Below, piece after piece: positions 1 through 64,000 of a stretch of DNA of 64,000 nt (positions are counted from its first letter, which is position 1; each line of letters starts with the position of its first letter). The stretch lies in contig NZ_VHSF01000001.1 in NCBI RefSeq assembly GCF_007050985.1, forward strand, positions 1,364,001 to 1,428,000, read 5' to 3'. A program made the translations under genes and the position numbers. Source of the DNA: Christiangramia sabulilitoris. GTDB taxonomy: Bacteria; Bacteroidota; Bacteroidia; Flavobacteriales; Flavobacteriaceae. The notes beneath the pieces were generated by a model. The model saw only the letters and a program-made list of their open reading frames with translations. It had not been told where the DNA came from and ran no database searches.

Positions 1-377
1 TTCGTGGCATTAAAGAACATTATAATAACACTGGCGATAAAAGCCATTTTCAATAATCCGAATACCCCGCCTAACAGCTTATTCACGATTCCCAGGGCGG
101 CAAAAGCTGCGATTTTGGTCAGCATTTTCCCCACCAGGGAGACAAGAACTACTATGATCACGAAAGTGACTGCAAAACTGATGAGATTAATGTATTGAGG
201 TTGCCAGTCGACTCTTAAGGAAAGGAAATCTCCGAAGAAATGGGAGAGGTGTATTGCGCCGTAAATTCCGGCTATGATCCCTACCAGCGAAGCAAGCTCT
301 GCAAGCAAACCTCGAAAAAAGCCCCGTACCAGCCCATATAATAGCACCAGGCTTAAAATAATATCCACAGTATTCAT
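1..377 (-). CDS. CvpA family membrane protein (3' end cut by window)
   Basis: The reverse strand opens with ATG at 377 (MNTVDIILSLVLLYG) and stays open to base 1, giving about 125 residues without a stop. Hydrophobic helices alternate with short loops. The LVRGFFRG turn followed by LLAELASLVGIIAG is characteristic of the CvpA (colicin V production) family of small inner-membrane proteins. Family members usually have about 160-200 residues, so the C-terminal part lies outside the window. The molecular role of CvpA is poorly defined; envelope maintenance and biofilm phenotypes are reported. It is divergent from the gene at 423 with only 45 bp between the two start codons. An overlapping open frame starting at 384 is in the wrong frame and has no family features. 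Confidence 0.8.
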   Translation of the reverse strand, partial: MNTVDIILSLVLLYGLVRGFFRGLLAELASLVGIIAGIYGAIHLSHFFGDFLSLRVDWQPQYINLISFAVTFVIIVVLVSLVGKMLTKIAAFAALGIVNKLLGGVFGLLKMAFIASVIIMFFNAT

Positions 378-410
378 AAATCAAATATAATAATTATTAA
401 ATCTAGATGG

Positions 411-418
411 TATCTTTG
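411..418 (+). promoter_or_regulatory. Bacteroidota -7 box (TATCTTTG)
   Basis: TATCTTTG fits the TAnnTTTG consensus of the Bacteroidota primary sigma factor. It ends only 4 bp before the ATG at 423, so a transcript from it would have almost no leader. No clear TTG -33 element is visible, which lowers confidence. Confidence 0.45.
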
Positions 419-422
419 CGGC

Positions 423-779
423 ATGGCAAGAGACGAACAATTAAAAGAAAGATGGGAGAGAGTCCAGAAAAAACTTTCAGACCAGTTTGCAGACGGGGAG
501 TTAATGGAGCTGGATGCTATAATATACCTTATTGGAGTACAGGAATTAGGACAGCCACACCGGCGTTTCAAGAAAGATCATAAACTGGATCTGATGCATA
601 TCGCTATTTGTACGTTGCTGGAACCTTACGGATATTACGAATTCGACTTTTTTGATGATGATGGCTGGCCGCATTTTAAAGTAAAGGAGCAATTGCCCAC
701 CCTAAAAGCCGGGGAACAGTCTGTCCTTATGAAAGAAGCCATCGTACAATATTTTATGGAAAAAGAATATATCTCTTAA
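423..779 (+). CDS. Small conserved protein of unknown function
   Basis: This 118-residue soluble protein has a charged, probably helical N-terminus (residues 1-30, rich in K, E and R) and an acidic aromatic C-terminal half (YYEFDFFDDDGWPHF around 72-86). There is no signal peptide or membrane segment. I do not recognise a named domain. Its stop codon TAA (777-779) is directly followed by the ATG of the next gene, so the two are almost certainly co-transcribed. Together with divergent cvpA this looks like a stable housekeeping neighbourhood. It resembles the short conserved hypothetical proteins common in Flavobacteriaceae, and no function is offered. Confidence 0.8.
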   Translation: MARDEQLKERWERVQKKLSDQFADGELMELDAIIYLIGVQELGQPHRRFKKDHKLDLMHIAICTLLEPYGYYEFDFFDDDGWPHFKVKEQLPTLKAGEQSVLMKEAIVQYFMEKEYIS

Positions 780-1505
780 ATGAACTGGCGGGCACTTTTA
801 CTCGCGTTTCCTTATGATAGCGGTCCGGTTTACCAGGAAACAATGGCCGGCAGACTGCCTGTAGAGCCATTTAATACTTATAGTAATATTCTTTTTCTCT
901 GCATAGTCATTTACTATTCGCTAAAAGTCTATAAAGACTATAATAATCACCGGTTTCTGGCCTGGAGCATTCCGGTCCTCTTTTTAGGTTTTATTGGTGG
1001 GACCGTATATCATGCCACCCGGAGCCATGATATCTGGATGTATATGGATTGGCTGCCTATCGTTTTACTTTGCCTGGCAGTTTCGGTGTATTATACCATT
1101 AAGCTAAAAATGACCCGGAAAAGCAGAACGACCCTGATCCTTGTCGTTCTTTTCCTGGTCTTCGGAATCAGAATGCTGCCGCTTCCAAGGGGGTTGGAAA
1201 CTTCCATAGGTTATATCGCCACGGCCATCGGGTTACTGTTGCCCCTCGTTACTTATTTCTATACCACGAAACTACACAATTGGGGATATGTACTTCTGGC
1301 TTTTCTTAGTTTTGGTTTTGCCATCGGGTTCAGGATCCTGGACGGATTTTATTATATAATTCCAATGGGAACCCATTGGTTATGGCATGTATTTGGAGCC
1401 TTATCGGTCTTTTTCCTGATAAAGTATATCTATAAGGATAAGCTGCCGGTACAACAAGCCGGGCTTGAGATTAAACCGAATAAGCCTTTAAAAGAAGAGG
1501 TTTAG
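780..1505 (+). CDS. Seven-helix membrane protein, CREST/alkaline-ceramidase-like
   Basis: The 241-residue protein has about seven hydrophobic segments. The residues that define the CREST superfamily of membrane hydrolases (alkaline ceramidases, PAQR, Per1) appear in order. An acidic residue and Ser sit near the first helix (VEPFNTYSN, about 28-36). HATRSHDIWMYMDWLP lies around 79-94, with His and Asp spaced as in the ceramidase GxxxxH...D motif. THWLWHVFG sits near 200-208 and matches the second His pair. In known members these His/Asp residues bind a catalytic zinc. The substrate is unknown; a lipid amide or other lipid is the natural guess. Translation is coupled to the preceding gene with zero spacing. 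Ordinary multi-pass protein is the alternative if the metal residues are coincidental. Confidence 0.72.
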   Translation: MNWRALLLAFPYDSGPVYQETMAGRLPVEPFNTYSNILFLCIVIYYSLKVYKDYNNHRFLAWSIPVLFLGFIGGTVYHATRSHDIWMYMDWLPIVLLCLAVSVYYTIKLKMTRKSRTTLILVVLFLVFGIRMLPLPRGLETSIGYIATAIGLLLPLVTYFYTTKLHNWGYVLLAFLSFGFAIGFRILDGFYYIIPMGTHWLWHVFGALSVFFLIKYIYKDKLPVQQAGLEIKPNKPLKEEV

Positions 1506-1518
1506 GTTTAAATTTTAT

Positions 1519-1526
1519 TAAATTTG
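1519..1526 (+). promoter_or_regulatory. -7 box (TAAATTTG) upstream of pheS
   Basis: TAAATTTG matches TAnnTTTG and lies 22 bp before the pheS ATG at 1549, leaving a leader of roughly 15 nt. It sits just after the stop of the preceding gene, suggesting that pheS has its own promoter. Confidence 0.5.
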
Positions 1527-1548
1527 CGCTTCCGAAACGAAATCACCT

Positions 1549-2568
1549 ATGATCGATAAAATTAAAGAGCATATCGCTGATGTTGAAAGCTTTAATGCTA
1601 AAACGAAAGACGAGATCGAAGCTTTTCGAATTAAATATCTTGGTAAAAAGGGATTGCTGAACGAATTTTTTGCGGAATTCAGGAATGTTCCTAATGAGGA
1701 AAAGAAAGCTTTTGGGCAGGCAATAAATGAATTAAAGACGGCTGCACAGGAGAAAGTAAATGCTTTAAAAGAGGAGCTGGAGAATAATGAAGAAGAAAAA
1801 GGTGTTTACGGTGATCTCACGCGACCGGCAGAGCCTGTGGAGATCGGTTCCCGTCATCCAATTTCCCTGGTAAAAAACCAGATTACCGAGATATTTTCAA
1901 ATATTGGTTTCAATGTTTCTGAAGGACCGGAAATGGAAGATGACTGGCATAATTTTACCGCCCTGAATCTTCCAGAGTATCACCCCGCAAGAGACATGCA
2001 GGATACTTTCTTTATACAAACAGACCCGGATATTTTACTAAGAACCCATACATCTTCGGTACAGGTGAGGTATATGGAGGAGAATAAGCCGCCCATCAGG
2101 ACCATTTCTCCGGGAAGGGTTTTTAGGAATGAGGCTATTTCTGCAAGATCACACTGTATTTTTCACCAGGTGGAAGGACTATATATAGATAAGAACGTAT
2201 CGTTTGCAGATATGAAACAGACCATCCTGTATTTTACTAAGCAGCTGTTCGGGAAATCCAAGATAAGGCTCAGACCTTCATATTTTCCGTTTACCGAACC
2301 AAGCGCCGAGGTTGATGTCTATTGGGGACTGGAAACCGAAACCGATTACAGGATTACCAAAGGTACCGGTTGGCTGGAAATCATGGGTTGCGGTATGGTA
2401 GATCCAAATGTTCTGAGAAATTGTAATATAGATCCTCAGGAATATTCCGGATTTGCTTTCGGGATGGGAATTGAAAGGATCGCCATGTTGCTATACCAGA
2501 TAGAAGATATACGTATGTTCTATGAAAACGATCTTCGTTTCCTGGAACAGTTTAAATCTGCCCTTTAG
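1549..2568 (+). CDS. pheS: Phenylalanine--tRNA ligase alpha subunit
   Basis: This is the alpha subunit of the class II alpha2-beta2 phenylalanyl-tRNA synthetase, which charges tRNA-Phe in the cytoplasm. The 339 residues match the usual length. An N-terminal coiled-coil tRNA-binding arm (1-90) is followed by the catalytic core. Motif 1 is around GFNVSEGPEMEDDWHNF, motif 2 is RTISPGRVFRNEAISARSH (about 184-202), and motif 3 ends in GFAFGMGIERIAMLLY near 300-315. pheT, the beta subunit, is not adjacent in the window, which is common in this phylum. The gene overlaps the next small reading frame by one base (TAGTG), suggesting a short operon of three genes ending in the terminator at 3166. Confidence 0.97.
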   Translation: MIDKIKEHIADVESFNAKTKDEIEAFRIKYLGKKGLLNEFFAEFRNVPNEEKKAFGQAINELKTAAQEKVNALKEELENNEEEKGVYGDLTRPAEPVEIGSRHPISLVKNQITEIFSNIGFNVSEGPEMEDDWHNFTALNLPEYHPARDMQDTFFIQTDPDILLRTHTSSVQVRYMEENKPPIRTISPGRVFRNEAISARSHCIFHQVEGLYIDKNVSFADMKQTILYFTKQLFGKSKIRLRPSYFPFTEPSAEVDVYWGLETETDYRITKGTGWLEIMGCGMVDPNVLRNCNIDPQEYSGFAFGMGIERIAMLLYQIEDIRMFYENDLRFLEQFKSAL

Positions 2569-2744
2569 TGAATAATAAAGTTCTTCTTATTCTCGCAGCA
2601 GTAATCATAGGCATCATCATATATGTCACTTTTGTTGTTGCCTTGATCAAGGTTACCCTGGGCTTAATATTATTAGCTATTGCCCTGGCGATACTTTGGA
2701 TCTTCTGGCTAAAAATAAAGAAGAAAGCGAAAGATAAGTTTTGA
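2568..2744 (+). CDS. Tiny membrane protein overlapping pheS
   Basis: A GTG start at 2568 shares its G with the pheS stop codon. The frame encodes 58 residues: MNNK, two nearly continuous hydrophobic stretches (about 5-27 and 30-50), then a strongly basic tail KIKKKAKDKF. The layout suggests two membrane helices with a cytoplasmic positive tail. Support that it is real comes from its exact packing: a one-base overlap with pheS upstream and a four-base overlap (TTGA) with the next gene downstream, both typical of translational coupling. No family is recognised. The weak start codons of this gene and the next imply they depend on ribosomes finishing the upstream gene. Confidence 0.6.
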   Translation: MNNKVLLILAAVIIGIIIYVTFVVALIKVTLGLILLAIALAILWIFWLKIKKKAKDKF

Positions 2745-3136
2745 AAAAAGATATTGAAATACCCGAAGTTAAGGATGTTCATCTGGCCGCGGTCAAGGTT
2801 TTTAATGAACAGTTTGAGACTTATGAATGGAACGTATACCTCATAAACAATTCTAACGATCCATTAGAGATGGTTTTAATTGTTTCTAAAGGGTATGATA
2901 AGAAAAGAGAAACCTCATTAATGCGGCATAAAATAGAGGTGCTCCCGGCCAGGAATTTTGCTAAAATCGAATATTTGCAGGATGAGGTTCTTCAGCTTAA
3001 TAACGAGTTTAAAGTAACTTATTTTGAGGGTTCGAAGATGATGGAGAAAACTTTCGTGTTTAGAGCAAATAGTATAAAAGAAAAAGATCTTACGAAGATC
3101 CCCGTGATCCCTGAAAAAGGAATTTTGGCAAAATAG
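2741..3136 (+). CDS. Conserved hypothetical protein, third gene of the pheS operon
   Basis: The 131-residue soluble protein starts with TTG at 2741, inside the TTGA overlap with the preceding small gene. The first in-frame ATG is much further in, so TTG is the plausible start. The sequence alternates short beta-strand-like segments (WNVYLINNS, MVLIVSKGYD, EFKVTYFEG, KTFVFRANS), with no signal peptide and no membrane helix. I do not recognise a named domain; the pattern suggests a small beta-sandwich. Its place behind pheS, with overlapping starts and a good terminator after it, makes it a real member of the operon. No function is proposed. Confidence 0.7.
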   Translation: MKKDIEIPEVKDVHLAAVKVFNEQFETYEWNVYLINNSNDPLEMVLIVSKGYDKKRETSLMRHKIEVLPARNFAKIEYLQDEVLQLNNEFKVTYFEGSKMMEKTFVFRANSIKEKDLTKIPVIPEKGILAK

Positions 3137-3165
3137 ATCTGTGGGATATCCTACAAAATTGAAAG

Positions 3166-3194
3166 AGCCTCTGAGTAATTCCAGAGGCTTTTTA
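3166..3194 (+). terminator. Intrinsic terminator of the pheS operon
   Basis: An 8-bp perfect stem (AGCCTCTG at 3166-3173 with CAGAGGCT at 3182-3189), an 8-nt loop and a run of five T follow. It lies 30 bp after the stop at 3136, between convergent genes. Confidence 0.85.
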
Positions 3195-3214
3195 ATTGAT
3201 ATCAATGTGATTTG

Positions 3215-4870
3215 TTAGAATTTATTATTTAGATCTTCGAACTCTCCCAGTACTTCTCCGCCACTGTGAACCCGAACTTCTCCAGATACATAAATCTTTG
3301 AATCGTTCCCTACGAATTCAAGGGTTCCACCACTGTTTATATGAAGATCTCCATGTATCTCCATTACACCTTCTATTTTAAATTTGCTGTTGGAGTTTAT
3401 TATAAGATTTTCAGTAGATTTTTTATTTCCAAGCTTAAAGTTACCAGACATATTTAAAATAGCGTCACTGCTTAGGTTGGCACTACTTTCAATAAGCATA
3501 TCCCCGCAGAAGTTCAATATTCCATTCACATTAAGGTGTTTCAGGTTCATCAATCCACTGTAAGAGAATTCTTTTCCAGAGGCTATATTTAAATTTTTAT
3601 CTCCGGCGTAAGCATTATATTCTGAACAATTCAGGAAACCGGCAGATTGTATTTCATCAGCCTGAGGAGCTACGATCTTCAGGATCTTCAAACCGCGGCC
3701 TGAAGCTACGTAAATATATTCTCCTTTGGCCTGAACAAAGTTTGCACTTCCCTGAATTTCAGCAATACCTTCGGCCAGGGGATTCAACCTCTCATTAAGT
3801 TTTATGATATCAAGGCCCGCACCACCATTGGCCATATAGATGAAGTTGTTGTCGGTAGAAACAGCATTGGTAACCTGGTCGCTCGTGCTAATTGCAGTAG
3901 CGTCAGGATGTACCTTTAATGGAAGGCTGGCAATTTTTGTGCCGGCTTCGAAATTGTAAATTCCTACTCCTTCAGTGCCTTCAGATACCAATACATTATC
4001 ACCAAACCACGCGATAGTCCTTTTAGATTCCGGGGTAAGGGCAGCCGTTGGTATTCTGGAATTCTCGACGAGTCCACCATTAATACCAAGGCTTAAAAGA
4101 CCAGCTTCACCACTTAATACGGCCAGGATATTGTTTTTATATGCTGCAGATCTAAGGTCGCCATAGTCCAGAAAAGACTTATTGTCAAAAGGGGTAAGAT
4201 AGCCGGGATACGTGAAATTCCCTACTCCTCCCGCATCTCCGCTAATAATGATCGCTTCACCATTTACTACGAGAATATGAACACCGGCATTACCGGGATT
4301 GCTGTAATCTATCTGGAAATCTCCTGAAAACCGACCGTTTTGAACAGCTACAAACCCCTGAATGCTGCGGTTACCGGCACCATCATTTGCTTCTCTAGCC
4401 GAGGCTCCCGTGAAAACCAGGTAGCCCTTATTGTCCATATATAATGAATTAATATCGGCAATATCGGTTTTCATTCTGCTAACCAGCACCGGGTGGTATT
4501 TATCGCTTACGTCTATAATATCTATACCGCCAAGATAAATTGCGCCTTCTTTGTTATACGAAACATAGGCGAAGTCACCTTTTACATCTACATGGGTTGC
4601 GCGTAAGGATTCGCCATTGACCACAGGAGGTTCTATAAAAGCGATTTGTTCTATACCAAAGGCAGAGGCCGATTCTTCTCCCCTGTGACTATTGATATTT
4701 GCTATTCCTATAACCCCGGTCTCATCAAAATTGATCGCTGAATCAAGTTCTGATTCATCATTAGAGGTGTTGTAATCTTTATCCAGGCTTTCTGGAATAG
4801 AATCGTCATTTTCACAAGAGGTGAAAATTAAGGCTGTAAAAAGGCCTAATCCTAGTAATCTTTTAAACAT
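3215..4870 (-). CDS. LVIVD-repeat lipoprotein with C-terminal solenoid-like module
   Basis: This is a 551-residue exported lipoprotein, with signal peptide and lipobox ending IFTSC (Cys19) followed by an acidic ENDD stretch. Residues about 80-400 carry LVIVD-type propeller repeats (for example IDIIDVSDKYHPVLVSRM), as in surface beta-propeller proteins of Bacteroidota. From about 405 onward the composition changes to short repeats such as LNVNGILNFCGDMLIE, MEIHGDLHINSGG and EVRVHSGGEVLGEFED, which look like the rungs of a beta-solenoid of the bactofilin or polymer-forming type. The same C-terminal module occurs in the next lipoprotein (5040). It is likely at the cell surface as a binding or structural protein. 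No enzyme motif is seen. Confidence 0.82.
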   Translation of the reverse strand: MFKRLLGLGLFTALIFTSCENDDSIPESLDKDYNTSNDESELDSAINFDETGVIGIANINSHRGEESASAFGIEQIAFIEPPVVNGESLRATHVDVKGDFAYVSYNKEGAIYLGGIDIIDVSDKYHPVLVSRMKTDIADINSLYMDNKGYLVFTGASAREANDGAGNRSIQGFVAVQNGRFSGDFQIDYSNPGNAGVHILVVNGEAIIISGDAGGVGNFTYPGYLTPFDNKSFLDYGDLRSAAYKNNILAVLSGEAGLLSLGINGGLVENSRIPTAALTPESKRTIAWFGDNVLVSEGTEGVGIYNFEAGTKIASLPLKVHPDATAISTSDQVTNAVSTDNNFIYMANGGAGLDIIKLNERLNPLAEGIAEIQGSANFVQAKGEYIYVASGRGLKILKIVAPQADEIQSAGFLNCSEYNAYAGDKNLNIASGKEFSYSGLMNLKHLNVNGILNFCGDMLIESSANLSSDAILNMSGNFKLGNKKSTENLIINSNSKFKIEGVMEIHGDLHINSGGTLEFVGNDSKIYVSGEVRVHSGGEVLGEFEDLNNKF

Positions 4871-4989
4871 AAATAGTTAGTATTTCGGGAAGTAAAATTA
4901 GCAATTGGTTTCAGAAGAAAAACATAAATTAATCAGTGAGCCCTGGTTTTCGATGAAGAGTAAGAAAAAACTGATAACGGATATTTTTA

Positions 4990-5022
4990 AAATAAAAAAG
5001 ACCGGTTTTTAGCCGGTCTTTA
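4990..5022 (-). terminator. Terminator after the 5040 lipoprotein gene
   Basis: AAAGACCGG (4997-5005) and CCGGTCTTT (5013-5021) form a 9-bp perfect stem with a 7-nt loop. Read on the minus strand it is followed by TTTTTTATTTT. It sits directly downstream of the stop at 5040. Confidence 0.85.
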
Positions 5023-5039
5023 AAACTTTTAATGGGATT

Positions 5040-5672
5040 TTATTTTTTGATAATGTTCGATACATCCTCGAATGTTCCCTGGATGATGGCTTTCTTATGT
5101 ACTTTAGATTTACCATTTACCTGTAGACTGCTTTCCTCTCCCAGGAATTGTAAAGTGGCTCCTTTACCTAAGGTAAGATCACCTTCGATAAGTACATCTC
5201 CTTCTATTACAAAGTGCCCACCATAAAGTACGGTTACATCACCTTTAACATGCATTTCTCCACCAAAATTGAATACCCCGGCATAATTGATTTTTACATC
5301 TTCACTGGTTTCAACAGTTCCGCAGATATTTAACTGGTCGTTTAATTCAATATTATTCACACTAACTTCTCCATGGTAAGATTGTGGAGTTTCCTCCAGG
5401 ACCATAATGCTGTCGCCACCATCATAATGATGATAGGTGTCACAATCGGCTAAGGCACCTTTGAAGAATTGAGGCAAATGTAAATTAGCGCTTAAACCAT
5501 CTTCTGGTTCATTCCGCATAGGGATGTGAAGTTTGTTAGGGTCGTGTTTTTTTTCTTTTAAAGAATTCTGAATTTCAACAACTTCCTGAGGATCCTCAGC
5601 AGTTGCATCAGATTGACAACCTGTAAAAGCCAGTCCAAGAGACAGGCTTAAAATCAGCAGATTTTTTTTCAT
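5040..5672 (-). CDS. Lipoprotein with solenoid-like repeats, partner of the 3215 gene
   Basis: With ATG at 5672 the product has 210 residues and a clean lipoprotein signal (MKKNLLILSLSLGLAFTGC, Cys19). An upstream ATG at 5687 would only add MNQII before it and is less likely. A polar linker follows to about residue 85. The rest is a ladder of short hydrophobic rungs: DQLNICGTVETSEDVKINYAG, GGEMHVKGDVTVLYGG, DVLIEGDLTLGKGATLQFLG. It ends in QGTFEDVSN, closely like GEFEDLNN at the end of the 3215 product. The two genes are co-oriented and adjacent and probably arose by duplication of the module. A surface-attached, possibly polymerising solenoid is inferred. No catalytic residues are evident. 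Confidence 0.8.
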   Translation of the reverse strand: MKKNLLILSLSLGLAFTGCQSDATAEDPQEVVEIQNSLKEKKHDPNKLHIPMRNEPEDGLSANLHLPQFFKGALADCDTYHHYDGGDSIMVLEETPQSYHGEVSVNNIELNDQLNICGTVETSEDVKINYAGVFNFGGEMHVKGDVTVLYGGHFVIEGDVLIEGDLTLGKGATLQFLGEESSLQVNGKSKVHKKAIIQGTFEDVSNIIKK

Positions 5673-5798
5673 GATAATTTGGTTCATTAGATTTGGAAAA
5701 GTAAATATACTGCTAAAATCTTTAACATTCCAAGATATATCGTTGAAATGTTTAATTGTCAGTTCTTTGAAGATGATGTTGTAGGAAAAAACTTATAT

Positions 5799-6800
5799 TT
5801 AATCCAGCTTGTCAACTAGTTTCTTGAAGACCTGCTTAGGATTCTTACCCTCATAGAGAATGGCATAAACAGCATTGATTATCGGGGTTTTGGCACCTTT
5901 TTCTTTATTGATCTTATAGGCACTTTCCGTAGCATAGTAGCCCTCTGCGATCATACTCATTTCCATCTGCGCACTTTTCACGGTATATCCTTTACCTATC
6001 ATATTACCAAACATACGGTTACGGCTAAATACAGAATAACCGGTCACCAGAAGATCTCCCAGGTAAGCAGAGTCATTAATATTCCTCTTCATTTTATGGA
6101 CCTTCTTGATGAATTTCTTCATTTCTCTAATGGCGTTACTCATAAGTACGCTTTGAAAATTATCCCCGTAGCCTAACCCGTGTGCAATACCCGCGGCGAT
6201 CGCATAGATATTTTTCAGAACAGCAGCATATTCTGTTCCTATTACATCATCACTAATTTTGCAGGTGATGTAATCACTACCTAAAAAGCCGGCGACGATT
6301 TGGGCTTTCTTTTCATCCTGGCAGGCAACAGTAAGATAGGAGAGTCTTTCCAACGCAACTTCTTCTGCATGGCAGGGACCTGTAAGAACCCCGATGTTTT
6401 CCATGGGAACATCGAAATATTCATTAAAATGTTCTCCCACGATCAGGCTGGTTTCGGGAACTATCCCTTTAATTGCTGAAAAAACCACCTTATCATGCAA
6501 AGGTATTTTTAGATTGTCTAGTTCGCGCTTTAGAAATGCTGAAGGAATAGCAAATATTATAAAATCTGATACCTCCACCACTTCATTTATATCATTGCTA
6601 AGATTAAGTTGATCTACATTGAATTCCACAGAACTTAAATAATTCGGGTTATGGTCCTGTTTCTTAATGTGCTCCAGGGCATAAACGCTGCGCATATACC
6701 AGTTCACCTCACTAAGGTTTTCACTTAACATCTTTACAATTGCGGTAGCCCAACTACCACCACCAATAACGCCAAAACTAGGAGCTTTATCCATATACAT
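5799..6800 (-). CDS. gpsA: Glycerol-3-phosphate dehydrogenase, NAD(P)+
   Basis: It makes sn-glycerol 3-phosphate from dihydroxyacetone phosphate for phospholipid synthesis in the cytoplasm. The Rossmann motif GVIGGGSWATA is at the N-terminus. VVFSAIKGI and GVLTGPCHAEE mark the family core, and the substrate-binding stretch EYAAVLKNIYAIAAG with the catalytic Lys follows. The start is taken at ATG 6800 (MYMDKAPSF); ATG 6794 is equally possible. A TTG at 6827 is open in frame but lies inside the -7 promoter box at 6825-6832, so it cannot be translated from that promoter. The product has about 333 residues, the normal length. It stands alone, with no clear terminator before 5799. Confidence 0.95.
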   Translation of the reverse strand: MYMDKAPSFGVIGGGSWATAIVKMLSENLSEVNWYMRSVYALEHIKKQDHNPNYLSSVEFNVDQLNLSNDINEVVEVSDFIIFAIPSAFLKRELDNLKIPLHDKVVFSAIKGIVPETSLIVGEHFNEYFDVPMENIGVLTGPCHAEEVALERLSYLTVACQDEKKAQIVAGFLGSDYITCKISDDVIGTEYAAVLKNIYAIAAGIAHGLGYGDNFQSVLMSNAIREMKKFIKKVHKMKRNINDSAYLGDLLVTGYSVFSRNRMFGNMIGKGYTVKSAQMEMSMIAEGYYATESAYKINKEKGAKTPIINAVYAILYEGKNPKQVFKKLVDKLD

Positions 6801-6824
6801 TAAATTCTCGGCTTCAAAAATAAG

Positions 6825-6832
6825 CAAAATTA
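6825..6832 (-). promoter_or_regulatory. -7 box (TAATTTTG) of gpsA
   Basis: The minus strand reads TAATTTTG, an exact TAnnTTTG match, 24 bp before the ATG at 6800. Its position rules out the in-frame TTG at 6827 as the translation start. No obvious TTG -33 element is seen. Confidence 0.55.
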
Positions 6833-7024
6833 GATGTATTTAAAGGTTTTCTCTGTTTTTAGGTTTTTTTATTGCGAATTCCATAATAATCTGATATTTC
6901 AACTTTAACAGAAGAATAGCTTTAGAAGGTGCAATCTACTCTGAATGCTATCGTTATTAATATGTTCTAAAAGGTAAGTATTCCCTTTAGAGCGTCTTAG
7001 TTTTTTTGGTTGGTTATTTAGTTG
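6833..7024. other. Gene-free stretch ending in an orphan terminator
   Basis: This AT-rich interval lies between the divergent gpsA and Kbp-like genes. The longest ATG frame I see on the plus strand is about ten codons. It precedes a strong terminator (7025-7055) that belongs to no visible gene, so a small RNA read left to right is possible. No exact TAnnTTTG box was found on the plus strand. Confidence 0.4.
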
Positions 7025-7055
7025 AAAAAACCGCTTCCACAGAGGCGGTTTTTTT
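7025..7055 (+). terminator. Strong intrinsic terminator with no upstream gene
   Basis: A6 CCGCTTC (7025-7037) pairs with GAGGCGG T7 (7042-7055) around a 4-nt loop, giving a 13-pair stem with one G-T pair. The A and T tracts make it usable in both directions. It lies between divergently transcribed genes, so it ends neither of them. Confidence 0.8.
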
Positions 7056-7070
7056 AATTAAGGTTCAGAT

Positions 7071-7078
7071 TAATTTTG
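7071..7078 (+). promoter_or_regulatory. -7 box (TAATTTTG) for the Kbp-like gene
   Basis: TAATTTTG fits TAnnTTTG exactly and starts just downstream of the orphan terminator. A transcript from here would carry a leader of about 70 nt before the ATG at 7156. Confidence 0.45.
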
Positions 7079-7155
7079 GAAAACTTTAGGATTAGAAAGA
7101 CCTTCTAACTTCCTTCACTTTTGTACATTTAATTAACTAACTACAAATCAATAAT

Positions 7156-7647
7156 ATGGGATTATTTTCTTTTATTAAAGAAGCAGGAAAAAAGATTTTC
7201 GGGAAGGAAAAATCAAATACCACCGAAGTTGAAACTGTAGATCACAAGCAGGAAAATGAAAAAGCAGCCAGGAAACTTGAGGAAACCATTGCAGACCTGA
7301 ATTTAAAGGCTGAAAATCTAAAAATAAACATAGAAAATGACATGGCAGTGGTCTCCGGTAAAGCAATGGACCAGGCGACCAGAGAGAAAATAATACTGGT
7401 GATTGGAAATACTGAAGGTATTGCCCAGGTTGATGACCGGATGGATGTAATTAACTCAGAGCCTGAAGCTGTTTTCCATACTGTAGAAAGAGGTGATAGC
7501 TTAAGTAAGATTTCAAAAGCTCATTACGGGGATGCGAATCAATACCCGCTCATCTTCGAGGCTAATAAGCCAATGTTGCAGGATCCCGATAAGATTTACC
7601 CGGGGCAGGTTTTAAGAATTCCGCCACTAGACGAAAAAAGAAAATAA
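7156..7647 (+). CDS. BON-LysM protein, Kbp (YgaU)-like
   Basis: The 163-residue protein has the two-domain order of E. coli Kbp/YgaU, a cytoplasmic potassium-binding protein. A BON domain (about 45-98: NLKINIENDMAVVSGKAMD, then IAQVDDRMDVI) is followed by a C-terminal LysM domain (about 107-160: HTVERGDSLSKISKAHYGD, ending YPGQVLRIPPL). The N-terminus MGLFSFIKEAGKKIFGKEKS is amphipathic and is not a signal peptide. The length is close to Kbp (149). The family role is inferred; a LysM domain can also bind peptidoglycan, but no export signal is present. The gene has its own promoter-like box at 7071 and is followed by the long palindrome at 7649. Confidence 0.88.
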   Translation: MGLFSFIKEAGKKIFGKEKSNTTEVETVDHKQENEKAARKLEETIADLNLKAENLKINIENDMAVVSGKAMDQATREKIILVIGNTEGIAQVDDRMDVINSEPEAVFHTVERGDSLSKISKAHYGDANQYPLIFEANKPMLQDPDKIYPGQVLRIPPLDEKRK

Positions 7648-7648
7648 A

Positions 7649-7784
7649 AAAAAGACTGTTTAAGAATTTTGAGGATGTTAAATTGAGAGCAGACGACGTT
7701 CTAAAGCTTGTAGTTCCACGATGAAAAAAGTAGGATCAATCAGCTAAAAGGAAGATTCAAAATAGGTTTTTAAACAGTCTTTTT
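7649..7784. repeat. 136-bp imperfect palindrome between convergent genes
   Basis: Arms AAAAAGACTGTTTAA (7649-7663) and TTAAACAGTCTTTTT (7770-7784) are perfect 15-bp inverted repeats. Inside them a second pairing (TTTTGA near 7667 with TCAAAA near 7757) extends the stem across an internal loop. The roughly 80-nt centre has no open frame. The outer arms with their A and T runs could end transcription from both the gene at 7156 and nadD. The length far exceeds a normal terminator, so a MITE-like repeat or structured RNA is possible. TTAAGAATTTTGAG (7660-7673) recurs exactly in the tRNA-fragment units near 28.7 kb. Confidence 0.75.
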
Positions 7785-8370
7785 ACTTTTTATAAAAATT
7801 CATCAGATCGATGAATTTCCAGACTTCCCGGTCCAGCAAGGGCCTGATATTTTTACCCTCTTTTATCGCGTTTCTAATAAATGTAGATGAGATCTCCACG
7901 ATAGGAGCATTTATTTTCGTGATTTTAGGATTATCAGTTAATTCAGATTTAACTTCTCCTGAAGATATCCTGGGATAGACATATATCTCGTGATTTTCAA
8001 GGATAACTTCATGATTTTTCCATTTATGGAAGCTTTTCAGGTTGTCCTCACCCATAATTAAACAGAAATCGTTCGTAGGAAATTTTTCCTGGAGATGCGC
8101 CAGGGTGTTAACAGTATAATTAGGCTGGGACAAACCAAATTCTATATTACTTGGTTTTAGTTTATGATAATTTTCGCAGGCCTTATAAACCATCTCCAGC
8201 CGGTGATTATTATCCAGCAGGCTGCTTTTTTTCTTGTGTGGATTATGTGGTGTAACCACCAGCCAGACTTCATCCAGGTCTGAAAATTCAGCCATATGAT
8301 TGGCGATAATCAGGTGGCCGGTATGAATAGGATTAAAAGTTCCGAAAAACAAACCTACCTTCCTGTTCAT
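7783..8370 (-). CDS. nadD: Nicotinate-nucleotide adenylyltransferase
   Basis: It transfers AMP from ATP to nicotinate mononucleotide, the second-to-last step of NAD synthesis. The nucleotidyltransferase signature GLFFGTFNPIHTGHL is at residues 6-20, with the (H/T)xGH ATP-binding motif. The closing ISSTFIRNAIKEGKNI matches the SSTxIR motif of the family. At 195 residues the length is typical. The start ATG overlaps the gmk stop by four bases (ATGA), so nadD is translated with gmk and yicC in one operon. Its stop codon lies inside the right arm of the palindrome at 7649-7784. Confidence 0.96.
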   Translation of the reverse strand: MNRKVGLFFGTFNPIHTGHLIIANHMAEFSDLDEVWLVVTPHNPHKKKSSLLDNNHRLEMVYKACENYHKLKPSNIEFGLSQPNYTVNTLAHLQEKFPTNDFCLIMGEDNLKSFHKWKNHEVILENHEIYVYPRISSGEVKSELTDNPKITKINAPIVEISSTFIRNAIKEGKNIRPLLDREVWKFIDLMNFYKK

Positions 8371-8954
8371 TCTTCTGGTTTTTCAGCACCAACATAATTA
8401 GAAACCAGGCTATAAGCCTCTTTTAAAGCGGTGCCTAAATGATTATTTTCTATTATAAAGTCGAATTGCGGGGCCGTAGCCAGTTCAATAGAAGCCTTCG
8501 CTACCCGCATATTGATCTTATCGTCACTCTCGGTCTTCCTCTTTTTCAATCGTATCTTAAGCTCTTCTATACTGGGCGGTTTTACAAATACAGCAAGCGT
8601 TCTGTCTGGATAAATGTTCTTAATATCAAGGCCTCCAACCACATCGATGTCAAAGATCACATGCTTACCTTTATTCCAGATACGTTCTACTTCGCTTTTT
8701 AAGGTGCCGTAGAAATTGTCACGGTAAACTTCCTCCCATTCCAGGAATTCATCGTTTTTGATCTTCTGCTTGAAATCTTTTAAAGACAGGAAGTAATAAT
8801 CCTGGCCATCCACCTCGTTTCCTCGTGGTTCCCTGGAAGTAGCAGAAATGGAAAAATCCAGTTTCAATTCCTGGTGCTTTAATAAGTGACGTACTATCGT
8901 AGTCTTACCCGATCCCGAGGGAGCAGAAAATACGATAAGTTTTCCTTCGCTCAT
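8367..8954 (-). CDS. gmk: Guanylate kinase
   Basis: It phosphorylates GMP to GDP with ATP in the cytoplasm. The P-loop is SAPSGSGKTTI at residues 10-20. The GMP-binding stretch includes SATSREPRGNEVDGQDYYF, and DIDVVGGLDIKN and VKPPSIEELKIRLKKR follow as in the family. At 195 residues it has the normal length. yicC ends one base before the gmk ATG, and nadD overlaps by four bases, giving the tight yicC-gmk-nadD order that is conserved in this phylum. Confidence 0.97.
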   Translation of the reverse strand: MSEGKLIVFSAPSGSGKTTIVRHLLKHQELKLDFSISATSREPRGNEVDGQDYYFLSLKDFKQKIKNDEFLEWEEVYRDNFYGTLKSEVERIWNKGKHVIFDIDVVGGLDIKNIYPDRTLAVFVKPPSIEELKIRLKKRKTESDDKINMRVAKASIELATAPQFDFIIENNHLGTALKEAYSLVSNYVGAEKPEE

Positions 8955-9812
8955 TTAGAGTACGTTTAGAATTTGTTCTTTAATCTTTTCCAGTTCATCC
9001 TTCATTTGCACCACCATTTGCTGCATGGGTGCATAATTGGATTTACTCCCAATCGTATTTATCTCCCGTCCTATTTCCTGGGATATAAAGGCAAGTTTTC
9101 TTCCGTTGGAATCATCACTGTCTAAAGTCTTTTGAAAATAATCCAGGTGATTATCCAGTCTTACTTTTTCCTCGGTAATATCAAATTTCTCAATATAATA
9201 AACGATCTCCTGCTCAAAACGATTTTCATCGGCCTGTTCTTTGATCTCTTCAATTCCCTTTCTTAACCTTTCCCGAACTGCATCTACCCGGTCTGGATCT
9301 ATCCTGATGACATCTTCCAGGAGTTGCCTGATGTTGGCAATTCTTAGCGAAAGGTCATTTTCCAGCGCTTTACCTTCGTCAGACCTGAATTTGTTGATCT
9401 CGGTTAAAGCTTCCTTAACAGCAGTCTCGATCACTTCAAATTCTTCCTCATCAATTTCATCACGCTCGGTCTTTAGAGAATCTGGCATTTTTACGGCCAT
9501 TTTCAATAATTCCACTTCGCTAACATTAACGATCTCTCTAAGCTGTTGCATATAGTTCCTCACCACCGGAGCATTCACATTGGTAGAAGTTTGTTCTCCC
9601 GTGTATTCCACATAAATGGAAAGGTCAACTTTCCCGCGCCCCAGGGAATTAGAAATGATATTCCGAAGATCTAATTCTTTTTCACGGTATTGAGAAGGAA
9701 TGCGGGCATTCAGGTCAAAATTTTTACTATTCAGAGATTTTAACTCTACTGTGATTTTTTTGTTGGGAATTTGTGTAACGCTTTTCCCGAAGCCTGTCAT
9801 AGATTGGATCAT
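8955..9812 (-). CDS. YicC family endoribonuclease-like protein
   Basis: The 285-residue protein starts MIQSMTGFGKS, the invariant N-terminus of YicC/YloC proteins. It ends with the DUF1732 region, including EIGREINTIGSKSN and MKDELEKIKEQILNVL. E. coli YicC is reported to have endoribonuclease activity linked to small-RNA turnover; that role is inferred here from homology. A long acidic helical middle (about 130-240) fits the family. It is the first gene of yicC-gmk-nadD, and gmk begins immediately after its stop. No exact -7 box was identified upstream. Confidence 0.93.
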   Translation of the reverse strand: MIQSMTGFGKSVTQIPNKKITVELKSLNSKNFDLNARIPSQYREKELDLRNIISNSLGRGKVDLSIYVEYTGEQTSTNVNAPVVRNYMQQLREIVNVSEVELLKMAVKMPDSLKTERDEIDEEEFEVIETAVKEALTEINKFRSDEGKALENDLSLRIANIRQLLEDVIRIDPDRVDAVRERLRKGIEEIKEQADENRFEQEIVYYIEKFDITEEKVRLDNHLDYFQKTLDSDDSNGRKLAFISQEIGREINTIGSKSNYAPMQQMVVQMKDELEKIKEQILNVL

Positions 9813-9901
9813 GCCTGAATTTTAAAAGCTTGCGCAAAGATAATCAATTCTATAGCATCTCCAATTGAATCACCTATCGATGCAGAATTAAAACTAATGG
9901 T

Positions 9902-10867
9902 TTACAGCAACGATTCAATAAAGTTTACTGCCCGCTGTTCGTGGTAATAATAGGCATTGTTGGTTACGAAACCAACATGACCACCATAGGCTGGAACCTC
10001 AAGATGAAGATATTCTGAATCTTTGGCGGCATTATATGGGTAACATTTCTCTGAAAGAAAGCTGTCGTTCCCGGCATTGATCATAAGAGTTGGTACATTA
10101 ATTCCATCCAGGAAATTTTTGGCACTGGCTTCACGGTAATATTCTGAAGCATCTTTAAATCCATGGGCCCGTGAAGTATACAAATCATCTATATCTCTCA
10201 GGGACTTACAGGCCGAAATGTCTTTTTTGCTGATCCTCTCCGGAAATTTTTCTGCCCGGTCATAGAGATGTTGTTTTAGGTTTAGCTCAAACCTCTTCGA
10301 ATAGACAAAATTCCGCATTTTATTGATAGCCCCCAGGGATCCGGCAAGATCGCAGGGGACAGAAATACCCACTGCTCCAATAATCTGCTCCGGGCGGCTT
10401 CGGTTTTCTCCCAGATACTTCATGAGCATATTGCCCCCAAGACTAAACCCGACGAGGGCTATTTTATCATACCTGTCCAGGGATAAAACATGAGTCATTA
10501 CCTGCGCAAGGTCATCGCTGGCCCCGGCATGATAGCTGCGGAAACGACGGTTTAGATCCTCACTGCATCCCCGAAAATTCATAGCTAGAATATCCCAGTT
10601 ATTATCATTAAATGCTTTGACCATTCCCTTCATATAAGGCCTGTCGGTTTTACCAGCAAGACCGTGCAGCAGGATGACCAAATTGTTTGGATCATCTTTT
10701 TGTTTCAGGATCCAGTCCAGGTCCAGAAAGTCACCGTCGCTGGTTTCTATGCGTTCCCTTTTATATCCTGGCAGATCCACCTTTCTTAATGTTGCGGCAT
10801 ATATAGTAGAAGCATCTCCATTCTTAAATATTCCCGGAGGACTATAATTTCCCTTGACAATCGGCAT
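9902..10867 (-). CDS. YheT-type alpha/beta hydrolase
   Basis: The 321-residue cytoplasmic hydrolase of the YheT/ABHD1-3 type shows LVILLHGLAGKTDRPYMKGM (oxyanion loop, about 83-102), AMNFRGCSEDLNR, and the nucleophile elbow ALVGFSLGGNMLMKYLG with the catalytic Ser near 163. The Asp of the triad is likely in MINAGNDSFLSEKCYP and the His in VPAYGGHVGFV near the C-terminus. All three catalytic positions are present. The natural substrate of YheT is not established; short-chain esters or lipids are plausible. It is divergent from the thioesterase at 10949. It lies 89 bp upstream of yicC on the same strand, so partial co-transcription is possible. Confidence 0.9.
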   Translation of the reverse strand: MPIVKGNYSPPGIFKNGDASTIYAATLRKVDLPGYKRERIETSDGDFLDLDWILKQKDDPNNLVILLHGLAGKTDRPYMKGMVKAFNDNNWDILAMNFRGCSEDLNRRFRSYHAGASDDLAQVMTHVLSLDRYDKIALVGFSLGGNMLMKYLGENRSRPEQIIGAVGISVPCDLAGSLGAINKMRNFVYSKRFELNLKQHLYDRAEKFPERISKKDISACKSLRDIDDLYTSRAHGFKDASEYYREASAKNFLDGINVPTLMINAGNDSFLSEKCYPYNAAKDSEYLHLEVPAYGGHVGFVTNNAYYYHEQRAVNFIESLL

Positions 10868-10925
10868 CTTCCAATTTTAATATAAACTTAGGTAAAATAG
10901 CTTATGCACGCATAATAATTATTGG

Positions 10926-10933
10926 TAGTTTTG
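10926..10933 (+). promoter_or_regulatory. -7 box (TAGTTTTG) for the thioesterase gene
   Basis: TAGTTTTG matches TAnnTTTG and ends 15 bp before the ATG at 10949. It decides the start: the in-frame TTG at 10922 would lie upstream of the transcript. Confidence 0.5.
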
Positions 10934-10948
10934 AAGAAATTGAAGAAC

Positions 10949-11446
10949 ATGTACCATAAAAAATTCGAAATAAGATGGAGTGACCTGGATGCGAACAGGC
11001 ACCTGGCAAACTCAGCCTTTATAAATTTTATGAGTCATACCAGGATGAGTTTTTTAACTGAAAATGGTTTTGGCCAGAAGCAATTATCCCACTATAATCT
11101 TGGACCTATTGTTTTTTACGAACATGTGTATTATTTCAAAGAAATCTTTGCCGGTGAACCGGTAACTGTTACCCTGGAATTAAGCGGTATGTCTGAGAAT
11201 GGAATGTATTTCGAATTTACTCATAAGATATATGATCATTCTGGAAATCACTGTGCTTCCTGCGAAATGATGGGATCCTGGATAGATCTTGAGGAACGCA
11301 AACTTACCACCTTGCCTCAGGAATTGTTCAATAAACTAGACGGGAGTTTGAAGTCAAAAGACTTCAGGATCTTATCTAAAGAAGACACCAGAAAGTTTGG
11401 CAAACGCCCCCAGAATCTTACACCTGAAGAATTGGAGAAGATCTAA
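10949..11446 (+). CDS. Acyl-CoA thioesterase, 4HBT (hotdog) family
   Basis: The 165-residue single hotdog-fold protein has the 4-hydroxybenzoyl-CoA thioesterase pattern EIRWSDLDANRHLANSAFINF, with the catalytic Asp in W-S-D-L-D. YFKEIFAGEPVTVTLEL forms the central strands and ASCEMMGSWIDLEERKLTTLP follows. It probably hydrolyses an acyl-CoA in the cytoplasm; chain length cannot be told. The start is set at ATG 10949 (MYHKKFEIRWSD), since the open frame further upstream begins with TTG before the promoter box. It is a monocistronic gene with about 150 bp of featureless DNA after it. Confidence 0.87.
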   Translation: MYHKKFEIRWSDLDANRHLANSAFINFMSHTRMSFLTENGFGQKQLSHYNLGPIVFYEHVYYFKEIFAGEPVTVTLELSGMSENGMYFEFTHKIYDHSGNHCASCEMMGSWIDLEERKLTTLPQELFNKLDGSLKSKDFRILSKEDTRKFGKRPQNLTPEELEKI

Positions 11447-11600
11447 TCTCACTAATTCTGCGGGTTTTTAAATAGTTGATTATTTTATGTCTGGCATGTA
11501 AGATACTGTTTAAGGTTTTATCTTTCTGATAATCAGTATCTTTATATTTTGAATTTCCCTTTTCTTCCTGCGCTTATGCTTAATCGTTAATCTCAGGAAT

Positions 11601-12035
11601 ATGAAAATTTTTCAATTTACCTTTAAGTTGCTGGGGCAGGCTTTGGCTGTTCTAATTCTTCTTCAAAGTTGCAGTATTTACCGGTCTCAAAATATTAGCC
11701 TGGACCAGGCGGCTGAAACCAGCCGGAAAGTGAGAGTGAAATCGCAGGGAGAAAAAATCACTTTAAAAAGAATAGAAATTAGTGGTGATGCAGTGTATGG
11801 CTATGCCCGTGAAAATTCAAGTGCCTCTAAAAAGCTGCAGGATTTTGGTATAATTGGCCGTGAAAGTGGTAATTTCTATCGTTTCAATCTGGAAAATTTG
11901 AAGATCGATGCAATCCAGGCAAAAAATTATACTACATCTACTCTGGCCACGATTGGTCTTGCAGCAGTGGCTGCTTTTGTGGTAATAGCAATACTGGCAG
12001 CAGGATCAAGTGCAGTGGGGCCGGGGTTCTATTAA
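11601..12035 (+). CDS. Small lipoprotein with C-terminal membrane segment
   Basis: The 144-residue protein has a hydrophobic N-terminus ending in the lipobox LLQSC (Cys24). Residues 30-100 form a small beta-rich domain (VRVKSQGEKITLKRIEIS, GNFYRFNLENLKIDAIQ). A long hydrophobic stretch with many Ala and Val (TLATIGLAAVAAFVVIAILAA, about 115-136) closes the chain before GPGFY. A lipoprotein that also carries a C-terminal membrane segment is a pattern seen in small Bacteroidota envelope proteins. I do not recognise a named family. It stands alone; the convergent DMT exporter ends 9 bp away. Confidence 0.7.
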   Translation: MKIFQFTFKLLGQALAVLILLQSCSIYRSQNISLDQAAETSRKVRVKSQGEKITLKRIEISGDAVYGYARENSSASKKLQDFGIIGRESGNFYRFNLENLKIDAIQAKNYTTSTLATIGLAAVAAFVVIAILAAGSSAVGPGFY

Positions 12036-12044
12036 ATTATGAGC

Positions 12045-12944
12045 TTAGGCTTTTATTTTTGTTTTCTTTATGCTTACCATATAAACTCCTATAAATACCA
12101 GTGCCGCAGCGATACCTTTGACCGGGGTTAACTTGTCTGCACCTACCGAGATCGCAAAGCTTATGGCAATTAATGGCTGTAAATATATAAATGCACTTAT
12201 TGTAGAAGGAGAAAGTTGTTTTAGCGCATATATATTTAATAGGTAGGTCATAAATGTTGTACCCAGCACGACAAATCCCATTTTCCAGATAGCATCAATT
12301 GGAAGTACCGCCCAGTCCACCTCCATAAACTCGTTCAGGGTTACCGGGAGATTAATAAAAACAGCAATAAGGAAAAGCCATTTCATCAGGGTAATTGAAT
12401 GATATTTTTTAGTAAGTGGCTTGACCAGAATAAGGTAAAGACCATAGGAGAACGCATTTATTATAAAAAGAATATTTCCCAATGGGATATTAGGAGCATT
12501 AAAATTCTCTCCTTTACTGAAAAGTACGAGGACTATCGCCCCGGCCATTCCTACAATGATACCTAAAGTTTTTAGCAGGGTGATCTTTTCCTTTATGAGG
12601 ATGGCTGCTAGGATAAGTACCATTACCGGCGAAAGCGTGATGATCACCGAGCTGTTAATAGGTGTGGAAAGACTAAGGCCCTTAAAAAAGAAAAGCATAT
12701 TGATCACCATGCCAAATACGGCACATCCCAGAATTCTGGGCCAGTCTGAATTGGCGATCTTTTCCTTTGGAGCAAAAATACTGATGATCCAGAATAGAAT
12801 AGCGGCGCCGGTAACCCTAAGCAAAATAAAACCGAAAGGTTCAATATATAAAGGCATAAGACCTTTAGCAATTGTGTGGTTAACCCCGTAAATCGCGCTG
12901 GCAGTAAATGCCGCTATGATGGCCAGCATCCTTTTCTTATCCAT
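12045..12944 (-). CDS. DMT superfamily exporter (EamA domains)
   Basis: The 299-residue inner-membrane protein has ten hydrophobic segments arranged as two EamA repeats. The first opens with IIAAFTASAIYGVNHTIAKGLM, and the second with FIINAFSYGLYLILVKPLTKKY. Drug/metabolite transporters of this type export amino acids, purines or other metabolites; the substrate cannot be read here. The ATG overlaps the end of the upstream ArsC-like gene by eight bases. It is thus the last gene of a three-gene cluster starting with the DUF3298 lipoprotein at 14098. Confidence 0.92.
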   Translation of the reverse strand: MDKKRMLAIIAAFTASAIYGVNHTIAKGLMPLYIEPFGFILLRVTGAAILFWIISIFAPKEKIANSDWPRILGCAVFGMVINMLFFFKGLSLSTPINSSVIITLSPVMVLILAAILIKEKITLLKTLGIIVGMAGAIVLVLFSKGENFNAPNIPLGNILFIINAFSYGLYLILVKPLTKKYHSITLMKWLFLIAVFINLPVTLNEFMEVDWAVLPIDAIWKMGFVVLGTTFMTYLLNIYALKQLSPSTISAFIYLQPLIAISFAISVGADKLTPVKGIAAALVFIGVYMVSIKKTKIKA

Positions 12945-13290
12945 TGATAGAATCTTTCGCCTGTGCTACGGTCTTTTTTGAATTCCCAATAAATATCCTA
13001 TCCTCATTAATGATCACTGGTCGTTTTAAAAATGTATAATGTTCCAGGATGAGGTTCCTGTAATCATCTTCAGAAAGCTCCTTATTTTTAAGCTCTCTCT
13101 CTTTGTAAAGCATGGCTCTTTTACTGAAAAGTGATTCATAACTCCCAGAAAGTTTATGCATCTGCGTCAATTGTTCCGCTGATATTTTTTCGGATTTAAT
13201 ATCCTGAAGTTCGAAAGAACCGGGGAGTTTCAATTCATTTAAAATTCGTTTACAAGTGTCACAGGTAGACAGATAATATACTTTTTTCAT
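12937..13290 (-). CDS. ArsC/Spx-family thioredoxin-fold protein
   Basis: The 117-residue thioredoxin-fold protein begins VYYLSTCDTCKRILNEL, with a CxxC pair at the position of the redox Cys in ArsC/Spx proteins. LQDIKSEKISAEQLTQM and FLKRPVIINEDRIFIGN (the conserved R-P-V/I loop) follow. The length matches ArsC/YffB (114-118). Arsenate reduction is possible. With no arsenic-resistance genes nearby, a YffB-like reductase of glutathione-type substrates or an uncharacterised role is just as likely. It overlaps the EamA exporter gene by eight bases and starts 10 bp after the DUF3298 gene. Confidence 0.85.
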   Translation of the reverse strand: MKKVYYLSTCDTCKRILNELKLPGSFELQDIKSEKISAEQLTQMHKLSGSYESLFSKRAMLYKERELKNKELSEDDYRNLILEHYTFLKRPVIINEDRIFIGNSKKTVAQAKDSING

Positions 13291-13300
13291 AACCGGTATT

Positions 13301-14098
13301 TTATTTTTGCTGTGATGATGGATCTTCTTTAATCTTTAAAAACTGAGCAACTTCAGACTTCTGGTAGGTCATCACGAAATGCCCGTCAGAATAAGGCGCA
13401 ATATCATATGCGTTATAGTAAAGGGTAATTTGCGATTCATTTATACCTATATTTTCTGGTAGGTGAAATTCGTCATTTTCGAAGAGTAATCCCGTGCTGT
13501 TTATATTTTCATCTAACGGAATTCCCTGTTTTTCCCGAAAGTCCTTTTCCACAAAATCTTCAAATTCTGTTGAAAAAAGTTTTGTATTGTTGAGGATCTC
13601 ACCAGTTTCGGGATCGAAATTCACAAAATTTGTACTTCGGTACCCATGAGCACCACCGGTAAACATATCTGTATTGAATTGTATGGAAATTATTGCAGAA
13701 GACCGGTAATGTACTTTTCCATGTATGGTAGCTTCCCAGGCCAACTCATGGTCTGGAAACTCCTCTGCAGCTTCTTTGTAATCCTCGATAAAATTTGCTG
13801 CTAGTTTTTCAGCATCATCGGTATTTCTATCATCCTGGAAGTCCAAAGTTCTTACTATAAAATCTTCGATCTTAGTATTTATTTTTTCCGCAGCTCCATT
13901 ACCATTTTCAGCGACCGGGAAACTAAGGCTTATAAAAGTGCAGTCTCCCTTTTCAGGATCACAATCATCTAACTTCTTTTCAATGGTTTTAGAAGTAAAA
14001 GAAAGGCTCTCAGGTTTTGCACTTTCATTTCCGTTTTTCTCATCGGCACAGGAAGTACCCATTAATACCATCAAAAATATGGTCAAAATTCTTTTCAC
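13301..14098 (-). CDS. DUF4163/DUF3298 lipoprotein (RsiV-like)
   Basis: The 265-residue lipoprotein has a short signal ending LMGTSC (Cys17). The central region (about 85-150) is the DUF4163-type half. The C-terminal DUF3298 half contains FNTDMFTGGAHGYRSTNF, the conserved GGAHG motif, and ITLYYNAYDIAPYSDGHF near the end. The same pair of domains forms the sensor of B. subtilis RsiV, where it binds lysozyme; whether this protein does so is unknown. It heads a minus-strand cluster with the ArsC-like and EamA genes and probably faces the periplasm or outer membrane. Confidence 0.85.
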   Translation of the reverse strand: MKRILTIFLMVLMGTSCADEKNGNESAKPESLSFTSKTIEKKLDDCDPEKGDCTFISLSFPVAENGNGAAEKINTKIEDFIVRTLDFQDDRNTDDAEKLAANFIEDYKEAAEEFPDHELAWEATIHGKVHYRSSAIISIQFNTDMFTGGAHGYRSTNFVNFDPETGEILNNTKLFSTEFEDFVEKDFREKQGIPLDENINSTGLLFENDEFHLPENIGINESQITLYYNAYDIAPYSDGHFVMTYQKSEVAQFLKIKEDPSSQQK

Positions 14099-14270
14099 AA
14101 TATATAGCTGTTAAATACCGAGATAAAGGTAAAGGCAATTTTGTGATTGCCCAACGTGCCCGCTACATTTGTTTTTCAAATTTATAGATGATTATCTTAC
14201 GGGATGATTAAAATTAAAACTGGACAATCCGGTTGTAAATTGCAGGATTAACCAGGATAAAATCAACAAT

Positions 14271-15413
14271 ATGAGATTCAATACAAAAACCATACATGGA
14301 GGACAGGAGCAAACAGACCCTGCCTATGGATCTGTGATGCCTCCAATATATCAAACCAGCACATATGCCCAGAGTACCCCTGGAGGTCATAAGGGATATG
14401 AATATTCCCGAAGCGGAAATCCCACCCGGACCGCCCTGGAAAAATCTCTGGCAAATCTTGAAAATGGGAATTATGGACTCGCTTTTGGATCTGGTCTGGC
14501 CGCCATCGATGCTGTCTTGAAGTTATTCGAACCCGGTGATGAGATCATTTCTACCAATGATTTGTATGGAGGGTCGTACCGGTTGTTTACCCGGATTTTT
14601 GAAAAGATGGGGATCAAATTTCATTTTGTAGGAATGCAGGAGGCTGGGGATATAGAAAATTATATCACGCCAAATACAAAACTAATCTGGCTGGAAACTC
14701 CTTCTAATCCTATGATGAATATTACAGATATCGAGGCTGTTACCAGGATCGCTAAAAAGCATGGAGTCCTGGTGGCAGCAGACAATACCTTTGCCTCGCC
14801 ATATTTGCAAAGACCTCTGGACCTGGGTGCAGATATAGTTATGCATAGTGCTACAAAATACCTGGGTGGACACAGTGACGTGGTTCTGGGAGGATTAGTG
14901 GTACGAGATAAAGTGCTTTACCAAAAGCTGTATTTTATCCAAAAGGCAAGCGGAGCCATACCCGGTCCTCAGGATTGTTTTCTGGTGCTGCGCGGAATTA
15001 AGACGCTTCATCTTAGAATGCAGCGACATTGTGAGAATGGGGAAGCTGTGGCAAAATTCCTTAGGTCTCATCCCGGAATAGACCAGGTTTACTGGCCCGG
15101 TTTTGATGATCATCCTAATCACGACATAGCTAAAAGGCAAATGAGCGGTTTTGGAGGAATGCTTTCATTTACAACTAAAGAAGGTTCTCTTAACAGTGCC
15201 ACTAAAATTGTTGAAAAACTTAAGATCTTCACTCTTGCTGAATCACTTGGTGGTGTTGAATCCCTTGCGGGTCATCCTGCAAGTATGACTCATGCCTCTA
15301 TTCCCAGAGAAGAAAGACAAAAGACTGGCGTCGTTGACTCGTTGATCAGGTTAAGTGTGGGAGTAGAAGATATAGAAGATCTCCTGGAAGACCTAAAGCA
15401 GGCGATCGGCTAA
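14271..15413 (+). CDS. Trans-sulfuration PLP enzyme (cystathionine gamma-synthase/lyase type)
   Basis: The 380-residue PLP enzyme belongs to the Cys/Met metabolism family. The PLP lysine is in MHSATKYLGGHSDVVLGG (about 195-212). The N-terminus NTKTIHGGQEQTDPAYGSV, YEYSRSGNPTR and LAESLGGVESLAGHPASMTH are all family hallmarks. It either joins an activated homoserine to cysteine or splits cystathionine; motifs do not separate synthase from lyase reliably, so no symbol is given. The gene is monocistronic, with 63 bp to the unrelated GH97 gene, where a small GC-rich hairpin (CCGGA/TCCGG) lies near 15444. Confidence 0.93.
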   Translation: MRFNTKTIHGGQEQTDPAYGSVMPPIYQTSTYAQSTPGGHKGYEYSRSGNPTRTALEKSLANLENGNYGLAFGSGLAAIDAVLKLFEPGDEIISTNDLYGGSYRLFTRIFEKMGIKFHFVGMQEAGDIENYITPNTKLIWLETPSNPMMNITDIEAVTRIAKKHGVLVAADNTFASPYLQRPLDLGADIVMHSATKYLGGHSDVVLGGLVVRDKVLYQKLYFIQKASGAIPGPQDCFLVLRGIKTLHLRMQRHCENGEAVAKFLRSHPGIDQVYWPGFDDHPNHDIAKRQMSGFGGMLSFTTKEGSLNSATKIVEKLKIFTLAESLGGVESLAGHPASMTHASIPREERQKTGVVDSLIRLSVGVEDIEDLLEDLKQAIG

Positions 15414-15434
15414 AAATTGGTTCATATTTGATAA

Positions 15435-17621
<2,187 letters not shown>

Positions 17622-17630
17622 TAAATATAA

Positions 17631-17674
17631 AGGCCTGAACCATTGATGTTTATTTGATGGTTTCAGGCTTTTTC
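17631..17674 (+). terminator. Terminator after the GH97 gene
   Basis: GCCTGAACCAT pairs with ATGGTTTCAGGC around a 13-nt loop, with one bulged base, followed by TTTTTCTTT. It begins about 10 bp after the stop at 17621. Confidence 0.82.
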
Positions 17675-17721
17675 TTTAATTTCAAGCTATTCTTCATTCA
17701 AACTGAAAAGGATCATATCCT

Positions 17722-18333
17722 ATGCTTAAAAAGTCTGTTTTTTTACTGCTAATCTTTTTTGCCGTAAAGTCTCATTCGCAGCGTTATCGCGATTATGAGA
17801 TAGGTCCTATGGTAAATTATGAACATACTTCTTTGTATGCATCGCAGGGTGTTTTTCCAGGCGGGGTTGGAGATGATAAAAGTATATCCGGGTTTGAGCC
17901 AAGCTACGCAGCAGGTGTTTATTATATTTATTATTTCAAACCTAAATTTGGTCTGGGAACAGAACTTTATTTTCAGAGGACAACCTCTTCAGACCTCGAG
18001 AGCGGCGAATACTATAATTCCCTGACCTTTATGCCTTATGTCAATTTTGATCCTTTCAGGCAGATAAGCAACTGGTATTTTGGAGCCGGATTCGGTGCGG
18101 CGTTTATTCAGGAATCGCCAGATTATGGAGCAAGGGTTAAAGAAGAAGATATCAGGGTTATTACGGTACCCGTAAAAATTTCCACCTCTTACCGCATTCG
18201 AAACCATATTACTTTCGAACTTGGAGCTCAGACAGAAATCCTCGAAGTTGTAAATGATAACGTGAGGAGGATGGCTGTTTTCTTCGGAATAAAAGTACCT
18301 CTTAACCGCCTTAACCGTTATTACTATCGTTAG
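17722..18333 (+). CDS. Outer-membrane beta-barrel protein (porin-like, OmpW/OprF class)
   Basis: The 203-residue protein has a signal peptide (MLKKSVFLLLIFFAVKSHSQ). Amphipathic strands rich in Tyr, Phe and Gly alternate along the chain: AAGVYYIYYFKPKFGLGTELYF, NWYFGAGFGAAFIQES, HITFELGAQTEILEV and MAVFFGIKVPLNRL. This is the layout of a small eight-to-ten-stranded outer-membrane barrel, as in many type IX-independent Bacteroidota proteins. No ligand or enzyme motif is seen. The stop is six bases from the end of the convergent gene at 18340 and no terminator fits between them. Confidence 0.8.
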   Translation: MLKKSVFLLLIFFAVKSHSQRYRDYEIGPMVNYEHTSLYASQGVFPGGVGDDKSISGFEPSYAAGVYYIYYFKPKFGLGTELYFQRTTSSDLESGEYYNSLTFMPYVNFDPFRQISNWYFGAGFGAAFIQESPDYGARVKEEDIRVITVPVKISTSYRIRNHITFELGAQTEILEVVNDNVRRMAVFFGIKVPLNRLNRYYYR

Positions 18334-18339
18334 CAGGAA

Positions 18340-19590
18340 CTAAAATATCCCTCTGAATACGGTGATTAAATTTTCTACCTCCTCTATGGTGTTGTAATGT
18401 ACCAGGCTTACCCTAACCACACCATTTTTGTCTTCAAGATCCAGAGCCTGTATCAGCTTTTTTGCATAAAAATCACCGAACCTTATTCCAATACCGTGCT
18501 GGTCCACCTTTTCTACTATCTCATCACTTTTAAAGTCTCTGTGAATAAAGGAGATGGTAGGTACCCTAAGTATGGCATCTGCACTTGAAATCCCTATGAT
18601 CTGAATTTCCGGAATTCCTTTGAGATAAGATAGGAGTAGTGCCGCGATCTTTTCTTCATGAGCCCCTATGAGTTCATAGGCAGAGGATAATCTGCCCGAA
18701 AAGCTTAGGTCATCCCCGTTAAAATGATGCCTGTACATTTCTTCGTAATAATCAATGATGCCCTGGAGGCCATAGGTGAGTTCAAAATTGAAATTTCCCG
18801 GCTGTAATTTATAGGGAACAGACTCTTTTCCTATAAAATAGTGATTGAGGGAATCAAGCTTGCTAAGCTCATTATATTTTCCAAACATCACTGCCAGGTG
18901 CGGGCCATACGTCTTATACCAGCTGAAAGTATAGAAATCTGCGTCCAGATCACGCACATCTACTTTTCTATGCGGTGCAAATGCCACCCCATCTACACAG
19001 ATAAGAGCTCCGGCTTCATGTACGGCCGAGGCAATTTTCTTTATTGGGTTTATAGTGCCCAGAACGTTAGAAGTATGCGTTACCGCCACCAATCTGGTGC
19101 GATTGGTCATTAATTTTTTCAGTTCTGATATTTCAAGTTCCAGGCTTTTCCGGTTCACCTGCCAGATTTTTATATTAAAACCTTTTTCCTGCAGATCTTT
19201 CCATGGAGAAACATTGGCCTCGTGATCTGTATCTGTGACTATGATCTCATCGCCCTCCTGCCATTGTTGACTAATGGTTAGGCTTAAAATTCTTAGCAAC
19301 ATAGTGGTGGAAGAACCAATTACGATCTCTTCATCCCGGGAAGCGTTAACAAGAGCGGCTATTCCTGTGGTAACCTGCTTTAGTTTTTCGCCTGCCTCTG
19401 CAGATATCTTATTTGAAGCGCCCAATTGAACATTATAGTTTAGCATATATTCACTAATGCGATCTATAACCTTGCCCAAAACCTGGGATCCACCCGCATT
19501 ATCCATAAAAGTAAAACCTTTGCCAAGTGCCGGGAATTGTGTTCGGGTAAAATCCAGGTCTAATGTTTTATTCCTAACCTCTGTTTTCAT
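18340..19590 (-). CDS. Class V aminotransferase / cysteine-desulfurase-like protein
   Basis: The 416-residue PLP enzyme has a class V fold. It starts DLDFTRTQFPALGKGFTFMDN, has VAVTHTSNVLGTINPI and CVDGVAFAPHRKVDV, and the likely PLP lysine is in FYTFSWYKTYGPHLAVM (near 230). The C-terminus ends in GIGIRFGDFYAKKLIQ and VRVSLVHYNTIEEVE, as in the VC1184-type subfamily of cysteine desulfurase relatives. The active-site Cys loop of SufS/IscS is not recognisable, so sulfur transfer is doubtful and an aminotransferase or lyase role may be nearer. There are no suf genes nearby. Confidence 0.87.
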   Translation of the reverse strand: MKTEVRNKTLDLDFTRTQFPALGKGFTFMDNAGGSQVLGKVIDRISEYMLNYNVQLGASNKISAEAGEKLKQVTTGIAALVNASRDEEIVIGSSTTMLLRILSLTISQQWQEGDEIIVTDTDHEANVSPWKDLQEKGFNIKIWQVNRKSLELEISELKKLMTNRTRLVAVTHTSNVLGTINPIKKIASAVHEAGALICVDGVAFAPHRKVDVRDLDADFYTFSWYKTYGPHLAVMFGKYNELSKLDSLNHYFIGKESVPYKLQPGNFNFELTYGLQGIIDYYEEMYRHHFNGDDLSFSGRLSSAYELIGAHEEKIAALLLSYLKGIPEIQIIGISSADAILRVPTISFIHRDFKSDEIVEKVDQHGIGIRFGDFYAKKLIQALDLEDKNGVVRVSLVHYNTIEEVENLITVFRGIF

Positions 19591-19732
19591 GGATAATTAA
19601 AATTTAAGTGCGGGATCAATTTTACCGGCCAAGGTAATAATTTTCTATTTTCTTATTTTCTATTTTTAACTATTGAAAATCAGTCTTATACGAAAAAAGT
19701 TATAAATTTAAACTCCACTAAAATTAAGCGTC

Positions 19733-20554
19733 ATGTTGAGAAAAAAGTATTTTCACGTAGCGCTCCAAATCATCTTTTGCTATTGTTTATTAATTAATCT
19801 TACTTCCTGTGCGCCAGATGAAAGGGCGAGTACAGATGCTGATCTTTTAAAATTAGATCTTAAGACTGCGAATGCATCCGGGGAAAAAGTAAATCACTAT
19901 TACGGTACTACCAGGCCATTTGGCAAGGGAGTGGTACGTAGTGTGGTTACTTTGGATAGTGAAGATAATCCCGTTGCAATGGGGGTAATTTTTTCTGAAA
20001 AAGCCCTGTTACATCCGGGTACAGAAGATGTAAACATCACTCTGGACCTCCACCCCAAAGCCAGGGGTATGGTGGTGGACCACATAGATTTTGGATACCA
20101 TCCCCATGGTCACGCCGGCCCGGGTTTTATGAAAGAGCACTTTGATTTCCATTTTTACTGGATTACTGAAGAAGAAAAACTAAGTATTCCGTTTATTATT
20201 GATAACGGCCCTGCGGCAGATCTGCCACCGGCGCAATACTGGCCGGAAGGCTATGTATATGATCCGGTTACCGTTCCCCAAATGGGAAGACACTGGATAA
20301 CCGAAGAACAGGCAGCTTCAGAAGAATTCGATGAAACTTTTATCTATGGATCATATAATTCTGAATTCACCTTTTATGAACCTATGATCACCATGGAATA
20401 TCTAACGGCGGGGAATTTTGAAAGTTCTTATCCAATAACTTCTTTAGAAGGTTATGCTATTCCCGGTTATTATGCGAATTCTTATGAAATTAAATTTGAT
20501 CCGGTTAAAAAGCAGTATAGCATTATGCTTACCAACATGACCTGGAAGGAATAA
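19733..20554 (+). CDS. Lipoprotein with TTHB210-like (DUF5602-type) domain
   Basis: The 273-residue protein has an N-terminal hydrophobic segment ending in NLTSC (Cys26). The rest is a single domain rich in His around 115-150: HIDFGYHPHGHAGPGF and EHFDFHFYWITEEE. These match the pattern of the DUF5602/TTHB210-like family, where clustered His residues suggest metal binding. A second part (PVTVPQMGRHWITEEQ, FIYGSYNSEFTFYEPM) is also typical. The substrate and role are unknown. It is a monocistronic gene, followed by the hairpin at 20570. Confidence 0.75.
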   Translation: MLRKKYFHVALQIIFCYCLLINLTSCAPDERASTDADLLKLDLKTANASGEKVNHYYGTTRPFGKGVVRSVVTLDSEDNPVAMGVIFSEKALLHPGTEDVNITLDLHPKARGMVVDHIDFGYHPHGHAGPGFMKEHFDFHFYWITEEEKLSIPFIIDNGPAADLPPAQYWPEGYVYDPVTVPQMGRHWITEEQAASEEFDETFIYGSYNSEFTFYEPMITMEYLTAGNFESSYPITSLEGYAIPGYYANSYEIKFDPVKKQYSIMLTNMTWKE

Positions 20555-20569
20555 ACAGCTAACATACAA

Positions 20570-20600
20570 ACAGAGCTACCTCAATGGGTAGCTCTGTTTT
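20570..20600 (+). terminator. Terminator after the DUF5602-type gene
   Basis: ACAGAGCTACC (20570-20580) and GGTAGCTCTGT (20587-20597) form an 11-bp perfect stem with a 6-nt loop, followed by TTTATT. It lies between convergent genes. Confidence 0.85.
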
Positions 20601-20635
20601 ATTCAGTGAAGATCTGCAGATGAGGATCTTTTACT

Positions 20636-23008
20636 CTAATTTTTTTCCAGCAAACTTTCGTTAAAAAGTTCCAGTATTCGGCTATACTCATCGGTCCAGC
20701 TGCTTGGTTCTACAAATCCATGACCTTCTACAGGGTAAACTGCTAACTCCCAGTCGTCCTTGCCCAGTTCAATTAAACGCTGCGCCAGCCGGACCACATC
20801 CTGAAATTGCACATTGGTATCTACCATTCCGTGGGCGATCAAAAGATCTCCTTCCAGACCTTCCGCAAAATAAATGGGGGAAGAACGGCGATAAGCTATA
20901 GGGTCTTCCCAGGGCCTGTTCAAAATATTTGAGGTATAGCCATGATTATAATGTGCCCAATCTGTCACCGATCTAAGCGCAGCACCGGCCTTAAATATCT
21001 CTGCGTTGGTGAACATGGCCATAAGGGTAATAAAACCACCATAACTCCCGCCATAAATACCCACCTTCTCCGGGTCGATATTATGATTTTCTATTAGGTA
21101 TTCTACTCCATCCACTTGGTCTGTAAGATCTTTTCCACCCATATGCCTGTAAATACCAGTTCTCCAGTCTCTTCCATAGCCGGCACTGCCACGGTAATCT
21201 ATATCGATCACGGTGTATCCAAGATCTGTGAGAAGATTATGGAACATGTATTCTCTGAAATAACTTGACCACCATTTATGGGCATTCTGGAGATAACCGG
21301 CACCATGAACAAAAACAATAGCAGCATCATTCTTTACGTTCTCTTCAGGCTTATAAAGACGGGCCGGGACCTGAGCTCCATCACGTGCTTTAAAAGTTAC
21401 TAATTGCGGTTCTTTCCAGTTATAAGCCGAAAAGGCTTCAGATTGCCCGCTGGTAAGTTGCTTCGCTTTAGCACCTGCCTTATTCGGCTTGAGGTAGAGT
21501 TCCTCGGGTTTATTTATATAAGAATGCGTGATCGCCAGGTATTTCTCATCGGGGGAGAGTTTTACCTCATTTTTACCTTCCATAGAAGTTAGTTGGGTCA
21601 TTTTTCCTCCCATAACCGGCATCCTGTAGAAATGTCTTTCTCCCGGATGAATTTGGGATGAGGTGAAATACCAGTTTTTCTTATCATTTGAAAGCTGCGG
21701 ATCAAAAACTTCATATTTTCCCGGCGTAAGGTCGGTTTTAACTCCTGTTTCAATATTCAGGATATATAGATGAGAAAAGCCAGACTCTTCACTTTGAAAG
21801 TAAATATGTTTGTTATCTGGCAGCCAGCCTAAAGTTTCATTGCCATAGAACGTATTGCCAATTCCCGGGCCCGCAAGCCAGGCTTCATCCCTTTGTCTTT
21901 CCAGAGTTTTTATTTCTGCCGTATTAAGGTCAATCAGGGCAATCCATCTGTCTTTGTTGTCTTTAGATCTTAAGTTTACCACGGCCTGTTCGCCGTTTTC
22001 AGAAAAATGGATTTGCGAAGGAATGATCTCCCTTGCCTTTTCTTCCCGTTCCACATCCGGGTAATCTGAAACGTAATCTGGCAGGTCCTTTATCCCGGGA
22101 AGTCCCGACAGATCTATCATGAAAACGCTATCTTTTTTAAGATCATAAAGAGCAAGTTCGGCGGAAAATCCTACTTCCCCAACCTTACTGCGTGCCGATA
22201 GATTTTCTGTATATCCGCTTTCATCCACATAATTGGGAACCATGGTTGCCCGGCCACGTTCACGCTCTATAAGACTAAAACCTACAAAATCCCCGGTTGG
22301 AGAAATATTTAAATTTCTTATTTCCTTTCCTGAAAGGTGAAAAACATAGTCGTCTTTCGCTTTTATAGATTCAAGATAAGCTTTGGCGTTTTCCTTATCC
22401 TGTTTTCTCTGGTTTACCACTTCGAGAAGCTTCAGGTTCTCATTTTCCAGCCATTCATGTTTTGCGGAAACTTCCTTTTCTTTTTCTTTCTTTCCTGAAC
22501 CAGTTTTTATATGTGTAAGTTGTTTTAAACTGCCTTTTTTCAGATCGTATAAAAAAGCATTATTGTCGGCTTCAAAAGAGATGATATTTTCATTTCTCAT
22601 GAATTTCGCATCCCTGATATAAAAAGGAAGGTCCAGTAATACTGTCTTCTCACGAGTTCTCATATCATAAATAAAAAGATCACCATCATCTGAGAAGATC
22701 ATTTTTGATCGTGAACTGTTAAAGTCGCCCCGATTTGGTATCAGGTCTCTTTTTTCCTTTGCAGAAACCAAAAGGATCTTATCAGGATTTTTCAGGTTGA
22801 TGCGATGCAGGGAATCTGCAGGGTGATCTTCAGGATTGTAATCAAAATAAATATTTTCACTGTGTATACCCCATTTAACATTACTGGGGAAAGTTCCCAT
22901 CCACCGGGTATCCTGCATGATCTTTTCTACGCTAAGTTCAGAGGACTGACTAAAACTGTGAAGGGAGCAGGATAAAAAAAGTACGAAAACAGATAAATAT
23001 CTTAACAT
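20636..23008 (-). CDS. S9 family prolyl oligopeptidase / dipeptidyl peptidase
   Basis: The 790-residue exported serine peptidase has a signal peptide (MLRYLSVFVLFLSCSLHSFSQ). The N-terminal two-thirds is a beta-propeller of WD40/DPP-type repeats (for example IYFQSEESGFSHLYILNIETG). The C-terminal alpha/beta hydrolase has the nucleophile motif IYGGSYGGF (Ser655), Asp730 in MVDTNVQ and His763 in EGHGF, so the triad is complete. DYRGSAGYGRDWRTG is also typical of the family. It probably trims peptides from the N-terminus in the periplasm or at the surface. A promoter box was not identified. The M28 peptidase gene at 23155 is divergent, and the two may serve protein scavenging together. Confidence 0.93.
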   Translation of the reverse strand: MLRYLSVFVLFLSCSLHSFSQSSELSVEKIMQDTRWMGTFPSNVKWGIHSENIYFDYNPEDHPADSLHRINLKNPDKILLVSAKEKRDLIPNRGDFNSSRSKMIFSDDGDLFIYDMRTREKTVLLDLPFYIRDAKFMRNENIISFEADNNAFLYDLKKGSLKQLTHIKTGSGKKEKEKEVSAKHEWLENENLKLLEVVNQRKQDKENAKAYLESIKAKDDYVFHLSGKEIRNLNISPTGDFVGFSLIERERGRATMVPNYVDESGYTENLSARSKVGEVGFSAELALYDLKKDSVFMIDLSGLPGIKDLPDYVSDYPDVEREEKAREIIPSQIHFSENGEQAVVNLRSKDNKDRWIALIDLNTAEIKTLERQRDEAWLAGPGIGNTFYGNETLGWLPDNKHIYFQSEESGFSHLYILNIETGVKTDLTPGKYEVFDPQLSNDKKNWYFTSSQIHPGERHFYRMPVMGGKMTQLTSMEGKNEVKLSPDEKYLAITHSYINKPEELYLKPNKAGAKAKQLTSGQSEAFSAYNWKEPQLVTFKARDGAQVPARLYKPEENVKNDAAIVFVHGAGYLQNAHKWWSSYFREYMFHNLLTDLGYTVIDIDYRGSAGYGRDWRTGIYRHMGGKDLTDQVDGVEYLIENHNIDPEKVGIYGGSYGGFITLMAMFTNAEIFKAGAALRSVTDWAHYNHGYTSNILNRPWEDPIAYRRSSPIYFAEGLEGDLLIAHGMVDTNVQFQDVVRLAQRLIELGKDDWELAVYPVEGHGFVEPSSWTDEYSRILELFNESLLEKN

Positions 23009-23154
23009 AATTTGAAGGCTCTGGTATTAAAAGATCGCCAAGATAAATAAAATTGGATCGTAATTTAAACTATAACAGCTTATAAAGGTCTAAAACGAAT
23101 AGTAACCTATATTAGCAGGAATGCAAAAAACTAAATCAACTAAACCTTTTTTTT

Positions 23155-24711
23155 ATGACCAATAAATTGAATGCAGTATTGGTACTGCTCTTATTTACGA
23201 TTTTCCAGGTCTCTGCACAAGATCACCAGGAAATGGTGGAAAAGATTGTGGCAGAAACTAATAAAAATTCTCAATTAGAAAATCTGGCGCATGAGCTGCT
23301 GGATGTGGTAGGACCTCGTTTGGTGGGAACGCCTCAAATGAAAAATGCCCATAACTGGGCGGTGAAAAAATATAACAGTTGGGATATAGCTGCCAGGAAT
23401 GAAGAATGGGGAAAATGGAAAGGCTGGGAACGTGGAATCACTCACGTAGACCTTATCTCGCCAAGAATTCAAAGCCTGGAGGCCAGACAACTAGCCTGGA
23501 GCCCTTCCACCGGGAAAAAACCGGTATCTGCAGAGGTTATTATTTTACCTGCAGCTAAAGATTCCCTGGATTTTGTAAATAAATTAAATTCTGTCAAGGG
23601 TAAATTTGTGATGATATCGATGCCTCAGCCTTCAGGAAGACCAGATTATAACTGGGAAGAATGGGCAACCAAAGAATCATTTGAAAAAATGAAAACAGAG
23701 CGTGACTCATTGGATAAACTTTGGGATCAAAGATTAAGAAATACAGGTTTATCCAGAAAGGAATTAGCAAGAGCTCTCGAAGATGCCGGTGCTGAGGGAA
23801 TTATTTCTTCCTGTTGGTCCAGAGGATTTGGAGTGAATAAGGTTTTTTCTGCGTATACAAAAGAAGTTCCCACAATAGATGTTTCCCTTGAGGATTATGG
23901 TTTGTTGTACAGGCTGGCAGAAAATGGTGATAAACCGGAGATAAGGGTGCTTGCAGAATCTACAGAACTTGGAGAAATGCCAACCTTTAATACTATCGCA
24001 GAGATAAAAGGAACAGAAAAACCTGAAGAATATGTGATTCTTTCTGCCCACTTTGATAGCTGGGATGGAGCTACAGGGGCGACAGATAATGGTACAGGTA
24101 CTATCGTAATGATGGAAACCATGCGAATTCTGAAAAAACTTTATCCTAACCCAAAACGAACCATCCTGGTAGGCCATTGGGGAAGTGAAGAACAGGGATT
24201 AAATGGTTCCCGTGCTTTTGTGAAAGATCATCCGGAAATAGTTGACAATGTTCAGGCACTTTTCAATCAGGATAACGGAACCGGTAGAGTTGTAAATATC
24301 TCTGGTAATGGATTCCTGAATGCCTATGACTATTTAGGGAGCTGGTTATATGAAGTCCCGCAGGAGGTAAGCAGGCATATAGAAACCAATTTTCCGGGCT
24401 CTCCGGGAAGAGGAGGATCAGATTATGCCGCGTTTGTTGCTGCAGGTGCTCCCGCCTTCAATCTTAGTTCTCTTAGCTGGGATTACTGGAATTATACCTG
24501 GCATACAAATAGAGACACCTATGATAAGATCGTTTTCGACGATGTGAGAAATAATGTAATCCTAACGGCTGTACTTGCTTATATGGCAAGTGAAGATCCC
24601 GATAAAACTTCGAGGGAGAAGATTAATTTACCTGTGAGCAGAAGGACCGGCGAAAAAATGTCCTGGCCAGAGCCAAGAGATGCCGAGCGGGCAGGAATGC
24701 TTGAAGATTAA
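23155..24711 (+). CDS. M28 family zinc metallopeptidase
   Basis: The 518-residue exported aminopeptidase-type enzyme has a signal peptide ending VSAQ. A PA-like inserted region (about 105-270) is followed by the M28 catalytic domain. The zinc ligands are recognisable: His299 in SAHFDSWD, Asp in GATDNGTG, Glu pair in GSEEQGLNGS, Asp in NQDNGTG and His in YTWHTNRDTYD. All expected metal and catalytic residues are present. The likely job is release of amino acids from peptides outside the cytoplasm. The gene is divergent from the S9 peptidase at 20636. Its 3' end faces the DUF3095 gene, and the two share a hairpin. Confidence 0.93.
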   Translation: MTNKLNAVLVLLLFTIFQVSAQDHQEMVEKIVAETNKNSQLENLAHELLDVVGPRLVGTPQMKNAHNWAVKKYNSWDIAARNEEWGKWKGWERGITHVDLISPRIQSLEARQLAWSPSTGKKPVSAEVIILPAAKDSLDFVNKLNSVKGKFVMISMPQPSGRPDYNWEEWATKESFEKMKTERDSLDKLWDQRLRNTGLSRKELARALEDAGAEGIISSCWSRGFGVNKVFSAYTKEVPTIDVSLEDYGLLYRLAENGDKPEIRVLAESTELGEMPTFNTIAEIKGTEKPEEYVILSAHFDSWDGATGATDNGTGTIVMMETMRILKKLYPNPKRTILVGHWGSEEQGLNGSRAFVKDHPEIVDNVQALFNQDNGTGRVVNISGNGFLNAYDYLGSWLYEVPQEVSRHIETNFPGSPGRGGSDYAAFVAAGAPAFNLSSLSWDYWNYTWHTNRDTYDKIVFDDVRNNVILTAVLAYMASEDPDKTSREKINLPVSRRTGEKMSWPEPRDAERAGMLED

Positions 24712-24721
24712 GATTTAACAC

Positions 24722-24765
24722 AGGCAGCTAATTATGAAATTTTGCTTTCAGGTGGTTAGCTGCCT
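24722..24765. terminator. Shared hairpin between convergent genes
   Basis: AGGCAGCTAA (24722-24731) and TTAGCTGCCT (24756-24765) pair perfectly over 10 bp around a 24-nt loop. The left arm contains the stop codon of the DUF3095 gene, so the hairpin overlaps coding DNA. The T-run is weak on both strands. Confidence 0.55.
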
Positions 24766-25882
24766 TTGTATAACCACCATTGCCGCCATCTACAAAATGT
24801 ATATGCTGGTCTGTGCTCATGTCCTTCACATAACAGGACATGATACTCTCCCCGCTAACGTGATATCCATATTTTATCAAGCCTTTCTGTTCCAGCATAT
24901 CGAGATACCTAATCAACCTCTTACGCTGTTTGCTGTTTCCTGTGATCACGGTATTTATCCGGCCGTCCAGGGTAAGATTATCTGAAAGTTCTACTAATTT
25001 CTGAAGGTAGCTTTTGCCGGCACTGGTATTCCTTAGATATAATTCTCCAAAATTGGCAATCATAAAACTTTTAATAAAGGTTCCCAGATCCCATCTCCCG
25101 AGTTTTGTCTTCATTTCATCCTTGATCCTTTGTAAACCCGCTTTGATCTTAAGTCTTTGCACACTAATGGGTTTTCTATGATCTGCAGAGCCATAAATCT
25201 CGTCTATGGCCATCATTACCTTAGAATATCTGCTTGAATAATCTGTTTCACCACAACCGGTAACAATTAAACTAAGTACCTCCTGGTCACTATCAGGTGG
25301 TTTTATTTTATCCCATTTGCATTCCATCCCATCAAGATTCAGGGGAGTTTCGTCCACAACAATATCCTGAACGATTCCATTATGTTTGATCCTGTCTTCA
25401 GCATACTGGAGACCGTACCCGAGAACTACAGGTATATTCAGGACGTGGTTGGCTTTCACCCTTGCGATCTTGAGATCTACATTTTCGCTATAGATATCTG
25501 ATACGCTTACGCTGCCTATAGACAGGTTGAAGCCGAAATTCTTTTCGGCGTTCTTATGGTGTTTTTTCAGAGCGGCAAGCGATTTTTCCCGGATAACTTC
25601 AGGAATAAGAAAGGTAGCGCCGTCACCTCCAAAAAAGAAGGGGACATTTATATCGTTGGCATCTGCCAGATTTAGAACCGCCACTACACAGCCTGTAGCC
25701 ACCAGATTTACCTGATGATGTTTACCATTTTGTACGGCCTGGGTCGAATTGCGAATATCTGCTACCAGGATATGCCAGTCACCAGGAATTTCGGTAAACA
25801 TCTCCCTTTGACTTATCAGGCTGCTAATTGCAATATCCTGAACCTGCAGATCTGAAAAGAAATTAGTATTGGTAGCTTTCAT
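24728..25882 (-). CDS. DUF3095 protein, nucleotide-cyclase-like fold
   Basis: The 384-residue soluble protein fits the DUF3095 family. The N-terminal half reads like a class III adenylate/guanylate cyclase domain. HILVADIRNSTQAVQNGKH (about 36-54) holds the Asp and the I/R-N-S-T that in cyclases is the first metal site, and NVPFFFGGDGATFLI (about 79-93) is the hairpin with the second acidic metal residue. The C-terminal half (about 230-380) is helical and unlike cyclases. Cyclase activity has not been shown for DUF3095 to my knowledge; the fold is inferred from these two motifs. It stands alone and its 3' end overlaps the shared hairpin with the M28 gene. Confidence 0.8.
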   Translation of the reverse strand: MKATNTNFFSDLQVQDIAISSLISQREMFTEIPGDWHILVADIRNSTQAVQNGKHHQVNLVATGCVVAVLNLADANDINVPFFFGGDGATFLIPEVIREKSLAALKKHHKNAEKNFGFNLSIGSVSVSDIYSENVDLKIARVKANHVLNIPVVLGYGLQYAEDRIKHNGIVQDIVVDETPLNLDGMECKWDKIKPPDSDQEVLSLIVTGCGETDYSSRYSKVMMAIDEIYGSADHRKPISVQRLKIKAGLQRIKDEMKTKLGRWDLGTFIKSFMIANFGELYLRNTSAGKSYLQKLVELSDNLTLDGRINTVITGNSKQRKRLIRYLDMLEQKGLIKYGYHVSGESIMSCYVKDMSTDQHIHFVDGGNGGYTKAANHLKAKFHN

Positions 25883-25945
25883 ACATTTTATGTCGCAATC
25901 AAGGCCAGATAATTTCTATTTCATTTCGAGCCGGAAAAAAAATGA

Positions 25946-26308
25946 TTATTTAAGTTCTGCACCAACTGCAATACTGCAGTCATGTCCCGGTTCACCATGC
26001 GGCGGATTGATCTTTGGAGCTGCTTCCCGGAGACGAACCGGAGAACTGTTCATGGGTTGAGTGCTCTGGGCAGCAGTATTTTCAAGTGGAGCTCCAACAG
26101 GCAGATCACAGCGGTGACCTTCTTCTCCATGAGCCGGGTTGTACTTAAGGTCTGAGTTTTTAGCCATATTTTGTTTCAGGTCTTCCGGGGAGGCTTCGCT
26201 GGCAACCGGTTCTTCACTCGTGGTCGTTTTTTCTTCATCCTTGCAGGAAAACAGGCAAACTGATACCATCAGGATCAATAAAAGGGATATACTTTGTAAA
26301 CTTTTCAT
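25946..26308 (-). CDS. Lipoprotein with two NPxHGExGHxC motifs
   Basis: The 120-residue lipoprotein has a signal ending CLFSC (Cys22) and a polar, low-complexity linker. Two copies of one motif follow: NPAHGEEGHRCDLPVGAPL (about 57-75) and NPPHGEPGHDCSIAVGAEL (about 101-119, the very C-terminus). Each holds His, Glu, His and Cys at fixed spacing, which suggests metal or haem binding. I have seen the same motif at the ends of other flavobacterial lipoproteins but know of no assigned function. It lies 33 bp downstream of the DUF1028 gene on the same strand, probably in one transcript. Confidence 0.8.
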   Translation of the reverse strand: MKSLQSISLLLILMVSVCLFSCKDEEKTTTSEEPVASEASPEDLKQNMAKNSDLKYNPAHGEEGHRCDLPVGAPLENTAAQSTQPMNSSPVRLREAAPKINPPHGEPGHDCSIAVGAELK

Positions 26309-26341
26309 AACTATAGCTTTAGACTTATAAATGTATTTAAA

Positions 26342-27325
26342 TTAATCGATTATTTGCCGCAGTTCCTCTTCAGAAATAGTTAGAATTCCTGATGGTGGCA
26401 ACCTGGTGATCATCTCCTTCCAGTTCCTGTCTTCTTTAAAAACCTTCGTAAATATTGGTTTTGCTTCTTCAATTCTTCCGCTGTTGGCTAAGGCCACAGC
26501 TTTCCAGAATTTCATTTCCAGGTTCTCCGGAAACATCTTCTCTGCTGCTCCATATTCGGCCAGAGCTTTTTTCATATCTCCCGCTTCCACGGCAAGATCA
26601 CCCCGGTTCATATGTTCATAGGCACGGGCGACTTTTAACAGCCGCGATAATTCTTTGATAGGCTCTGTATGGTCATCTACCCTAAGGTCTATCTTTTTTT
26701 CTTCCCAGCTATTATCGGTTCGGTCTGGCCCAACTACTATTAAGGCTGCAGATTGTTTTCCCCGAATATCGCCTCCTGCTTCCTGGGCTGCTTTTAATGC
26801 TTCCATGACCCTTTCTGCCAGGGGATATTCTGAAAAGCGAACAAAAGCTTCGGCCATTGCCGGCACCACTTTATCATTTAGCATCATATTTGCCTGGACA
26901 GAAAAGTTTTTCCCTTGCAGATCTTCCGCAGCTTCCACACAATTCTTTCCGGTGAAACCCGAAACATTTCCTTTAGCATCCAAAAAAGCAACCTGTCGGA
27001 AAGCCCGGCCTTCATCTTTTTCTATTAACCTGGTCAAAGCTTCTTCCGCAGGAATCCCATTAGCCATTAATTCCAGGCCCTCGGGACCATAGGCAGGATT
27101 CACAAAAGATTGTGTAGCAACTACTCCAACCCCGGCCTTACCCCAGGAAACAATAGATCCAACTGAAAACCAGTGACTTTGAACCCCGACGGCCATTTCT
27201 CCGGTAACACTATCCCTGGCTACAATACTGTAGGTATGTGCAAAAGCATCTTTTTCTACGCCGATATTTTGAGAGTGAATGGAGGTTATGCTGAAAATTA
27301 ATAGAATAAGAAACGCTCTGCCCAT
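26342..27325 (-). CDS. DUF1028 protein with C-terminal tetratricopeptide-like region
   Basis: The 327-residue exported protein has a signal peptide ending SIHS. Residues about 25-215 form the DUF1028 domain (AHTYSIVARDSVTGEMAVGV, the conserved SHWFSVGSIVSWGKAGVGVVATQ, then PAYGPEGLELM). The family is related in fold to Ntn hydrolases. The last 100 residues contain helical repeats (AVEAGDMKKALAEYGAAEKMF, FWKAVALANSGRIEEAKPIF) like two TPR units. The function is unknown; a secreted hydrolase of peptides or amides is often supposed. It is followed after 33 bp by the NPxHGExGH lipoprotein gene. Confidence 0.88.
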   Translation of the reverse strand: MGRAFLILLIFSITSIHSQNIGVEKDAFAHTYSIVARDSVTGEMAVGVQSHWFSVGSIVSWGKAGVGVVATQSFVNPAYGPEGLELMANGIPAEEALTRLIEKDEGRAFRQVAFLDAKGNVSGFTGKNCVEAAEDLQGKNFSVQANMMLNDKVVPAMAEAFVRFSEYPLAERVMEALKAAQEAGGDIRGKQSAALIVVGPDRTDNSWEEKKIDLRVDDHTEPIKELSRLLKVARAYEHMNRGDLAVEAGDMKKALAEYGAAEKMFPENLEMKFWKAVALANSGRIEEAKPIFTKVFKEDRNWKEMITRLPPSGILTISEEELRQIID

Positions 27326-27374
27326 AATGAGAAATTTTAAGATTGAATAAAGATAAACTTTCCGCGTAAGAATT

Positions 27375-28106
27375 TTAGAAAGAATGGTGCAGGCTTAATT
27401 GCAGCTGTCCTTTATCTAAAGCGTTCGTGCTTTGAATCATATAACCACCCTGGATCTTTAAATTGTCTCTTAGGGCATATCCCAGGGCAGTATAGAACCT
27501 GTTCCGGTCAAAGATCTCTACTCTTCTTCCTCCACCAATATCACGCTGGCCATTAATGAAAAGCTCATTATACAAAGCAAGATAAATGGCATTACGGTTG
27601 AGGTCGGGCTGATTGAAGGGGATATTTATAAAAAGGTTATAGCGATAGCGCGTCCTGAAATCCTGGTCTTCCACCCAGCGTTGTTCATACCGAAATCTGT
27701 GCTTTAAATAGATGCGCTCACTTATTTTCTGAGGGATCAAAGCCTCCTGATATATCCGGCTTTCGGTAGTGGTAGAGTTACTTTCCCCAAAGGCACCGGT
27801 GGTAATATGCCCATATCCCAGGGTTAATTTAACCTGGGAAACAGGAGAGTAGGTTATCCCGCCTCTAATTAATAATTGTTCCAGATCTCCAATGATATCC
27901 CAGTTCCTGTATTGAATATCACCCTGTAATCCGAATTTGGAATCCTTGAAAGAAGTGTCCCAGAAATACATGTACCAGGCTCCTGTTTGTTCATCATTTA
28001 CCTGGGAATAAGCGTTTAAATTAGGTAATAAGCATAGAATACTTACAAATAGTAGTTTTTTCAAAGCAGATTTTTGGGGTAAAGATAATTTTCTGGAAGC
28101 CGTCAA
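27375..28106 (-). CDS. DUF2490 outer-membrane barrel-like protein
   Basis: The 243-residue protein has a signal peptide (about 1-33, ending NAYSQ). Aromatic amphipathic strands run throughout: GAWYMYFWDTSFKDSKFGLQGDIQYRNW, QLLIRGGITYSPVSQVKLTLGYG, RIYLKHRFRYEQRWVE, and a terminal LQLSLHHSF with the final Phe typical of outer-membrane barrels. This is the DUF2490 pattern. A structural or uptake role in the outer membrane is inferred and no ligand is known. It overlaps the upstream small lipoprotein gene by four bases (ATGA), so the two are translated together. Confidence 0.87.
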   Translation of the reverse strand: MTASRKLSLPQKSALKKLLFVSILCLLPNLNAYSQVNDEQTGAWYMYFWDTSFKDSKFGLQGDIQYRNWDIIGDLEQLLIRGGITYSPVSQVKLTLGYGHITTGAFGESNSTTTESRIYQEALIPQKISERIYLKHRFRYEQRWVEDQDFRTRYRYNLFINIPFNQPDLNRNAIYLALYNELFINGQRDIGGGRRVEIFDRNRFYTALGYALRDNLKIQGGYMIQSTNALDKGQLQLSLHHSF

Positions 28107-28414
28107 TCAAGTTTTACCAGTTCAACTTTTTTCACCTCGAGATATTCCGGGCCACCATCTACCGGGTAACCTGCGATCTTCTCTGCCCAAAGTTTTACTT
28201 CCTGATCTTCAAAATTGGTCAGATCTGCCTCGGCACTTCTAAGCGCATAAAAATCATCACCGCTTTCCAGGATGTGTGTACCGTATTGGTAACTGGTGAT
28301 CCCTGCCGCTTTTATGGTTCCGGTGTATTGAATATTATTACCCATGTATTCTGTTTTGCACCCCAGACCAAGGCCTGTGGTTAGGATGATCACTATCACA
28401 ACTATCTTTCTCAT
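28103..28414 (-). CDS. Small lipoprotein, operon partner of the DUF2490 protein
   Basis: The 103-residue lipoprotein has a signal ending GLGLGC (Cys19). The remainder is a small beta-rich domain: IQYTGTIKAAGITSYQYGTHIL, DDFYALRSAEADLTNF, EVKLWAEKIAGYPVDGGPEYLEV. The strand pattern resembles an OB-like small fold, but no family name is claimed. It overlaps the DUF2490 gene by four bases (ATGA), which supports joint expression and perhaps joint action at the outer membrane. Confidence 0.78.
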   Translation of the reverse strand: MRKIVVIVIILTTGLGLGCKTEYMGNNIQYTGTIKAAGITSYQYGTHILESGDDFYALRSAEADLTNFEDQEVKLWAEKIAGYPVDGGPEYLEVKKVELVKLD

Positions 28415-28504
28415 ATTTTGATCTTTAAATTTCCAATTTACGATTTAAACAAATTTGGGAAATGATTTCAGCAATTCGCCCTTTAAATTTTGAAATAAAG
28501 CATT

Positions 28505-28512
28505 TATTTTTG
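28505..28512 (+). promoter_or_regulatory. -7 box (TATTTTTG) upstream of the tRNA array
   Basis: TATTTTTG fits TAnnTTTG on the plus strand, about 115 bp before the first tRNA-like unit at 28628. It is the only exact match I see in the 28415-28627 interval. Confidence 0.35.
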
Positions 28513-28627
28513 TGCAGCCTTTTTTAGTATTGTTCATTACAAAAGATAGTTCTGAAAGATCGAGACCTTTTATTTTTAGAAAGTGTAAATTATAGACTAA
28601 TAAAGATCAGAACGAATTAGATTTTTA

Positions 28628-28726
28628 GGCCTCATAGTTCAATGGATAGAATAGTCCCGAAGCATCGGAATCCTAAACTTAAGAATTTTGAGCATTGTTG
28701 AAAATAGTAAAGAAAAGTAGTTAACC
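28628..28726 (+). repeat. Tandem unit 1: truncated tRNA-Arg copy
   Basis: The unit is 99 bp. It begins with 27 bases identical to the 5' part of the real tRNA at 28826 (acceptor strand, D-arm, start of anticodon stem). The expected AAGTTT is replaced by TCCCGAAGCATCGGAAT, a small hairpin. CCTAAACTT of the anticodon arm follows, then unrelated AT-rich sequence with no T-arm. It cannot fold as a tRNA. Confidence 0.85.
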
Positions 28727-28825
28727 GGCCCCATAGTTCAATGGATAGAATAGTCCCGAAGCATCGGGATCCTAAACTTAAGAATTTTGAGCATTGTTGA
28801 AAATAGTAAAGAGTAGCAGTTAATT
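28727..28825 (+). repeat. Tandem unit 2: truncated tRNA-Arg copy
   Basis: A second 99-bp unit follows directly and is nearly identical to unit 1. It has a C for T at the fifth tRNA base and a perfect TCCCGA-AGCA-TCGGGA hairpin. It carries the same 14-mer TTAAGAATTTTGAG found in the palindrome at 7660. The next 99-bp step begins the intact tRNA. Confidence 0.85.
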
Positions 28826-28897
28826 GGCCTCATAGTTCAATGGATAGAATAGAAGTTTCCTAAACTTTAGATCCAGGTTCGATTCCTGGTGAGGCTA
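28826..28897 (+). tRNA. tRNA-Arg (anticodon CCU)
   Basis: The 72-nt cloverleaf has acceptor GGCCTCA/TGAGGCT (first pair G-U), D-stem GTTC/GAAT and anticodon stem GAAGT/ACTTT. The loop is TTCCTAA (anticodon CCT), the T-arm is CCAGG-TTCGATT-CCTGG, and the discriminator is A. CCA is not encoded, as usual in this phylum. It reads AGG codons. Two truncated copies precede it at exact 99-bp spacing and a strong terminator follows 6 bp later. Confidence 0.92.
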
Positions 28898-28902
28898 CAA
28901 AT

Positions 28903-28940
28903 CAAAACCTGTGAGCAAGTTTCACAGGTTTTGTTTTTTT
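28903..28940 (+). terminator. Terminator of the tRNA-Arg transcript
   Basis: CAAAACCTGTGA (28903-28914) and TCACAGGTTTTG (28922-28933) form a 12-bp perfect stem with a 7-nt loop, followed by seven T. It touches the 3' end of the convergent PAP2 gene. Confidence 0.9.
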
Positions 28941-29667
28941 AGGCGACAGGATCCCTTCTGAAAATTTCTATCAGGTTCAGCACCAGAATACAGAAAACCA
29001 CCCAAATCAAACCGGCGATATACCCTCCAACGATGTCTGAAGGGAAATGTACCCCCAGGTAGATCCTGCTAATTCCTATACTTAGGATAATGAAAGCTAT
29101 TAGAGCAATAAGACCCATCTTCAAAAATTTGTTGATCCTGAATTTAGTACACAGATAGATAAGGAAGCCATAAAAAGCCATGGCACTCATGGCGTGACCA
29201 CTGGGATAGCTCAGGGTTTCAACCGAAACCATATGCTCTATGCCCGGGCGGGCACGGTTGATAAAACGCTTCAGCATGACGTTGGATGCCGTGGCCAGGA
29301 TAAGGACCAGGCTGGTCTGGATCACATATTTCCATTTTTTCAGGATCAGTTTTGAGATCAGCAGGTAAATTCCAACTACGATAAGATAGCCATAAAGGTC
29401 TCCGGCTTTGGTCATGAATATAAAGTACTCGGTCAAAGCTGGAGTCCTGAATGAAATAATAAATTGCGTCACTTCATCGTCCAGTCGCGCCAGGGTATCA
29501 GTTTTCAGGGTATCGGTTAGTTCAACAAAAAGGTTTATGCTTCCTACAACCACGATCAGCGATACAATCACGATAATCACATAAGGTAGCTTTTGGTTGT
29601 AAGCCTGGAATTTCTGCACCAGAAAATCCCTGATTCCTGAGATAAATTGAATTAAAGTTTCTCGCAT
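28939..29667 (-). CDS. PAP2 family membrane phosphatase
   Basis: The 242-residue inner-membrane protein has five to six hydrophobic helices and the three phosphatase motifs of the PAP2 superfamily: KRFINRARPG (about 131-140), SYPSGHAMSA (about 150-159, catalytic His) and SRIYLGVHFPSDIVGG (about 200-215, catalytic His). The active site would face the periplasm. Substrates of the family include undecaprenyl pyrophosphate and phosphatidic acid; which applies here cannot be told. Start ATG at 29667 (MRETLIQFISGIRDF). It is a monocistronic gene with gene-poor DNA upstream. Confidence 0.9.
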   Translation of the reverse strand: MRETLIQFISGIRDFLVQKFQAYNQKLPYVIIVIVSLIVVVGSINLFVELTDTLKTDTLARLDDEVTQFIISFRTPALTEYFIFMTKAGDLYGYLIVVGIYLLISKLILKKWKYVIQTSLVLILATASNVMLKRFINRARPGIEHMVSVETLSYPSGHAMSAMAFYGFLIYLCTKFRINKFLKMGLIALIAFIILSIGISRIYLGVHFPSDIVGGYIAGLIWVVFCILVLNLIEIFRRDPVA

Positions 29668-30185
29668 AGAATTAATATTTATGGGTATAAACAGGTGGAT
29701 AATTTTCGATCATCCTGTGCACGGTCATTTTCATTTGAGTTTTAAGAATTTTTCCTAGTAATCTTTTAGATGTAAAAATATAAAAAGACTAAATGTTTAG
29801 ATTTTTAGTTTAAAAAAGACTGAAAGAGAAATTACTTTTTTTATTTAATGAACAGAATGCCTAAAGGTGATTGTTTTCTCTAATTGATTTTCTGCAGGCT
29901 TGATATCTTCTAAATCTGAGTTAAAGAAACTGGTTAGCGTGCTTCTTTTATACTGTAAAATAAAGGGTTTCCCGATAAAATAAGATTGAGCATTTATAAG
30001 CGCTGATGTAAATAATAAATATGGTACTGTGCCATAATCAAAAATAGAATAGGTTAAAATCTATGCTGGTTGTTAATATCCTGTTTATAAACTATTTGGA
30101 ACTCCTAAAAAACCAACTCATTCTCTTTTTAACTTGCAGGTAGCCAGAACTGCCCTACTTATAATAGCTGAATTTCAGTCATTTG
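29668..30185. other. AT-rich gene-poor interval
   Basis: No complete gene is seen in these 518 bp. It contains a 71-codon open frame without a start codon on the minus strand (29845-30060, listed separately). One copy of TTTTTAACTTGC is at 30126-30137 and recurs at 30583. No tRNA, terminator or exact promoter box was recognised. Confidence 0.5.
29845..30060 (-). pseudogene. Possible gene remnant without a start codon
   Basis: The minus strand is open for 71 codons, bounded by an upstream TAG (30061-30063) and ending in TAA (29845-29847). It has no ATG, GTG or TTG in frame. The predicted peptide looks protein-like, with SYFIGKPFILQYKRST, then DLEDIKPAENQLEKTITF, and a terminal RHSVH. I do not recognise a family. 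It may be the surviving 3' end of a decayed gene, or chance openness in AT-rich DNA. Confidence 0.25.
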
Positions 30186-30422
30186 ATGATTGTTTTACTA
30201 ATAAATCAGACTATGAGACTTTTTTTGCCCCAAATCGATTTAAGTGACCATTTGGAAACTGATTTCAATATTTTCGGTTTTCTATTCAAACTGATTTTAA
30301 TTGGTGCTATTGCTTTGCTGGTCTTTTTTCTAACAGACAGAAGCTACCACGCAAAAGCATTTAATGATCAGGGTAATGCTACCCCGGAAGTATTAATGGC
30401 AGGACCGCCAGTGCCTTATTAA
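30186..30422 (+). CDS. Small single-pass membrane protein, unknown
   Basis: The frame encodes 78 residues from ATG 30186, or 69 from ATG 30213 (MRLFLPQIDLSDHL), which looks equally good. A single strong transmembrane helix lies near the middle (IFGFLFKLILIGAIALLVFFL), and a polar tail ends in AGPPVPY. Support that it is real: a good intrinsic terminator begins 23 bp after the stop, with no other gene to serve. No family is recognised. It sits isolated in gene-poor DNA before the TetR operon. Confidence 0.5.
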   Translation: MIVLLINQTMRLFLPQIDLSDHLETDFNIFGFLFKLILIGAIALLVFFLTDRSYHAKAFNDQGNATPEVLMAGPPVPY

Positions 30423-30444
30423 GATCTGTTGACATTCAAATTTT

Positions 30445-30476
30445 AAAAAGGAAAAACATTTGTTTTTCCTTTTTTA
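30445..30476 (+). terminator. Terminator after the small membrane ORF
   Basis: AAAAAGGAAAAA (30445-30456) pairs with TTTTTCCTTTTT (30463-30474) around a 6-nt loop, with the T-run continuing. The stem is AT-rich but perfect, and lies 23 bp after the stop at 30422. Confidence 0.7.
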
Positions 30477-30616
30477 CTTTCCTCACTATTGACCAAAACT
30501 GTTTAAGCATACGTAATTGTTGTTCTACAAGTTAAAAAATCGTAAGTTCCCGGTATTCTGGGTTCTGCAGGCTATTCCGTCCTTTTTAACTTGCTGAAAT
30601 ACACTGTACAGAAGTT

Positions 30617-30641
30617 AAAATAATAGTAATACTATTATGTT
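30617..30641. promoter_or_regulatory. Palindromic operator upstream of the tetR gene
   Basis: ATAATAGTA-A-TACTATTAT (30620-30638) is a perfect 9-bp-arm palindrome with a one-base centre. After one mismatch it extends by two more pairs on each side (AA/TT). It lies 16 bp before the -7 box at 30657 and 42 bp before the tetR ATG, where a TetR dimer would block RNA polymerase. Self-repression is inferred. Confidence 0.72.
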
Positions 30642-30656
30642 TAAAAGAAAAGATGT

Positions 30657-30664
30657 TATTTTTG
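30657..30664 (+). promoter_or_regulatory. -7 box (TATTTTTG) of the TetR-efflux operon
   Basis: TATTTTTG matches TAnnTTTG and ends 18 bp before the ATG at 30683. It overlaps the in-frame ATG at 30653, which therefore cannot be the translation start from this promoter. Confidence 0.55.
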
Positions 30665-30682
30665 AAAGCAATAATTTTAGGT

Positions 30683-31369
30683 ATGAAACATCTTTTACAG
30701 AATATAAGGATTGGTGTAAATGAAAAGATCTTTTTGAAAGATCCGGAAACTACCGCCCTGGGTAAACGTATCGTGGAAAACAGTATTTTGTTAATCGATG
30801 AGATAGGTTTTGAAAGCTTTACTTTTAAAAAGCTGGGGGCCAGCATTAATTCCAATGAAAGTTCGATATACCGGTATTTTGAGAATAAGCATAAGCTACT
30901 GGTTTACCTGACCTCATGGTACTGGGGCTGGAAAGAATACCAATTGGTTTTCGCCACTAACAGTATTTCCAAACCAGAAGAAAAATTGCTGAAGGCGGTT
31001 GAGATTGTAACGCAAACTGTGGAAAAAGATGAAAGTTTCAGTCATATAAACGAAATCATGCTGAACAGGATCATCATTAATGAAGCTTCCAAATCTTACC
31101 TTACCAAAGAAGTAGATGTGGAAAATAAGGATGGCTATTTCGCTGTTTATAAAAGATTGGTGAACAGAATAAAAGATATGATCACGGAATCGGCTCAAGA
31201 TTATCCTTTTGCCTTTAGCCTGGCCAGCATGATCGTAGATGGAGCGCTGCACCAGCATTTTCTGAAAGATCATTTCAAATCTATAACAGATTGCAATAAT
31301 AAAGTAAGTGTTCAGGACTATTTCAGTGACCTGGTGGTTAGAACTTTAAATTTTAAAATTGATGAGTAA
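30683..31369 (+). CDS. TetR family transcriptional regulator of the efflux operon
   Basis: The 228-residue protein starts MKHLLQNIRIGVNEKIFL. The N-terminal helix-turn-helix (about 25-70) reads IDEIGFESFTFKKLGASINSN and then ESSIYRYFENKHKLLVYLT, the normal TetR recognition helix and its YRYF end. The C-terminal part is the helical ligand-binding and dimer domain. The start at 30683 is preferred to the ATG at 30653, which lies upstream of the expected transcript start. The next gene begins 8 bases before its stop, so regulator and transporter form one operon. It probably binds the palindrome at 30617-30641 and represses itself and the pump; the inducer is unknown. Confidence 0.9.
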   Translation: MKHLLQNIRIGVNEKIFLKDPETTALGKRIVENSILLIDEIGFESFTFKKLGASINSNESSIYRYFENKHKLLVYLTSWYWGWKEYQLVFATNSISKPEEKLLKAVEIVTQTVEKDESFSHINEIMLNRIIINEASKSYLTKEVDVENKDGYFAVYKRLVNRIKDMITESAQDYPFAFSLASMIVDGALHQHFLKDHFKSITDCNNKVSVQDYFSDLVVRTLNFKIDE

Positions 31370-33029
31370 TCCTAAACTTTCTGTCTGGCAACGCTTTATT
31401 GGTCTTATAAAACTCGAAAAAAAGGATTTTCTGCAAATCCTTTATTACGCCATCTTCGCTGGATTGGTAAACCTGTCTGTTCCTCTTGGAATTCAGGCGA
31501 TCGTAAACCTTATCCAGGGTGCCCGAATAACTACCTCGTGGATCGTACTGGTAACTGTAGTTACCCTGGGGGTAGCTTTCGTAGGGGTGCTTCAACTCAT
31601 GCAGATAAGAATTCTGGAGAATGTTCAGCAAAAGATCTTTACCAGGGCCTCCTTTGAATTTGCGTATAGGTTTCCCAAGATAAAAATGTCGCAGTTAAAA
31701 GACTTTTATCCACCGGAACTGGCAAATAGATTTTTTGATGTACTCACCATTCAAAAAGGTATCTCCAAATTGGTACTGGATTTCCCGGCAGCAGTACTGC
31801 AGATCATATTTGGATTAATTCTTCTTTCGCTTTATCACCCTTTCTTTATACTATATGGATTGCTTTTGGTATTACTAATCTTCCTTGTTTTTAAATTTAC
31901 GGCACGTACAGGATTGAATACCAGTATGGACGAATCTAAAATGAAATATCGTATAGCCCACTGGATCCAGGAAGTAGCGAGAACCCTGGTGAGTTTCAAA
32001 ACCTCGGGCAGGACTAATCATGCTATTACTAAAAATGACAAGCTGGTGACCAAATATCTGGATGCACGTGAAAGTCACTTTCAGATCTTACGCCTACAAT
32101 TTATCCAAATGATCGTTTTTAAAGTGCTGGTAACTGCGGGTCTTTTGATCATTGGTGGACTGCTTGTGCTGAACCAGCAAATGAATATTGGACAATTTGT
32201 GGCCGCAGAGATCATCATTCTTCTTATCATTAGTTCAGTAGAAAAGATGATCATTGGCCTGGAAAATCTTTATGATCTTTTGACCTCCCTGGAGAAACTC
32301 GGGGAAGTAGTAGACAAAGAACTGGAAACACAGGGTGGAGATAAAACATTTGCTGATAGTACAGAATTCAATGTGGAGCTTAAGAATGTTAGTTTTACCG
32401 GATTTAGCAAAAAAGTAGTCCTTAAGGATATAAACCTTACTATCCATCCGGGTGACAAGATCCTTCTCGAGGGACCTAATGGTTCCGGGAAATCTACCCT
32501 TTTGAAGATAATTGCCGGGCTAATTGAACCAACCTCAGGTAAAGTATATGTGAATGGAATTTCTTTGCAGAACATCGATCTCAATTTTTACCATTCTTTA
32601 CTTGGACAGTCATTAACTGAAGAATCTCCGTTCGAAGGAACCCTGATTGAAAATATCACCTTCGGGGATAAATCTATTGGACAGAAAGAAATTTACGCAG
32701 CTCTGGAGAAAACCGGCTTAACCGAGTTCGTAAGGCAACAGCCCGATGGCCTGGAAACGATGATCTTCCCCGAGGGCATGCAACTCCCTTACACTATCGC
32801 GAAAAAGATCGTACTGGCACGGAGTCTGGTTAGAAAGCCCGGACTTTTAATCCTCAATGAACCGTTAGACCAAATAGACAGAAAAGAACAAAGCAGGATC
32901 GTTGATAATCTTTTTGCTGAAGACAACCCCTGGTCTATTATTGTGACCAGCCAGGACGAAATTTGGAGAGAGAAGTGCAACCGGCATATCGTCATTGTGA
33001 ATGGCGAAATTCAAAATAAATCCCGATAA
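31362..33029 (+). CDS. ABC transporter, fused membrane and ATP-binding domains
   Basis: The 555-residue half-transporter has six transmembrane helices (about 20-300) followed by an ATP-binding domain (about 330-550). Walker A is GPNGSGKST. The signature position reads LPYTIAKKIVLARSLVRKP instead of LSGGQxQR, and the Walker B end is LLILNEPLDQID, with Asn where the magnesium Asp normally sits. The Glu after it is kept. It may therefore work slowly or use a different coupling. With HlyD and TolC genes behind it, it would form a type-I-like trans-envelope exporter. ATG 31362 overlaps tetR by eight bases. Confidence 0.9.
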   Translation: MSNPKLSVWQRFIGLIKLEKKDFLQILYYAIFAGLVNLSVPLGIQAIVNLIQGARITTSWIVLVTVVTLGVAFVGVLQLMQIRILENVQQKIFTRASFEFAYRFPKIKMSQLKDFYPPELANRFFDVLTIQKGISKLVLDFPAAVLQIIFGLILLSLYHPFFILYGLLLVLLIFLVFKFTARTGLNTSMDESKMKYRIAHWIQEVARTLVSFKTSGRTNHAITKNDKLVTKYLDARESHFQILRLQFIQMIVFKVLVTAGLLIIGGLLVLNQQMNIGQFVAAEIIILLIISSVEKMIIGLENLYDLLTSLEKLGEVVDKELETQGGDKTFADSTEFNVELKNVSFTGFSKKVVLKDINLTIHPGDKILLEGPNGSGKSTLLKIIAGLIEPTSGKVYVNGISLQNIDLNFYHSLLGQSLTEESPFEGTLIENITFGDKSIGQKEIYAALEKTGLTEFVRQQPDGLETMIFPEGMQLPYTIAKKIVLARSLVRKPGLLILNEPLDQIDRKEQSRIVDNLFAEDNPWSIIVTSQDEIWREKCNRHIVIVNGEIQNKSR

Positions 33030-33031
33030 TC

Positions 33032-34378
33032 ATGCTGAATATTACTAAAAATACACTGCACGAAAAGGTAGACCTTACCAGGTATGAGGCCGGGAAAAAG
33101 GTTTTTCATACCAGGCATTACAAGTATTTCAATCTGTTTCTCAAGATTTTTGCCATAGGTGGGATAATAATTCTTTTTTTACCCTGGACTCAGACCATTT
33201 CCGGGAAAGGTTCAGTAACTACCTTAACGCCGGAGCAAAGACCTCAAACCATTCAATCTGCAATTCCCGGAAGGATCAATAAGTGGTTTGTAAGGGAAGG
33301 AGATTATGTGGAAAAAGGAGATACGATTTTGCATATTACCGAGATCAAAGATGAATATTTTGATCCTGATCTTGTGGAAAGAACGGGTGAGCAGGTACAG
33401 GCGAAGACAAACTCACTTACTTCGTACGACGAAAAAATTTCAGCTCTGGAAAATCAGCTGGCTTCACTTCAAAGAGAAAAGAACCTGAAACTGGAACAGG
33501 CAAAAAATAAGCTTAAACAGGCCGGTCTTAAAATGAAGAGTGACAGTATAGACCTTGAAGCGGCAAAGACCAATTTGAATATAGCTGAAACCCAGTTCAA
33601 CCGGACGCAATTATTACAACAGGAAGGTTTAAAAGCGATGACAGATGTGGAAGAGAAGAAGCTGAAATTGCAGGAAAATCAGGCTAAACTTATTTCCCAG
33701 GAGAATAAATTGCTGGCGAGCAGGAATGATATCATTAATGCGAGGATAGAACTTAACCGTATTGAAGCAGAATACAGTGATAAGATATCAAAGATAAGTA
33801 GCGATAGGTCCAGTGCCCAATCTGGTAAGTTTGATGCAGAGGCTGAAGTAAGTAAATTGAAAAATGCCTATGTGAATTATGGAATGCGAAAAGACTTATA
33901 TTATGTACGTGCTCCCCAGAACGGATACATCAACACAGCTATTCGTGGAGGGATAGGAGAGACCTTCAAAGAGGGAGAAAAACTTGTAAGTATCATGCCG
34001 GCAAATTATGACCTGGCGGTAGAAACTTTCGTTGAGCCCCTGGATCTTCCTTTATTGCATAAGGGAGAAAAAGTACGGGTAAGGTTTGATGGATGGCCCG
34101 CCATAGTTTTTAGCGGATGGCCAAATGTTAGTTATGGAACCTACGGGGCTGAGGTGGTCGCAATAGAAAATTTTATAAGTCCAAACGGGAAATACCGTGT
34201 CCTCCTGGCTCCAGACCCTGAAGATCACGAATGGCCTGATGCTTTAAGAGTTGGCTCGGGTGCGAATACCCTGGCACTTCTGGACGATGTACCTATCTGG
34301 TATGAGATATGGCGACACTTAAACGGATTCCCTCCAAATTATTACACGCCGGAAGATCAAAAAACTGCAGCTAAATGA
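33032..34378 (+). CDS. HlyD-family membrane fusion protein
   Basis: The 448-residue adaptor has one N-terminal transmembrane helix (FLKIFAIGGIIILFLPW, about 36-52), the first half of a biotinyl-lipoyl-like motif (IPGRINKWFVREGDYVEKGDTIL, about 75-97), and a long coiled-coil hairpin (about 125-285). The second lipoyl half (RAPQNGYINTAIRGGIGE) and a beta-barrel region with PANYDLAVETFVEPLDLPLL follow. This is the order of HlyD/AcrA-type adaptors linking an inner-membrane pump to an outer-membrane channel. It starts two bases after the ABC gene stop and overlaps the TolC gene by four bases. Confidence 0.93.
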   Translation: MLNITKNTLHEKVDLTRYEAGKKVFHTRHYKYFNLFLKIFAIGGIIILFLPWTQTISGKGSVTTLTPEQRPQTIQSAIPGRINKWFVREGDYVEKGDTILHITEIKDEYFDPDLVERTGEQVQAKTNSLTSYDEKISALENQLASLQREKNLKLEQAKNKLKQAGLKMKSDSIDLEAAKTNLNIAETQFNRTQLLQQEGLKAMTDVEEKKLKLQENQAKLISQENKLLASRNDIINARIELNRIEAEYSDKISKISSDRSSAQSGKFDAEAEVSKLKNAYVNYGMRKDLYYVRAPQNGYINTAIRGGIGETFKEGEKLVSIMPANYDLAVETFVEPLDLPLLHKGEKVRVRFDGWPAIVFSGWPNVSYGTYGAEVVAIENFISPNGKYRVLLAPDPEDHEWPDALRVGSGANTLALLDDVPIWYEIWRHLNGFPPNYYTPEDQKTAAK

Positions 34379-35763
34379 GAAAATTTCAGATCATAATCTG
34401 TTTGGTATTTGCTCCTTTTCTGGTATTCAGCCAGGAGGTTGATAGTACCTTCCTAAAACTGGACGATTATCTCGAGATGGTGAAGAAATATCATCCCGTG
34501 GTGAGACAGGCCAGGTTGATCACCGAGCAGGGAGAATCTAATTTGTTAAGGGCCAGAGGTGCTTTTGATCCGAAAGTAGAAGCTGGTTATGATCGTAAGG
34601 ATTTTAAGGATACCGAATATTTCGACATCTTCAATGCTACCTTTAAAATACCAACCTGGTACGGGATAGAATTGAAGGCTAAATTTGAAAACAACCAGGG
34701 GGTTTTTCTAAATCCTCAGAATACGGTACCCGATAATGGTTTGCTGGCCGCCGGGATCTCGATACCCGTGGGGCAGGGACTATTTATTAACGAACGCATG
34801 GCGGCTTTGAAACAGGCGAAAATATTCCGGGATCAAAGCGAAGCAGAGCAGCAACTGGCGGTTAACGAAATCTTGTTCGATGCTTCCACAGCGTATTTCG
34901 ATTGGTTTACCAGTTACAATGAGTTAAAAATTTACCAGAATTTTATTGAAAATGCCGAAAGGCGTTACCAGGGTATTCTTAAAAGTCATGAAGCCGGAGA
35001 TAAGCCGGCCATAGATACGCTCGAAGCCAATATCCAGATCCAGGACAGAAAATTGAGCCTGGAACAGGCCAGGCTGGATCTATATAAAGCTTCCCTCAAA
35101 CTAGCCACGTTTTTATGGACAGATAATAATACCCCGCTCGAGATTAGGGAAGATGTGTATCCCGAAGCCTCCTTCTTTGAGGAAATGAAAGATTATTTAA
35201 GAAGTCTCGATGAGGATTTGATCGTTTCTCATCCTAAAATTCAATCTCTGGGCTATAAAATTGAAATGCTGGAATATGAAAGGAGACTGAAAGCAAATAA
35301 GTTACTGCCAGAATTAAATCTTGAATACAATTATTTAAGTGGTGATCCGGAGGTTTTAAATAGTTTTGTAAATGATAATTATAAATTCGGCTTCAGTTTT
35401 AGTGTTCCCTTGTTTTTAAGAAAAGAACGGGGAGATCTGCAGTTAACCAGGCTGAAACTGGAAAACGCAGAATTCGAACTGGTAAATAGTGAGCTGGAAT
35501 TAAGAAACAAGATCCTTGCTCTGGAAAGGCAATTCTCTTCCTATTTAGACCAATTGCAACTGGTGGAAGATCTGGTACAAAGTTATACCAGAATGCTGAG
35601 TGCTGAAGAAAGAAAACTGGAGCTGGGGGAAAGTTCTGTTTTTCTGGTAAATACAAGGGAGAAAAATTTGATCTCGGCTAAACTAAAAGAGATTTCCCTA
35701 AAACAAAAGCTCCTCAATACCAGGGCAGATCTTTATCGGGTACTTGCCCGTTTCGAAATATGA
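34375..35763 (+). CDS. TolC-family outer-membrane channel
   Basis: The 462-residue protein has a signal peptide ending FLVFSQ and the two long-helix repeats of the TolC/OEP family. The first repeat includes NEILFDASTAYFDWFTSYNEL and the second includes ENAEFELVNSELELRNKILAL. Beta strands lie between (GAFDPKVEAGYDRKDF, FGFSFSVPLFLRKERGDL). It would be the exit duct for the ABC-HlyD pair. The four-base overlap with the HlyD gene (ATGA) supports translation from the same message. It is the last gene of the operon. Confidence 0.93.
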   Translation: MRKFQIIICLVFAPFLVFSQEVDSTFLKLDDYLEMVKKYHPVVRQARLITEQGESNLLRARGAFDPKVEAGYDRKDFKDTEYFDIFNATFKIPTWYGIELKAKFENNQGVFLNPQNTVPDNGLLAAGISIPVGQGLFINERMAALKQAKIFRDQSEAEQQLAVNEILFDASTAYFDWFTSYNELKIYQNFIENAERRYQGILKSHEAGDKPAIDTLEANIQIQDRKLSLEQARLDLYKASLKLATFLWTDNNTPLEIREDVYPEASFFEEMKDYLRSLDEDLIVSHPKIQSLGYKIEMLEYERRLKANKLLPELNLEYNYLSGDPEVLNSFVNDNYKFGFSFSVPLFLRKERGDLQLTRLKLENAEFELVNSELELRNKILALERQFSSYLDQLQLVEDLVQSYTRMLSAEERKLELGESSVFLVNTREKNLISAKLKEISLKQKLLNTRADLYRVLARFEI

Positions 35764-35902
35764 TTATAGATCAGCAGGATTCATCGGTTAAATTTTTTAA
35801 CAGGACGTAGGCATATATGCTAATTGAGCGTGAAATAACAAGTGCTTAACACCAAAAAAAACGCTTATTCGCTATCTTGATGTAAATCTAAAATTTAATG
35901 TT

Positions 35903-36499
35903 ATGAGATTTCGAAATTCTATTTTGTCAGGTTTAATGATGCTATTCCTCTTATCCGGGATGCAATCTGTGGCTCAGACAGATGATGAGAATTGGGATGA
36001 GAAGGAGAATGAGCAGATGGTTGATGCCGACAAGAAACAACAACTAATTAGAGATGCTAAAGATTCCAAACAAGCATTCATAAAAAATTCGTCTAATTTA
36101 AAAGAGCTTTTTGATAAAGCGGTAGGCTATGTGATTTTTCCGAACGTTGGTAAAGGGGCATATATTCTTGGTGGAGCAGCAGGAAATGGCGTTCTTTTTG
36201 AAAACGGGAAAGTTGAAGGCTTTGCTGAATTAAGGCAATTAGATATTGGATTACAAATTGGTGGACAGGCTTACAGACAGGCTATTCTTTTCCAGACACA
36301 ATCTGAGCTGGATAATTTTAAAAAAGGTAATTATAGCTTATCAGGAAATGCTTCCGCAGTTATTATCGAAAAAGGAAAGGCTAAAAATGTTGAATTCAAC
36401 AACGGTAGAGCAATCGTCACCATGCCTAAAGCGGGAGCGATGGTCGAAGTATCTGTTGGAGGACAGAAATTTGAATACGCCAGTGCCGGGGATTATTAA
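35903..36499 (+). CDS. SYLF (YSC84/Ysc84-actin-binding-like) lipid-binding protein
   Basis: The 198-residue exported protein has a signal peptide ending SVAQ and an acidic linker. The SYLF domain runs from about residue 60 to the end: LFDKAVGYVIFPNVGKGAYILGGAAGNGVLF, then LRQLDIGLQIGGQAYRQAILFQ and a closing GQKFEYA. SYLF domains bind phosphoinositides in eukaryotes; in bacteria an envelope lipid-binding role is presumed. There is no operon partner. A terminator (36524) separates it from the HAD gene. Confidence 0.92.
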   Translation: MRFRNSILSGLMMLFLLSGMQSVAQTDDENWDEKENEQMVDADKKQQLIRDAKDSKQAFIKNSSNLKELFDKAVGYVIFPNVGKGAYILGGAAGNGVLFENGKVEGFAELRQLDIGLQIGGQAYRQAILFQTQSELDNFKKGNYSLSGNASAVIIEKGKAKNVEFNNGRAIVTMPKAGAMVEVSVGGQKFEYASAGDY

Positions 36500-36523
36500 T
36501 AATTGAATTCACATATTTAATTT

Positions 36524-36550
36524 AAAAGCCGGTTTTTGCCGGCTTTTTAT
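36524..36550 (+). terminator. Terminator after the SYLF gene
   Basis: AAAAGCCGG (36524-36532) pairs with CCGGCTTTT (36539-36547) around a 6-nt loop, followed by TATTTTTT. It lies 25 bp after the stop. Confidence 0.85.
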
Positions 36551-36564
36551 TTTTTGGAAATAAC

Positions 36565-37233
36565 ATGAGAAATATCAGCACCATTATTTTTGACGTTAAT
36601 GAAACACTGCTGGATCTAAGCCCTTTAAAGGATAGTATAGATTCTAAATTGGGTGAGGGAGCAGCAGAAGTTTGGTTTGCAGAACTACTCCAGTATTCCC
36701 TGGTTGAAAGTATCTCTGGTTCGTACCATGATTTTAGCAAGATCGCTGAAGCGGTGCTGCAAATGAACGGCAGCAAGAAAGGAATTGAGTTGACCAGGGA
36801 AAAAATACAGCAAATTCTTGATCCTATTACTAAATTAGAAGCTTATCCAGATGTAGAAGAAGGTTTGTCTAAACTTGGTAATGCAGGGTTTAAATTGATC
36901 GCTTTTAGTAATGGTAAGCCGTCGGTATTAAAGGACCAGCTATACTACGCGGGGATAGCAAATTATTTTGATGAGGTGTTAAGCGTTGATGCCGTGAAAA
37001 AATATAAACCCCATCCGGAAACTTATAGATTTGCTTTAAAGAGATCTGATTCTATAGCGCAGGAAACCGTCATGGTGGCTGCTCATGGTTGGGATATCGC
37101 CGGTGCCGATCGCGCCGGGCTCAAAACAGCCTTTATGCAAAGGCCCGGAAAGTTTTTATTTCCACTCTCTAATAAACCAACCTGGGAGTTAAAAAAATTA
37201 TCAGACCTGGCTGAAATTTTGAAGGATATTTAA
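36565..37233 (+). CDS. HAD hydrolase, haloacid-dehalogenase type II-like
   Basis: The 222-residue cytoplasmic enzyme has HAD motif I at DVNETLLDL (nucleophile Asp), motif II in IAFSNGKPSV, the Lys of motif III in VKKYKPHPETY, and motif IV in AAHGWDIAGADRAGLKTAFM. The D-V-N-E-T variant and the GWDI(A) closing motif match L-2-haloacid dehalogenase-type proteins. Members of this group also act as phosphatases, so the substrate is open. The strong terminator at 37257 follows. Confidence 0.9.
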   Translation: MRNISTIIFDVNETLLDLSPLKDSIDSKLGEGAAEVWFAELLQYSLVESISGSYHDFSKIAEAVLQMNGSKKGIELTREKIQQILDPITKLEAYPDVEEGLSKLGNAGFKLIAFSNGKPSVLKDQLYYAGIANYFDEVLSVDAVKKYKPHPETYRFALKRSDSIAQETVMVAAHGWDIAGADRAGLKTAFMQRPGKFLFPLSNKPTWELKKLSDLAEILKDI

Positions 37234-37256
37234 GGAGGGCATAAATCTGTTAAGGC

Positions 37257-37296
37257 AAAAAAAAACCGCGCTGATCATATCAGCGCGGTTTTTTTC
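37257..37296. terminator. Bidirectional terminator between convergent genes
   Basis: CCGCGCTGAT (37266-37275) and ATCAGCGCGG (37279-37288) form a 10-bp GC-rich stem with a 3-nt loop. A long A-run is on the left and a T-run on the right. It serves the HAD gene and the converging gene at 37310. Confidence 0.9.
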
Positions 37297-37309
37297 AAAT
37301 AATTCCTGC

Positions 37310-40300
37310 TTAGAAGGCAAAATTAAAAGTGAAATTCAATCGTCCACCTTCATCACCAACATAGTAACCTATATTTCCGGTTGCTGCTTTAAAGGCATTG
37401 ATAAAGATAGAACCTCCATAGTTCGTATGCCATTCAGAAGAGTTGTCGTTATCTACCCATACACGGCCATAATCAAAGCCTGCACTTGCACCGATTCTTA
37501 CCGGTACAAAATCTGATCTGAATTCGGTGATCCCGCTTCGAAGATCTATATTCTGATAAAAGGCATATTTACCATTAAATCGATCGTTTCTATATCCACG
37601 TAAACTATTGGTATTTCCACCACCTAATGTAGCTGCATGATAAAACTCAAAATCATCCCCGATAATTGCTTCTCCTCCAATCTTGGTAGCCAACGCAGCA
37701 AATCCGCTTTCATGTAAAGGATAATTCAGAGAAAGCATAGGTCGCACATAGCCAAATTTGTTATCATTTTCATCGATATTAGACTTGTACCCGGCTGTAA
37801 GGTCAAGCTCAATTCCCCTGGATGGAAAAGCAACCCTATCCTTATTGAAATAATTATAATTTATTTCTCCGCCGGCATATAGCTGGCTATCGAAAACAGG
37901 ATTCGTAGCTGCAAAAATATCTGATACGAAAAAGCCCTCGTCGTTTTTAACTTCAATCGACTCAATCATAGGTTTAATACTGAATGAGCTCTGGGTATCA
38001 TTTCTCCAGATAAGGGACGGAGCAAATCTCCATTGCTGCATTCTAACCCGGTTGTATTCTTTGTCAATTTCATCGGGATCATAATCTGTTTCATTTCCCG
38101 TTCCAAAGTAGTTCATGGTAAAATTTGGACTGGAATAATAGGCATTCAGGCCAAAATTCCAATTATAAAATATATGAGCGAATTCACCGGTATAATCGGC
38201 TTCAAAACCTTGCGTTCTGAAGAAGTAATTAAGCGTTACGCTTTGCCTGGTAGTAAATGGATTTCGTACCAGTCCATAAGTGGTATAAGTGTTTCGCACT
38301 CCCAGCTTGAAACCCACATCAGAGTTGAAATCTGCACTTGGGAATAAAGTAAACTGTCTTATTTTTTTCTTTTTAGGGTCATAGTTGTTGATATCATAAC
38401 TATCTACCAGCATTTTATTTACACCCGGGGTTTTGATCGTGCTTTTCTTACTCTTAAAGTCATAAAGTTTCGCCTTTCTGGTATTCTGAAAATCATAGAT
38501 ATCATTTTCTTCTCCTCCTATGATCTTTAAAGGAACCAGATTTGATCCATCACCTATGATCTTGAATTCATCGTCTCCATCCAGGCCATAAATCCATACT
38601 TCCCGGGTTTGGTCTGAGTTATATTTCTTTTCTGCTAAAAGTTCTCCGTCCTTATTCTTTAGTTCCACCAAGGTTATCCCGTCGGCCATTCTGGTTATTA
38701 GGAATTGGTCATCTTTCTGGGTACCGGTGAATACGTCAAATTCTGTCAAATGTTTGTAATATTCCCGGGCAATTTTTTCCAGATTTGCTCTACGCGCTTT
38801 CATGGTTTTTTTGATATCGCCAACATAGCCTTCTTCTACAATTCCCTGGGGAAGGACATCAAAGGCTTCTTTAATTACTTCATCTGTTATATTATTCTGG
38901 ATATAATCCACCTGTGCTTTCCAATCCTCCCAGTCTGCATTTCTAATAAAGGCTTTATCAAGAGGGTAACCCGCAACATTGAACCATTTAGGTCTTTTAA
39001 CTTCGTCACTGTATTCTTCCATAGCTCGAAGTGGTGGGGAAGCCAGTCTTAACATGGAAAGGGCGAAACCATCGGTTTTTGGAAAAACCTGGTCCCGGTC
39101 TTTTGCAATTGGCAGGTATCTCTTTTTGCCATTTTCTTCTTCAAATTCTGCCCATTCATATTGCCCTTCATGGCGATCCCAGTCTCCTAATAACATGTCC
39201 AGTAACCTGGCCCTGATGAACATTTCTTCATCTACATAAACATCTTTCGTTTCCTGCATTTCCAGCATAAGGTCTGCTGTATTTAGAATATCATCAGCAT
39301 TTCCGAAGATTTCCAGGTCTTTATTTTCACCCCCTACATGGGCTTCGAACATATACAGTTCATTTCCATAATCTTCATTATAAACTCCAAGTGCTTCCTG
39401 TTTAGGTACATAATAGAGTTCTGAATTGGGGTGAAAAATACCCAGTTCATCCATGAATCTTCCGGCCGGAAATGTTCCGTATGGGAAAGCGGTGGTATAA
39501 AAATCTTTTACATACCTCTCTGCAATGGTATTTTCCAGATAGTCTTTGATATAATGCGTGGTGATCACTGTAGTTTGTAAAAACTGCAGGGCACTTTTTT
39601 CCAGTGCTCTCATGGTATATTCATGACCATCCTCGTCTCTGAAGCCAAGAGACCTTGATTGGTGTCCTCCACCGGCACCTAATACCTGCAGGTTTCCGGG
39701 CAGGGTGTCCAGGTATAATACCGGGAACTCGAATTTTTTACTGTATAGGGGTCGGTAATGTTCTCCCCACAGACTTTTATGGAAACCACTTTTATCGGTT
39801 TGCTCTTCGGTATAAACAGAGGCTGTGGCCGTGGGCCCTATTCTGGTTTCTGGCCAGGATACCTCTTCTAAAGTTGGTCTTTCCCGGCTAATATGATGGC
39901 TAAAAATCTTTTTGGTTCCAGATGGATTTACCTCGTAAAATTCAACATTAGAACTTCCGTTTCTGTTTATATTCATTTTAACATAACCCAGCTCATAAGA
40001 AGCAAAGCCATCCTTATCTTCTTCCGGTTTTGCTTTGGCCGGCTTTTCGGTAACCCCGGCGATTACCTGTTCTATTCCGTCATCTTTGATGTACTGAAGG
40101 TTTTTATCCTGTCCCGAAAGAAAAATGACATCGTTATATTGTCTCGCAATGGTTTCAAGAATACCCATTAACTGACCTAATTGCGGATTTCTCCTGGTTT
40201 GGTCACCAGCTCCAACCATCATTTCCCAGAAACTAAGTTTGGTTTTTGTCATAACAGGATGAAAAACGGCTACGAGCACTGTTTTTTTCTGGTTGTCTTC

Positions 40301-40927
40301 AAGCTCATCGTTGAATTCTTCCCGGAATTGAGCCCTCGTCTTGATCTCACATTTATTATTAATATAGGGGTGATCATCCCAGTTTTCTAGATACCATTGG
40401 GAGTCGACCATAATTAATTGTACACCATTTCCAAGACTTTCACTTTCAATGGGGCATCCGTCATTGGGCCAGAATTTTCCACGAGAATTATCCTGTAAAA
40501 ATGATTCGAGATCATCAATATTGTCCGGGGCATCGGCCTGCCACTCGTGATATCCGGGAGTAAAAACAATATTTCCCTTGAAATCACTAATCTTTTCCAG
40601 GAGATTCTTTTTTAGTTCCTTTTCTACCTCATTTCTACCGTTATCTTTATCAGGATAGCCTTTTTCAGGGACAATATTTCCAACAAATATCAGCGTTGAA
40701 GAATCCTCTTTTTTCGAGGATTGTACGATCTCATTGAGAATAAGGTCATTTGAAGCATTGGTTCTTAAAGCAGTATTGGAGGTAATATATACCGAATGTA
40801 CCTTTTCTTTGGTCTGTACAGAGTCTTTCTGCGCACTGGCAGGAATACAAACAGATAAAATTAGAACGGGAAGAAACAGAAATGAAATTGAAATCTTTAA
40901 TTTCTGAGATCGGGTTATTATGCTCAT
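37310..40927 (-). CDS. Metallophosphoesterase fused to outer-membrane surface-antigen barrel
   Basis: The 1205-residue protein has a signal peptide ending PASAQ. The N-terminal part (about 40-330) resembles a calcineurin-like phosphoesterase: LIFVGNIVPEKGYP, NIVFTPGYHEWQ, VAVFHPVMTK and FLSGQDKNLQY stand where metal motifs are expected, though several usual Asp/His residues are replaced. The middle (about 400-780) is a long unassigned region with LLGDWDRHEGQYEWAEF. The last third (about 850-1205) is a BamA/surface-antigen-type barrel with GGGNTNSLRGYRNDRF and a terminal Phe. The start is ATG 40927; the in-frame codon at 40954 is TTG. An outer-membrane anchored enzyme is likely, but activity is uncertain. 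Confidence 0.82.
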   Translation of the reverse strand: MSIITRSQKLKISISFLFLPVLILSVCIPASAQKDSVQTKEKVHSVYITSNTALRTNASNDLILNEIVQSSKKEDSSTLIFVGNIVPEKGYPDKDNGRNEVEKELKKNLLEKISDFKGNIVFTPGYHEWQADAPDNIDDLESFLQDNSRGKFWPNDGCPIESESLGNGVQLIMVDSQWYLENWDDHPYINNKCEIKTRAQFREEFNDELEDNQKKTVLVAVFHPVMTKTKLSFWEMMVGAGDQTRRNPQLGQLMGILETIARQYNDVIFLSGQDKNLQYIKDDGIEQVIAGVTEKPAKAKPEEDKDGFASYELGYVKMNINRNGSSNVEFYEVNPSGTKKIFSHHISRERPTLEEVSWPETRIGPTATASVYTEEQTDKSGFHKSLWGEHYRPLYSKKFEFPVLYLDTLPGNLQVLGAGGGHQSRSLGFRDEDGHEYTMRALEKSALQFLQTTVITTHYIKDYLENTIAERYVKDFYTTAFPYGTFPAGRFMDELGIFHPNSELYYVPKQEALGVYNEDYGNELYMFEAHVGGENKDLEIFGNADDILNTADLMLEMQETKDVYVDEEMFIRARLLDMLLGDWDRHEGQYEWAEFEEENGKKRYLPIAKDRDQVFPKTDGFALSMLRLASPPLRAMEEYSDEVKRPKWFNVAGYPLDKAFIRNADWEDWKAQVDYIQNNITDEVIKEAFDVLPQGIVEEGYVGDIKKTMKARRANLEKIAREYYKHLTEFDVFTGTQKDDQFLITRMADGITLVELKNKDGELLAEKKYNSDQTREVWIYGLDGDDEFKIIGDGSNLVPLKIIGGEENDIYDFQNTRKAKLYDFKSKKSTIKTPGVNKMLVDSYDINNYDPKKKKIRQFTLFPSADFNSDVGFKLGVRNTYTTYGLVRNPFTTRQSVTLNYFFRTQGFEADYTGEFAHIFYNWNFGLNAYYSSPNFTMNYFGTGNETDYDPDEIDKEYNRVRMQQWRFAPSLIWRNDTQSSFSIKPMIESIEVKNDEGFFVSDIFAATNPVFDSQLYAGGEINYNYFNKDRVAFPSRGIELDLTAGYKSNIDENDNKFGYVRPMLSLNYPLHESGFAALATKIGGEAIIGDDFEFYHAATLGGGNTNSLRGYRNDRFNGKYAFYQNIDLRSGITEFRSDFVPVRIGASAGFDYGRVWVDNDNSSEWHTNYGGSIFINAFKAATGNIGYYVGDEGGRLNFTFNFAF

Positions 40928-41141
40928 AAAAGCCAGGTTGTTAGATTGTATCAAGTAGTAAAATATTGATTAGATATTAACCTTCAAAAAAATTCATTTT
41001 TCGCAGGCAATCATAGGTCTTTATCATAATTTAACATCCAAGCCTAAAAGTTTTACTAATAAAATCAATATTTAAAATCTTAATAAAATTTTCCATTTAA
41101 GCTGGGACTGGTTAACTTTCGCAGCCAATCCTATATTACTA

Positions 41142-43925
41142 TTGAGTAGAATTTACTTTTTTATACAGATCATTTTTTCCGTTTTTGTATCCTTCGGGCA
41201 GGAACTGCCTCCGGTGATAAATTACGGGCCAAATGTATATGCCGGCGGTAATCAAAACTGGATGATCGCCCAGGCAGATAACAATAATCTCTATTTTGCC
41301 AATAGTACCGGCTTACTTGAATATAATGGTGAAAACTGGAATTTATATCCGGTTCCAAATAACTCGATTGTAAGATCTGTTAAAGTTATAGATGAGCGTA
41401 TTTATACCGGAGCTTATATGGAAGCCGGATTCTGGGAGAAAAATGAATTTGGGACCCTGGAATATACCAGCCTCATGTCTTTGTTTGATGGCAAAATTGG
41501 TGACGGAGAACAATTCTGGGAGATAGACTTTCTGGATGGTCTGGTGATTTTCAGAAGTTTTGGAGGAATATACTTTTATAATCAAGAAACCAGTTCTGTT
41601 GTGAAAATGAAGAATCCTGAAGGAAAGCCTGTTTCCGGGATCTTTAAAGTTGAAAACGAACTTTATTTTCAAATAGTAGCCGGCGGTCTTTATAAAGTCA
41701 ATAATGGTTCCTCAACATTGGTTATTCCCTACGAGGCTCTTGGCGACAGGACCATCATGCAATTTTATATAAAGGAGAATGCCTTTTACCTGGTTACCGG
41801 CAAAACAGAATTTTTGGTGTGGGAGAAGGGTAGTATGCTTGAAAATAAAAAACCTGTAAATGCCGAATTAGGGAATCCCACTATTCTGGATGCGATCTAT
41901 TTGCCAAATGGGAAGATGGTATTAGGTACTGTTGGAGAAGGGGTACTGGAATTAAGTGCCGAAGGAGCTATCATAAATAAGTTCAACCAGGAAAATGTAC
42001 TTCTTAATAACACGGTTTTAGATCTCTTTATAGATAAAGAAGATAATCTCTGGGCCGGTCTTGATTATGGTATAAGTATTATCCAGCTTAAATCTTCATT
42101 CAGATCATTTCAGGATAACCGTGGTGAAATTGGGTCTGTTTATGCTTCCTTCAAAAAAGATGGTGATCTATACCTTGGTACTAACCAGGGTCTTTATTAT
42201 CGCAAATCTGGAGATACAAAATTTGAACTCATTCCGGGAACCAATGGCCAGGTATGGTTTATAAATGAAGTGGGAGGAGTCATCCTTTGTGGACAGGATA
42301 GCGGAACTTTTTTAATAAAGGAAAATAAGGCAGAAAAGGTATGTGACCGTTTAGGTACCTGGGTCATTAAAGAATATAAAGAAGGTGTTCTTATACAAGG
42401 TCATTATAATGGTATAAGCTTTTTAAGGCTGACTAACGGGGAACTGGAAGCTTTACCCATGCTTCCCGATTTTCCCCATTCTTCCAAGTTTATTGAAATA
42501 GATGAAGAAGAAAATATCTGGATAAGTAATGAGCACAAGGGAGTATTCAAATTAAGTCTTCAGGAATCTCTTGGAATATCTGATTCTGAAAATTATAAAT
42601 TTACCGGCGAATCGGGGATTACTTCCAGTCTTTTTCAATTTAATGATACCATTTACTACAGTTCAAAGCAGAGCATCTATCAGTTCCGGGAGGATCTAGA
42701 TCAGTTTTCTTCTGAAAACCAGCTTAATAATTTAATTGCCAGTTATGAAAGAGTGTCCGGAAAAATGGTTGGTGAAAATAACAGAGATAAGCTGTGGGGC
42801 TTTGCTGAAGATGGCATCTTTTCAATTCAGAAGGCAAAATTAAACAATGCTTATGATTTAAATTTCATATTCGTTAATCAGGAATTCAGGAATATAGCAA
42901 TAGGTTATGAAAATATTTCGCATCTAAAAGACGATAAATATTTATTAGGTACCGCTAATGGGTACCTTAAATTGAATGACCAGGAAAAAGCTACCCGGGA
43001 AGTGGCTATAAGACTTAATAGAATAGAAGTGAGTGCCCTGGACGCTCCTTTTGAGCCTGTAAAACTGGATGAATTTAAGGAATTTGATTTTGACCATAAC
43101 AACATTAACTTTCATTATAGTGTTCCGGTTCATAATAAATATTTGGAGGCTTTATATAGTTACAGGCTGGTTGGCTTAAGTAACAACTGGAGTACATGGA
43201 GCAGTTTGCCAGAGGCGAATTTTAAAAATCTTGGCTATGGAGACTATGCTTTCGAGGTAAAGGCGAAAGTTGGCCCTGCAGAAACAAATGTAGCAGTTTA
43301 TGAGTTTTCTATTGACAGACCGTTTTATCTGAGTATATGGGCTATCGCGGCTTATGTGATACTATTTGTATTGATCTTGTATGCCGTTCATATTCTAAAC
43401 AGGAGGCATCATCGCAAAACCGTGCAGGAAAATGAGCGTGAACTTAAAATGAAGCATTTACAGGCTGAACAGGAGATCATAAAGTTGAGGAACGATAAAT
43501 TGGAGCAGGAGATGGCTAGTAAGAACCGGGAGCTTGCGGTATCTACGATGAGCCTTATTAGAAAAAACGAATTTCTTACCAATATTAAAGACAAATTAAA
43601 GGATGCCGAGGGTTCGTCTAAAGTAAACTCGGTCATCAAAACTATAGACAAGGATATTAGCGAGGAAGATAACTGGAAATTCTTCAAAAAGGCATTTAGT
43701 AATGCAGACAAGGATTTTTTCCAGAACATCAAACAGAAGCATCCAGAGCTTACATCGAACGACCTGAAATTATGTGCTTACCTAAGACTGAATCTTTCTT
43801 CAAAAGAGATCGCTCCGCTGCTTAATATTTCTGTAAAAAGTGTGGAAATTAAACGATATCGTTTGCGTAAAAAGATGAATTTGGACCGCGAAATCAATCT
43901 TACCGATTATATTCTGGCTCTATAA
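41142..43925 (+). CDS. Membrane-spanning LuxR-type sensor regulator of the glucan locus
   Basis: The 927-residue regulator starts at TTG 41142 (MSRIYFFIQIIFSVFVSFGQ); no ATG gives a signal peptide. The periplasmic part (about 22-640) is a propeller-type sensor with repeats like NNLYFANSTGLLEYNGENW. A Y_Y_Y (triple-tyrosine) domain follows (about 645-725) and a single membrane helix is at about 728-752. The cytoplasmic part has a coiled coil (about 755-800) and a C-terminal LuxR-type helix-turn-helix (SSKEIAPLLNISVKSVEIKRYRLRKK, split across about 887-912). Histidine kinase and receiver domains are absent. Divergence from the flanking gene and adjacency to susC indicate control of the SusCD locus. 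Confidence 0.88.
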   Translation: MSRIYFFIQIIFSVFVSFGQELPPVINYGPNVYAGGNQNWMIAQADNNNLYFANSTGLLEYNGENWNLYPVPNNSIVRSVKVIDERIYTGAYMEAGFWEKNEFGTLEYTSLMSLFDGKIGDGEQFWEIDFLDGLVIFRSFGGIYFYNQETSSVVKMKNPEGKPVSGIFKVENELYFQIVAGGLYKVNNGSSTLVIPYEALGDRTIMQFYIKENAFYLVTGKTEFLVWEKGSMLENKKPVNAELGNPTILDAIYLPNGKMVLGTVGEGVLELSAEGAIINKFNQENVLLNNTVLDLFIDKEDNLWAGLDYGISIIQLKSSFRSFQDNRGEIGSVYASFKKDGDLYLGTNQGLYYRKSGDTKFELIPGTNGQVWFINEVGGVILCGQDSGTFLIKENKAEKVCDRLGTWVIKEYKEGVLIQGHYNGISFLRLTNGELEALPMLPDFPHSSKFIEIDEEENIWISNEHKGVFKLSLQESLGISDSENYKFTGESGITSSLFQFNDTIYYSSKQSIYQFREDLDQFSSENQLNNLIASYERVSGKMVGENNRDKLWGFAEDGIFSIQKAKLNNAYDLNFIFVNQEFRNIAIGYENISHLKDDKYLLGTANGYLKLNDQEKATREVAIRLNRIEVSALDAPFEPVKLDEFKEFDFDHNNINFHYSVPVHNKYLEALYSYRLVGLSNNWSTWSSLPEANFKNLGYGDYAFEVKAKVGPAETNVAVYEFSIDRPFYLSIWAIAAYVILFVLILYAVHILNRRHHRKTVQENERELKMKHLQAEQEIIKLRNDKLEQEMASKNRELAVSTMSLIRKNEFLTNIKDKLKDAEGSSKVNSVIKTIDKDISEEDNWKFFKKAFSNADKDFFQNIKQKHPELTSNDLKLCAYLRLNLSSKEIAPLLNISVKSVEIKRYRLRKKMNLDREINLTDYILAL

Positions 43926-43947
43926 ACTTTACAAAGCCTAAAAAAAA

Positions 43948-43968
43948 CTCTACATTACCTCTACATTT
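43948..43968 (+). promoter_or_regulatory. Two direct repeats CTCTACATT, 11-bp period
   Basis: CTCTACATT occurs at 43948-43956 and again at 43959-43967, one helical turn apart, just after the regulator stop and about 200 bp before susC. Repeats on the same face of the helix suit a LuxR-type protein dimer or tandem binding. Binding is inferred only. Confidence 0.4.
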
Positions 43969-44070
43969 TATTATTATATTAGTGCTTAGATCGTTAGGTT
44001 CAGTTAATATTATCTTCTGAAATGCCCTTTACTATTGTTATTTCGACAAAATCATAGCAGTAAAATTGTC

Positions 44071-44090
44071 AAATCTATAATTGTAGATTT
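44071..44090. promoter_or_regulatory. Inverted repeat AAATCTA-n6-TAGATTT upstream of susC
   Basis: AAATCTA (44071-44077) and TAGATTT (44084-44090) are perfect 7-bp arms around TAATTG, 75 bp before the susC ATG. It lies in the only long gap of the locus and could be an operator. No exact TAnnTTTG box was found nearby. Confidence 0.45.
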
Positions 44091-44164
44091 TTTGTAAAGG
44101 TCATTTTTAACTTATCACAACGATCTGTTAATATATTCATAGAGTAATTAAAACTTTAAATCAC

Positions 44165-47100
44165 ATGAGGAAATTTACCTGTCTTTTGATTGTATTTCTA
44201 AGCGGGTTTTTCGGTGCTTATGCGCAATCGTTTTCGGTTAGCGGATCGGTTACCGATGAAAGCGGAATGCCTTTACTGGGGGTTAACGTAATTGTAAAAG
44301 GAGAGTCGCGCGGTACAACTACCGATTTCGACGGGAATTATACAGTACAGGATATCTCCCCGGGAGATATACTTCAGTTTAGTTATATCGGTTTTGAAAC
44401 CCAGGAGGTTACTGTAAACAATCAGGAACCTATTAATGTAGTATTGAAGACCGATTCAGAATCTCTTGACGAGGTCCTGGTAATTGGATATGGTACTCAA
44501 ACAAAAAAGGAGATCACTGGTGCCGTTAGTGTGGTAGGATCTCAAACAATAGAGGACCTTAACCCGGTTAGGGTGGAACAGGCACTTCAGGGAACTGTGC
44601 CTGGTGTAAACATTACATCAGCTTCAGGATCTCCGGGTAGTGCATCTACCATTAACATCAGGGGAATTAGTACCAATGGTGATAACAGACCATTGATCCT
44701 TGTAGATGGTAACGTAATTGAAGATCTTAGTGTAATTAACCCTAACGATATTGAAAGTATCAATGTCTTAAAGGATGCTACGGCCGGTATATATGGAGTG
44801 CGTGCTGCCAACGGGGTAATCCTGATAACTACAAAATCTGGAACTTTCAATACAGAACTTAAAGTGGATTTTGATGCTTATACAGGTATACAGGAAACCA
44901 CCAGGAAATTACCGGTTCTTAACTCGGTAGAATATGCTGCTATTGTTAATGAAGCTTATGCCGCCGGTGGTGAAAATCCTCCTTTTCCTAATTTCAGAGA
45001 AATAGGGCGTGGCGTAAACTATCAGGATGAAGTCTTTTCTACTGCACCAATATCAGACATGAACCTAAATGTCTCTGGTGGAACAGAAAAGTCAACCTAT
45101 TCTGTAGGTGCCTCCTATTTCAACCAGGATGGTATCGTTGGCTTGAGTAAAGCCAATTATAACAGATTAACTGCAAGACTTAATTATAATCTCGAAATTT
45201 TAGATAACCTTAAACTTAATGTTTCAGGGATCTACACCAATACGAATAGAAGAACCTTAGCCGAAAATGCTTTAGGTTCGGTTCTATTCAACGCGGTGAA
45301 TATGAATCCTACCCTGCCTATCTTTGATGAGAACGGTGAATTTACTTTAGCCGAAGGATTAGGGAATGAGGTAATTAACCCGCTCGCTCAAATAGAGAAT
45401 ACTTATAATGATACCGAGATCAACAAAATAAGTGGTGTTGGTGGATTAGAATATACCTTATGGGATAAGCTTTCGGCAAAAACACAATTCCAGTTTAACT
45501 ATTCTGAAGTGGACGGTAGATTTTTCTCTCCCGAAGTATTTTACGGATCGGGAAAGGTTTTTAACGTAGACAGGAATAGTGTTACCGAAAATTTTGACAT
45601 TTATCGGGATTATACCTGGGATAACTATTTAACTTATGACGACAGTTTTGGTGATCATAATATAAAGTACCTTTTAGGTATGTCTGTCTTTAAGACTACC
45701 GGGGATCTTTCTTCTTTCACCGGGTTTGAATTGCCAACGAACGAATACTCTGCAGCAAGCATTGCCAATGCAGCAGAAGTTCAGGACAACTATCAAAACG
45801 GAGGAAATACATTCGACTCAAGGCTGCTTTCTTATTTCAGTAGATTGCAGTATGATTACCGCGGGAAATATTTATTCTCTGGGTTAATTAGACGTGATGG
45901 TTCTACTGCCTTTGGTCCTGAAAATAAATTTGGTTGGTTCCCGTCTGCTTCTGTAGGTTGGGTAATCTCTGATGAGAATTTCCTTAGAGACAGTGATTTC
46001 CTTAGCTTTTTAAAACTACGTGGTAGTTACGGTATTATAGGGAATGACAGGATTCCGGCATTTAGATTTACTTCTTTGCTTAATGGAGAAGGAACATATG
46101 TTTTTGATAACGAACTTGTTTTTGGTAAGGCCAGTGGAGCTCTTGGAAACCCGGAGATCAAATGGGAAAAACAGAAAACACTCGATATTGGTCTGGATGC
46201 AAGATTCTTGGATTCAAGGGTAGATGTTACCATGGATTACTTCAAGAAGCGAACTGAAGATCTTTTAGTGGTGTCTCAGGTTTCAGGAATTTTAGGAATT
46301 GGAGCACCTGGTGCCGCGCCACCTGTAGTGAATGGTGGTATCGTAGAAAACGAAGGATTTGAATTTTCCATTGGATATAATCAAATGGTAAATGATGATT
46401 TTAAATTTAATATCAATTATAATTTAACTGCTCTTCGCAACGAGGTGCTGTTTGTAGACAGTGAAAATGGCTTTTTAACCGGAGGAGCTTTCGGTATTGG
46501 TCTGGAGCCGCCTTCAAGAATGGAAGCGGGACAGCCACTTGGTTATTTTTATGGCCTTGAAACCAATGGGATCTTTCAGACTCAGGAAGAAGTAAATAAT
46601 GCCGCAGTGCAACCAAATGCAGCTCCCGGAGATCTTCGTTATGTAGATCAAAACGGAGACGGTAAGATAGATACAGAAGACAGGGTGAATATTGGAGATC
46701 CTATTCCAGATTTCACCATGGGTATGAATTTCGGCTTTACGTATAAGAATTTTGATTTTAACGCCTATGCTTTTGCATCTTTAGGTAACGAGATCGTGAG
46801 AAATTATGAGCGTAATCAGCTAAATACGAACAGGACAAATTCTTATTTAGGCAGATGGACAGGTCCTGGAAGTACAGATAGTTTCCCTAGGGTTACTATA
46901 GGTGCTAATTCCAATAACCTGTTTTCAGATTTTTATGTAGAGGATGGTTCATATTTAAGACTACAGAATATTCAGGTTGGTTATAACCTGGATTCAGATA
47001 TGATCGCTGCAACGGGATTGACGAAATTCAGAATATATGCTTCTGTTAATAATGCCTTTACACTTACAGAATATACCGGATACGATCCTTCAGCTTCAAC

Positions 47101-47185
47101 CGGAGCTCCTATTGGAGGTGGTATAGATCAGGGATTTTATCCTGTACCCAGAGTTTATATGTTAGGAATTAATTTGAAATTTTAA
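44165..47185 (+). CDS. SusC-like TonB-dependent outer-membrane transporter
   Basis: The 1006-residue transporter has a signal peptide ending GAYAQ. An N-terminal carboxypeptidase-regulatory-like domain follows (about 25-105: VSGSVTDESGMPLLGVNVIV, GTTTDFDGNYTV), then the TonB-box-like SLDEVLVIGYG and the plug (LQGTVPGVNITSASGSPGSAS, INVLKDATAGIYGVRAANGV). The large barrel ends in VPRVYMLGINLKF. It imports oligosaccharides in partnership with SusD using TonB energy. SusD starts three bases after its stop. Substrate is inferred as beta-glucan from the linked GH16 and GH3 genes. Confidence 0.96.
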   Translation: MRKFTCLLIVFLSGFFGAYAQSFSVSGSVTDESGMPLLGVNVIVKGESRGTTTDFDGNYTVQDISPGDILQFSYIGFETQEVTVNNQEPINVVLKTDSESLDEVLVIGYGTQTKKEITGAVSVVGSQTIEDLNPVRVEQALQGTVPGVNITSASGSPGSASTINIRGISTNGDNRPLILVDGNVIEDLSVINPNDIESINVLKDATAGIYGVRAANGVILITTKSGTFNTELKVDFDAYTGIQETTRKLPVLNSVEYAAIVNEAYAAGGENPPFPNFREIGRGVNYQDEVFSTAPISDMNLNVSGGTEKSTYSVGASYFNQDGIVGLSKANYNRLTARLNYNLEILDNLKLNVSGIYTNTNRRTLAENALGSVLFNAVNMNPTLPIFDENGEFTLAEGLGNEVINPLAQIENTYNDTEINKISGVGGLEYTLWDKLSAKTQFQFNYSEVDGRFFSPEVFYGSGKVFNVDRNSVTENFDIYRDYTWDNYLTYDDSFGDHNIKYLLGMSVFKTTGDLSSFTGFELPTNEYSAASIANAAEVQDNYQNGGNTFDSRLLSYFSRLQYDYRGKYLFSGLIRRDGSTAFGPENKFGWFPSASVGWVISDENFLRDSDFLSFLKLRGSYGIIGNDRIPAFRFTSLLNGEGTYVFDNELVFGKASGALGNPEIKWEKQKTLDIGLDARFLDSRVDVTMDYFKKRTEDLLVVSQVSGILGIGAPGAAPPVVNGGIVENEGFEFSIGYNQMVNDDFKFNINYNLTALRNEVLFVDSENGFLTGGAFGIGLEPPSRMEAGQPLGYFYGLETNGIFQTQEEVNNAAVQPNAAPGDLRYVDQNGDGKIDTEDRVNIGDPIPDFTMGMNFGFTYKNFDFNAYAFASLGNEIVRNYERNQLNTNRTNSYLGRWTGPGSTDSFPRVTIGANSNNLFSDFYVEDGSYLRLQNIQVGYNLDSDMIAATGLTKFRIYASVNNAFTLTEYTGYDPSASTGAPIGGGIDQGFYPVPRVYMLGINLKF

Positions 47186-47188
47186 TAA

Positions 47189-48667
47189 ATGAGAACGAAA
47201 TTATATACAATCAATTGGATCCTTGCTTTTGCCTTTCTGGCACTGGTCGGATGTAGTGATGACTTCGTGGATGTACCTAGTGAGGATGAAAACTCTGAAG
47301 ACTATTTTAACACTCCAGAAGAATATGATCTGGCACTTGTAGGAGCATACGATCTGTTACAAGCGACCTATCTTAATGTAATGCTGGGAGAAATTGCCTC
47401 AGATAACACCCTCGCTGGTGGAGAGAGTGCTACAGATGTTCCTGGGATTCAGGAAATCGATGATATGGTGCATACGCCGGTAAATGCACAGCTGCGGGAT
47501 ATCTGGAGTTGGATGTTCGCGGGAGTGAATCGTGCGAATTATGTTTTGGAATTCCAGGATAATATAGATTTTGCCGGAAAGAACGAGATCATTGCCCAGG
47601 CAAGGTTCCTGAGAGCCTATTACTATTTTGAACTGGTAAAATGGTTTGGAGATGTGCCATTGGCAATTGATAGCAGAATCCAGTTTGGTGATCAATTCGA
47701 TATTCCAAGAGCACCAAAATCTGAGGTATATGCTCTAATTGAGCAGGACCTGATGTTCGCTGCGGCGAATTTACCTGCAACGCAGGCTGAGAAAGGAAGA
47801 ATTACCTCCGGAGCTGCTCAGGCATTGCTTGGTAAGGCTTATTTATATCAGAATAAATTTGGTGAGGCGGCTTCAGCTTTCGAACCGGTGATCAACGGGC
47901 CATACAGCCTGGTGGAAGATTATGAATTTATATTCGAACCAGAAGGTGAGAATAATGCCGAATCTATTTTTGAAGTTCAGTATACCGATAAAGAAGGTGC
48001 TGGCTTCGGATGTCTGCAGTGTAGTGAAGGTAACGTAGCTGTAGGATTTAACGGAGTACGTAATATTTCTTACCCTCCAAACTTTGAAGGTGGGTTTGAT
48101 TCCGGGTTTAGTTTTAATGTTCCGGTTCAGGAAGTAGTAGACCTGTTTACAGAAGATGACATTAGAAAAGATGTTGCGATCCTGGATATTGAAGCCCACG
48201 CGGCAGAAACCGGAGCAACTTATGCTACAGGGTTTGAACATACCGGATATTTCAATAGAAAATATATCGCCAGAAGAGGTGATCTTAATACGGGAGATGC
48301 CAATCTTACCAATCCGAATAACTACCGGGCTATACGCTTAGCAGATGTTCTGTTGATGGCTGCTGAGGCTAACTTTAAAAAATCGGCGGCAGATGAAGAC
48401 AAGGCCAGAGCTTATTTGAACCTTGTAAGAGAACGTGCAGAACTTGATCCGGTTACTTTATCTGGAAATGCTCTTCTGGAGCAGATCTACGAAGATCGTC
48501 GCCTGGAACTGGTAGGGGAAGGACACAGATTCTTTGACCTTGTGAGAACAGGAAGAGCTGCAGCAGCAATTGATGGTTTCCAGACTGGAAAACACGAATT
48601 GTTCCCTATCCCAGCAATAGAAATTGAACTTGCCGGCAATAACTGGCAACAAAACCCAGGTTACTAA
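47189..48667 (+). CDS. SusD-like surface glycan-binding lipoprotein
   Basis: The 492-residue RagB/SusD lipoprotein has a signal ending ALVGC (Cys22) and sits on the outer surface as the lid of the SusC transporter. Helical TPR-like parts include EIIAQARFLRAYYYFELVKWFGDVPL, split by the ligand loops, and a C-terminal RadB/SusD end with LEQIYEDRRLELVGEGHRFFDLVRTG and LFPIPAIEIE. All SusD hallmarks are present and the length is typical. It is translated directly after SusC with a three-base gap. Confidence 0.95.
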   Translation: MRTKLYTINWILAFAFLALVGCSDDFVDVPSEDENSEDYFNTPEEYDLALVGAYDLLQATYLNVMLGEIASDNTLAGGESATDVPGIQEIDDMVHTPVNAQLRDIWSWMFAGVNRANYVLEFQDNIDFAGKNEIIAQARFLRAYYYFELVKWFGDVPLAIDSRIQFGDQFDIPRAPKSEVYALIEQDLMFAAANLPATQAEKGRITSGAAQALLGKAYLYQNKFGEAASAFEPVINGPYSLVEDYEFIFEPEGENNAESIFEVQYTDKEGAGFGCLQCSEGNVAVGFNGVRNISYPPNFEGGFDSGFSFNVPVQEVVDLFTEDDIRKDVAILDIEAHAAETGATYATGFEHTGYFNRKYIARRGDLNTGDANLTNPNNYRAIRLADVLLMAAEANFKKSAADEDKARAYLNLVRERAELDPVTLSGNALLEQIYEDRRLELVGEGHRFFDLVRTGRAAAAIDGFQTGKHELFPIPAIEIELAGNNWQQNPGY

Positions 48668-48690
48668 AAAAATAATTAAAACGAATAAAG

Positions 48691-51375
48691 ATGAAAATAT
48701 TCAAATTCTTAGCAATGCTTACCATCTCGGTGCTGTTCTTTACAGGATGCGAAGATGAAGAAATTACTAATTACGCCTTCCAGGAGATCTCTGCTCCCAC
48801 AAACGTTTCTGCTATTTTTGATGTTTCGCAGGACGATACAGGAACAGTAACTATCACCCCTAGCGGTGAGGGCGCACAGGTTTTTCAGGTCGATCTTGGA
48901 AATGGAGAGACAGCAGAACTTGCGGCAGGCGAGTCTGTGACCACTGCCTATGCAGAAGGAGAGTACATGGTAAAGATCGTAGCTGTAGGATCTACGGGTC
49001 TTACCAGTGAATACAATCAAATGCTGAATATTTCTTTCAAGGCTCCAGAAAATCTTGAAATTATTATAGATCAGCCTGCTTCAAATCCAAAATTAATTAC
49101 CGTTTCTGCCACTGCAGATAATGCTACGGTATTCGATGTGTACTTTGGAGATGTTGATGATGAAGAGCCTACACAATTGATGCCTGGAGAAAGCGTTCAG
49201 CATACTTATGCGCCGGGAGTTTATGAAATTACCGTTGTAGCAAGAGGTGCTGGTGCTGCTACTGCCGAGGAAGATGCTATTGTTATTATTCCTGAAGCTA
49301 CAGACCCACTAAAATTACCTATCACTTACGATATGGGGACTGTGAACTATGCAGCAGATGTATTTGGAGGAACCAGTTATGAAATAGTTGTAAATCCAGA
49401 TCTTTCTGGAGCTAATACTACCGAGTCTAATGTAGCAGCAGTAACAAATTCCGGGGCAAACTGGGAAGGTATAGTATATACCCTTGGGGAACCTGTAGAT
49501 TTTAGTGGTGACGATAAGATCATAACCATGAAAGTATGGTCTGATGTTGCTCAGCCTGTATTACTGAAGTTCGAAGGTGGTGTAAATGATGAAAGACAAA
49601 CAGAAGTTGTGGCCAATCACGGTGGGACCGGATGGGAAGAACTTAGTTTCAATTTTGCCACAGATGCGGTTAAAAGCTTCATAGACGGCAACCAGGGTGT
49701 TGGTGAACCGTTTGTTCCAACAGGACAATATGCTGCGATGGTTATCTTTTTTGATGGTCCTGGTACAACAGCAGGTACTTTCTATATCGATGATATCATG
49801 CAGGAGTCAACGGCACCAGACTGTGTGGCTGAAACTACAGAAAATATAGATGCCGCTAATGGCCCTATTAACTGGACATTTAAAACTGATGATGACGAAG
49901 ATTTCGATTTTAATCCATTTGGGAATATCGAATCAGAGATTGTTAGAAATCCAAAAACAGATGGTATTAACAACAGCTGTAACGTTCAAAGAGTAATAAA
50001 GACTCCTGGTTGCGAAACCTGGTCTGGTGTTGGAACTGAAATTCCTACAGCTATAGACTTTACTACAACAGACAAGAAGATATTCAAGCTAAAAGTTCTT
50101 GCAGAAACACAAACTGCAGAAGTTACTTTAAGACTTGAAAGAGAACCGTTCCCAGATGTAGACCCTGCAGAAGACAGAGTAGCACAAATTACTGAAACCG
50201 GAGTTTGGCAGGAATTAACTTTCGATTTCTCTGATGTTGATGATAAGACTTTCAGGAGTATAATCATCTACTTTGAGAGAGATGCCTCATGTGATGGTGA
50301 TGTATATTATTTCGATGATCTTATCCAGACAGATGGTACAGGTGGAGGAACTCCTCCTGCCTCTACTACTACCAGCTTCCCGGTAGATTTTGAAACTGCT
50401 TCTAATGGCGGTGCTTCTGCCAATTGGACTGTATTTGAAAATGTGGATAACCCTGCATTAGAGATCATTGCAAACCCTGATATGACCGGAAATGCTTCTG
50501 CTACGGTAGCTAAGTTTACCGCGAGACAGGATGGCCAGCCTTTCGCAGGTACTATCACTCAATTAACAAATCCATTTACTCTGGATGCATCTAATGCTAT
50601 TGTGAAGATGTGGGTTTGGAAATCTAAGATCAGTGATGTAGGGATCAAATTTGAGAACGCTACTCAGGGATCAACCGGTGAGATCAAAGTTGCCAATACA
50701 AAGGTGAACGAATGGGAGGAACTTACTTTTGATTTCTCAGGAGTGATTGGAGATCCTAACAATACAAATATTACAGGTCTGGTAATATTCCCGGACTTTG
50801 AGGACAGAGCGGCAGAATCTGTGTCTTATTTTGATAATATTACTTTAAATTCCACAACCGGAGGAGGTTCTGGTGGTGGAGATCCGGTTGTGGCTACCAG
50901 CTTACCTATAGATTTTGAATCTAATGAAACCTTACAGGGTGTATTCGAATCATCACAGGGAGTTACTGGTATGCCGGTTTCGAACCCGGATATGACGGGA
51001 AATAATTCCAGTACGGTGTATGAGTTTAATAAAGCAAATAATGCAGCATGGTATTCTGGGATCTTCCATATTTTCCCAAATAATATTGACCTTTCGCAGG
51101 GAACTACGTTCTCAATTAAAGTATGGTCACCAAAGGCCAATGTGAATGTAAGATTCCAGTTAGAACTTGAAGGTTCAGATGCAAGTCCAAATATTTCCGT
51201 AGATCAAACAGTGACTCAGGCAAATACCTGGGTTACCCTAACGTATGATTTTGCAGGAATTATTGACACAAACAATAATTACGATAAATTCGTGATATTC
51301 CCGGATTATGACGACGTAGCACAGGCACCAGCCGATGGTTCAGTTTACTACATCGATGATATCGAACAGAATTAG
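48691..51375 (+). CDS. Surface lipoprotein with two PKD-like and four related beta-sandwich modules
   Basis: The 894-residue lipoprotein has a signal ending FFTGC (Cys20). Residues 33-112 and 115-200 are two PKD/Ig-like domains (QVDLGNGETAELAAGES, DVYFGDVDDEEPTQLMPGES). Four related modules follow at about 205-372, 373-550, 556-722 and 734-894. Each ends in the same pattern: W-E/Q-E-L-T/S-F-D/N-F, then a V/I-I-F/Y-F/P stretch, then Y-Y/F-x-D-D/N-I. Gly-rich linkers (TGGGTPP, TTGGGSGGGDP) separate the last three. The modules look like carbohydrate-binding beta-sandwiches. No enzyme motif is seen. Its place third behind SusCD fits a surface glycan-binding protein of the SusE/F type that grips the glucan. 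It is 12 bp from the next gene. Confidence 0.85.
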   Translation: MKIFKFLAMLTISVLFFTGCEDEEITNYAFQEISAPTNVSAIFDVSQDDTGTVTITPSGEGAQVFQVDLGNGETAELAAGESVTTAYAEGEYMVKIVAVGSTGLTSEYNQMLNISFKAPENLEIIIDQPASNPKLITVSATADNATVFDVYFGDVDDEEPTQLMPGESVQHTYAPGVYEITVVARGAGAATAEEDAIVIIPEATDPLKLPITYDMGTVNYAADVFGGTSYEIVVNPDLSGANTTESNVAAVTNSGANWEGIVYTLGEPVDFSGDDKIITMKVWSDVAQPVLLKFEGGVNDERQTEVVANHGGTGWEELSFNFATDAVKSFIDGNQGVGEPFVPTGQYAAMVIFFDGPGTTAGTFYIDDIMQESTAPDCVAETTENIDAANGPINWTFKTDDDEDFDFNPFGNIESEIVRNPKTDGINNSCNVQRVIKTPGCETWSGVGTEIPTAIDFTTTDKKIFKLKVLAETQTAEVTLRLEREPFPDVDPAEDRVAQITETGVWQELTFDFSDVDDKTFRSIIIYFERDASCDGDVYYFDDLIQTDGTGGGTPPASTTTSFPVDFETASNGGASANWTVFENVDNPALEIIANPDMTGNASATVAKFTARQDGQPFAGTITQLTNPFTLDASNAIVKMWVWKSKISDVGIKFENATQGSTGEIKVANTKVNEWEELTFDFSGVIGDPNNTNITGLVIFPDFEDRAAESVSYFDNITLNSTTGGGSGGGDPVVATSLPIDFESNETLQGVFESSQGVTGMPVSNPDMTGNNSSTVYEFNKANNAAWYSGIFHIFPNNIDLSQGTTFSIKVWSPKANVNVRFQLELEGSDASPNISVDQTVTQANTWVTLTYDFAGIIDTNNNYDKFVIFPDYDDVAQAPADGSVYYIDDIEQN

Positions 51376-51387
51376 AAAAATTAAACT

Positions 51388-53046
51388 ATGAGATATTTTA
51401 AATTAATTTTTAGCTTATTAGCGGTTAGTTTGCTGCTTTCCAGCTGCCAGGAGGATGACCTCGAGCTGGGTACCATTCTGGTCCCAACTAACCTTACTAT
51501 TAATAGCAATATTAGTGACGATGGTTCAGGAGTGGTTGAATTTACAGCATCTGCAGATAATGCTATTACCTACGAATATAACTTTAGTGATGGTACCTCG
51601 GCAGTTGCTGCCGGCGGTACTTTTACCAAGCGTTTTACCCGTGTTGGTTTAAACACCTATCTGGTTACTGTTGTAGCCTACGGTAAAGGTGGCGTGAGTA
51701 GTTCCAGGACTATAGAAATTGAAGTTAGAAGTGATTTCGACGATCCTGAAACCAAGCAATTCCTTACCGGTGGTTCTTCAAAGACCTGGTACATTGCTTC
51801 ACAGGTAGGCGGTCATTTAGGAGTTGGACAGAATATTGATGACGATGGTAATGCTATCGTAGACGGTGGTGCCTTTTTCCAGGGACCTCCGGGATTTGGT
51901 CCAGATTGTTTCTACGATGACCAGATAATCTTTAGCCTTGATGCTAACGATAACCTAACTTATGACTATAATGATTTTGATGCTTCTTTTGTAAACTGGC
52001 AATATACCACCCAGTTTGGTGGGAATGGAGAACAATTTGTAGATGAGTGTCTGGATACAGATGTTGCAGATGGGAGTGTGCCGGCACAATTAGTGCCTTC
52101 AAGCGCCGGTATTTCTGAAGATGTATCAACGGGTACTGTTATCGAACTTCCGGCCGATTCATTTATTAGCTACTACATTGGTCAGAATCAATACGAGGTA
52201 CTATCGATAGATGAAAACAGTATGTACCTGCGTGCCGTACAGGCTAATGATACATTCCTTGTATGGTACCTAATCTTAACTACTTCTCCTGATGGAAGTA
52301 TTGGTGGCGGAGGTGGAGAACCCGATCCCGGATTCGAATCTCAGTTTACTACAGAGATCTGGGCAGATGAATTTGATGGGGATGCTCTTGATACAGATAA
52401 CTGGCAATACGCCATTGGTGACGGTTGTCCCGACCTTTGCGGCTGGGGTAACGGTGAAGCACAGTACTATACTGATTCTGAGGAAAATGTAAAAGTAGAG
52501 AACGGTAATCTTGTGATCACTGCGAAAAGACAGGCTATGGAAGGTAAAGACTTCACTTCTGCCAGGATCTTCACAAAAGATAAAGTAGAATTCACGTATG
52601 GTCGTGTAGAAGTTAGAGCAAAACTTCCTGCCGGAGGTGGAACCTGGCCTGCAATCTGGATGCTCGGTGCCGAATGGCCTGAAGAAGCATGGCCTGGAGT
52701 AGGTGAGATGGATATTATGGAATTTGCCGGTAACAGGCCAAATGTAGTTTCATCTGCACTTCATTTTCCTGGAAATTCCGGTGGGAACCCAATAATGGGT
52801 GAAACCACAGTAGGCGATGTAACTTCAGAATTTCATATCTACGAGGTAGAATGGACTGCAGATAAGATCACATTTTTAATGGATGGTGAACCGCATTTGG
52901 AATTTGATAATGATGATTCCACACCTTTCCAGGATGACTTTTTTATATTATTAAATGTAGCCATGGGAGGATCTTTTGGCGGAGCTATAGCCGATGATTT
53001 CCAGGAGTCATCGATGGAAGTAGATTACGTGAGAGTATTTCAATAA
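51388..53046 (+). CDS. PKD-GH16 endo-beta-1,3-glucanase lipoprotein
   Basis: The 552-residue lipoprotein has a signal ending LLLSSC (Cys20). A PKD-like domain (about 30-112: YEYNFSDGTSAVAAGGTF) is followed by an uncharacterised module (about 118-305, beginning LTGGSSKTWYIAS) and a GH16 domain (about 325-552). The catalytic ExDxxE is GEMDIMEF with Glu440, Asp442 and Glu445. The aromatic loop DGCPDLCGWGNGEAQYY is shared with the third GH16 and is typical of laminarinases. As a surface lipoprotein it probably makes the first cuts in beta-1,3-glucan chains for import by SusCD. Confidence 0.94.
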   Translation: MRYFKLIFSLLAVSLLLSSCQEDDLELGTILVPTNLTINSNISDDGSGVVEFTASADNAITYEYNFSDGTSAVAAGGTFTKRFTRVGLNTYLVTVVAYGKGGVSSSRTIEIEVRSDFDDPETKQFLTGGSSKTWYIASQVGGHLGVGQNIDDDGNAIVDGGAFFQGPPGFGPDCFYDDQIIFSLDANDNLTYDYNDFDASFVNWQYTTQFGGNGEQFVDECLDTDVADGSVPAQLVPSSAGISEDVSTGTVIELPADSFISYYIGQNQYEVLSIDENSMYLRAVQANDTFLVWYLILTTSPDGSIGGGGGEPDPGFESQFTTEIWADEFDGDALDTDNWQYAIGDGCPDLCGWGNGEAQYYTDSEENVKVENGNLVITAKRQAMEGKDFTSARIFTKDKVEFTYGRVEVRAKLPAGGGTWPAIWMLGAEWPEEAWPGVGEMDIMEFAGNRPNVVSSALHFPGNSGGNPIMGETTVGDVTSEFHIYEVEWTADKITFLMDGEPHLEFDNDDSTPFQDDFFILLNVAMGGSFGGAIADDFQESSMEVDYVRVFQ

Positions 53047-53061
53047 TTGTTTGTTTAGGCT

Positions 53062-53095
53062 AATTCCCGGGGTGCAAGCTTCGGGAATTTATTTT
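53062..53095 (+). terminator. Hairpin within the glucan locus
   Basis: AATTCCCG (53062-53069) pairs with CGGGAATT (53082-53089) around a 12-nt loop, followed by TATTTTTAT. It could partially end the SusCD message and lower expression of the downstream GH16-GH3-GH16 genes. Confidence 0.65.
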
Positions 53096-53181
53096 TATAA
53101 AGAATTATTGACTCAGTCCTGGGGTCTTGAGATTAAGTATTTCTCAGGAACAGGATAATGTTACTTTTAAAAATAATAGAT

Positions 53182-54057
53182 ATGAGACACCGCTTCTTAA
53201 AAACCTTTATGTCACTGGCGTTGATTTGTAGTTGCAATTTATTCGCCCAGGACTCATTTGTAAACAAGGAACCGGATACTCTATTCTTTGATGATTTTTC
53301 CGGGAATTCCCTTGATCGGGAAAAGTGGAACGTTATTGGACCCGATTTTTGGGTTAATAATGAGCAGCAGATCTACGTGGATTCCACCGCAACCATTTTC
53401 ATAGCGAAAGGTGATTCTGCCAAGGGAGCAGAAAATGCACTTGTACTAAAAGCTCACTACAGTCCGGATTATATCACATTTCGTGGAAATCAATTTGACT
53501 TTATTTCGGGAAGGATAGACACCCGGGACAAAGTGATGTTTACCTATGGGACGGCTTCGGCCAGGATGAAACTACCGGAAGGCAACGGCTACTGGCCTGC
53601 ATTCTGGGCTCTCGGTGGGGGTAATTGGCCTGAAACCGGGGAGATAGATATCATGGAATATGTGGGTGAAACAGATTGGATAGGGGTTGCCCTGCACGGT
53701 CCGGGGTACTCCGGAGAAACCCCGCTGGTGAATAAGTATTTTTTTCCTGAAAATGAAGATGTGACCAGCTGGCATATTTATTCAGTAGACTGGTCACCAC
53801 AGGGTTTTGATTTTAAGGTTGATGGCAGGTTGATCTACCGGGTGACCAAACCAATGGTAGAGCATTATGGAAAATGGGCTTATGATAACCCAAAATTCCT
53901 CATCCTCAATTTTGCCCTGGGTGGTGCATACCCATTTAAAACCAATGGAGTTCGAAAACCTTATAACGGTCTGCCTGAAGCTACAGTAGAGCTAATAAAA
54001 GAAGGCAAAGCCGAAGTGCTTATCGATTGGGTTTTAATAAGTAAAAAAGATAATTAA
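53182..54057 (+). CDS. GH16 glycoside hydrolase, divergent second copy
   Basis: The product has 291 residues from ATG 53182 (MRHRFLKTFMSLALICSC), with a signal peptide ending LFAQ. An upstream ATG at 53158 would add eight residues and is less likely. The GH16 catalytic site is GEIDIMEY with Glu154, Asp156 and Glu159. The fold is marked by DDFSGNSLDREKWNV, WPAFWALGGGNWPETGE and FLILNFALGGAYPF. Unlike the other two GH16 enzymes of the locus it lacks the DGCP-LCGWGN loop, so it may prefer another linkage, such as mixed-linkage or branched glucan. It is in the downstream part of the locus. Confidence 0.92.
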   Translation: MRHRFLKTFMSLALICSCNLFAQDSFVNKEPDTLFFDDFSGNSLDREKWNVIGPDFWVNNEQQIYVDSTATIFIAKGDSAKGAENALVLKAHYSPDYITFRGNQFDFISGRIDTRDKVMFTYGTASARMKLPEGNGYWPAFWALGGGNWPETGEIDIMEYVGETDWIGVALHGPGYSGETPLVNKYFFPENEDVTSWHIYSVDWSPQGFDFKVDGRLIYRVTKPMVEHYGKWAYDNPKFLILNFALGGAYPFKTNGVRKPYNGLPEATVELIKEGKAEVLIDWVLISKKDN

Positions 54058-54206
54058 GTATTTGTCATTTTAAAAATACTCTGGAAGGTATTTTACTGAG
54101 TTGAGGTTTTTGGCTAGTGAATTGTTAGACTGAAGTAATAATCAGTCGCCGGGTCATGACTTGAAAAATAAGATTGGAACCAAACTGCGGACGGTCTTGT
54201 AAAAAA

Positions 54207-54214
54207 TAAATTTG
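54207..54214 (+). promoter_or_regulatory. -7 box (TAAATTTG) before the GH3 gene
   Basis: TAAATTTG matches TAnnTTTG, 38 bp before the GH3 ATG at 54253, in a 195-bp gap that follows the second GH16. It may give the GH3-GH16 pair its own transcript. No good -33 element is visible. Confidence 0.45.
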
Positions 54215-54252
54215 GAGAGGATTCTGTTCTCCGGGAATTAATTTTATAGAAT

Positions 54253-56526
54253 ATGAAAAAATATTTATTAATAACGACACTTTGCCTGGGAAGCTTTTCT
54301 TTCTACGGCCAGCAATCAGGGATTAAAAGTTCTGTTCAGGAGGTAGAAAAAAAGGTGGATTCAGTTTTAAACCTGATGACCCTTGAGGAAAAAGTTGGGC
54401 AAATGATCCAGTATAATGGTAGCTGGGACTTAACCGGTCCGGCTTCTGAAACTGGAAATAAAGAAAAAGAAGAAAGACTTAAAAAAGGCCTTGTTGGTTC
54501 CATGCTCAACGTTCTTTCTGTAGAAGCTACAGAAAAAGCACAGCGTTTAAACATGGAAAATTCCAGGATCAAAATTCCACTCATTTTTGGTTATGATGTG
54601 ATACATGGTTACAACACTATCTTTCCGGTCCCTTTGGGGGAAACTGCCAGCTGGGATATGGAAGCGGCACAGGAATCTGCACGTATAGCTGCTCTCGAGT
54701 CTGCAGCACAGGGTGTGAACTGGACCTTCTCGCCCATGATTGATATTTCCAGGGATGCCCGTTGGGGCAGGATCATGGAAGGATCGGGTGAAGACCCTTA
54801 TTTAACCGCAAAAGTAGCTGTAGCGAAAGTAAAAGGTTACCAGGGAGATGATCTTTCAGATCCACAATCCATAGCTGCCACCGCGAAACATTTTGCCGGT
54901 TATGGTCTAGCTGAAGGCGGTAAAGACTATAATTCTGTACACATCGGTGAGAACGAACTGCGCAATGTTGTACTTCCTCCATTCAAGGCTGCCGCAGATG
55001 CCGGGGTGGCAACTTTTATGAATAGTTTCAATACCATAGACGGAATTCCGGCGACCGGTAGTGAATATCTGCAAAGAGAAATTCTTAAAGGAGAATGGGA
55101 CTGGCAGGGGTTTGTGGTTTCAGACTGGGGTTCTATCTCTGAAATGATCCCGCATGGATTTGCACGAGACAAAGTTCACGCGGCAGAGATCGCGGTTACT
55201 GCCGGGAGCGATATGGATATGGAAGGCGGTGCTTACCAGGCGGGTCTTGAGCAACTGGTAGAAGAAGGGAAAATTGACGAAAGTCTTATCGACGAAGCTG
55301 TAAAAAGAGTACTTCGAGTAAAATTCAAATTAGGTCTTTTTGAAGATCCTTATCGTTATAATAACCCGGAGCTGGCAAGTGAAATACCATTTGCTGAGCA
55401 CCGGAAGACGGCGAGAGATATCGCTAAAAAATCTATTGTTCTTTTAAAGAACGAAAAAGGTCTTCTACCACTAAAATCTTCAGTAAAAAGTATCGCGGTG
55501 ATCGGGCCACTGGCAGATGACAAGGATACTCCTATTGGGAACTGGAGAGCACAGGGGGAAGCTAATTCTGCTGTCTCTGTTGTAGAAGGTTTGAAAAATG
55601 CTGATATAAATGCAGAGATCACTTATGCCAAAGGGGTAACCCTTGGCGAAGGTGAACGTAGTTTCCTGATGCCATTGAAGATCAATAAAACCGATACAAC
55701 AGGAATCTCTGATGCTGTTGAAAAAGCAAGGAAAGCCGAACTTGTTATAATGGTTCTGGGAGAGGATGCTTTCCAGTCTGGGGAAGGTCGCAGCCAGGTA
55801 AATATTGGTCTGGCCGGTTTGCAGATGGAACTATTGAAGGAAGTCCAAAAAGTAAATAAGAATATTGTTCTGGTGCTAATGAATGGAAGACCGGTGGAGA
55901 TCACCTGGGCTGCTGAAAATGTTCCTGCAATTGTAGAAGCATGGCAGCTGGGAACTGAAAGCGGGAATGCCATTGCAGATGTGTTAACCGGGGATTATAA
56001 TCCTTCGGGAAAACTGCCGGTATCATTTCCAAGAGCAGTGGGACAGGAGCCTTTGTACTATAACCGTATGAATACCGGGAGACCTTCTAATGATCAGCAC
56101 GTTACTTACTCGCATTATACAGATATTACCAATGGGCCACTTTATCCTTTTGGATATGGACTTAGCTATACCACTTTCGATTACGGAGATGTAAGTCTTT
56201 CGGCTTCTGAATTATCTTCCGGAGGATTACTTACTTTAAGTGTGCCGGTAACTAATTCTGGTAGCGTAAAGGGTAAAGAAGTAGTTCAGCTATATATGCA
56301 TGATCTTGTGGCTAGTGTCGCCAGGCCAATAAAAGAATTAAAAGGTTTCGAGCTGGTTGAATTGAACCCCGGGGAAACTAAAACTGTAGAATTCAGCATT
56401 GATGAAGAAATGTTAAAATTTTATACTGCTTCTGGTAAATGGGAAGCAGAACCGGGAGAGTTTGAATTAATGGTAGGAGGTAATTCAGTAGACGTGAAAA
56501 CCGTAAAATTTGATTATAAAAAGTAA
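54253..56526 (+). CDS. GH3 beta-glucosidase (BglX-like)
   Basis: The 757-residue periplasmic enzyme has a signal peptide ending FYGQ. The N-terminal GH3 barrel has NWTFSPMIDISRDARWGRIMEG, KHFAGYG and the nucleophile motif FVVSDWGSI (Asp291). The GH3 C-terminal domain (KSIVLLKNEKGLLPL, EDAFQSGEGRSQVN with the likely acid/base Glu) and a fibronectin type III-like domain close the chain (TNSGSVKGKEVVQLYMHD). It removes terminal glucose from imported oligosaccharides. Its TAA overlaps the ATG of the next GH16 gene by one base. Confidence 0.95.
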   Translation: MKKYLLITTLCLGSFSFYGQQSGIKSSVQEVEKKVDSVLNLMTLEEKVGQMIQYNGSWDLTGPASETGNKEKEERLKKGLVGSMLNVLSVEATEKAQRLNMENSRIKIPLIFGYDVIHGYNTIFPVPLGETASWDMEAAQESARIAALESAAQGVNWTFSPMIDISRDARWGRIMEGSGEDPYLTAKVAVAKVKGYQGDDLSDPQSIAATAKHFAGYGLAEGGKDYNSVHIGENELRNVVLPPFKAAADAGVATFMNSFNTIDGIPATGSEYLQREILKGEWDWQGFVVSDWGSISEMIPHGFARDKVHAAEIAVTAGSDMDMEGGAYQAGLEQLVEEGKIDESLIDEAVKRVLRVKFKLGLFEDPYRYNNPELASEIPFAEHRKTARDIAKKSIVLLKNEKGLLPLKSSVKSIAVIGPLADDKDTPIGNWRAQGEANSAVSVVEGLKNADINAEITYAKGVTLGEGERSFLMPLKINKTDTTGISDAVEKARKAELVIMVLGEDAFQSGEGRSQVNIGLAGLQMELLKEVQKVNKNIVLVLMNGRPVEITWAAENVPAIVEAWQLGTESGNAIADVLTGDYNPSGKLPVSFPRAVGQEPLYYNRMNTGRPSNDQHVTYSHYTDITNGPLYPFGYGLSYTTFDYGDVSLSASELSSGGLLTLSVPVTNSGSVKGKEVVQLYMHDLVASVARPIKELKGFELVELNPGETKTVEFSIDEEMLKFYTASGKWEAEPGEFELMVGGNSVDVKTVKFDYKK

Positions 56527-57314
56527 TGATCAGTTTTTCTAAAATATTATTAACCGGGAGCTTTCTATTAGGCAGTATTTTTTCATTTAATGCTCAGGAA
56601 AAGATCATCTTCGAAGAGGATTTCGACGGAGACAGCCTGGATATGAATGTATGGAATTATGAGGAAGGTGACGGTTGCCCTAACCTTTGTGGCTGGGGAA
56701 ATAATGAAAAACAGATCTACGACCGCAAATATGTGGCGGTAGAAGATGGTAAGCTGGTAATTACTGCCGTTAAAAAGGATGGTAAATATTATTCGGGTAA
56801 GATTAACTCTAAAGATAAAGTCGAATTTACCTACGGCGTCATCGAGGTAAGAGCAAAATTAGCCACTGCCAAAGGTCTCTGGCCGGCGATCTGGATGTTA
56901 GGTTCAGATATTAACGAGGTAGGATGGCCTGCCAGCGGTGAAATCGATATACTGGAATATATTGGCAGGGAACCCGGAATTGTGTTTACATCTTTACATA
57001 CCCCGGCAAGTCACGGTAATACCATAAATACCAAAAAGACTAAGATCGAGGGTATAGAAGAAGGTTACCATGATTTCAAAGCCGTCTGGACTGAAAAATA
57101 TATCGAATTTTTTGTAGACGGCCGGCAGTTGTACAGGTTCACCCCGCAACAGTATAATGAAAGGGATTATCCTTTTAAAAAGAATTTCTATTTCCTGATC
57201 AATATGGCCGTAGGAGGAAATCTTGGTGGTGCAGATATCAATGATAGCGCACTACCCGATAAATTCTATGTAGACTCTATTAGGGTAACCGAGTTACCCC
57301 AAGAATTGCAATAA
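56526..57314 (+). CDS. GH16 endo-beta-glucanase, third copy
   Basis: The 262-residue single-domain GH16 enzyme has a signal peptide ending SFNAQ. The catalytic motif is GEIDILEYIG with Glu139, Asp141 and Glu144. EDFDGDSLDMNVWNYEEGDG and CPNLCGWGNNEKQIYD resemble the PKD-GH16 protein of the same locus, suggesting duplication. Lacking a lipobox it is probably periplasmic, acting on imported oligosaccharides beside the GH3 enzyme to which it is translationally coupled. It is the last gene of the locus, closed by the terminator at 57317. Confidence 0.94.
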   Translation: MISFSKILLTGSFLLGSIFSFNAQEKIIFEEDFDGDSLDMNVWNYEEGDGCPNLCGWGNNEKQIYDRKYVAVEDGKLVITAVKKDGKYYSGKINSKDKVEFTYGVIEVRAKLATAKGLWPAIWMLGSDINEVGWPASGEIDILEYIGREPGIVFTSLHTPASHGNTINTKKTKIEGIEEGYHDFKAVWTEKYIEFFVDGRQLYRFTPQQYNERDYPFKKNFYFLINMAVGGNLGGADINDSALPDKFYVDSIRVTELPQELQ

Positions 57315-57316
57315 TT

Positions 57317-57350
57317 AAAAAAAGCGAAACCTGAAAGTTTCGCTTTTTTT
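57317..57350. terminator. Bidirectional terminator at the end of the glucan locus
   Basis: A7-GCGAAAC (57317-57330) pairs with GTTTCGC-T7 (57337-57350) around a 6-nt loop, a 14-bp perfect stem. It overlaps the last base pairs of the convergent tadA gene and ends both transcripts. Confidence 0.9.
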
Positions 57351-57798
57351 AATTCAGGTTGCGACGTTCTATAAAAAACCGCTTTAATAGTCTGGAGGCT
57401 TCTTCTTCAAGAACTCCAGATTTAACTTCGGTTTTGGGATGAAGCTGAACACCAGACTTTCGATACCCGCGCTGTTTGTCTTCGGCTCCAAATACGATTT
57501 TTGAAATCTGGCTCCAATACAGGGCACCTGCACACATCTGGCAGGGTTCCAGGGTAATATACATGGTACATTTCTGAAGATATTTTCCACCCAGATAGTT
57601 AGCTGCCGCCGTGATCGCCTGCATTTCTGCATGAGCCGTCACATCATTGAGAGTTTCCGTTAGATTGTGGCCCCGGGCGATGATCTTATCGTTGATTACC
57701 ACAACAACTCCAACCGGTATTTCCCCTTTTTCATAAGCAGTTTCAGCTTCTTCCAAGGCTTTTTTCATAAAATATTCATCGTCAAATGGAGAGAGCAT
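57349..57798 (-). CDS. tadA: tRNA-adenosine(34) deaminase
   Basis: The 149-residue zinc enzyme converts A34 of tRNA-Arg(ACG) to inosine. The cytidine-deaminase-fold motifs are HAEMQAI (zinc His and catalytic Glu, about 56-62) and PCQMCAGALYWSQI (the two zinc Cys, about 86-99). The length matches TadA. Guanine-deaminase-like relatives share the motifs, but the size, ARGHNLTETLNDVTAHAE loop and widespread conservation favour TadA. It converges on the glucan locus and is divergent from dxs. Confidence 0.9.
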   Translation of the reverse strand: MLSPFDDEYFMKKALEEAETAYEKGEIPVGVVVVINDKIIARGHNLTETLNDVTAHAEMQAITAAANYLGGKYLQKCTMYITLEPCQMCAGALYWSQISKIVFGAEDKQRGYRKSGVQLHPKTEVKSGVLEEEASRLLKRFFIERRNLN

Positions 57799-57874
57799 GT
57801 TTGAATTTTTGTGAAAGATATAAATTTTGTCCCTTCAATTTCAAGACCCGGTATGCAATTCAGTTTGCAAAATG

Positions 57875-57882
57875 TAACTTTG
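57875..57882 (+). promoter_or_regulatory. -7 box (TAACTTTG) directly before dxs
   Basis: TAACTTTG matches TAnnTTTG and ends 6 bp before the dxs ATG at 57889. A transcript from here would be leaderless or nearly so. A weaker candidate lies near 57820. Confidence 0.4.
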
Positions 57883-57888
57883 CTGTAT

Positions 57889-59658
57889 ATGGCCGGAATT
57901 TTAGAAAAAATAAATATACCAGAAGACCTTAGAAAATTGGGGGAAGATGAGCTAATTCAGCTTGCTGTTGAACTTCGCAGATTTATTATAGATATTGTAG
58001 CTACTAAAGAAGGTCACCTGGGTGCCAGCCTTGGGGTAATAGAACTTACAATCGCCCTGCACTATATTTTTAATACTCCTGAAGACCTGTTGGTCTGGGA
58101 TGTGGGCCACCAGGCTTATGGCCATAAGATTCTTACCGGCAGAATGGATGATTTTGAAACCAACCGGCAATTACATGGCCTGAGCGGATTCCCAAAAAGA
58201 GATGAAAGTGAATATGATACTTTTGGGGTAGGACACTCCTCCACATCAATTTCTGCAGCCCTGGGAATGGCCATTGCCTCAAATCTAAAGGGTGAAACAG
58301 AGAAACAGCATATTGCCGTAATAGGTGATGCCTCGATCGCCAGCGGAATGGCCTTCGAAGGCCTGAACCATGCCGGGGTTACCAACGCCAATCTGCTGGT
58401 GATCCTTAATGATAACGCAATTGGTATAGATCCAAGTGTAGGTGCACTTAAGGAATATTTGACCCGGGCGAGGGTGGGTTATAAACCTGCACGCGATAAT
58501 ATAATTGAAGCGCTGAATTTTAAATATTTTGGACCGGTTGATGGTCATGACCTAAAAGGACTTTTAAAGGTGCTTAAAGAGATGAAAGCTATTAAGGGGC
58601 CTAAGTTCCTTCACGTGATCACAAAGAAAGGCAAAGGTCTTAAAAAAGCCGAAGAGGATCAGGTTAAGTATCATGCGCCGGGTAAGTTCGAACCAGATAC
58701 CGGGGAGTTATTGAAGTATGATACAGATGGGTTGCCCCTGAAATATCAGGATGTATTTGGACTCAGCCTGGTGGAACTGGCTCGTAAAAATAAAAAGATC
58801 ATTGGTATTACTCCGGCTATGCCTACCGGCAGCTCCCTTAAATATATGATGGAAGCCTTTCCCGAAAGAGCCTTTGATGTGGGTATTGCCGAGCAGCATG
58901 CGGTCACACTTTCTGCAGGAATTGCTACTCAGGGGTTTACGGTCTTTTGTGCCATATATTCCACCTTTTTGCAACGGGCTTATGATCAATTAATACACGA
59001 TGTTGCTTTACAAAACCTGCCGGTGATCTTTTGCCTTGATCGTGCCGGCCTGGTGGGTGAAGATGGTGCCACCCATCACGGGGTATTTGATATTGCCTAT
59101 GCACGTGCTGTTCCCAATTTAATTATCGCGGCACCATCTAATGAAGTAGAATTGCGAAATTTATTATATACTGCCCAGCTGGGATTAGAGAATCCTTTAA
59201 TTATAAGATATCCTCGGGGAAGAGGGGTATTAAAAGAATGGCAGCTTCCTTTTAAAGAAGTTGAATTTGGTAAAGGTGAATGTTTGCGGGAAGGAAATGA
59301 TCTGGCCGTTCTAAGCATTGGCAATATGGCAATCAATGTGCAAAAGGCCATCGCCCAAATCAATAAGCCAGGGAAGATCGCTCATTACGATATGAAATTC
59401 ATAAAACCTCTGGATACACATTTACTCAAAACTATTTTTGATAAATTCACCAGGATCATTACCGTTGAAGACGGGGTCATTACCGGCGGATTTGGAAGTG
59501 CTGTCCTGGAATTTGCCGCAAAGTCTGGATTTAGAGGGGATATAGAGGTTCTGGGAGTGCCCGATGAATTTATTGAACAGGGAAGTGTGGATGAATTACA
59601 AGAAATTTCCGGAATTAGCGTTGAAGGTTTAAGACAAAAAATGAAATCAATGAGTTGA
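57889..59658 (+). CDS. dxs: 1-deoxy-D-xylulose-5-phosphate synthase
   Basis: It joins pyruvate and glyceraldehyde 3-phosphate with thiamine diphosphate, the first step of the non-mevalonate isoprenoid pathway. The product has 589 residues from ATG 57889 (MAGILEKINIPEDLRKLGE), the usual start in this phylum. A GTG at 57811 would add 26 residues unlike any family N-terminus. KEGHLGASLGVIELT, GHQAYGHKILTGR, the thiamine site GDASIASGMAFEGLNHAG, EQHAVTLSAG and DRAGLVGEDGATHHGVFD are all present. It is divergent from tadA, with a DUF3078 gene behind it. Confidence 0.96.
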   Translation: MAGILEKINIPEDLRKLGEDELIQLAVELRRFIIDIVATKEGHLGASLGVIELTIALHYIFNTPEDLLVWDVGHQAYGHKILTGRMDDFETNRQLHGLSGFPKRDESEYDTFGVGHSSTSISAALGMAIASNLKGETEKQHIAVIGDASIASGMAFEGLNHAGVTNANLLVILNDNAIGIDPSVGALKEYLTRARVGYKPARDNIIEALNFKYFGPVDGHDLKGLLKVLKEMKAIKGPKFLHVITKKGKGLKKAEEDQVKYHAPGKFEPDTGELLKYDTDGLPLKYQDVFGLSLVELARKNKKIIGITPAMPTGSSLKYMMEAFPERAFDVGIAEQHAVTLSAGIATQGFTVFCAIYSTFLQRAYDQLIHDVALQNLPVIFCLDRAGLVGEDGATHHGVFDIAYARAVPNLIIAAPSNEVELRNLLYTAQLGLENPLIIRYPRGRGVLKEWQLPFKEVEFGKGECLREGNDLAVLSIGNMAINVQKAIAQINKPGKIAHYDMKFIKPLDTHLLKTIFDKFTRIITVEDGVITGGFGSAVLEFAAKSGFRGDIEVLGVPDEFIEQGSVDELQEISGISVEGLRQKMKSMS

Positions 59659-59664
59659 TTTTTT

Positions 59665-59672
59665 TATTTTTG
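59665..59672 (+). promoter_or_regulatory. -7 box (TATTTTTG) of the DUF3078 gene
   Basis: TATTTTTG matches TAnnTTTG 24 bp before the ATG at 59697, directly after the dxs stop. A TTG lies only 9 bp upstream of it, too close for a -33 element. Confidence 0.45.
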
Positions 59673-59696
59673 CGAATCTGAAACCCGAATCGATAA

Positions 59697-60689
59697 ATGA
59701 AGTTGCCCATCCTGCTGTTTTTCTGCTGCATTTTTTTCCTGAACTCCATGGCCTCAGAAAAAAGATATCTTGCAGTAAAGGATACCACATCAACCATTAC
59801 TAAAGACACCACCAATACAGATTCTATGATGATCTATTGGACCGAGAAGAACACCTTCGGGGTGAATCTTAGCGAGGTTGCTTTTGTAAACTGGAACTCG
59901 GGGGGTAATAATTCTGTTTCAGCTTTATTTTATGCGAACTTCCAGAGAAATTTCGAGCGGGACCTTACCATGTGGCGTAATACTGCTTCCTTAAGATATG
60001 GTATCAATGCCCAGGAAGGTCGTGAAATAAGAAAAACCGAAGATGAATTACGCCTTAATTCTTCTTTTGGTTTCAGGACAGACAGTACTTCCAACTGGTA
60101 CTATTCAGGAAAATTCAGTTTTAACTCGCAGTTTTCCAATGGATATAAATATCCAGATACAGAGGTTGCGATCTCCAGATTTATGGCGCCGGGATATACT
60201 TTCCTGGGGGTGGGTACAGAGTTTTCTCATCCTGAAGAGGATCTTACGATCTACCTGTCTCCAATAACCTTTAAATCTACTTTTGTACTCGATCAACGAC
60301 TTGCCAATGAAGGGATGTTTGGGGTTGAAGCTGCGGTAACCGATGAACTCGGGAATATCCTCAGGGAAGGAGAAAATGTGAGAACAGAATTTGGTTTCCT
60401 GGTTACCAGCGATTTTAGGAAGGAGGTCTATGAAAATATAGATCTAAGTAATCAATTGAGCCTGTATTCAGATTATCTCAATAAGTTTGGAAATATCGAT
60501 GTGGACTGGCAATTGACGGTTAATATGCAGGTGAATGACTTTGTAAAGGCCAACATAGGCTCCCACATACGGTATGATGACGATGTTAAGTTCAAGGAAG
60601 ACACCAACGGTGACGGGAAGTTAGAAACTTCCGGTCCTCGTATTCAGCTCAAGCAAATGCTGGGTGTTGGTGTGGTCTATGAATTTTAA
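59697..60689 (+). CDS. DUF3078 outer-membrane-type protein
   Basis: The 330-residue exported protein has a signal peptide ending LNSMAS. A Thr/Asp-rich linker leads to the DUF3078 domain (about 45-330), marked by WTEKNTFGVNLSEVAFVNWNSGGNNSVSALF split over 48-78. Amphipathic strands follow (WYYSGKFSFNSQFSNGYKY, DLTIYLSPITFKSTFVL) and the chain ends LGVGVVYEF with terminal Phe, as in outer-membrane barrels. The function is unknown. It ends two bases before the convergent dgt gene, with no terminator between them. Confidence 0.9.
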   Translation: MKLPILLFFCCIFFLNSMASEKRYLAVKDTTSTITKDTTNTDSMMIYWTEKNTFGVNLSEVAFVNWNSGGNNSVSALFYANFQRNFERDLTMWRNTASLRYGINAQEGREIRKTEDELRLNSSFGFRTDSTSNWYYSGKFSFNSQFSNGYKYPDTEVAISRFMAPGYTFLGVGTEFSHPEEDLTIYLSPITFKSTFVLDQRLANEGMFGVEAAVTDELGNILREGENVRTEFGFLVTSDFRKEVYENIDLSNQLSLYSDYLNKFGNIDVDWQLTVNMQVNDFVKANIGSHIRYDDDVKFKEDTNGDGKLETSGPRIQLKQMLGVGVVYEF

Positions 60690-60691
60690 TA

Positions 60692-62038
60692 TTATAAACT
60701 TTGTCCTTTGTACTTTTTAAAGGATGCCACCGTCATGCCATCTGTAAGTGATGCAGTATAAGAGCAGATCCCTATCAATTTATCATAAACCGAATCAATT
60801 TCCTGTAACGGCTCCAGCTGAGGTACAGATTTTAATACCAGGCTTGTAAAATTGGAGTCCACAGATTTTTCTTCTGGCAGCAAGGCATTGGTATAAATAT
60901 CCAGCAGATAAGAAAGCATTCTGTAACCTGCAATTTCTTTACTTATCACCTCTTCGCTCTGGTAGATCTTTTCTATGCTTATCTTGATTATATCCTTGAT
61001 CTGGGCTTCATAGCTGCTCATATCAAAAAGAGATTGATGAAAATCACCATCTAAAATAGTCTGCTCATTCTGGATGAAGATATCTGCCGCCTCTGTAATG
61101 AGGGTGTTGATCGCCAGGGAGCGTAAATAGGCAAGCCTGTCTGCCGTATTTTTTAACTGGTTGTATTTAGTGGTATTGATATTATCCTTGACCAGTTTGA
61201 TGAGATATTCCAGGGCATAGTCCTCGTCGATTAGCCCAAGATTGATCCCATCCTCAAAATCGATAATGGTGTAGCAGATATCATCTGCTGCTTCTACCAG
61301 GAAGGCCAATGGGTGCCTGGCGTAGCCAATATCCTTTCCTTCTCTTGTTTTCTTGAGGCCTAATTCTTCGGCTACCTCCTCAAACACAGCCTTTTCACTC
61401 TGGAAAAAACCAAACTTCTTATCTTCTATCTTCCTGCTGGGTTTATGCGGTAATGATTCTTTCGGATACTTGGTAAAAGCACCCAGGGTGGAATATGATA
61501 GCCTGAGACCACCGGTGATACCCGGCCTGTTCTCTGTCAGGATCCTGAAGCCATTGGCATTACCCTCAAATTTCACCAGGTCCTGGAATTCTTTTTCTGA
61601 CAGCTGTTCCTTAAACCGTTTTCCGTTCCCGTGGCTAAAATACTCGCCGATCGCTTTTTCTCCTGAATGGCCAAAAGGTGGATTACCGATATCATGAGCC
61701 AATGCCGCTGCTGCAACGATCGCCCCGAAGTCGTTCATCCGGTAGCCGAAAGTGTCTTTGAGATGGGGATGCTTTTCTATTAGTTTTTGCCCGGCCAGTC
61801 TTCCCAGAGAACGACCAACGACTGAAACCTCCAGGCTATGGGTTAATCGGGTATGTACGAAATCTGTTTTGGAAAGTGGTATTACCTGCGTCTTATCCTG
61901 TAAACTTCTAAAGGCCGAAGAAAAAATGATCCGGTCATAATCTACCTCAAAACCAAGCCTGGTCTCATTTTGTTCTTTTCTTAGTCTTTTGTGTGTATCT
62001 CCATATCGTTTTAGTGATAAGAGTTGCTCCCAATTCAT
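60692..62038 (-). CDS. dgt: Deoxyguanosinetriphosphate triphosphohydrolase-like protein
   Basis: The 448-residue HD-superfamily enzyme splits dGTP to deoxyguanosine and triphosphate. RIIFSSAFRSLQDKTQVIP, TRLTHSLEVSVVGRSLG (first HD-type His) and AAALAHDIGNPPFGHSGEKA (HD motif) mark the active site, and LVEAADDICYTIIDFEDG holds the later Asp. The start is ATG 62038 (MNWEQLLSLKRYG); the in-frame TTG at 62062 lies inside the -7 box. Type of dNTP preferred is not certain. It lies downstream of nrdA on the same strand, but with a terminator and own promoter between. Confidence 0.93.
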   Translation of the reverse strand: MNWEQLLSLKRYGDTHKRLRKEQNETRLGFEVDYDRIIFSSAFRSLQDKTQVIPLSKTDFVHTRLTHSLEVSVVGRSLGRLAGQKLIEKHPHLKDTFGYRMNDFGAIVAAAALAHDIGNPPFGHSGEKAIGEYFSHGNGKRFKEQLSEKEFQDLVKFEGNANGFRILTENRPGITGGLRLSYSTLGAFTKYPKESLPHKPSRKIEDKKFGFFQSEKAVFEEVAEELGLKKTREGKDIGYARHPLAFLVEAADDICYTIIDFEDGINLGLIDEDYALEYLIKLVKDNINTTKYNQLKNTADRLAYLRSLAINTLITEAADIFIQNEQTILDGDFHQSLFDMSSYEAQIKDIIKISIEKIYQSEEVISKEIAGYRMLSYLLDIYTNALLPEEKSVDSNFTSLVLKSVPQLEPLQEIDSVYDKLIGICSYTASLTDGMTVASFKKYKGQSL

Positions 62039-62059
62039 AGTATTTGCTTTGTTGTGGCC

Positions 62060-62067
62060 CAAAAATA
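62060..62067 (-). promoter_or_regulatory. -7 box (TATTTTTG) of dgt
   Basis: The minus strand reads TATTTTTG, 21 bp before the dgt ATG at 62038 and directly after the nrdA terminator, so dgt has its own promoter. Confidence 0.5.
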
Positions 62068-62098
62068 TTAAAAAAGGGAAGTAATCACTACTTCCCTT
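62068..62098 (-). terminator. Terminator of nrdA
   Basis: AAGGGAAGTA (62074-62083) pairs with TACTTCCCTT (62089-62098), a 10-bp perfect stem with a 5-nt loop. On the minus strand it is followed by a T-run. It lies 31 bp after the nrdA stop. Confidence 0.85.
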
Positions 62099-62128
62099 CC
62101 TTAATTCAAATTCGAATTAGCCAAATTT

Positions 62129-64000
62129 TTAAGATCCGCACATCAGACAGTCGTCTCCTTCTGCTTCCTTTGATTGGGCTATGATCGCTCTCAATTCTTC
62201 GGGAGACAGAGCTCCTTCTTCTGTTTCCGAGGAAACCATAGCTTTGGATTGCGCCTGCAGTTTTTCAGCCGCTTTCGCCGGAGCTTCTGAGGCAACTGCT
62301 GCAACGGGTTCTTTTTTCTTCTCTTTTTCCAGGGTAAATTTAATAGCATCTACCGCAGATTTTGTGCGCAGGTAATACATACCTGTTTTTAAACCACTTT
62401 TCCAGGCGTAGAAGTGCATGGAAGTAAGCTTGCTGTAATTCGCATTTTCCATGAACAGGTTAAGCGATTGGGATTGGTCTATAAAATATCCTCTGTGCCT
62501 GGACATATCTATAATATCTTTCATGCTCATTTCCCAGACTGTTTTGTAAAGCTCTTTGAGATCCTGAGGTATGATGTCTATATCCTGGACGGAGCCATTA
62601 TTTCTCATTATGGCATTTTTCACATCTTCGGTCCAGAGATCTCTGGAAACAAGGTCTTCCAGCAGATGTTTATTGACTACAATAAATTCTCCGGAAAGAA
62701 CCCGCCTGGTATAAATATTAGAAGTATATGGTTCAAAAGCCTCGTTGTTACCAAGGATCTGCGAAGTAGAAGCAGTAGGCATTGGTGCAAGCAGCAGTGA
62801 GTTTCTAACTCCTGTTTTCATTACCTGCTTGCGTAATTTTGCCCAGTCCCATCTTCCGCTTAATTCTTCATCTTTAATTCCCCAGAGGTTATACTGAAAC
62901 TCTCCCTGGCTTATAGGTGATCCTTCAAAAGTTGAATAAGGTCCTTCCTCTTTGGCCAATTCCATGGAAGCCGATACGGCAGCGAAGTATAAAGTCTCAA
63001 AGATCTCCTGATTGAGTTTTTTCGCTTCATCTGAAGTAAAAGGTAGACGCAGCCTGATAAAAGTATCTGCCAGTCCCTGAACACCCAGGCCCACCGGGCG
63101 ATGACGCATATTGCTGTTTTCAGCTTCCTGTACCGGGTAATAATTACGGTCAATCACCTTGTTCAGGTTTTTTGTAACTCTTTTGGTGATCTTATATAAT
63201 TCCTTGTGGTCAAATTCATCGCCTTTAATGAACATAGGCAAAGCAATAGAAGCCAGGTTGCACACCGCTACTTCATCTTTGCTGGTATATTCCAATATTT
63301 CTGTGCAGAGGTTGGAAGAGCGAATCGTTCCAAGATTTTTCTGATTAGACTTCCTGTTGGCCGCATCTTTATACAGCATATAAGGTGTACCTGTCTCGAT
63401 CTGAGACTCCATGATCTTTTCCCAGACTTCACGTGCTTTTATAGTTCTTCTGCCTTTGCCTTCAGCCTCATATTTTTCATAGAGCTTTTCAAATTCATCA
63501 CCATAGGTATCAAAAAGTCCAGGGCATTCATGCGGGCACATCAGGGTCCACTTGCCGTCTTCCTGTACTCTCTTCATAAAAAGATCTGGTATCCACATGG
63601 CGTAGAAAAGATCACGCGCTCTCATTTCCTCTTTTCCGTGGTTCTTTTTCAGATCAAGAAAATCGAAAATGTCTGCATGCCATGGCTCTACATACATCGC
63701 AAAAGATCCTTTTCTTTTTCCGCCGCCCTGGTCTACATACCGGGCAGTATCGTTAAAGACCCGTAGCATGGGCACAATTCCGTTAGAGGTACCATTGGTT
63801 CCAGAAATATAAGAACCCGTCGCCCGTACATTATGAATAGATAAACCTATTCCGCCGGCCGACTGAGAGATCTTGGCAGTCTGCTTTAGGGTATCGTAGA
63901 TGCCGTCGATGCTATCATCCTTCATGGTTAAAAGGAAACAGGAAGACATTTGAGGTTTTGGTGTACCGGAGTTGAAAAGCGTTGGAGTAGCGTGGGTAAA
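62129..64000 (-). CDS. nrdA: Ribonucleoside-diphosphate reductase large subunit (5' end cut by window)
   Basis: It reduces ribonucleotides to deoxyribonucleotides. The reading frame continues beyond 63949 to the window edge as [21 protein letters not shown], so the N-terminal part is outside. At least 623 residues are seen. SSNLCTEI (the Asn-Cys-Glu radical site) and [25 protein letters not shown] and [19 protein letters not shown] are class Ia/Ib hallmarks. The C-terminus ends CLMCGS, the swinging CxxC pair that re-reduces the active site. A Lys/Ala-rich linker (about 545-600) precedes it. The small subunit nrdB is not in the window. Confidence 0.96.

Follow-up and report, generated by a model that had tools for sequence, protein, structure and literature searches.

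A predicted surface lipoprotein with four modules of the CBM X584 branch behind SusD in Christiangramia sabulilitoris

Directly behind SusD in a 64,000-nucleotide stretch of the Christiangramia sabulilitoris genome (NCBI RefSeq GCF_007050985.1, contig NZ_VHSF01000001.1, positions 1,364,001 to 1,428,000 of the forward strand; hereafter, the window), a gene encodes a protein of 894 amino acids with four tandem modules. The first-pass annotation had matched these modules to no named carbohydrate-binding family and had proposed an undescribed binding module. What are these modules, and what would a chain of four of them do beside a SusCD importer? In the reading that we regard as quite probable, the protein serves a laminarin utilization locus as its surface glycan-binding protein (SGBP), lipid-anchored and with a stalk and four X584-type modules that would catch beta-1,3-glucan for GH16 and SusCD. 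Laminarin, a storage sugar of algae for which such gene sets are common in marine bacteria, holds more than one-tenth of the carbon dioxide fixed yearly (as stated in a passage of PMC11345257). Of 53 flavobacterial isolates from the North Sea, 33 had at least one laminarin locus (as stated in a passage of PMC6298971).

The locus and the predicted lipoprotein

The genes of the locus, all on the forward strand, are ordered regulator, SusC, SusD, 894-amino-acid protein, GH16, GH16, GH3, and GH16. The sensor/regulator (41142..43925) has Pfam Reg_prop and Y_Y_Y matches above the cut-off and a further match, to a LuxR-type HTH, that narrowly misses it; the gene product would control the polysaccharide utilization locus (PUL). 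SusC (TonB-dependent transporter; 44165..47185), SusD (47189..48667), the second GH16 (53158..54057), GH3 (54253..56526; passing the cut-off set for the BglX beta-glucosidase model), and the third GH16 (56526..57314) were assigned by profile matches. The first GH16 (51388..53046), assigned by profile and PDB searches, includes a PKD-like domain (below the Pfam cut-off), and its residues 4-294 are similar to the PKD domain protein 7kv5. Laminarin PUL variant A, in which a GH3 has a GH16 on either side, was first described in Gramella forsetii and is upregulated by laminarin (according to the relevant part of PMC6298971). This layout is present in the window, with SusC, SusD, and GH3 between GH16 genes; unlike variant A, as the comparison of loci indicated, the window has one additional GH16 (53158-54057). 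The additional gene is shared with a relative of the same genus (G266; 77% identity) and is absent between the corresponding genes in L033, L034, L035, L036, and L038. The setting is that of a beta-glucan locus of the variant A type, and the view that the position behind SusD fits a glycan-binding protein agrees with it.

As for the first GH16, a passage of PMC11345257 describes a Maribacter GH16_3 of which the N-terminus is laminarin-binding by homology to BfSGBP-B; in the light of this passage and of the similarity to 7kv5, the enzyme at 51388-53046 may carry a glucan-binding part of its own.

The open reading frame of the 894-amino-acid protein (48691..51375; ATG start, from the list of open reading frames and the translation) begins 23 bases after the SusD gene and occupies the SusE position. 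By inspection of the translation, a signal peptide (48691..48747) extends up to the lipobox FTGC, of which the Cys is residue 20, and the acidic stretch EDEE follows the Cys, similar to the consensus of the lipoprotein export signal. Bacteroidetes surface lipoproteins are marked by acidic residues near the Cys (as described in a part of PMC5080379). From the lipobox and the acidic export-type signal, the protein is probably a surface lipoprotein, as had been annotated.

Next come two PKD-like domains, N1 (residues 20-117; 48748..49041) and N2 (residues 118-204; 49042..49302), whose mutual homology is clear from phmmer (E = 5e-11) and from shuffling (z = 14.7). Pfam PKD matched all 11 rows searched at E ≤ 0.1 (best value for any one of these rows, 8e-7); ten of the rows were N1 or N2 domains from five proteins, and the eleventh was the PKD-like domain in the adjacent GH16. 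N1 of the window itself scored 15.7 bits against a cut-off of 23.5 bits. The two annotated PKD-like domains were thus recovered, with weak likeness to PKD by Pfam.

Like SusE/SusF and SGBP-B of gut Bacteroides, the protein is a multi-domain lipoprotein encoded directly behind SusD and a predicted glycan binder; unlike them, it has no match to SusE, SusF, or SGBP_B_XBD. The Pfam search of the protein for SusE and SusF gave only TcfC, at E = 0.063, and SGBP_B_XBD matched one of 35 related modules, at E = 0.016. SGBP-B of B. thetaiotaomicron (7kwb) was a loose match of the full-length structure model (TM, 0.10 and 0.19).

Kinship of the modules with CBM X584

The remainder of the protein consists of M1 (residues 206-373; 49306..49809), M2 (residues 388-547; 49852..50331), M3 (residues 561-721; 50371..50853), and M4 (residues 736-894; 50896..51372). 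All six pairs are homologous (phmmer, E from 4e-6 to 7e-20 in a six-sequence database; z from 8.6 to 23.6 with 200 shuffles each), with local identity of 26-39%; four tandem related beta-sandwich modules of low overall identity had been annotated correctly. None of the eight pairs of an N domain and an M module exceeded the best of its own shuffles. Gly-rich linkers are present between M2 and M3 (50332..50370) and between M3 and M4 (50854..50895) and absent between M1 and M2, which is what the annotation had stated for the last three modules. The two motifs that it had given for the modules were kept in part. W-x-E-L-x-F-x-F is exact in three of the four (residues 315, 506, and 675), and the fourth has WVTLTYDF at residue 847. 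The closing pattern Y-Y-x-D-D/N-I is literal in only one of the four (FYIDDI, YYFDDL, SYFDNI, and YYIDDI), and the looser x-Y-I/F-D-D/N-I/L fits all of them. Motifs of this kind are a general trait of the CBM4/9/11/22 beta-sandwich, and would therefore mark the fold rather than the ligand.

When the whole protein was compared with PDB sequences, two matches were obtained up to E = 1: 8qx6, of which the title is 'Novel laminarin-binding CBM X584' (released 2024-09-18), at E = 1.3e-42 over residues 218-371, within M1, and chitinase B (7okr) at E = 0.0075 over residues 775-847, within M4. M1 alone matched 8qx6 with phmmer at E = 5e-44, with 77 of 145 aligned residues identical; M1 as an undescribed module is ruled out by this match. 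M2, M3, and M4 are 24-29% identical to 8qx6 (31/128, 31/131, and 37/129) and are without the stretches conserved in the X584 clade (NGER..EV and FVP.GQY), so that their site and ligand may differ.

For M2 to M4, PDB was searched with profiles built only from M2-, M3-, and M4-type rows, without X584 rows, to keep the test non-circular. With the M3-type (type C) profile, 8qx6 was the sole match up to E = 10 (E = 2.8e-9), and with the M2-type (type D) profile it was the first of four matches (E = 1.6e-5). The M4-type (type B) profile gave six matches up to E = 10, and 8qx6 was not among them. In the reverse direction, the X584-clade profile (36 rows) gave E = 9e-13 with M2, 8e-11 with M3, and 8e-9 with M4 (scaled to 177,635 sequences); note that each clade profile includes the window module of its own type, and only such cross-type scores count as tests. 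The AlphaFold2 model of M4 (mean pLDDT, 94.8), for which the underlying alignment also contained X584-type rows, had 8qx6 as the top PDB fold match with Foldseek (E = 7e-8; TM, 0.71/0.69), followed by matches that include structures of CBM11, CBM16, CBM30, CBM4, and CBM22. The full-length model was poor (mean pLDDT, 69.5; pTM, 0.33), probably because module order differs among the aligned proteins, and in its fold search 8qx6 stood at ranks 4 and 5, behind three loosely aligned Reelin chains (TM, 0.17-0.21); one stretch of 167 columns, taken as M1 from the sequence match, agreed with 8qx6 at 48% identity and a TM of 0.89 by target length. The structure comparison that had been proposed as a check therefore led, for the M4 model and for this stretch, to 8qx6.

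From the M2- and M3-type profiles, the X584-clade profile, and the M4 fold, all four modules have a beta-sandwich and belong to a single branch around X584. M2 to M4 are, as judged from sequence, recognisable siblings of the X584 module, with the M4-type profile counting against. The claim of a module outside any named family falls accordingly for M1, which lies in the clade of 8qx6. The profile search that the annotation had named as a possible refutation goes largely against an undescribed module, with the reserve that M2 to M4 form separate clades in the tree (see below).

Other families were compared as well. The modules share the fold of CBM4/9 (Pfam CBM_4_9; e.g., 1gui from laminarinase 16A), and profile A2, which holds X584-type rows, matched 1gui at E = 0.0026. 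Membership of CBM_4_9 was rejected, with window M4 at 17.3 bits against a cut-off of 25.9 bits; the family matched six of 35 modules at E ≤ 1 (best, 0.00044) and the whole window protein not at all up to E = 1. No NCBIfam family matched the 894-amino-acid protein up to E = 1.

Among open papers, none on 8qx6 or on CBM102-106 was found, and the string X584 matched only titles from other fields. To judge from its title and date, a paper by Zuehlke et al. (2024, Environ Microbiol) probably describes 8qx6. Modules like M2 to M4 may already be covered in the X584 paper, and we thus make no claim that they are unpublished.

Given the kinship with a module deposited as laminarin-binding, glucan binding by the protein overall is very likely, and we infer that its ligand would be laminarin and that M2 to M4 would also bind glucan. 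The protein would be held at the cell surface by its outer-membrane lipid anchor, with N1 and N2 acting as a stalk from which the chain of four X584-type modules would reach outward and catch beta-1,3-glucan. The caught glucan would be kept near a surface GH16 endo-glucanase and the SusCD importer, and the oligosaccharides would be finished by GH3, the order of these events being presumed. The ligand range might be wider: it is possible, though we lean against it, that the array binds several beta-glucans, including mixed-linkage beta-1,3/1,4-glucan, with modules specialised for different glucans, an explanation that overlaps the laminarin reading and differs from it in ligand range. The fold neighbours of M4 include CBM11 complexed with a mixed-linkage oligosaccharide, and the modules fall into four distinct clades (see below), both of which favour this wider range; the one solved close relative, 8qx6, was however deposited as laminarin-binding, and the variant A locus has laminarin as its published inducer (PMC6298971, in the part on this variant).

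Module types and their order across species

The module tree comprised 159 rows: the 8qx6 stretch and 158 non-identical modules taken from the fetched loci, those of the window included. Module matches with a domain E ≥ 1e-6 or with too little model coverage were left out beforehand, and 24 identical sequences were dropped from the 182 matches kept. M1 lies in a 36-row clade with 8qx6 (support, 100/96). The clade of M2 has nine rows (100/100), of which the L002 row repeats M2 of the window; that of M3 has 14 rows (100/100), and that of M4 has five (100/95). M2 and M4 join in a 21-row group (94/96); the deeper joins lack resolution and carry long-branch warnings, including one for the M3 clade. 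The modules were first grouped by hand from the tree into types A (the CBM X584 type; M1), D (M2), C (M3), and B (M4), and the rows of the M2, M3, and M4 clades were then confirmed. Each type keeps conserved residues of its own; in type D, three Cys are invariant in six aligned rows. The four modules are accordingly different types, each in its own supported clade, rather than equal copies, which is possibly new. A row of like sites might give the avidity that the annotation had suggested; four distinct types also make a division of labour possible, and the modules may recognise different glucan features instead of repeating one site.

The order of types differs among species. The window has A-D-C-B, and the Gramella/Christiangramia loci L032, L033, and L034 have A-B-C-A. 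Gramella sp. KN1008 (L036) has A-A-A, and G253 (L055) has A-D-C with two weak partial module matches. The same-genus relative G266 (L075) shares with the window 88% identity in SusC, 83-86% in SusD, and 81% in GH3, with its SusC and SusD each represented by two overlapping frames in the assembly, and its three GH16 are 49, 77, and 69% identical to those of the window. Its SusE-position protein keeps N1-N2 (75%) and M1 (80%), and in place of M2 to M4 it has two modules whose identity to any module of the window is only 27-37%. In the counterparts from L032 to L034, M3 is 75-79% and M4 64-65% identical to the window modules, and M1 only 50-57%, which argues against simple fast decay. The distal part seems to change by module exchange rather than by drift.

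These comparisons bear on the view that only M1 binds glucan, M2 to M4 being decayed or structural. The replacement of M2 to M4 beside a retained N1, N2, and M1 in G266 (75-80%) would suit it, as would the absence of the M1-clade stretches from M2 to M4. Against it, M1 is nearest to the membrane anchor, so that M2 to M4 cannot carry M1 outward; each module type keeps its own conserved residues; M3 is better conserved than M1 in L032 to L034; and modules of the M2 and M3 types occur as stand-alone single-module proteins in glucan loci (see below). We consider this view unlikely, and we retain the reading of four glucan-catching modules.

A tentative extension of it, which we favour less than its negation, is that M2, M3, and M4 represent three further beta-glucan-binding families that are sisters of X584 and differ in the glucan feature that they recognise, be it the chain, an end, or a beta-1,6 branch, so that the protein would be a mosaic reader of which the distal modules are exchanged between species. 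In one protein, a module whose kind has been described as laminarin-binding stands beside sibling modules of three distinct types; if the mosaic reading is true, species would tune their catch of laminarin by swapping the distal modules, with the anchor, first module, transporter, and enzymes staying the same. As a speculation, variable arrays might let several laminarin eaters share one bloom.

Relatives in other loci and genomes

In the own genome (G000), matches of the whole protein were confined to this gene and the PKD-like part of GH16, with no second copy elsewhere, and the module profile gave four matches, all in the 48691-51375 gene (nine of 11 first-look candidates scored). Against SusC, SusD, the three GH16, and GH3 of the window, the four-module profile gave a best E of 0.36, with no significant match. 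The whole protein matched 161 of 299 genomes sampled from the family at E ≤ 0.001 (own genome and PKD-only matches included), and the module profile 78 of 395 genomes sampled from the phylum at E ≤ 1e-8 (own genome included).

With the 8qx6 stretch as the query, a scan of genome contigs led to 11 confirmed loci. The order SusC, SusD, protein of this kind, GH16, and second GH16 is conserved in seven of them, five of which have a detected GH3. In the other four, SusC and SusD were not recognised with the window's proteins: GH16 adjoins a two-module protein in L039, L040, and L041, and nothing was recognised with the window's proteins in L042. In L032, L033, and L034, the nearest loci with the same synteny, the 8qx6 stretch matched the last module of the equivalent protein (84, 82, and 75%), and 8qx6 thus probably comes from the equivalent protein of a Christiangramia-like species. 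Weighed against the laminarin reading are these four loci without SusC/SusD, the M4-type profile that misses 8qx6, and relatives in secreted arrays outside obvious glucan loci.

A further 20 regions were hand-picked from the listed matches, and their content is not a frequency. The number of full-length modules per protein is one to seven overall and two to seven beside recognisable SusC/SusD homologues, where the types vary as well. This variation is unlike a docking surface. SusE is indispensable for the SusCD complex to be established (according to a part of PMC11093988), and the modules could on this model serve mainly to dock the protein on SusCD or on the enzymes rather than to bind glycan; in view of the variable number and types and of the homology to a glycan-binding module, we hold this to be very improbable, and we keep to glucan binding.

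In the hand-picked regions L056, L057, and L058, proteins of 274 residues near GH3 and GH16 each carry a lone M3-type module, and M2-type modules occur alone behind an N-terminal part, adjoining GH16, in L059, L062, and L063, which are loci with GH17 and GH30. GH30 with GH17 is part of the variant B laminarin set (as given in a section of PMC6298971).

Several side observations were made in these regions. In G199 (L061:6588-10859), seven X584-related modules follow one another in the 1424-amino-acid protein encoded behind SusD, beside GH16 and GH3. A 1157-amino-acid protein with no Pfam match at E 0.001 is encoded behind the module-bearing protein in GH16/GH17/GH30 loci (L060:10913-14383 and L062:5973-9443). 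Three module arrays lie outside a recognised SusCD locus: L067:7600-10458, which follows a DNA polymerase IV-like gene and has a type IX secretion tail; L074:8202-10523, with no tail at E 0.001, near an alpha-amylase; and L068:8506-11331. The L067 and L074 arrays exceed the Pfam CBM_35_2 cut-off, and their ligand may therefore not be beta-glucan. In the L056 and L057 loci, which are laminarin-type, a further protein with a type IX tail lies beside the usual lipoprotein and the single-module protein; it has five modules in L056 (4313-7750) and one full-length module, in an apparently split frame, in L057 (11237-13279). In L073 (4967-10052), a GH81 with PKD and a type IX tail directly precedes a two-module protein that also has a type IX tail.
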